From a virus, in IMG/VR virus record IMGVR_UViG_3300037245_002605, positions 1-23,364 of that record: 23,364 bases of DNA, one strand, 5' to 3'. The notes under the pieces are model-generated. The model made no database searches. It was not told where the DNA came from and was given only the letters and a program-made list of their open reading frames with translations. The translations under genes were made by a program, and so were the position numbers. Shown here piece after piece: positions 1 to 23,364 of the stretch (its first letter is position 1; each line of letters opens with the position of its first letter).

Positions 1-219
1 TTTGCGCCTCCGGTGCTCGTCGGCCTTCGGACAGGTGACGAAGTGGGAGGTATAGGCGTCGACGACAGCCCCCAGCACACCGCCTGGTGCGTCAGCGACT
101 CCGCCGCTTGGCCGAAAAATGATCCGCTTCTCCGGGGGCAGGTTTACGAGCATCTTGCCGCCCGTGACCATTCGGACCCACTTCACTTCTGCGTCACAGC
201 TTTTGCAGCGGTCGCTCAT
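1..219 (-). CDS. Small zinc-ribbon phage protein (3' end cut by window edge)
   Basis: This leftward gene starts at ATG 219-217, and its ATGA overlaps the TGA of the gene before it. It stays open to base 1, giving 73 codons with no stop, so the C-terminus lies outside the window. The protein begins MSDRCKSCDAEVKW and later has the segment SHFVTCPKADEHRR. The CxxC pair near the N-terminus, the aromatic 'VKW', and a late 'SHF.TCP.A..HR' match a common family of uncharacterised small phage proteins, probably a zinc ribbon. The biochemical role is unknown. It is the third gene of the leftward operon, and the tight overlap suggests translational coupling. Confidence 0.75.
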   Translation of the reverse strand, partial: MSDRCKSCDAEVKWVRMVTGGKMLVNLPPEKRIIFRPSGGVADAPGGVLGAVVDAYTSHFVTCPKADEHRRRK

Positions 220-407
220 GTGCCATTCTCCTTCTCGTCGTTGGCCGCGATCACCTGGTCGATGAGCTGGGCCGTGGTTTGGAGTTGGCACTGAATCCCG
301 GACAGCCGCTTGGCTTGCACCGATAGGTGCATTCGGACGGCGGCCAGCTGGGCGAGCAGTCGCCGGTTCTTGCTTTCTTGCCGTCGATATTCGCGTTCGT
401 TTTTCAT
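216..407 (-). CDS. Small helical hypothetical protein
   Basis: The gene encodes 63 residues, starting at ATG 407-405, which overlaps the preceding gene's TGA (ATGA). A strong Shine-Dalgarno sequence, AGGAGGT on the minus strand at 411-417, sits four bases upstream of the start. The protein is Arg/Lys/Glu/Gln-rich, with regularly spaced Leu, Val and Ile through most of its length, which suggests one long amphipathic helix or short coiled coil. There is no signal peptide, membrane segment or catalytic motif. I do not recognise the family. Its place between two zinc-ribbon genes suggests an accessory or early function, but that is inference only. Confidence 0.7.
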   Translation of the reverse strand: MKNEREYRRQESKNRRLLAQLAAVRMHLSVQAKRLSGIQCQLQTTAQLIDQVIAANDEKENGT

Positions 408-607
408 TCGACCTCCTGCGCCTGGTAGGCGTCAGCGTGGGGGATGAAGTTGGGGAGCTCGGGGTGGAGCTCGTTCCAGCGGTCCACGCAGGTCGGGCAG
501 ATGGCCCGCTTCTCGCCGCTGATATTGAGGGACGGAACCAGGTCCGGGTTGCAGTTGATAATGGCGCCACAGGCGCCACACGGGCAGATAATGGACATGA
601 AGGCCAT
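404..607 (-). CDS. Small cysteine-rich, probable zinc-binding protein
   Basis: The gene encodes 67 residues. The start at ATG 607-605 is chosen because AGGAGAG lies six to seven bases upstream on the minus strand. An ATG three codons further in (596-598) is an alternative. Cysteines at residues 8, 10, 13, 19, 37 and 40 (CPCGAC near the N-terminus, then CPTC) look like a small zinc-binding fold. The C-terminal third is charged. The frame stays open upstream to base 1000, but that extension would run through the promoter and terminator candidates, so the short form is preferred. It is the first gene of the leftward operon. Family and function are not recognised. Confidence 0.7.
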   Translation of the reverse strand: MAFMSIICPCGACGAIINCNPDLVPSLNISGEKRAICPTCVDRWNELHPELPNFIPHADAYQAQEVE

Positions 608-639
608 GCTTCTCTCCTGTGTGTGATGTCCCGCTACGA

Positions 640-668
640 ATGATATTCCTCGAGGATATTGCACGCAA
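640..668 (-). promoter_or_regulatory. Candidate sigma70-type promoter for the leftward operon
   Basis: Read leftward, a -35 box TTGCGT (bases 668-663) is separated by 17 bases from a -10 box TATCAT (645-640), which matches TATAAT at five of six positions. Transcription would begin near 633, giving a leader of about 26 bases that contains the AGGAGAG ribosome site of the 607-404 gene. The position is right, but the -35 match is weak. Confidence 0.45.
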
Positions 669-687
669 CGCGCATTTGTGGGATAAG
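659..687 (+). promoter_or_regulatory. Candidate rightward promoter overlapping the leftward one
   Basis: On the plus strand TTGCAC (659-664) and GATAAG (682-687) are spaced 17 bases apart. The -35 box overlaps the -35 box of the leftward candidate, so the two would compete for polymerase. Initiation near 694 would lead directly into the intrinsic terminator at 723-770. Both boxes match consensus only partly. Confidence 0.3.
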
Positions 688-722
688 ACGCCCACGGCGA
701 TTCGACCCCGCCTTTCCAACAC

Positions 723-770
723 CCCCGGCTGGACCCTTCACAACCCCCCTTCCCAGCCGGGGTTTCTTTT
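723..770 (+). terminator. Rightward intrinsic terminator in the divergent control region
   Basis: A perfect 10-bp GC-rich stem (CCCCGGCTGG at 723-732 with CCAGCCGGGG at 753-762) has a 20-base loop and is followed by TTTCTTTT at 763-770. There is no A-run on the other side, so it acts rightward only. No rightward gene precedes it in the window, so it either ends a short leader or small RNA or attenuates the rightward operon that begins at 1226. Confidence 0.7.
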
Positions 771-821
771 GGGCCACCCATGAAGTAGATTCCCTCTATG
801 GGACGTTCAATGAGCCATCTA

Positions 822-926
822 TCAGTTCCCTCGAGCCTGCGTGCCGGTATTCCTTCCAAGCGCAACGCTTCCAGCCTGTGTGGATTGTTGGATGTCCCAG
901 CCGGCGCGCAGCCTCGAGGGAACTGA
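822..926. repeat. Imperfect 26-bp inverted repeat with 53-bp spacer
   Basis: The arms at 822-847 and 901-926 match at 24 of 26 positions when one is reverse-complemented; both contain AGTTCCCTCGAG or its complement. The 53-base spacer contains a second small hairpin (AAGCG/CGCTT at 858-870). There is no T-run, so it is not a simple terminator. It could be an RNA structure in the leader of the rightward operon, a protein-binding site, or a recombination site. Confidence 0.6.
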
Positions 927-1225
927 ACCCCGCCGGCGGTAAGGCCGGCTCCTCCTCCCTCCTTCCTGTAGCAGTCGACGTGGCGGTCACTGATCAGCAC
1001 GGCCCACGATAAGGCGGCTCGGCGATCCAGAACGACGATCCAGTGCTATGAGCGCGGCATCCCCTCGCGGGGGATAAACGGCGATAGACAGGGGTGGGCT
1101 GGCGACCACAAAGGATGGAAACCGCCGCCGATAAGTGGATCGTCGGGTCAGGGGTCGAGCCGCCGGGTGCCCAGGGGTACATCCCTGTCAGGACGCGCTC
1201 CAGCGGAACTATGGGAGATTCAATC

Positions 1226-1765
1226 ATGGCAACGACTCATCAGGTGAACGCGGAGTTTCTCGTAACCCGTGTCGAACAAGCTCTCAATGCGGAACGCCGC
1301 GATCTGGCGGTCAAGCTCTGCCTGGATGCTATCCAGGGGCACGTCCCGGTCTCGACCGAGCAATTCGTCGAGGCGCTGGCGACCCCGGTCTCTGAGGACA
1401 TCACCAAGCGGATTTGGGACATGGCTGGCACCCTGTTCCACGGGGAACCTGCGGAATGGCGGAGCCTGGTCGGCCAGCTGATAAAGGTAGGGCATCCCCA
1501 AGGGGCTTTTGAGCTCCTTCTGCATTTGCAGGGCGTGACGCCCGACGCGGCCCGGTGCTCGCTCCGCCTCGCCATCACCCGGGCACAGCGTTCACCCGGC
1601 TCTCGGCCAACCGACCCGGAGATCCTCGCGGATTGTGATTTCTACGGAATCTCGACCATTGGCAAGAAGCGTCAGCTCCTCGAGGCCCTGCTCAAGAAAG
1701 CGAAGGCGGAGCTCGGATTCGCGGAGGCGACAACGTGCCACGTCGGGGGTGAGCTCGAGAAGTGA
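1226..1765 (+). CDS. Hypothetical protein, first gene of the rightward operon
   Basis: The gene encodes 179 residues, starting at ATG 1226 with GGGAG about eight bases upstream. An in-frame ATG at 1211 and a longer extension to 1094 are possible but lack better ribosome sites. The protein looks mainly alpha-helical: residues 1-110 alternate amphipathic helices. The C-terminal part contains 'CDFYGISTIGKKRQLLEALLKKAKAE', written here as motif CDFYGIST followed by a Lys-rich helix, which could bind nucleic acid. I do not recognise a family. It overlaps the next gene by GTGA, so it is likely cotranslated with the nuclease-like protein that follows. Confidence 0.75.
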   Translation: MATTHQVNAEFLVTRVEQALNAERRDLAVKLCLDAIQGHVPVSTEQFVEALATPVSEDITKRIWDMAGTLFHGEPAEWRSLVGQLIKVGHPQGAFELLLHLQGVTPDAARCSLRLAITRAQRSPGSRPTDPEILADCDFYGISTIGKKRQLLEALLKKAKAELGFAEATTCHVGGELEK

Positions 1766-2223
1766 GCCCGCCCGTCCTATTCCTGCGCAAGATGCCGGGC
1801 AAGTTCGCCACGCGCATCGAGGGCTATGGCCAAAGCCACAAGATCTGGACCTGCCGCGCCTGCCGGGCCTGGCACGAAAAGAAGCGACCGAAAAGGTGCG
1901 AACAATGCGGGCACGCCGAGTTCCTCCATTACGACTCCGCCGGCGAGGCCCGGTGGTTTGTCGGCCTCATGCGCGAGCTCGACAACGGGTTGATCGCCGA
2001 TCTCTCACACCATCCCCGGTACCCCATCCACATCGACGGGCCAGCCGGCGTGATAAAGGTTTTCGAGTACGTCGCCGACGCTGAGTACGTGCGCGATGAC
2101 GAGCTCGTCACCGGAGACTTTAAGCCGAAGGCCGCCCAGGGCTTGGACCCTGTATTCAAGCTCAAGCGGAAATGCTTCGAGGCGCAGTATGGGCGTCTCA
2201 TCACCGTCGTTACTGAGAGGTAA
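1762..2223 (+). CDS. DUF1064-like phage nuclease with N-terminal zinc ribbon
   Basis: The gene encodes 153 residues from a GTG start that overlaps the preceding TGA (GTGA). Residues 31-49 form a zinc ribbon (CRAC at 31-34, CEQC at 46-49). After it comes a restriction-endonuclease-like pattern: Glu62 in SAGEARW, Asp106 in YVADAEY, and Asp119-x-Lys121 in TGDFKPK, followed by FKLKRKCFEAQYG. That order and the final 'KLKRK.FEA.YG' block are typical of the DUF1064 phage family, thought to be PD-(D/E)xK nucleases and sometimes linked to branched-DNA processing. The fused zinc ribbon is a less usual feature. The substrate is inferred, not shown. Confidence 0.7.
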   Translation: MSPPVLFLRKMPGKFATRIEGYGQSHKIWTCRACRAWHEKKRPKRCEQCGHAEFLHYDSAGEARWFVGLMRELDNGLIADLSHHPRYPIHIDGPAGVIKVFEYVADAEYVRDDELVTGDFKPKAAQGLDPVFKLKRKCFEAQYGRLITVVTER

Positions 2224-2228
2224 AGAAC

Positions 2229-2645
2229 ATGGCATCGAAGAAAGTCACCAAGAAGGGCGCCCGCGGCGCCGGCAAGGCGGTCGAGCCCAAGACCGAGACC
2301 GAGCTCGCAATGGACAATGATGAGGTCCGGGAGTCCATCGTGGATCACTGTTCGCTGATCGCTTCCAAGGGCGCGGCCCGGAAGAAAATCAACGCCGACA
2401 TCACGGCCTCGAGGAATGGCCTGGTGGCGCGTGGGTTGAACCGCGCCGCGCTCAACGTGGTCGAGAAGTGCGCCAAGATGGAACCCCAGCACGCCGAGGG
2501 TTTCGCTCTGACGCTGCTGCTGGGCCTCAAGGCCATCGGCCAGCCGTTGCAGGGCGATATGTTCAACGAGCCCCAACCTGAGCAGGAGGCCCCGGCGCCC
2601 GCCCAGGAAGTGAGCAACGTGGCGCCGCTGCACCCCGCACATTGA
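2229..2645 (+). CDS. Hypothetical helical protein, possibly GapR-like
   Basis: The gene encodes 138 residues from ATG 2229, five bases after the nuclease gene, with GAGAGG overlapping that gene's end as ribosome site. The N-terminus is Lys/Arg/Ala-rich and probably disordered. Residues 40-105 look helical and charged (AARKKINADITASR, then a Leu-rich helix), and the segment ends with a QGDMF-type motif before a Pro/Glu/Ala-rich tail. The arrangement of basic helix pair followed by a short 'Q..(L/M)F' motif resembles small phage proteins distantly similar to the DNA-binding GapR/DUF2312 group. I hold this loosely. A DNA-binding accessory role would fit the neighbouring nuclease. Confidence 0.7.
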   Translation: MASKKVTKKGARGAGKAVEPKTETELAMDNDEVRESIVDHCSLIASKGAARKKINADITASRNGLVARGLNRAALNVVEKCAKMEPQHAEGFALTLLLGLKAIGQPLQGDMFNEPQPEQEAPAPAQEVSNVAPLHPAH

Positions 2646-2655
2646 GGACAAACAC

Positions 2656-2994
2656 ATGGCAACACGCGAACCACAAGGCGAGTCATTCCTCAACCAGACG
2701 CCGGCCAGGGCTCGGCCTGTCGGGGAGGAGTCCGGGCCCCACATCGACCCCGAGGATCTGCTGCAAGTCACCATCGAGAAGAACCTGGACGACCCCTGGC
2801 GCCACCGCGCCGTCGGGATGCGGTGCAAGACCTGTATGTTCTACGTTGCGAAGGCCACCTACGATCTGGCTTCCGACAAGGAGCTCGTCAGCACCTTGGG
2901 TCGCTGCCGGCGCCGCGCGCCCACCATGAGCGGCTACCCGGCCGTGTTCACGACTGACTGGTGCGGGGACCACAAGCTGGACGAGAACAAGTGA
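2656..2994 (+). CDS. Four-cysteine zinc-binding phage protein
   Basis: The gene encodes 112 residues from ATG 2656. The N-terminal half is polar and probably flexible. The C-terminal half carries Cys57-x2-Cys60 (MRCKTCMFY), Cys84 in GRCRRRAP, and Cys103 in DWCGDH, a four-cysteine pattern expected to bind one zinc. The 'C..C.(F/Y)....G.CRRRAP......DWCG' layout is widespread among uncharacterised phage and prophage proteins. No activity is known to me. It overlaps the next gene by GTGA, within the same tightly packed operon. Confidence 0.75.
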   Translation: MATREPQGESFLNQTPARARPVGEESGPHIDPEDLLQVTIEKNLDDPWRHRAVGMRCKTCMFYVAKATYDLASDKELVSTLGRCRRRAPTMSGYPAVFTTDWCGDHKLDENK

Positions 2995-3185
2995 TCGGGC
3001 GGAGGTTGGCCACGGTCGCCCTGGTGATGTTGGTCTCGGTCAACGTCACCAGGGGCGGCTATTCGGTGATTGCCCAGGGCATGACCTGGGGTGAGTGCCG
3101 GAGTCAGAAGATGCTCGCCGGCAACGGTGCGTGGTATGACCAACGCGGGAACCTGCGCCGTCTCGAGTGCCGGGCCGAGTCGTGA
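2991..3185 (+). CDS. Small secreted or membrane-anchored hypothetical protein
   Basis: The gene encodes 64 residues from GTG 2991, overlapping the preceding TGA; the GTGA overlap decides the start over an upstream in-frame ATG at 2961. An RR pair is followed by a hydrophobic stretch (about residues 6-19, LATVALVMLVSVNV), which looks like a signal peptide or a single membrane helix. The rest is polar with two cysteines (in GECRSQ and RLECRAES) that could form a disulfide if exported. I do not recognise the family. It overlaps the next gene by GTGA as well. Confidence 0.6.
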   Translation: MIGRRLATVALVMLVSVNVTRGGYSVIAQGMTWGECRSQKMLAGNGAWYDQRGNLRRLECRAES

Positions 3186-3544
3186 GCGCGCTCGTCAAGC
3201 CGGGCAAGACCTTCGCCGAGCTCATCCTCTACGCCCTCGAGCACCCCATCAACCCGGTGGTGGCGCCGAAGTCGTTCGATGAGTACGCGGCCGAAGCCGG
3301 CCCCACCCACAAGCTGCTGGTGGTCTCGGAGCTCGAGCACGGCGGCTATGTGATCCATGTGAGCCTTTCCAACATGGGATGCCAGGCCGACCCGGAGCTC
3401 CTGACCACTTTGTCGATGCTGGCGGTGTTCGGCGAGCTCCTCGGGATGCCGTCCAAGTGGATGGTGCTGAATAATCTCGTTCACTGGTATTGGCCGGCCG
3501 AGGGCGTGGCGGCCCAGCTCACCCGTGACCGGCGCCAGCACTGA
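3182..3544 (+). CDS. Hypothetical protein
   Basis: The gene encodes 120 residues from GTG 3182, overlapping the preceding TGA. The protein is mixed alpha/beta: an amphipathic N-terminal helix, a beta-rich centre (KLLVVSELEHGGYVIHVSLS, positions about 50-69), then a helical, Trp-rich C-terminal region. No signal peptide or catalytic motif is visible and I do not recognise a family. The end overlaps the start of the next gene by 20 bases in another frame, as often seen in compact phage operons. Confidence 0.65.
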   Translation: MSALVKPGKTFAELILYALEHPINPVVAPKSFDEYAAEAGPTHKLLVVSELEHGGYVIHVSLSNMGCQADPELLTTLSMLAVFGELLGMPSKWMVLNNLVHWYWPAEGVAAQLTRDRRQH

Positions 3545-3758
3545 GCCGCTCCGCTGGTACGAGCCCGGTGAGCCGTACCCGCCAGCGAGGGCGCCGTGCC
3601 CCGACTGCGGGCGCACCACGGGAGTCTGCGACAAGTGTCGTGGCGACATCGCGCGTTGCGTGGCAGCGGTCGCGGGACGGCTGCGCTCGGTGCAACTTGA
3701 CGATGGTCCTACCGTTCTTCTTCGTGCGTTGCGCCGACTGTCCAAAGAGCAAACCTGA
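3525..3758 (+). CDS. Small zinc-ribbon hypothetical protein
   Basis: The gene encodes 77 residues from GTG 3525, overlapping the previous gene by 20 bases. It contains CPDC (residues 25-28) and CDKC (35-38) spaced closely, a likely zinc ribbon, plus one later cysteine. The remainder is a basic, Leu/Arg-rich helix. Third-position GC bias in this frame is high until the last 25 codons, which use more T-ending codons. Family is not recognised. It is the last gene before a 78-base gap, so it may close this transcription unit. Confidence 0.55.
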   Translation: MTGASTEPLRWYEPGEPYPPARAPCPDCGRTTGVCDKCRGDIARCVAAVAGRLRSVQLDDGPTVLLRALRRLSKEQT

Positions 3759-3836
3759 CACCTGAAAAAGACGGGGAATCCGAGGCGTTCGGGTCTATGC
3801 TCACCTTACGGGCACCCCCCGATTGAGAGGCACGCT

Positions 3837-4139
3837 ATGGAACCCTGCGAACGGCGGAAGTCAAAGCTCATCATCCACACGCCCAGGGCGACCCTCCACG
3901 TCCCCGGCAAACAAGTCATCCCAGGCACCGGCGAAGTCGCTTTGCGCTGCCGCTGCGGCTGCATGAAGTTTCGCCTATTCGTGCGCCCGGACTCCCAGCA
4001 TGATCGGAAATGGGCCAAGGGCTCGGCTATAGTTTGCACGAACGTCAAATGTCAGTGGATCATCGGGTTCACCCCCGAGGGCTATCTGGATGTTGAGGGC
4101 GTGCAAACCACGTTGGCAAAAGAGGACCGCGAACAATGA
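3837..4139 (+). CDS. Cysteine-rich hypothetical protein
   Basis: The gene encodes 100 residues from ATG 3837 with GAGAGG six bases upstream. The central part has LRCRCGCMKF (Cys38, 40, 42) and, after about 27 residues, CTNVKC, giving a probable zinc-binding site. The N-terminus is basic with beta character and the C-terminus acidic. I do not recognise a family. The 78-base gap before it contains a TATGCT box at 3796-3801 that could be a -10 element, but I see no matching -35 box. It overlaps the next gene by ATGA. Confidence 0.65.
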   Translation: MEPCERRKSKLIIHTPRATLHVPGKQVIPGTGEVALRCRCGCMKFRLFVRPDSQHDRKWAKGSAIVCTNVKCQWIIGFTPEGYLDVEGVQTTLAKEDREQ

Positions 4140-4354
4140 GTATTTCCCGCTACGAGCGAGTCAAATCCGCACACGCGAAGTTGCTCGGCAAGTTGAAGGC
4201 CGGCGCCTACAAGGGTGACGCGAAGCAGCGTGTCACCGCGAAACTCGAGGAGTACAAGCATTCGCTCGAGCTCCTCGAGGGCGCCACCAACCGCCGTGTC
4301 GAGACTCCTTCCGTCGGCAAACCCGGCGCCACGATCAACGTCGGCCCGGAGTAA
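4136..4354 (+). CDS. Small basic helical hypothetical protein
   Basis: The gene encodes 72 residues from ATG 4136 (ATGA overlap with the previous gene). Residues 1-52 are Lys/Arg/Glu-rich and helical, with Leu spacing compatible with a short coiled coil; the final 20 residues are Gly/Pro/Thr-rich and probably disordered. No motif is recognised. It may interact with DNA or with a partner protein by its basic helix, but nothing in the sequence proves this. It is followed by a 94-base gap that separates the accessory genes from the structural genes. Confidence 0.65.
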   Translation: MSISRYERVKSAHAKLLGKLKAGAYKGDAKQRVTAKLEEYKHSLELLEGATNRRVETPSVGKPGATINVGPE

Positions 4355-4448
4355 TCCATCTATGGCGTGATACCGCCTTTATCGAGACCGCCACGTAGAG
4401 ACTCCCCCCTGGGCAGATCCGGGCACAGACCAGCACCAGGAGACTCTC

Positions 4449-4883
4449 ATGGCAGTAACAATTCAGAACTACGACAAGATGGTGGAGTATTTCGGAGACA
4501 ACACCATCGACATGGACGGCGACACGTTCAAGGGCGAGCTCTACAACTCGACGCATACCTTTACCCAAGCCGACACCCAGCGATCCGACATCGTTGCCAA
4601 CGCTCTGGCGACCAACTTCGGCTACACCAACCCCGGCCAGGACTTGACGACCCCGACCTGGGTCGAGGGCTCCGGCACGGTTACGTTCGACGCGGCCGAC
4701 CAGGTGTGGACCGCCTCGGGAGGCTCCATCGGCCCGGCCCGGCACATGGTCATCTACTCGGATACGGCCTCGGCCCCGGTGGATGCGCTCATGCTCAATA
4801 TCAACTTTGGGCAGGATGAGACCGCCGGCGACGGTACCGATTTCCGCGTGAACTTCAACGCGACCGGCATCTTCCAGATCTGA
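4449..4883 (+). CDS. Small phage virion or decoration protein (beta-rich)
   Basis: The gene encodes 144 residues from ATG 4449 with AGGAG at 4438-4442. It starts MAVTIQNYDKMVEYFGDNTIDMDGDTFKGELYNST..., of which the key parts are an N-terminal helix, 'DxDxDTFKxxL' and 'THTFTQADT'. Later come 'FDAADQVWTASGG', 'RHMVIYSDTAS' and a terminal 'FNATGIFQI'. This layout is familiar from a widespread family of small phage structural proteins encoded near fibre or capsid genes, usually annotated only as hypothetical or structural. A surface or decoration role is likely. It opens the structural gene block. Confidence 0.65.
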   Translation: MAVTIQNYDKMVEYFGDNTIDMDGDTFKGELYNSTHTFTQADTQRSDIVANALATNFGYTNPGQDLTTPTWVEGSGTVTFDAADQVWTASGGSIGPARHMVIYSDTASAPVDALMLNINFGQDETAGDGTDFRVNFNATGIFQI

Positions 4884-4890
4884 TCCCACG

Positions 4891-4920
4891 CCCGCCCTCG
4901 AGGAGCTCCTCGAGGGCGGG
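4891..4920. repeat. 30-bp perfect palindrome
   Basis: Two 15-base arms, CCCGCCCTCGAGGAG and its exact complement, meet with no spacer in the 62-base gap between two structural genes. As RNA it would form a very stable stem-loop. It is followed by CCTATGAAGG, not by a T-run, so it is not a standard intrinsic terminator. It could protect the 3' end of the upstream mRNA or bind a dimeric protein. Confidence 0.85.
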
Positions 4921-4945
4921 CCTATGAAGGCGGGGGCGCAAGACC

Positions 4946-5482
4946 ATGACAGGTGAAGTGATTTGGCCGCATGCAGTTTTCCCGGAGGGCACCAGCGGCG
5001 AGGTTTTCCCGATAATGTGGGTCGGGCAAGGCTCGAACGCGGCCCCTTCCGAGGAGGGGCTTGGCGTAGCTTCTGCCCCTGACTTGGGAGCGGATCGCGT
5101 TTGGGGGTTGCGGTTTATGATGCCGACTGTCTTGCCGGCAGGAGTCGCAAACCTACGTCTCCTTGTGCTGAACAGTATCGAATCGGGAGATTTGTCTGTC
5201 GATCCCTCGTGGGCATCGGTAGCGATGGATGAAGATCCTTCCAGCGTGACGCTCAATGTGATGGGCCCGAACCCCGATGCTCGTGTCGGTGGAGCTGGAA
5301 GTGGCAATGCCACTTTCACCTGGGAAACGGCCGACGATGACAAGTACCTCGAAGCGCGCTGGACAATGGACGACGAAACAATCACGGCGGGCGAAATCAT
5401 CGTCATGGCGCTGCGGATTGACGATCTCGACACCGACGTTCTTGGCGAATCGGCCTTGTTCCCGTCGATCATCTTTGTTTAG
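4946..5482 (+). CDS. Hypothetical beta-rich virion protein
   Basis: The gene encodes 178 residues from ATG 4946, 62 bases after the previous gene and just past the 30-bp palindrome. The ribosome site (GGCGGGGG) is modest. The sequence alternates short hydrophobic strands with Gly/Asp/Pro turns (for example VANLRLLVLNSI and EIIVMALRIDDLD), consistent with a beta-sandwich. There is no signal peptide or enzyme motif. Position in the structural block suggests a virion component. Codon use here is more AT-rich than in the packaging genes, and this trend continues through 7711. Confidence 0.65.
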   Translation: MTGEVIWPHAVFPEGTSGEVFPIMWVGQGSNAAPSEEGLGVASAPDLGADRVWGLRFMMPTVLPAGVANLRLLVLNSIESGDLSVDPSWASVAMDEDPSSVTLNVMGPNPDARVGGAGSGNATFTWETADDDKYLEARWTMDDETITAGEIIVMALRIDDLDTDVLGESALFPSIIFV

Positions 5483-5494
5483 GAGGAGGAGCTG

Positions 5495-5752
5495 ATGGCA
5501 ATTCTCGACCGCGCGGAAATCAAAGCGATTGTTCGCCCTTGGCGCCGGTACGTAGTCAAGAAGCTCAAGGAATCGAAGAATCTCAATCTCTCCGACCTCG
5601 AGCTCGCCGTCCAGGAAACGGAGGATTGGATCGAGGCGAACCAGGCCGACTACATTTCGGTGCTGTCCGAGCCCTACAAGGCGAACACGTCGGCGGCGGC
5701 GAAAATCCTCCTTTTCGCCTACGTCGCGTTGAAGCGAGGCGGGCTGCTGTAG
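5495..5752 (+). CDS. Small hypothetical protein of the structural block
   Basis: The gene encodes 85 residues from ATG 5495 with a strong AGGAGGAGG ribosome site just upstream. The protein is alpha-helical: a basic start (IVRPWRRYVVKKLKE), then an acidic, Trp-containing helix and a hydrophobic C-terminal helix. Small helical proteins of this kind commonly sit among phage structural genes, but I do not recognise a named family. The strong ribosome site suggests high expression. It ends two bases before the next start. Confidence 0.65.
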   Translation: MAILDRAEIKAIVRPWRRYVVKKLKESKNLNLSDLELAVQETEDWIEANQADYISVLSEPYKANTSAAAKILLFAYVALKRGGLL

Positions 5753-5754
5753 CG

Positions 5755-6573
5755 ATGGGCCTCTTGTTTGAACAGGCGCAAGTCGTTCACAATTTATCGA
5801 GTGATTTGCAGCTCAATTCGGATGATGATTTTACAATCATGGCCTGGGCCCTTCCGTTTGGTGTAGGCGGGGATGGTGCACCGTTTGACGGCGGCGCAAT
5901 TTTTTTGGTTTCGGGTGATGCGGGAGAGGTAATTTTTCAGCAAGTCACTAATGCGGGTCCCGGGAATGAACACTTCCAAGTGATCTACGATTTCGGCTCA
6001 GGGGAGTTGGTGTTGGATGCCCCGGATGGATCGGTGACGCATGACGTGTGGTCGCATTGGGCGGTTCGCTACACGAACAGCACTCACGAAATGGAAATCA
6101 TCAAGGACGCCGAAGGAATAGCCAGTGACACCACTGACCCAGGAGCAGGGGGGGATTTAGGAGACGAACTGTATGTCGGAGCGACGGACGTGCTCGCCGA
6201 GGAATCTCAACACGATGGAGTGTTGGCGGATTTCCGTATCTACAATGCGAGGGCCCTGACCGACATGGAGATCGACGGTTGTCGGTCAGGGCTGCCTCTC
6301 CATGCTGACATCCCTGGAGAAGATCCCACGCTGGCGCTTTGGTGGCAATTTCTCGTGGAGGGCGATGGAGTGACTGAGGCCGATATGTCGGGCGGGCGGC
6401 TCGGTGGAACGATGGTGGGCAATCCGGAGATATTCAACCACCCCTCGATCACCACGAGCAGACTGCATCTTGCGAAGCGGAACCGGACCTACTTTCTTCC
6501 CGCGGGATTCGTGTACCAGCAGGCCGTTTCTCGTTTCCGCAACGACGATGGCGATCTGACGGCGCCGCTCTGA
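5755..6573 (+). CDS. LamG/concanavalin-like lectin-fold virion protein
   Basis: The gene encodes 272 residues. ATG 5755 is chosen because it directly follows the upstream stop; the same frame is open back to 5539 but that part shadows the preceding gene. Residues 1-190 have the LamG-like pattern: DDDFTIMAWAL near the start, a central 'WSHWAVRYTNSTHEMEI' region, 'ELYVGATD', and 'GVLADFRIYNARAL', ending with a Cys. This fold usually binds glycans or mediates contacts in fibres or decorations. The C-terminal 70 residues are less clear. Base composition is clearly AT-richer than the terminase and portal genes, suggesting recent acquisition. Confidence 0.7.
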   Translation: MGLLFEQAQVVHNLSSDLQLNSDDDFTIMAWALPFGVGGDGAPFDGGAIFLVSGDAGEVIFQQVTNAGPGNEHFQVIYDFGSGELVLDAPDGSVTHDVWSHWAVRYTNSTHEMEIIKDAEGIASDTTDPGAGGDLGDELYVGATDVLAEESQHDGVLADFRIYNARALTDMEIDGCRSGLPLHADIPGEDPTLALWWQFLVEGDGVTEADMSGGRLGGTMVGNPEIFNHPSITTSRLHLAKRNRTYFLPAGFVYQQAVSRFRNDDGDLTAPL

Positions 6574-6887
6574 TGAGCTGGGACGACAACGATTTTCCCG
6601 ATGCGGTTGACCCGGATGACGTGGAATGGATGTTGGTGTCGTGGAAAATCGTGCCCCTGGACGACTGCGATCACTGTGATCGAGATGACTACGGATACGA
6701 GTCCAGGCAGTTCGATCATCTTCCGCCTGGTACGACACTCCCCCAGGCAAGAGCGAAGCTCGCGGAGTACAAGGAGATGCACCGAACGCGCGGGCACAAT
6801 CCGGGGAGGAAGAATCACATCATCTTCTTATGCCGGGTCCAGGAGTATGAGCGGATTTCCGATTTAGGCGGGAACCCAACGCCATGA
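6573..6887 (+). CDS. Hypothetical acidic protein
   Basis: The gene encodes 104 residues from ATG 6573, sharing one base with the preceding stop (TGATG). The N-terminal third is very acidic (DDNDFPDAVDPDD), followed by PLDDCDHCDRDD, whose CxxC could bind metal, then a His- and Arg-containing helical part. I do not recognise the family. It lies between two virion-like genes and overlaps the next by ATGA, so it is probably a virion or assembly accessory. It shares the AT-richer codon use of its neighbours. Confidence 0.6.
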   Translation: MSWDDNDFPDAVDPDDVEWMLVSWKIVPLDDCDHCDRDDYGYESRQFDHLPPGTTLPQARAKLAEYKEMHRTRGHNPGRKNHIIFLCRVQEYERISDLGGNPTP

Positions 6888-7711
6888 CTGAGCTCATTGC
6901 CGCTGGTGGTTGCTACAACTACATGCGCTTCGGGCTCGATGAGGCGGGTGGGGCTACCCGTAATTGGCGCGGGGATAGAGACACCGACCAGCAATTCCAT
7001 GATGCGGAGCAGCTGATCCTCTGCGTCAACTACGACGGCGACGACATGACCATCGCCACGAACGCCACATTCCAAATTGTGTGGCGGAATATAACCGATG
7101 ATGGGAGCTGGACTGATCTGACCTCGAGTGGGGAAATCCGGCTTGCTGCCTCATCGGCGCAAATGGTGGATGGGACTGCGCTGGTTTCCGCTGAACTATC
7201 CGATTCATCCAAGGTGAATTGCACCGGCAAGGGCTGGACCGTTTACGACGCCAACAGCGACGAGCACGTAAACCGAGGCAATCTTACTCAAACGGTGGAC
7301 GATGATGTTCTCTACGAACAGCATTGGGCAATCGACATCACCAACGCGGATGTTATCAATGGCGACGAGTACGAGTTTGCAGTCGTCACCGTTGTTGACG
7401 GAATTATCGGCACGGGGGCGGGGCACCTCACCGTGGTCGTGGCCGGCAAGATCGACGGCACGACAAAGGACGCCGATAGAGGCTCCGCTGTTGTGAGCGT
7501 CCAGGTGACGGCTTACTTGTCCGATGAGGGATCGCCGCCGAAGCCTGTTGGCCCTCCCGTTGCGCAGCTCATCTCGAGCGGTTCCGATGGCACCTATAGT
7601 CTCCAGGAGGGGATCGCCAGCGGGTTCAAGTATTTTCTGCTCTTTTTCAAAGACGATACCAACGATCTCAGCGACGGCTCGCCAGAAGTGACGGCGGTTG
7701 ATCGCGTGTAG
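6884..7711 (+). CDS. Virion protein with carboxypeptidase-regulatory-like C-terminal domain
   Basis: The gene encodes 275 residues from ATG 6884 (ATGA overlap). Residues 1-180 are beta-rich with no named domain I can assign. From about residue 185, 'VAGKIDGTTKDADRG...VSVQVTAYL', then 'SSGSDGTYSLQEG' and 'YFLLFFKDDTNDLSDGSPEVTAV', follow the carboxypeptidase-regulatory or transthyretin-like pattern (a new strand start, conserved S-x-G-x-Y-x-L, then a hydrophobic strand). Such domains are common in fibre and surface proteins. It lies directly before the giant repeat gene, with which it may be assembled. The role is inferred from domain type and place. Confidence 0.65.
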   Translation: MTELIAAGGCYNYMRFGLDEAGGATRNWRGDRDTDQQFHDAEQLILCVNYDGDDMTIATNATFQIVWRNITDDGSWTDLTSSGEIRLAASSAQMVDGTALVSAELSDSSKVNCTGKGWTVYDANSDEHVNRGNLTQTVDDDVLYEQHWAIDITNADVINGDEYEFAVVTVVDGIIGTGAGHLTVVVAGKIDGTTKDADRGSAVVSVQVTAYLSDEGSPPKPVGPPVAQLISSGSDGTYSLQEGIASGFKYFLLFFKDDTNDLSDGSPEVTAVDRV

Positions 7712-7719
7712 AGAGCCCA

Positions 7720-10700
7720 ATGCCTGACCCGATTCAAAACGGGGCACTTCGCACCGAGACCGAAAAAGGCACCGGCAGCGCCCAGGACGGCTCGCTCCGT
7801 ACCGAGGCAGAAAAGGAATCTGTCGCGATGACGCCGGTGGAGACGCCGCTCCGCACTCTCACGCTCACCCTTTTCACCCCTGCCCTGCACACCGGCGTCA
7901 CCGTCGACACGCCGCTCCGCACGCTCACGCTCACCCTTTTCACCCCTGCGTTCCAAAATCCGACGCCGCCGGTGGAGACGCCACTCCTCACCCTCACCCT
8001 CACGCTGTTCACGCCGGCCCTGCACACCGGCGTCACCGTCGACGCGCCGCTCGGCACTCTCACGCTGACGCTGTTGACCCCGAACACGAACCGGGGCGCG
8101 ACCTGGGCGGCGGCGGTAGACACGGCCATCACCGGCCAGGATGTGAGCTCCGACGTGCCCCTGCGGGCCCGCGTGCAGATAAAAATCACGGAGGGCACCG
8201 CCACCACGCCATCGTTCAAATGGCAATCGCAGAAGAACGCCGACGCCTGGCAAGACGTGACGGCGAGCTCGAGCAACGTCCAGACCCGGGCGACCGCCTG
8301 GTACGCGGATGGGGATGATTGCGCGGTCAAACTGCTGGGTGGGGGTGACACGCTCATCACCAACAACAACGCCGCCGAGGAGTCCACCGGCGTATTCCAG
8401 CTCCCCGTTGACTTCACGGTCGGCGACATTATCGAGGCCGAGGTTTCGTTTTTATTGATCTCCGCCGATCTGCTTGAACTCGACGACATTAAGCTGCGCG
8501 TGGTCGAGGGTGACGGCACGGCGTTCGCAACCTACACCTCCACGCCGACGTTTACCGACGTAGCCCAGGGCGCCGAAGTAATCATTGAGGCGCCGCTGCG
8601 CACTCTGACCCTGACGCTCTTGACCCCGAGCTCCTTGGCGACGGGCGTCGAGCTCGAGGCGCCGCTGCGCACCTTGACGCTCACCCTGCTCACGCCGGCC
8701 CTGCACACCGGCGTCACGGTCGACACGCCCCTGGCCACTCTGACCCTGACGCTGCTCACCCCCGCCGTGCACACCGGCGTCACCGTCGACACGCCGCTCC
8801 GTACCCTTACCCTGACGTTGTTGACGCCGGCGGTCCTCACGGGGGTCGCCCTCGATACCCCGCTCCACACGTTGACGCTCACGCTGCTGACGCCAGGGGT
8901 TGCAATAGGGGTGTCTGCGACCTCGCCATTGCAAACCCTCACGTTGACGCTGCTGACCCCGGCCCTGAATACCGGCGTCACGGTCGACCCCCCGCTCAAC
9001 ACGTTGACGCTCACCCTCTTGGTGCCCGCCCTCGAGACCGGCGTCACGGTGGTGGTGCCGCTCAATACGCTGACCTTGACGCTGCTCACCCCGAGCTCCG
9101 TGGCCACCGGCGTCGAGCTTGAGGCGCCGCTGCGCACGCTGACGCTCACCTTGCTGACGCCGGCCGTCGAGACTGGCGCCTCGACGAGCTCGCCGCTGCT
9201 CACCCTCACCCTGGTGCTGTTCACGCCATCGACCAACTTCGGTGTGGCGGTCGATGCGCCCTTGCGCACCCTGACGCTCACGCTGCTCACGCCGGCGGTC
9301 GAGACCGGCGTCACCGTGTTGGCTCCGCTCGACACCCTGACCCTGGTCAACCTGACGCCCAGCTCGGTGGGGATCGGCGTCACGCTGACGTCACCGGCTC
9401 TCGGATTGACGCTCACATTGCTCGCCCCCGACGTGCACACCGGCGTCACGGTGGTCGCCCCGCTGCGCACTCTCACCCTGACGCTGCTCACGCCATCGAC
9501 CAATTTCGGGGTGGCCGTGGATGTGCCGCTCAAGACCCTGACATTGACGCTTCTGGTGCCCACGGTAGCCAGCGGTGTGACGGTAGCGGCCCCGCTGCGC
9601 ACCCTGACGCTCACGTTGCTCACGCCCAGCTCGGTGGCCATCGGGGTGGCGCTGACGTCTCCGGCCCTGGGGCTCACGCTCACCCTGTTGACCCCCGACG
9701 TGCACACGGGCGTCACCGCGACCGCGCCGCTCAAGACGCTGACGCTGACTTTGTTCACCCCGGCCGTGGGCTTCGGTGTTGTCGTCCAGGCGCCGCTCAA
9801 GACGCTGACGTTGACCTTGCTGACGCCGGTCGTGCACACCGGCGTCACGGTGGTTGCGCCGCTGGGTACCCTGACGCTTTCCCTCTTGGTGCCCTCGGTG
9901 GCCGGCGGTGCTTCGGCGACCGCGCCTCTCAAGACGCTCACGCTGTCGCTGTTGACGCCGGCGGTGCACACCGGCGTCACGGCCAGCGCCCCGCTCAAGA
10001 CCCTGACATTGACGTTACTGACGCCGGCCTTGTTCACGGGTGTCACCGTCGACGCCCCGCTCAAGACCCTGACGCTGACCCTGCTCGAGCCCGCCGCCGA
10101 GACCGGCGTCACGGTAGCGGCCCCGCTCAAGACCCTGACGCTCTCGCTCGGAACGCCGACGGTCGGGATCGGCGCGCTGGTCACGGCCCCGCTCGCCACG
10201 CTGACGCTGACCCTGCTCGAGCCGTCGGTGGAAACCGCCCAGGGGGTGGAGCTCGAGGCCCCGCTCAAGACGCTGACGCTCACCCTGTTCGGGCCATCGC
10301 TCGCCGGCATCCGCGTCGACGCGCCACTCAAGAGTTTCCCGCTCGAGCTCCTGGTGCCAACGGTCAGCGCCGGCGGCGTCACCATAAGGCCCCAGGCGCT
10401 CACCCTGAGCCTGGTGCTGTTCGCCCCGACCGTGGGCGCCATCGCGGTCCCGCTGCTCTCGAAAACGCTCACCCTGCATGTACCGAGCGTGTTCTCGGGC
10501 GTCACCAACACGGTGGTCGAGGCCCCGCTGCGCACCCTGACGCTGACCCTGTTCGCGCCCTCGCACACCATCCTGGTGCCCGACGTTTTCTTCTTCTTCC
10601 TCAACCTGCTCGAGCCCACGGTGGCGGCCGGTGCCGGGATCGCTGCCCCGCTGAAATCGTTCCCCCTCGAGCTCTTTGCGCCGACGGTCGAGATCGAGCT

Positions 10701-11112
10701 CGTCGTCGAGGCGCCGCTCCACACCCTGACGCTCACGTTGTTGACGCCGGCGGTGGTGGCCAACGACGACGTGGTGCTCGAGGCGCCGCTGCTCACCAAG
10801 ACGATCACCCTCCTCACGCCGACGGTCGCCACGGGCGCCCTGGTCGAAACCCCGCTGCGCACGCTCACGCTCGAGCTGTTCGCGCCAAGCGTGGTCGCCG
10901 ATCCGAACCTGGTGGTCGTGGAGGCGGCGCTCAAGACGTTCAACCTGGTCCTGTTCCCGCCGGTTGCCGACGTCGGTGTGCCTACCTCGGCCGGTGATGG
11001 GGTTGCGCTGCTTTCAATATCGGTCGGTTCGACGATGCTCGACGGTGCCATCGGATCGAAAATGATTACTGCAACCGCCGGCAGCACCATGACCCAGGCG
11101 AGGGCTGGCTAA
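7720..11112 (+). CDS. Giant repeat protein with about 40 PLxTLTLTLLTP units
   Basis: The gene encodes 1130 residues from ATG 7720, eight bases after the preceding gene. The N-terminus (1-41) holds two short copies of an NGALRTETEK-like motif. Repeats 1-4 (residues 42-121) and 5-40 (291-1089) have the form (A/T)PL-x-TLTLTLLTP-x-V-x-TGVTVD, mostly 22 residues. Units 5-28 are very uniform, while 29-40 vary in length and sequence. Residues 122-290 are an inserted beta domain of a type seen in phage virion proteins (WAAAVDTAITG, RARVQIKI, AEVSFLLI). The tail (1090-1130) is Ser/Thr/Met-rich. There is no signal peptide. Alternating Leu/Thr and fixed Pro and Gly suggest a fibrous beta-structure, perhaps a fibre or decoration; fold and role are inferred. 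Confidence 0.85.
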   Translation: MPDPIQNGALRTETEKGTGSAQDGSLRTEAEKESVAMTPVETPLRTLTLTLFTPALHTGVTVDTPLRTLTLTLFTPAFQNPTPPVETPLLTLTLTLFTPALHTGVTVDAPLGTLTLTLLTPNTNRGATWAAAVDTAITGQDVSSDVPLRARVQIKITEGTATTPSFKWQSQKNADAWQDVTASSSNVQTRATAWYADGDDCAVKLLGGGDTLITNNNAAEESTGVFQLPVDFTVGDIIEAEVSFLLISADLLELDDIKLRVVEGDGTAFATYTSTPTFTDVAQGAEVIIEAPLRTLTLTLLTPSSLATGVELEAPLRTLTLTLLTPALHTGVTVDTPLATLTLTLLTPAVHTGVTVDTPLRTLTLTLLTPAVLTGVALDTPLHTLTLTLLTPGVAIGVSATSPLQTLTLTLLTPALNTGVTVDPPLNTLTLTLLVPALETGVTVVVPLNTLTLTLLTPSSVATGVELEAPLRTLTLTLLTPAVETGASTSSPLLTLTLVLFTPSTNFGVAVDAPLRTLTLTLLTPAVETGVTVLAPLDTLTLVNLTPSSVGIGVTLTSPALGLTLTLLAPDVHTGVTVVAPLRTLTLTLLTPSTNFGVAVDVPLKTLTLTLLVPTVASGVTVAAPLRTLTLTLLTPSSVAIGVALTSPALGLTLTLLTPDVHTGVTATAPLKTLTLTLFTPAVGFGVVVQAPLKTLTLTLLTPVVHTGVTVVAPLGTLTLSLLVPSVAGGASATAPLKTLTLSLLTPAVHTGVTASAPLKTLTLTLLTPALFTGVTVDAPLKTLTLTLLEPAAETGVTVAAPLKTLTLSLGTPTVGIGALVTAPLATLTLTLLEPSVETAQGVELEAPLKTLTLTLFGPSLAGIRVDAPLKSFPLELLVPTVSAGGVTIRPQALTLSLVLFAPTVGAIAVPLLSKTLTLHVPSVFSGVTNTVVEAPLRTLTLTLFAPSHTILVPDVFFFFLNLLEPTVAAGAGIAAPLKSFPLELFAPTVEIELVVEAPLHTLTLTLLTPAVVANDDVVLEAPLLTKTITLLTPTVATGALVETPLRTLTLELFAPSVVADPNLVVVEAALKTFNLVLFPPVADVGVPTSAGDGVALLSISVGSTMLDGAIGSKMITATAGSTMTQARAG
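7843..8082 (+). repeat. Repeat block A: units 1-4 of the TLTLTLLTP array
   Basis: Four in-frame units of about 66 bp (one of 69 bp; the fourth is cut after its Pro by the inserted domain) encode residues 42-121. Units 1 and 3 share near-identical DNA over the TGCACACCGGCGTCACCGTC segment, suggesting recent copying. Confidence 0.9.
8590..10986 (+). repeat. Repeat block B: units 5-40 of the TLTLTLLTP array
   Basis: Thirty-six in-frame units encode residues 291-1089. Lengths are 22 residues in most and 19-25 in the others. Units 14-17 (9190-9456) and 18-21 (9457-9723) form two adjacent 267-bp higher-order copies: both begin with STNFGVAVD-bearing units and end with SPALGLTLTLL units. DNA of the copies differs at many synonymous sites. 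Confidence 0.9.
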
Positions 11113-11957
11113 TGCCTGAACCACGACCGCGGGGATGGGCGGATTTGACGCCTTCGATGCTCCGGGCCCACGAGCTCGATTGGCGGGGGCCGCTCAAAGG
11201 AGCGACGATCGCCCCGGGCTCCGTTGGCTGGGCATCCGAGCCCTCGGGCCTGACCTTCACCAGCCTGACCATTGCCGGGGATCGCACCCTCGTCGACATC
11301 AGCCACCCGGCCACTACTCACCCCATCGACTACTTGGTGCGCTGCAAGTTGACCGACTCTGCGGGCTTCATCCACGAGACCGAGCCCCCCATCGAGCTCC
11401 GCGTCACGCCTGGCGGTGCCTACGACGGGGAGCTGTTGATGAATTGCCCGCTGCTCGAAGTGCCGACCAAGATCCTCAGTCTGGTGTTGCTCGTGCCGTC
11501 ATTTGAGAACCCGGACACGCCACCGGGAGAAGTGCCGAGCGGGGGATTCACTTACGAATCTATCCGTTTCCCCGGGTCCGATCATTCGATTCCACTTTTC
11601 GATTTCGGTGATCGGACGCAGGAGCGCGACTGGTCATTGACCTATGTGGAAGCGATGTCCGGGGGTGAGGTATGGGAGACTTTGGATGGATTTGTAAGCG
11701 TGCAGTTCATCGACACTCCGACGTACCCGGATGCAACCAGTGGATGTGGCCCGGGGCCGGGTGGTGCTTTCCCAACGCCCGACGGCTATACAATATTCAA
11801 GTGGGAGGTAACTGGAACCCCTCGTGATGACGAAACAACGCCAACAGACCTCACGCTCAATATCCGGCTCACGGCGACCGATGAACTGATTGAGACCGCT
11901 ATCGGGACGCATTGCGCAAGTTTCCCCTTCGAGTTCGACGTATGGTGGATCCCTTGA
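11112..11957 (+). CDS. Ig-like virion protein with a fused AT-rich C-terminal domain
   Basis: The gene encodes 281 residues, starting at ATG 11112 within TAATG, the stop of the giant repeat gene. Residues 1-103 are an Ig-like domain of a type common in small phage proteins (DWRGPLKGATI, GWASEPSGLTFTSLTI, HPIDYLVRCKLTDSAGFIHETEPPIELRV in outline) and are paralogous to the next gene. Residues 117-138 hold one degenerate copy of the giant protein's repeat (VPTKILSLVLLVPSF). The C-terminal half (140-281) is a further beta-rich domain with two late cysteines and visibly AT-richer codon use. The layout suggests that the repeat unit joined two modules. A fibre or decoration role is likely. Confidence 0.7.
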   Translation: MPEPRPRGWADLTPSMLRAHELDWRGPLKGATIAPGSVGWASEPSGLTFTSLTIAGDRTLVDISHPATTHPIDYLVRCKLTDSAGFIHETEPPIELRVTPGGAYDGELLMNCPLLEVPTKILSLVLLVPSFENPDTPPGEVPSGGFTYESIRFPGSDHSIPLFDFGDRTQERDWSLTYVEAMSGGEVWETLDGFVSVQFIDTPTYPDATSGCGPGPGGAFPTPDGYTIFKWEVTGTPRDDETTPTDLTLNIRLTATDELIETAIGTHCASFPFEFDVWWIP

Positions 11958-11975
11958 CGTTGATGAGGACTTAAC

Positions 11976-12284
11976 ATGGCAACCCCAAGACCGCGCGTGT
12001 GGAGCGACATGAGCTCCAACGAGCTCCGCGAACACTTCCTCGAGTGGCGAGCGCCGCTGCGCGGTGCCAGGATTTGCACCGTTGCTTGGGCTACGGAACC
12101 CGCCGGCCCGACGTTCTCGAACCTTCGGGTGCAGGGCACCAGGACCGTCGTCGACATCACCGCGCCGGCCATCGGCGCCAAGATCCGTTACGCCATACGG
12201 TGCAAAATGCTCGATACTTCGGGCCACACTCACGAGACCGAGCCGGCAGTAGAGCTCACGGTACGACCAGGTGGAAATTTCTAA
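11976..12284 (+). CDS. Ig-like small virion protein, paralogue of the previous N-terminal domain
   Basis: The gene encodes 102 residues from ATG 11976 with GAGGA upstream. It aligns over its whole length with residues 1-103 of the preceding protein: PRPRVWSDMSSNEL, LEWRAPLRGARI, WATEPAGPTFSNL, YAIRCKMLDTSGHTHETEP, VELTVRPGG. The pattern is that of small Ig-like phage proteins, in which a Trp-rich strand is followed by a 'Y.(V/I)...(L/T)..G' strand. This pair is a tandem duplication with a C-terminal extension added to one copy. Its role is probably virion surface or assembly; no enzyme motif is present. Confidence 0.7.
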   Translation: MATPRPRVWSDMSSNELREHFLEWRAPLRGARICTVAWATEPAGPTFSNLRVQGTRTVVDITAPAIGAKIRYAIRCKMLDTSGHTHETEPAVELTVRPGGNF

Positions 12285-12573
12285 CGTCGTTACAGGACCA
12301 TCCGGCTCCTCGCTGGGTGCGTCGATCCCTGTGAAACGCGCGATTGAGGCCGCTCTCCAGATGCACGGAGTTCAGGATCTCGCGCGCGTGACACGCTCCG
12401 TTTTCTCAGACATTCACGGTCAATTCGCCGTCACCCTCGAGTTCCCGGAAGCGAAATATCACCGCTTCCTGGCGGGCCCAGGGCAAGCGCGCGCCGTGAC
12501 GGAGGGCGTCATGCGAGAGTACGACCGGGATTACCCGGACAGACTCCCGGGTAGTGTGATGCGCGGGCTATAG
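12271..12573 (+). CDS. Hypothetical protein upstream of the terminase genes
   Basis: The gene encodes 100 residues. GTG 12271 is the first in-frame start and overlaps the previous gene by 14 bases; no strong ribosome site precedes it, and a downstream GTG (codon 22) is an alternative. The sequence has an N-terminal Gly/Ser-rich part, a helix (KRAIEAALQMHGV), a beta segment (QFAVTLEFPE) and a charged helical end. I do not recognise the family. It ends in CTATAG, where the ATA could be the start of the small terminase, so it is probably coupled to packaging gene expression. Confidence 0.6.
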   Translation: MEISNVVTGPSGSSLGASIPVKRAIEAALQMHGVQDLARVTRSVFSDIHGQFAVTLEFPEAKYHRFLAGPGQARAVTEGVMREYDRDYPDRLPGSVMRGL

Positions 12574-12968
12574 CGCGCCGGCCACGCTACAACCGCGCCA
12601 TGCCCGACCAGGTGCTCAGGCACATGGCGAACGGTGCCGGCATCAAGGAGCTCGCGCACTATCTCCGGGTGAGCCGGCAGACGGTCTACGACTGGTGTGA
12701 TCCCAAGTCCAAGCAGTATCACCGTCCGTTCGCCCAGGCCGTGGAGCTCGGCCGCGAGCTCTCCGAAGCCTGGTGGATGCGCTACGGGCGCCTCGCCATG
12801 ATGGGCAAGGTGGCGCACGGCCCGCCGGCCTTCTGGATTTTCAACATGAAAAACCGCTTTGGCTGGCGTGACCGGGTGGAGATCGCCGGCACCGAGGATG
12901 CGCCGCTGACCGTGACGTTGAAAAATTACGAGTCGGCGGTCAAACCTCACCTGGAGATTGTGAAATAG
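12570..12968 (+). CDS. terS: Terminase small subunit, probable ATA start
   Basis: This protein recognises phage DNA for packaging and is partner of the large terminase. From ATG 12600 it has 122 residues, but the frame is open upstream with ARRPRYNRAM before that Met, which is the usual N-terminus of this family (MARPxxY then a helix). The only start-like codon in reach is ATA 12570, overlapping the upstream TAG (ATAG), giving 132 residues. A helix-turn-helix lies at about residues 25-44 (IKELAHYLRVSRQTVYDW). The C-terminal part has the Trp-rich FWIFNMKNRFGWRDR motif also typical of small terminases. If ATA is not used, the start is 12600. Confidence 0.75.
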   Translation: MARRPRYNRAMPDQVLRHMANGAGIKELAHYLRVSRQTVYDWCDPKSKQYHRPFAQAVELGRELSEAWWMRYGRLAMMGKVAHGPPAFWIFNMKNRFGWRDRVEIAGTEDAPLTVTLKNYESAVKPHLEIVK

Positions 12969-14308
12969 AGATCCCCAACGATTGGGATCCCCGGTGGTAT
13001 CAACTGCCGCTCTGGCAATTCATGGCGGCGGGCGGTGCGCGGGGGAAACGTGCGTGTGAAGTCGCTCACCGTCGCTGGGGGAAAGACGACGTGGCGATGA
13101 ACTTCATTGCCCACGAGTCGTTTAACCGGGTCGGCACCTATTGGCACATGCTCCCGGCGGCCACCCAGGCGCGCAAGGTGGTGTGGGATTCCATCAACAA
13201 GCGTGGCCACCGGCGTATCGACCAGGCGTTCCCGCATGCCATCCGCAAGGGGCAGGCGAACAAAACCGAGATGAAGATCGAGCTCGTCAACGGCTCGATA
13301 TACCAGTGTGTGGGGAGCGACCACTTCGAGAGTTTGCTTGGCGCCAACCCGGTCGGCATCGTGTTCTCCGAGTGGCAGCGCGCCAACCCCGCGGCCTGGG
13401 CGTATCTGCGTCCCATCCTGCGGGAAAACGGCGGCTGGGCGATCTGGATTTACACCCCCTTCGGCCGCAACCACGGCAAGACCACGTTCGACACGTTCAC
13501 GCGCCTGCAGGCCGAGGGCAATCCGCGGTACTACGCGGAAATCTCGAGCATCCGCGAGACCCACGAGCTCGACGCCGCCGCCATCCAGGAGGAGCGCGAT
13601 GAGGGGATGAGCGAGGCCATGATCGAGCAGGAGTATTACTGTTCGTTCACCGCGCCAACCGAGGGCGCCTACTACGCCAAGGAGCTCGCCAAGCTCGAGG
13701 CCGCCGGCCACATTGGCAACTTTCCCCACGACACGGTGCTGCCCGTGCACACGGCATGGGACATCGGCTTCGGGGATTCGACCGCAATCTGGTTTTTTCA
13801 GCTGGTGCCGTTCTCGAACGCGGTGCACTTCATCGACTACTATCAGGCCGAGGGCGAGGGCCTGGCGCATTACGCCCGCGCCATTCAATCGCGCGCGCTG
13901 GAAAAGGGCTATCTTTACGGGGAGCACATTGCACCCCACGACATTGAGGGCGGCGAGTGGACGGTCGGCGAATCGAAGAATGCCCGCGCGAAGAAGTTCG
14001 GCATCAAGTTCGTGGTCAACCCCCGCGTCCAGAGCAAGGACGAGACCATCGAGGCGGTGCGCGTGGCGCTGCCGGCGTGTCGCTTCCACAAAGCAACCTG
14101 CCAGGTGGGCCTCGACGCCCTGTGGACCTACCACAAGAAGTGGAACGACAAGATGCGCGCCTGGAGTGATCGCCCGGAGCACGACTGGGCGAGCGATGGC
14201 GCCGATGCGTTCGGCGAGTTTGCAAAACGGTTTAACTGGCTGCGGCGCCGGATGGGCCGCAAGAAACGCTCGGCACCCCCCGCTGCCGGCGACTGGATGG
14301 GAACCTGA
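12965..14308 (+). CDS. terL: Terminase large subunit, probable ATA start
   Basis: This is the ATPase-nuclease motor that packages DNA into the procapsid through the portal. Motifs, numbered from ATA 12965 (447 residues): Walker A-like HRRWGKDD at 35-42, an acidic Walker B-type strand VGIVFSEW, YTPFGRNHG as coupling motif, then nuclease Asp in AWDIGFGDST and Asp in HDWASDGADAF. The first ATG is 13022, but that start would lose NDWDPRWYQLPLWQF, a conserved N-terminal segment in this family. No ATG, GTG or TTG exists in the open frame between 12893 and 13022. ATA 12965 overlaps the small terminase's TAG. The shorter 428-residue form is the fallback. Confidence 0.85.
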   Translation: MEIPNDWDPRWYQLPLWQFMAAGGARGKRACEVAHRRWGKDDVAMNFIAHESFNRVGTYWHMLPAATQARKVVWDSINKRGHRRIDQAFPHAIRKGQANKTEMKIELVNGSIYQCVGSDHFESLLGANPVGIVFSEWQRANPAAWAYLRPILRENGGWAIWIYTPFGRNHGKTTFDTFTRLQAEGNPRYYAEISSIRETHELDAAAIQEERDEGMSEAMIEQEYYCSFTAPTEGAYYAKELAKLEAAGHIGNFPHDTVLPVHTAWDIGFGDSTAIWFFQLVPFSNAVHFIDYYQAEGEGLAHYARAIQSRALEKGYLYGEHIAPHDIEGGEWTVGESKNARAKKFGIKFVVNPRVQSKDETIEAVRVALPACRFHKATCQVGLDALWTYHKKWNDKMRAWSDRPEHDWASDGADAFGEFAKRFNWLRRRMGRKKRSAPPAAGDWMGT

Positions 14309-14310
14309 CA

Positions 14311-16410
14311 ATGGCAGTAGACAAATCTGAGGTCGTCACCTTCGAGAGCGGCGCGCACTTTCAACCGATCACTGACGGGGAGAACGAGCTCACCGCCGAA
14401 GCCCGCCGGCGCCTCGACATCGGCCTCGATGGCATGCGGGCGAACCTCAACGAGTACCGCGAGGATGTGCGGTTCCTCGATGGCGAAGGCCAGTGGAGCG
14501 AGGAGGCCAAGAGCTTGCGCGGCACCGAGCGTCCCATGCTCACCATCAACAAGCTGCCGGCGTTCGTCGACCAGGCCATCGGCGAGAGTCGCCAGAACAA
14601 GATCAGCATCAACATCACCGCCACCAGCAACGTCGGCAATGAGGACATGACCACCAAGGCCGGCAAGCAGATGAGCCGGGCCGACGCCTTCGAGGCGCTC
14701 ATCCGCGACATCGAAATGCAATCCAGCGCCCAGGACGCCTACGACACCGCGCTCGAGACCGTCTATGCCGGCGGGCTGGGGTACTGGGTCGTGCGTACCG
14801 AATATGTCGACGACGATATGTTTGAGCAGGCTATCGGTGTCGAGCGCCTCATGGACCCGACCCTTGTGGTCCCGGACCCGAGCGCGCACAAGGCTGATCG
14901 CTCTGACATGAATTGGTGCTTCATCATGGATTGGATGGAGCGCAAGGAGTTCAATCTGCGCTACCCGGGGAAGTTCCCAGCCGGCGATCTCAACAACGAG
15001 TTCCTGGCGCCCTGGGTGAACTGGTTCCGGCAGACCGACGACCATGTGGCGGTGGCCGAGTATTTCCGGCGCATCCCGGTGGAGCGCAAACTGGTTCAAT
15101 TCTCTGACGGCAAGGTGGTCGATTCAGGCAGGCAGGCCAACGTCATGGACGAGCTCCTCGACAGCGGCCTCGAAATCCTCAAACGCCGCACCGTGCGCTC
15201 CCACAAGGTCGAATGGTATCGCGTGGGCGGTACCCGCATTCTCGAGGGCCCGGTCGAGTTTCCGTGCCAATGGGTGCCGGTGGTGATGGTGACGGGCAAG
15301 GAGCTCGCCGTCTCCGGGCGCATCAAGACGCGCGGCATCGTGCGCCATGCCAAGGACGCCCAGCGGGCTTACAACTACTGGCGAACCGCGACCACGGAGC
15401 TCGCCGCGCTGCAGCCGAAAGCCCCCTACATCGCCGCCGCCGAGCAAGTGGAGGATCACCTCAGCGAGTGGGGTGAGGCGAACCAGGGCAACAAGTCCGT
15501 GCTGCTCTACAACGCGGTGCCGGGGCTCAATGCCCCCCAGCGGGATCGCCCCCCGGAGCTCTCGCCGGCGTTCGTCCAGGAGACCATCGCCGCCGACAAC
15601 GACATCAGGGCCACGGTTGCGCAGTTCGGCGCCTCCATCGGCGACCCCGACACGGCCAAGCAGTCGGGCGTGGCCATCGCCCAGCTCCGGCAGACGACCA
15701 ACACGAATACCTTCACCTATACCGACAACCTGGCGCGAGGGATCCGGCATACCGCGCGCATCCTGGTCGACATGATCCCGAGGGTCTACGACACTCAGCG
15801 CGTGGTGCGCCTGCTCCACGAGGACGAGAGCGAGGACTTTCTCGAGCTCTTTGCGCCGGTGACGGACGAGGAGACAGGCGAGGAGACGCTCATCAACGAT
15901 CTCCGAGGCGGGCGCTTCGGCGTCAACGTCAAGGTCGGGCCCAGCTTCTCGAGCCAACGCCAGGCCGCCGTCGCCGGCGTGCTCGCCTACCTCGAGCGCG
16001 ACCCGGACGCTGCGCCCCTGGTGCGCGATCTGGTTGCCGGCAATCTCGACTTCCCCGGCGCCAAGATGATGGCCGAGCGCCTGCGCCGCACCATCCCCGA
16101 GGAGCTCCTCGAGGGCGAGCGCGGCGACGAGGGTGAGCCCCGGCCACCGTCGCCCGAGCAAAAGACCGCCGCGGTGCTTGCCGAGGCCGAGCTCGCCACG
16201 GCCGAGGCCAAGGTGGTCACGGCGGAAGCGAAGGAAGCCCAGGAGAAGATCAAGCTCATGGAACTGATGAAGGAGGCCGGTCTCGACCGCGAGGCCCTGG
16301 TGGAGCTCATCAACGTGACCGTGGCCGAAATGATTGCCGCGCAGACCGCGGAATCCGCCGCCCAAGGATTGCCGCTCGACAACGTGCCGGCTGGCGCCGT
16401 TGCCGGATGA
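14311..16410 (+). CDS. Portal protein (P22 gp1-like)
   Basis: The gene encodes 699 residues, close to the 725 of P22 gp1. Portals form the dodecameric ring for DNA packaging and exit. The N-terminal half has the expected helical start, then RPMLTINKLPAFVDQAIGE and an internal 'LGYWVVRTEYVDDDMFEQAI' region (split here). VLVPDPSAHKADRSDMNWC-like segments are characteristic of this family. The C-terminal 80 residues are an Ala/Glu/Lys-rich helix (AEAELATAEAKVV...), matching the C-terminal barrel of P22-like portals. It starts at ATG 14311, two bases after terL, and its stop overlaps the next ATG (ATGA). Calls rest on family pattern and order. Confidence 0.85.
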   Translation: MAVDKSEVVTFESGAHFQPITDGENELTAEARRRLDIGLDGMRANLNEYREDVRFLDGEGQWSEEAKSLRGTERPMLTINKLPAFVDQAIGESRQNKISINITATSNVGNEDMTTKAGKQMSRADAFEALIRDIEMQSSAQDAYDTALETVYAGGLGYWVVRTEYVDDDMFEQAIGVERLMDPTLVVPDPSAHKADRSDMNWCFIMDWMERKEFNLRYPGKFPAGDLNNEFLAPWVNWFRQTDDHVAVAEYFRRIPVERKLVQFSDGKVVDSGRQANVMDELLDSGLEILKRRTVRSHKVEWYRVGGTRILEGPVEFPCQWVPVVMVTGKELAVSGRIKTRGIVRHAKDAQRAYNYWRTATTELAALQPKAPYIAAAEQVEDHLSEWGEANQGNKSVLLYNAVPGLNAPQRDRPPELSPAFVQETIAADNDIRATVAQFGASIGDPDTAKQSGVAIAQLRQTTNTNTFTYTDNLARGIRHTARILVDMIPRVYDTQRVVRLLHEDESEDFLELFAPVTDEETGEETLINDLRGGRFGVNVKVGPSFSSQRQAAVAGVLAYLERDPDAAPLVRDLVAGNLDFPGAKMMAERLRRTIPEELLEGERGDEGEPRPPSPEQKTAAVLAEAELATAEAKVVTAEAKEAQEKIKLMELMKEAGLDREALVELINVTVAEMIAAQTAESAAQGLPLDNVPAGAVAG

Positions 16411-16667
16411 TTGCCCAGGCCGCCGACCGCCACCGCGATCTCGCCTGCCGGCTGGGGCTTCACCGCCTGGTGCGCTACCCGCGTGCCATCGGCGTCGACG
16501 GCATCGGCCAGTGTGTCACCGACGACATCTATTGCCAGGTGTGTCACCGTTTAATCCGCCGCCGCGTTGTCGCCAGGTTCGCTCACGGCGACCGGCGCCC
16601 GCATCTGCTCAAGCCCTTAGGCGTGGACAATCGGCGCGGCTCGACTAAAATCCCACCGAGGGAGTAA
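16407..16667 (+). CDS. Small hypothetical protein between portal and scaffold
   Basis: The gene encodes 86 residues from ATG 16407, overlapping the portal's TGA (ATGA). Third positions are strongly G/C over its length, as in true genes here, and no better frame competes. Basic residues are frequent (RDLACRLGLHRLVRYPRA), and CQVC at about residues 43-46 with one further upstream Cys may bind zinc. P22 has no gene at this place, so it is an insertion in the canonical order. The function is unknown. Confidence 0.6.
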   Translation: MIAQAADRHRDLACRLGLHRLVRYPRAIGVDGIGQCVTDDIYCQVCHRLIRRRVVARFAHGDRRPHLLKPLGVDNRRGSTKIPPRE

Positions 16668-16671
16668 AGAC

Positions 16672-17715
16672 GTGCCAACTGAACCAACCCCGACGCCTGA
16701 TACGGAACCGAAGCCACCGGAGCCATTGACTCGCGATCAAATCTCGGCAAGCGAAACCGAGGATGACGAGCTGGTGGCGCGGGCAAGCGAGACCCGTGGA
16801 TACGATACGCGGAGCCATGTAGTAACGGAGGAACCGGCACTACAGGCGCCCGAAGCGACACCACTGGAATCCAAGCGCGCACCCGACGAGAGCGACGGCG
16901 ACGACGACGACGGGGAAGGCGATGCCGACGACGATGAATCGACACCATCATCGGCCGATGATGGGAGCTCGAGCGAGGCGTCGGCTGGCGTTGCGGATGA
17001 AGGCGGTGAGTCGACCGACGGGGACAAGCGCCCCAAGAGTCGGCGCGCGAGGAAAACAGCCCGGCTACAGAAGGAGCTCGCCGAGGCGCGTGATCGCATC
17101 ACTGAACTGGAACGCACCGCCCAGGAGGCAGCGAAGGCAGAGCCCGCCGAGGAGCCCGTGTCCGACGATTTCGCATCGTGGGATGAGTACGCCGAGGCCA
17201 AGGCTAAGTATCTGGCGGCCCAGCAGGTTGCCGAGCAGTCGCCCGACAAGGGTGGCGCCGGCACCGCCCCGCCGCCGATCCCGGCCAGCTGGGGAGAAGT
17301 GAGCGACAAATACAACGATTTCGAGGAGGTCGCTTACGCCGACAAGCTCAAGGTCAACCAGATGATGACCGACCAGCTCATTGACATGAACGAAGAAGGC
17401 GCCGAGACCTTGTACTATCTCGGCAAACACCCGGACGAAGCGAAGCGCATCGCAACCGTGAAGGGAGAGACTGCCGTAGCTCGGGAGCTCGCCAAGATAG
17501 CCGTCAAGGCCGTCGCGGCGAACAAGCCGACAGGGAATGGCAGCCGACCCCCCGCGAGTGAGGCGGCGAACGTGGCACCGACAGTCTCGAACGCCCCTCC
17601 ACCCATCAGCGGAACCGAAGGCGGCGGTGCTCAAGGCAGGCAGGTCGAACTCGACAATGCCAGCCCCGAGGAGTACCGCGCGATCCGACGCAAGCAGATG
17701 GCGGCGAGAGGGTAG
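16672..17715 (+). CDS. Scaffolding protein (P22 gp8-like position)
   Basis: The gene encodes 347 residues from GTG 16672 with GAGGGAG upstream. Scaffolds help the coat form a procapsid and then leave. The protein has a long acidic, Pro/Glu/Asp/Ser-rich N-terminal part (about 1-120), a coiled-coil region (RLQKELAEARDRITELERTAQEAA), and a C-terminal region with DFASWDEYAEAKAKYLA. It ends with a helix-rich, Arg-rich tail (SPEEYRAIRRKQMAARG). P22-type scaffolds carry a basic coat-binding C-terminus of this type, and the gene sits between portal and coat. Sequence is low-complexity, so the call rests on composition and order more than on a unique motif. Confidence 0.8.
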   Translation: MPTEPTPTPDTEPKPPEPLTRDQISASETEDDELVARASETRGYDTRSHVVTEEPALQAPEATPLESKRAPDESDGDDDDGEGDADDDESTPSSADDGSSSEASAGVADEGGESTDGDKRPKSRRARKTARLQKELAEARDRITELERTAQEAAKAEPAEEPVSDDFASWDEYAEAKAKYLAAQQVAEQSPDKGGAGTAPPPIPASWGEVSDKYNDFEEVAYADKLKVNQMMTDQLIDMNEEGAETLYYLGKHPDEAKRIATVKGETAVARELAKIAVKAVAANKPTGNGSRPPASEAANVAPTVSNAPPPISGTEGGGAQGRQVELDNASPEEYRAIRRKQMAARG

Positions 17716-17741
17716 TTCCATGAACCACGGAGCACTTTCTC

Positions 17742-19004
17742 ATGGCAGTCTCAAATGCGCTTATCACTCCAACGATCATCGCCCAGGAGGCGCTGTTTCA
17801 GTTGGAAAACAATCTCCAGATGGCGAACCAGGTCCATCGTGAATACCGCGAGGAGTTCGTCAAAGTAGGGCAATCGGTCAATATCCGAAAGCCCGTCAAG
17901 TTCGTCACGTCCGACGGGGCCACGCTGGTCAAGCAGGACGTCGAGGAAGCCAACACGTCGATCACCGTATCCAGCCAGAAGCACGTCGGCTGGGAGTTCT
18001 CGAGCATCGACCTCACCATGACCATCGAGCAGTACAGCGAGCGTTACATCACGCCCGCGATGATTACCCTCGCGCAGACGGTCGACAAGGAGGGGCTCGC
18101 CCTCTACGACCAGGTGTGGAGCTCGGTGTCTAACGGCTCGTTCGTGAAGCCCGACACCTTCGCTGAGTTCGCGATCCTCGGCATCCGCATGGACGAGATG
18201 GCGATCCCGCCCTCGGGCTCGAACAACCGGGACCGGCGTCGGCTGATCGGCAAATCCAACATGACTCACTCGATGGCCGGTGGCCAGGCAGCTCTGTTGC
18301 AGGAGCGGCTCGTGAGTGAGGCGTGGACCCGTGGGCGCGTCAACATCGTCGACGACATCGACATTTACATGGATCAGAACGTGGCGACCCACACCAACGG
18401 CGTGGGAACCGGCACGCCGACCGTCGATGGTGCTGACCAGGACGTCACCTACGCGGCGTCCAAGAACACCAACAGTCAGACCATCGTCACGCAAGCGTGG
18501 ACGAACAGCCTCACCCCGATTGTTGTAGCTGGTGATGTGTTCACCATTGACGGCGTCAACGCCGTCAATCCGATTCCGGGGGAGGGCGCGAAGCAGGATC
18601 TCGGCTATCTGCAGCAGTTCACGGTACTGGCCGACGCCAACTCCGGCGCCTCCACCGGCCCCGCCACCATCACCATCAGCCCGGCAATCATCGACTCGGG
18701 CCCCTACCAGACGGTCTCGGCCGCGCCTGCCGACGACGCGGGCATCACGCTCCTGGGTGCCACGGTGACGAGCTACGCCCAACACTTGGGATTCCACCGC
18801 AACGCCTTCGCCCTGGTGACGGTGCCGCTCATCATGCCGCTCGGCGCGGTGTTCAAAGCGCGGGCCACGCACAAGGGTCTCAGTATCCGCGTGATCCGGG
18901 CCTACGACATCGCAACGGACAGCGAGGCCATCCGGCTCGACATCCTCTACGGATGGAAAGCCATCTACCCGGACCTCGCCGTGAGGTACTGGACAACGGT
19001 CTGA
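17742..19004 (+). CDS. Major coat protein (P22 gp5-like)
   Basis: The gene encodes 420 residues, close to the 430 of P22 gp5. It forms the icosahedral shell with an HK97-type fold. Motifs common in P22-coat relatives: MAVSNALITPTIIAQEAL at the start, KPVKFVTSDGATLVKQDVEE, GDVFTIDGVNAVNPIP in the middle (telokin/I-domain region), and a C-terminal HKGLSIRVIRAYDIATDSEAIRLDILYGWKAI, here given only in outline. ATG 17742 has CGGAGC upstream; an out-of-frame ATG at 17720 is not used. It is followed by a strong intrinsic terminator, so coat mRNA can be made in excess of downstream genes. Confidence 0.9.
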   Translation: MAVSNALITPTIIAQEALFQLENNLQMANQVHREYREEFVKVGQSVNIRKPVKFVTSDGATLVKQDVEEANTSITVSSQKHVGWEFSSIDLTMTIEQYSERYITPAMITLAQTVDKEGLALYDQVWSSVSNGSFVKPDTFAEFAILGIRMDEMAIPPSGSNNRDRRRLIGKSNMTHSMAGGQAALLQERLVSEAWTRGRVNIVDDIDIYMDQNVATHTNGVGTGTPTVDGADQDVTYAASKNTNSQTIVTQAWTNSLTPIVVAGDVFTIDGVNAVNPIPGEGAKQDLGYLQQFTVLADANSGASTGPATITISPAIIDSGPYQTVSAAPADDAGITLLGATVTSYAQHLGFHRNAFALVTVPLIMPLGAVFKARATHKGLSIRVIRAYDIATDSEAIRLDILYGWKAIYPDLAVRYWTTV

Positions 19005-19030
19005 TCTCCTCCTCCCTTGGAGACCATTTA

Positions 19031-19056
19031 CCCCGGCCTTCGGGCCGGGGGTTTTT
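19031..19056 (+). terminator. Intrinsic terminator after the coat gene
   Basis: CCCCGGCC (19031-19038) pairs with GGCCGGGG (19043-19050) over a TTCG tetraloop, followed by G and TTTTT (19052-19056). The UUCG loop makes it very stable. It lies 26 bases after the coat stop. Genes downstream run in the same direction, so some readthrough or a further promoter must supply them. Confidence 0.9.
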
Positions 19057-19081
19057 CTCAATCTGACAAGAGGGCACCACG

Positions 19082-19240
19082 ATGGCAGCGAAACCAAAGA
19101 AGGCAGCTCCAGATACGAGCCACGCCACGACCGGCACCCAGGAGCAGCAGAATCCCGCCGGCAAGGATCCCGGCAAGGTCAATCCCGATCAGGGTGAGGA
19201 CGCGGCCGAGAAGCAGGAAGGCGAGGACGAGCTCGAGTAG
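19082..19240 (+). CDS. Small acidic, disordered protein after the coat gene
   Basis: The gene encodes 52 residues from ATG 19082 with AGAGGG seven bases upstream. Composition is dominated by Lys, Gly, Pro, Asp, Glu and Gln, with no hydrophobic core, so the protein is probably disordered. The N-terminus is basic (MAAKPKKAAPD) and the C-terminus acidic (EGEDELE). It lies between the coat terminator and the gp4-like adaptor; P22 has no gene in this spot. A head-associated accessory role is plausible but unproved. It ends three bases before the next start. Confidence 0.6.
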   Translation: MAAKPKKAAPDTSHATTGTQEQQNPAGKDPGKVNPDQGEDAAEKQEGEDELE

Positions 19241-19243
19241 CCC

Positions 19244-19654
19244 ATGAGCATCATCGCGCGAGACCTGATCACGCGCTCGATGCGCAAGATCAACGTGGTT
19301 GCCCGCGGTGAAGTGGCAACGGCCGAGGAGGCCGAGGACGGGCTCATTACGTTGAACGAGCTCCTTCACTCCTGGGAGACCGACGGCATCCACATCGGCC
19401 ACACCGATCTCACGCTCGACTCTGAGATACAGCTCCCGGACTCCCACATCCGAGGGCTGCGTTTGTTGTTAGCTCTGGAGCTCGCGTCGGAGCACGAGAA
19501 AGTGGTCGATGGCATCACCATCGCCCAGGCCGACCGGGCGAAGCGCCAGTTGATTGCCGAGTACATGGTGGTCCCGGATACCGAGTTCGACCGGACGCTG
19601 GTCGACTTCCAGGCGAACCGCCGGCGCGGTCGCTACAACATCAACGAGGGGTAG
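19244..19654 (+). CDS. Head-tail adaptor (P22 gp4-like)
   Basis: The gene encodes 136 residues from ATG 19244. P22 gp4 (166 residues) forms the ring below the portal. Here an N-terminal 'ARDLITRSMRKINVVARGEVAT..EAEDGLITLNELLHSW', in outline, shows the standard adaptor pattern: helix, 'A.....(A/L)...LN.(L/M)L..W', then a strand with DLTLDSEIQLPD. A helical 'LLLALELASEH' follows. The C-terminus is Arg-rich (RRRGRYNINEG). It sits directly upstream of the gp10-like gene, as in P22. The shorter length is compatible with other members of the family. Confidence 0.8.
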   Translation: MSIIARDLITRSMRKINVVARGEVATAEEAEDGLITLNELLHSWETDGIHIGHTDLTLDSEIQLPDSHIRGLRLLLALELASEHEKVVDGITIAQADRAKRQLIAEYMVVPDTEFDRTLVDFQANRRRGRYNINEG

Positions 19655-19658
19655 CGCC

Positions 19659-21209
19659 ATGCTCCTGCCGTTCGCCGCCGGCTTCAAGCAAGGCAAGTCA
19701 TTCGCCGTCGACACCGAGACGCTGGTGAATTGCTACATTGAGACGGCGACCAACCGCAACGCCAAGAGCGTGCGTGCCATCTACGGGCGCCAAGGGCTCA
19801 AACCGTTCGGCAACTGGGGCGAGCGCCCGGCCCGCGGCGTTCACCAGTTCGGGAACCGCGCTTATGCCGTGTTCCAGGACAGGCTCGAGGTTATCCGCCC
19901 GGACGGTGTGAGCTTCGTCGCCGGCCTGCTGTTGACCGAATCCGGCTTTGTGTCGATGGACGACAACGGCACCCAGCTCATGATCGTCGACGGCGCCAAC
20001 GGCTACATTTTCCCCGGCGTGGAACTCGGCGCCATCACCCTCGAGACGCCGCTCCTCATCCTGCCCCTGGCGCTGCAGACCCCTTCGGTAATGACGTCAA
20101 CCACCGTCGACGTGCCGGCGCTCGAGCTCACCATCACACTGGCGGCCCCGGCCGTCGTCGCCATCAAGGAGGGCGGCGAGCTCGCCCGCATCACCGACCC
20201 GGACTTCCCCTCGCGCCCGAGCCATGTGACTTACCTCGATGGGTTTTTCATCGTCAACGATGAGGGCACCGATCAGTGGTACGTGAGCTCGCTCAAAGAC
20301 GGCGCCGCCTGGAATGGGCTGGACTTCGCCAGCGCCGAGTCGGACCCGGACAAGCTGCGCAACGTCGTGGCCGACCACGGGGAGCTCTGGCTGTTTGGGG
20401 ACCGCTCGACGGAAGTGTGGCAAAACACCGGGCAAACGGACTTCACCTTTGAGCGTCTCCAGGGCGCCAAGATCCAGTGGGGCGTCCACGCGCCGTGGAG
20501 TGTCTCGCGCTACGCCGATACGCTGGTATGCCTGGCCGTTGATGACCACGGCGCCATCCAGGTGATCAGCTTCGTCAACTATCAACCCGTTCGCATCAGC
20601 AACGAGGCTATCGAGGAGGCCATCGCCGGCTACTCGCTGTCCACCGATGCCATTGCCTGGGTGATGGTGGACCGGGGACGTGAGTTCTATGTGCTGAGTT
20701 TTCCCACGGGCAAGCAGGCGTTCGCCTACGATGTGCGTGAGAAGGAATGGCATGAGCTCAAGACCGGCGCCGGCGCACGCTTCGTCCCTCAGCACCATAT
20801 CTATTTTCTCAACAAGCACCTGGTCAGCGACTACACCACCGGCAACCTATGGGAGCAGGCCGCCGGTTTGTTCGACGATGCCGGTGAGGAGATCCACCTG
20901 AAAGCGCGCGGCTATCATATCCACGACTCGGAGCGGGAGATCGGTCACGCTTCACTCCAAATCGTGTTCGAGGCCGGCGTCGGTCTCGCCGACGGCCAGG
21001 GCTCCGACCCCCAGGCGATGCTGCGTTGGTCGAATGACGGCGGCGGCACCTGGAGCAATGAATACTGGCGGAGCATCGGCAAGATTGGCAAAAGGCGTGC
21101 TCGCGCTATCTGGCGATCTCTCGGTCGGGCACGGGACCGCGTGTACGAGCTCACCGTCACCGATCCCGTGAAGCGCGTGATTGTCGGCATGGAGCTCAAG
21201 GCAAGCTGA
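19659..21209 (+). CDS. Tail stabilisation protein (P22 gp10-like) carrying two TLTLTLLTP-type repeat units
   Basis: The gene encodes 516 residues from ATG 19659. P22 gp10 has 472 residues and closes the portal vertex after packaging. Familiar blocks: LPFAAGFKQGKSF..NCYIET (N-terminus), ITDPDFPSRPSHVTYLDGFFIVNDEGT, LWLFGDRSTEVWQNTG, GVHAPWSVSRYADT, and EFYVLSFPTGKQAFAYDVREKEWHE. Between NGYIFPG and the ITDPDFP block, where relatives run almost directly together, residues 130-173 (20046-20177) hold two 22-residue units (TPLLILPLALQTP... and VPALELTITLAAP...) like those of the 7720-11112 protein. The surplus over P22, 44 residues, equals these two units. It precedes the small beta protein by TGATG. 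Confidence 0.85.
   Translation: MLLPFAAGFKQGKSFAVDTETLVNCYIETATNRNAKSVRAIYGRQGLKPFGNWGERPARGVHQFGNRAYAVFQDRLEVIRPDGVSFVAGLLLTESGFVSMDDNGTQLMIVDGANGYIFPGVELGAITLETPLLILPLALQTPSVMTSTTVDVPALELTITLAAPAVVAIKEGGELARITDPDFPSRPSHVTYLDGFFIVNDEGTDQWYVSSLKDGAAWNGLDFASAESDPDKLRNVVADHGELWLFGDRSTEVWQNTGQTDFTFERLQGAKIQWGVHAPWSVSRYADTLVCLAVDDHGAIQVISFVNYQPVRISNEAIEEAIAGYSLSTDAIAWVMVDRGREFYVLSFPTGKQAFAYDVREKEWHELKTGAGARFVPQHHIYFLNKHLVSDYTTGNLWEQAAGLFDDAGEEIHLKARGYHIHDSEREIGHASLQIVFEAGVGLADGQGSDPQAMLRWSNDGGGTWSNEYWRSIGKIGKRRARAIWRSLGRARDRVYELTVTDPVKRVIVGMELKAS
20046..20177 (+). repeat. Two TLTLTLLTP-type units inserted in the gp10-like gene
   Basis: Two in-frame 66-bp units encode residues 130-151 and 152-173. 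Each has the PL/PA start, alternating Leu/Thr/Ile strand, the (T/A)P break, and a Val/Thr-rich second half as in the giant repeat protein. They lie between conserved blocks of the tail protein, so they probably form a surface loop or extra domain. Confidence 0.75.
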
Positions 21210-21568
21210 TGGGGAACACAATTTCGAGCCCGCGGAAAGGCACCGAGCTCGAGCCGCGTGTATTCGGTACCTGGCAGAGCCAAGTGGAGCGCGCATTGCG
21301 TGGACTGGCAGATGAATTTACCGTCACCATCACCCTCGCGTTCGGCAATGTGCCGGCGCAAGGCATGGTCGAGAAGCTCGTCACGGTCAGCGGCGCCCTG
21401 GTCGGCTCGGCCGTCATCGTGACCACGGTCTCCTCGCCAGGCGCCATGCTGTTCGACGGCTATGTGAGCGCGCCTGATACCGTCACCGTGCGCGCTACTA
21501 ACCCGACCGCCGGCGCGATCCTCCTTGGCGCCGGCGCTGCCTACCGGATCCTGGTATTCGTCCCGTGA
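21209..21568 (+). CDS. Small beta-rich structural protein at the gp26 position
   Basis: The gene encodes 119 residues from ATG 21209, sharing a base with the previous stop. P22 has the 233-residue tail needle gp26 here. This protein lacks the long coiled coil of gp26 and is instead beta-rich: EFTVTITLAFGNV, EKLVTVSGALVGSAVIVTTV, and 'SAPDTVTVRATNPTAGAIL' near the end. That last block is familiar from small phage proteins annotated as hypothetical or tail-associated. It may plug or cap the tail in place of a needle, but this is inference. It overlaps the next gene by GTGA. Confidence 0.7.
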   Translation: MGNTISSPRKGTELEPRVFGTWQSQVERALRGLADEFTVTITLAFGNVPAQGMVEKLVTVSGALVGSAVIVTTVSSPGAMLFDGYVSAPDTVTVRATNPTAGAILLGAGAAYRILVFVP

Positions 21569-22029
21569 TTGAAGTCAGCAGAACCCACGATCCGGCTCTG
21601 GTCGCCTCGCTCCTCACCGATGAGAGCGTGTGGGCCGAGGGCAGCGATGACGGTACCGGCGAGGCGGCGGACTTTGTGCCGACCTTCCACGATTCGGTTT
21701 ATTACCTGGTGCCGTGGCTCAACGACGAGCCGATGGGGATCTTCATCGTCACACCCAGCAACTCGATCATGTTCGAGTGGCACACCGGGATACTGAAACC
21801 GTTCCGGGGCAAGCACGCTATCGCCGGGTGTCGGCTCGCGTGTGACTGGATGGCCTTGAATACGCCGGCGCGCAAACTCATCACCTGGGTCGAAGTCGAA
21901 GCGCGGCACGTCTACCTTTATGCCAAGGCGTGCGGCTTTGGTGTCGAAGGCGTATCCCACGCATCGCTACTGAAAGACGGACAGCTTCGGGACCAGTACC
22001 TCATGGGGAGAATATTATGCCAGTCGTAG
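21565..22029 (+). CDS. P22 gp14-like head assembly protein (GNAT-fold, DUF2824-like)
   Basis: The gene encodes 154 residues from GTG 21565 (GTGA overlap); P22 gp14 has about 156. The pattern is that of a GNAT-like fold: central strand YYLVPWLNDEPMGIFIV, 'MFEWHTGILKPFRGKHAIAG' (substrate-loop region, in outline), a helix with CDWMALNTPARKLITWV, then YAKACGFGVEGVS and a GQLRDQYLMG end. The DUF2824/P22 gp14 family shares this layout. Its exact role in P22 is an assembly one and not defined at enzyme level. Position between the gp26 slot and gp7 matches P22. It overlaps the next gene by 13 bases. Confidence 0.75.
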   Translation: MIEVSRTHDPALVASLLTDESVWAEGSDDGTGEAADFVPTFHDSVYYLVPWLNDEPMGIFIVTPSNSIMFEWHTGILKPFRGKHAIAGCRLACDWMALNTPARKLITWVEVEARHVYLYAKACGFGVEGVSHASLLKDGQLRDQYLMGRILCQS

Positions 22030-22748
22030 TAGTAGCCGCCGTCGTTGTCGGCGCCGCCCTGGTGGCCGCCTCCAAGGCGGGGAGTGCCGGCTCCACCATC
22101 AATGAGCAGCGGGCCCAGGCTATCGCGCTCGCGGCCGAGGATAAGGCGCTCAAGGAATCCGAGGAAGGCTTCGAGTACATCGAGGAGCAGCTCCGCCCGT
22201 TCGTCGAAGTCGGCCAGGAATCCATCACCACGCTCGGGGAGGAGATTGACGAACTGACGCGCCCGTTCAGTGCCGAGGACTTCGAGGCCGATCCGGGTTT
22301 CCAGTTCCGCATCGAGCAGGGCGAGAAGGGCATCAACAACTTCCTGAGTTCTCGCGGGCTCGCCACATCGGGTCGCGCCGGCAAGGAGCTCACGCGCTTC
22401 AACCAGGGCGAAGCCACCAACGAGTTCGACCGGGCGTTCAACCGATTCCAGACGACCCAGGGCAACCGATTCAATCGGCTCCTGGCGCTCTCGAATACCG
22501 GACAAGTGGCCACCGACCAACTGGTGAGCGAACGCTCGAAAACCACCGGGCGCAACGTCAATACGATTCTCGGGACCGGCCAGAATGTTGCGCAACAGCA
22601 ATCGGAGATCGGGCGCATCGAGAATGAAGCACGCCGGCGCCGCGGTGACGCACTGGCCGGGTTCTTCAAGACCTCGAGCGAAGCTATCGCGTCGGGCGCC
22701 GGCGGTGGTGGTGGTGGTCTTGCCGGAGCATTCGGAGGGGCCACCTGA
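22017..22748 (+). CDS. DNA ejection (pilot) protein, P22 gp7-like
   Basis: The gene encodes 243 residues from ATG 22017; P22 gp7 has 229. P22 gp7, gp16 and gp20 leave the virion with the DNA and help it cross the cell envelope. A hydrophobic N-terminal segment (VVVVAAVVVGAALVAA, about residues 3-18) is followed by long Glu/Gln/Arg-rich helices. The block FEADPGFQFRIEQGEKGI, then SRGLATSGRAGKELTRF and 'NEFDRAFNRFQTTQGNRFNRLLALSNTGQ' in outline, is typical of gp7-like ejection proteins. The C-terminus is Gly-rich (GGGGGLAGAFGG). The next gene starts at TGATG. Confidence 0.85.
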   Translation: MPVVVVAAVVVGAALVAASKAGSAGSTINEQRAQAIALAAEDKALKESEEGFEYIEEQLRPFVEVGQESITTLGEEIDELTRPFSAEDFEADPGFQFRIEQGEKGINNFLSSRGLATSGRAGKELTRFNQGEATNEFDRAFNRFQTTQGNRFNRLLALSNTGQVATDQLVSERSKTTGRNVNTILGTGQNVAQQQSEIGRIENEARRRRGDALAGFFKTSSEAIASGAGGGGGGLAGAFGGAT

Positions 22749-23364
22749 TGGCCAGCGGAGTGTCGTCGTCTGACTTCCCGAATGTGTTCGGCATCGTTCG
22801 GGCCCGCAATTCACTCGCCGCCAATCGTCGCGCGGAGGAGCTCCAGCCCGGGCGCGTGGAGAAGCAGCGCCAGGAGGTTGAGCTCAACGCCTTCACCCTC
22901 GGGAGAGAGGAGCGCGGGGTGGCGTCGGAAAAGGAGACCGCCCGGATTCTCGACGACATTCGAGCCGACAGGCCCGGCGCCTTCCGCGAGCTCGCCCTTC
23001 ACGACCCGGCCCGGCTGACCAGTGTGCTCGAGGCCCAGGCCAAGAAGCGCAGCATGGATCTCAATGCCTTCAATACGCGGCTGATGGCGGTCGGGCGTTT
23101 CGCTACCGGGTTCGCCGGTTCGCAGACTCCGGGTGTTGCACCGGAGCAGGCGCAGCAGCAATACACCCAGGGGCGCGAGGCGCTGGTGCGCCGCTTCCCG
23201 GAGCTCACCGAGGAGGACGTTCCCCTCAAGCCCAATTCGTTGTTTATCAAGCGCGCTATCTCCGCGCTCTCAGGTGTTTCCGAGCTCCAGAAGCAGGCCG
23301 GTTTCGGCCAGGGCAACGCCTTCGTCCAGGTCGGCGGCCCGGAGCCAGGATCCACGCAGACCAG
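22748..23364 (+). CDS. Probable DNA ejection protein at the gp20 position (3' end outside window)
   Basis: The gene starts at ATG 22748, sharing one base with the previous stop (TGATG), and stays open to the window end: 205 complete codons with no stop. The sequence is helical and rich in Arg, Glu, Gln and Ala, with ARNSLAANRRAEELQPGRVEK and later ELTEEDVPLKPNSLF, without enzyme motifs. In P22 the gene after gp7 is gp20, another ejection protein with similar helical, Gln-rich composition. The call rests mainly on order and composition, since I do not recognise a unique motif. Confidence 0.65.
   Translation, partial: MASGVSSSDFPNVFGIVRARNSLAANRRAEELQPGRVEKQRQEVELNAFTLGREERGVASEKETARILDDIRADRPGAFRELALHDPARLTSVLEAQAKKRSMDLNAFNTRLMAVGRFATGFAGSQTPGVAPEQAQQQYTQGREALVRRFPELTEEDVPLKPNSLFIKRAISALSGVSELQKQAGFGQGNAFVQVGGPEPGSTQT

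Follow-up and report, generated by a model that had tools for sequence, protein, structure and literature searches.

Why does the closure protein of a P22-like phage tail contain a repeat that is otherwise found in a giant protein encoded by the same phage? The window, i.e., the whole stretch of DNA analysed here, is a 23,364-base IMG/VR virus fragment with a P22-like morphogenesis cluster composed of terminase, P22-type portal (Pfam E 1.1e-151), scaffold, P22-type coat (9.1e-47), adaptor, gp10-like protein and ejection protein. A first-pass annotation of this DNA had proposed that the repeat of the giant protein was placed in the gp10-like protein as a shared display or interaction module, which might join fibre to tail or bind a common surface ligand. 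The observation was confirmed by the analyses described below, and the interpretation was partly supported. Table 1 lists the features under discussion.

Table 1. Features of the window discussed in the text
Feature	Position	Strand	Evidence or remark
Giant repeat protein, 1130 aa	7720..11112	+	About 38 units, each 20-26 (mostly 22) aa
Repeat region of the giant	7843..10920	+	
281-aa protein with one unit of the giant pattern	11112..11957	+	
Single unit of the 281-aa protein, VPTKILSLVLLVPSFENPDTPP	11460..11525	+	Weak by HMM, 4.1 bits
Adaptor (P22 gp4/Ad3-like), partner layer of gp10; without insert	19244..19654	+	PHROG 12985 and 637
gp10-like head-closure/tail-plug protein, 516 aa	19659..21209	+	PHROG 578; Foldseek with AF2 model
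Lineage-specific insert, residues 125-174, predicted outer beta-propeller hairpin	20031..20180	+	Family alignments
Insert unit 1, TPLLILPLALQTPSVMTSTTVD	20046..20111	+	13/22 identical to best giant unit
Insert unit 2, VPALELTITLAAPAVVAIKEGG	20112..20177	+	10/22 identical to best giant unit

The gp10-like open reading frame, which starts with the ATG at 19659, matched PHROG 578 ("head closure Hc3") at E 1.6e-103 over residues 3-515 of 516, and solved gp10-type proteins were matched both by sequence and by model. The AF2 model, built with 72 sequences (pLDDT 85.7, pTM 0.83, core pLDDT mostly >90), showed the beta-propeller/platform fold of the solved Hc3 members, and Foldseek paired it with the proteins of cyanophage Pan3 (9vyg, TM 0.91) and P22 (gp10, 8u10, TM 0.84). 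The score against Pfam PF11134 was below the curated cut-off (20.2 vs 25 bits), a shortfall that limits the Pfam name and not the membership in the wider PHROG family. As in the rest of the family, the protein is expected to form a hexamer closing the tail channel. It resembles P22 gp10 and PHROG 578 Hc3 (tubeB) in profile, in predicted propeller-plus-platform fold and in the gene order adaptor-gp10-ejection protein. What it adds to this otherwise ordinary P22-gp10-type protein is a 50-residue insert with two units of the giant type.

The two units together occupy positions 20046-20177 (residues 130-173), in frame. They had been described as two exact 22-residue units adding 44 residues between conserved gp10-like blocks. 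The spacing is indeed exact, since both units are 22 aa (66 bp) long, but the letters differ, with 6/22 residues and 31/66 bases identical. The segment is inserted between conserved blocks as described, but family alignments gave it about 50 residues (125-174) and not 44; members of the lineage carry 49-59 extra residues. An additional argument, that the length of the protein exceeds that of P22 gp10 (472 aa in the PDB) by exactly the insert size (516 - 472 = 44), was dropped. The agreement is coincidental because there are small length differences elsewhere in the protein.

When the insert was compared with the window by tblastn, the units of the giant were matched in register (52% over 42 aa) at E 5e-11, a value obtained with composition correction and low-complexity filtering both off. 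The complete gp10-like protein used as query matched the giant at E 3.5e-5. The features common to insert units and giant units are the spacing and the hydrophobic/proline pattern, not the letters. A two-unit HMM built from the giant scored 12.4 bits with the insert, while 2000 shuffles of it that preserved composition reached 8.8 bits at most. A single-unit HMM from the giant produced 2.4 bits, which is not significant, with shuffles reaching 6.6 bits. The likeness is short; only the pair of units is significant and the single units are weak. Among 16,820 open reading frames from all loci, the pair HMM hit only giant-type frames, frames that had been fetched by their repeat pattern and the gp10 frames of this lineage. 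These results support a resemblance between the insert and the giant repeat that goes beyond composition, as the first-pass annotation had claimed.

That annotation also suggested aligning the protein with its relatives to see if they lack residues 130-173. The insert was absent from all 12 named phage relatives (12/12), in which the segment is 24-29 residues long vs 77-78 here, and 101 of the 119 rows of the gp10 tree were free of any insert, so that most relatives have no equivalent segment of other sequence. The sequences flanking the insert align to relatives without a break. The insert is present in the close kin L001-L007 (82-97% identical). In G010/L170, whose protein is 59% identical, two diverged units keep the P..L.F.L...P pattern in an insert that is 29% identical and that the two-unit giant HMM no longer matched. 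Among the relatives without an insert, L171/L173 and L172 are the nearest. Because L172 lies inside the group, at a fork that the tree leaves open, one gain and one loss, or two gains, are possible. The alignments support the reading of the segment as an insertion relative to the gp10 family. Besides its insert, the G010 genome encodes a giant as well as a homologue of the 281-aa protein, the latter with one unit. The insert-free G019 is syntenic, its gene order matching from terminase to ejection genes, and neither a giant nor any units were found in it. There are, then, two independent genome types with both insert and giant and one with neither, a comparison that must be taken as a contrast and not as a statistic. 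Giant-bearing contigs without gp10 stop short of where gp10 would lie.

In the AF2 model, the strands at residues 99-102, 106-111 and 114-119 precede the insert and the strand at 177-178 follows it. The insert is thus modelled as the loop that joins the third strand of a four-stranded blade to the last and outermost one. Residues 131-162 have pLDDT values below 50, and because there is no confident fold in the monomer model the two coils of the insert may be disordered on their own. In the SU10 nozzle, blades 1-3 are located away from the channel and bear a fibre-dock loop and inserted nozzle domains (PMC9509320), and in the P22-type protein the conserved part is the one lining the interior (PMC10386132). 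From these two features we infer that the hairpin points outward, and the insert probably lies on the outside of the ring. Its evolution would be consistent with this location. In comparisons among the window, L003 and L005 the dN/dS of the insert was 0.46-0.74 vs 0.11-0.17 elsewhere, with length and pattern kept; the value against G010 was 1.04, which is unreliable due to saturation. Such ratios suggest relaxed, not absent, constraint, as for an exposed segment.

The SU10 and T7 nozzles have a beta-propeller at the same position, with extra segments arising from outward-facing blades (PMC9509320, PMC6702177). The insert site is not equated with the T7 nozzle-tip insertion because the profile comparison with T7 gp12 found no sequence alignment (hhalign probability 0.2%). 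The SU10 dock loop, a pseudo-threefold loop that binds a trimeric fibre, contains three tryptophans, whereas residues 125-174 of the gp10-like protein contain none, and the insert is not a loop of this type.

The insertion site was not used only once. About 140 family members were surveyed first, and their inserts of at least 45 residues clustered between query residues 124 and 175, the exceptions being L206, the distant L176 and one insert at a second site. The L206 insert consists of 89 residues at query residue 203/204. The modules in the hairpin were classified as kind A (the giant repeat), kind B (L083, L087 and L105) and kind C (L102, L108, L190 and L195), and single cases were found in L194, L211 and L213. 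A gp10 tree calculated after removing the insert columns required at least six changes between presence and absence, four of them forced by well-supported branches, and B (support 97) and C (support 100) appeared as clades amid insert-free kin. This was a quick tree with long branches, in which A, B and C are taken as firm separate clades and D, E and F consist of one long row each. Different modules occupy exactly this hairpin in no fewer than three well-supported clades and may do so in six or more lineages. Modules B and C resemble each other weakly (E 6e-4) and may be one module type gained twice. Because unrelated modules fill the same hairpin in other lineages, the event is not peculiar to the giant repeat. 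We consider the site itself, used by other phages for other modules, the more interesting result.

The modules of the L083, L102 and L286 types share the insertion point with the insert of the window, are similar in size or larger, and are beta-rich, although their sequences are unrelated to the units described here. Some of them match fibre or virion proteins. Module B showed 52% to a Bordetella phage tail-fibre/collar protein, and the insert of L286 and its kin (about 222-225 aa) matched PHROG 38233 ("tail fiber protein") at E 1.1e-19 as well as virion proteins. When the relatives of C were scanned, C-type modules turned up in dozens of them, along with a double insert of about 160 aa (L265), a further module type (L279) and the insert of L286 and its kin. 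C-type beta modules were also found in adaptor proteins (L102:3932-4894, L245:2800-3759 and L273:2779-3762); gp10 has a C-type module too in L102 and L245, and the gp10 hairpin of L273 is plain. Six apparent gp10 proteins of 760-835 aa (L245, L246, L247, L273, L276 and L291) were rejected due to internal stops, and in the two that were checked, L245 and L273, the apparent long gp10 was an adaptor-to-gp10 match across frames. The second site is located near residue 444 (444/445), in the C-terminal domain, and has inserts of 29-81 aa as well as laminin-G/lectin-type inserts of about 230-550 aa. Laminin-G domains were identified there in L285, L299 and L305 (Pfam 2.2e-11, 1e-15 and 1e-5, the last just under the curated cut-off).

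The giant, from which the units of the insert take their pattern, is a putative virion fibre with one non-repeat domain of about 160 aa placed after unit 4. Eight of its units were modelled as a regular beta-solenoid whose coils comprise 22 residues each (pLDDT 79, pTM 0.79). A named solenoid class was withheld because this model had no neighbour in the PDB (best E 0.26). A tblastn search of 50,697 phage records with the giant found nothing, an outcome to which low-complexity filtering probably contributed, and for this reason the result is no proof of its absence from cultured phages. No paper on a "22-residue repeat" in phage tails was retrieved from the literature. In the window and in G010 alike, the giant and gp10 contain units and the 281-aa protein has just one, i.e., an uncatalogued 22-residue repeat is common to three proteins of one phage. 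The homologues of the 281-aa protein in G010 and L112 have 1 and about 4 units, respectively, with an N-terminal domain before and a different C-terminal part after them. Since the L112 homologue has about 4 units before a differing C-terminus, the number of units varies and they look like interdomain connectors.

Promiscuous accessory domains such as Ig-like domains, BACON repeats (PMC6949934) and laminin-G are known in virions, where repeats in one protein recur in others. The 22-residue unit differs from these modules in that it matches no Pfam family; the insert matched nothing in Pfam or PHROG, Ig-like, BACON and laminin-G domains included. A further difference is the target, the closure ring, in which a single fixed hairpin accepts unrelated modules.

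On balance, we favor an explanation in which a P22-gp10-type closure protein gained an accessory module at an insertion-tolerant outer beta-propeller hairpin. Two coils of the giant's repeat would have been put there, most likely through recombination within or between related phages, and would have been retained while diverging. The hexameric ring would then carry six stubs around the tail, and the mechanism judged most likely is that these stubs act as an exposed docking or adhesion surface. Docking of the giant is the leading specific guess; the giant and the 281-aa protein could be held by coil-to-coil beta contacts. The fast divergence of the insert, which fits a conserved docking interface poorly, weakens this last part.

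That same rapid amino-acid change speaks for a display module for an outside ligand (sugar, host surface or particle) that works independently of the giant, the two having only the source module in common. The fibre-type modules at the hairpin and the laminin-G/lectin domains at the second site suggest surface binding over docking of a single partner. Nonetheless, the insert consists of two short units with no recognised binding domain, and we regard this alternative as possible but rather less probable than the accessory module favored above.

It is unlikely that the hairpin is just tolerant to insertions and that the units persist as a near-neutral passenger because only an exact in-frame deletion could remove them. 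The low model confidence, the acceptance of many differing modules and the ratio near 1 against G010, unreliable as it is, would be expected of a passenger. However, the two-unit pattern and the frame are retained in proteins ranging from 97% to 59% identity, dN/dS is well below 1 in the closer kin, and the accepted modules are not random, several matching fibre or virion proteins. Convergence of L-, T-, P- and V-rich beta-strand segments seems more doubtful still. The units are short and simple in composition, their identity to giant units is only 44-54%, and one unit alone is not significant. Against convergence stand the shuffled inserts, which never reached the score of the pair, the exact 22+22 register, the restriction of hits outside repeat-selected frames to the gp10 of this lineage, and the presence of units in the same three proteins of G010. 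Finally, an ancestral gp10 segment lost in relatives is very improbable. A local loss is conceivable for L172, whose branching with respect to L170 is not firm, but a plain short hairpin is found in 101/119 members, all named phages among them, and the clades that do have an insert there are scattered and contain modules of unrelated kinds.

The closure ring is usually viewed as a conserved plug. The recurrent insertions permit the tentative proposal, which we hold with clear reservations, that the gp10/Hc3 ring of short-tailed phages is a modular display scaffold in which unrelated fibre-type and lectin modules are repeatedly exchanged at two fixed plug-in sites, one at the outer propeller hairpin and the other in a C-terminal-domain loop, with binding coupled directly to the DNA gate. 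If the ring were such a recurrent attachment point for exchangeable modules, the length variation of the gp10 family would be explained, uncultured phages could be searched at a known position for adhesins attached to the tail, and contact with a surface would be linked to DNA release in a way open to testing.

Some observations concern the giant and its surroundings. The giant repeat family (window 7720-11112, L111, L121 and L135) has no Pfam match, and non-repeat domains interrupt the arrays of its members at different places. The units of the giant-type proteins of G009 and G010 are nearly uniform, as if the array had expanded recently. A 755-aa phage open reading frame (L139:1-2265) has a looser, related-looking repeat (PLTTFxLTLPxP...) and possibly forms a wider repeat class with the giant. 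Slightly upstream of the giant, window positions 5539-6573 encode a laminin-G-like protein (Pfam 1e-11). An 852-aa open frame lies antisense to the giant (window 8532-11090, minus strand) and most likely arises from the repetitive, GC-rich codons of that gene.
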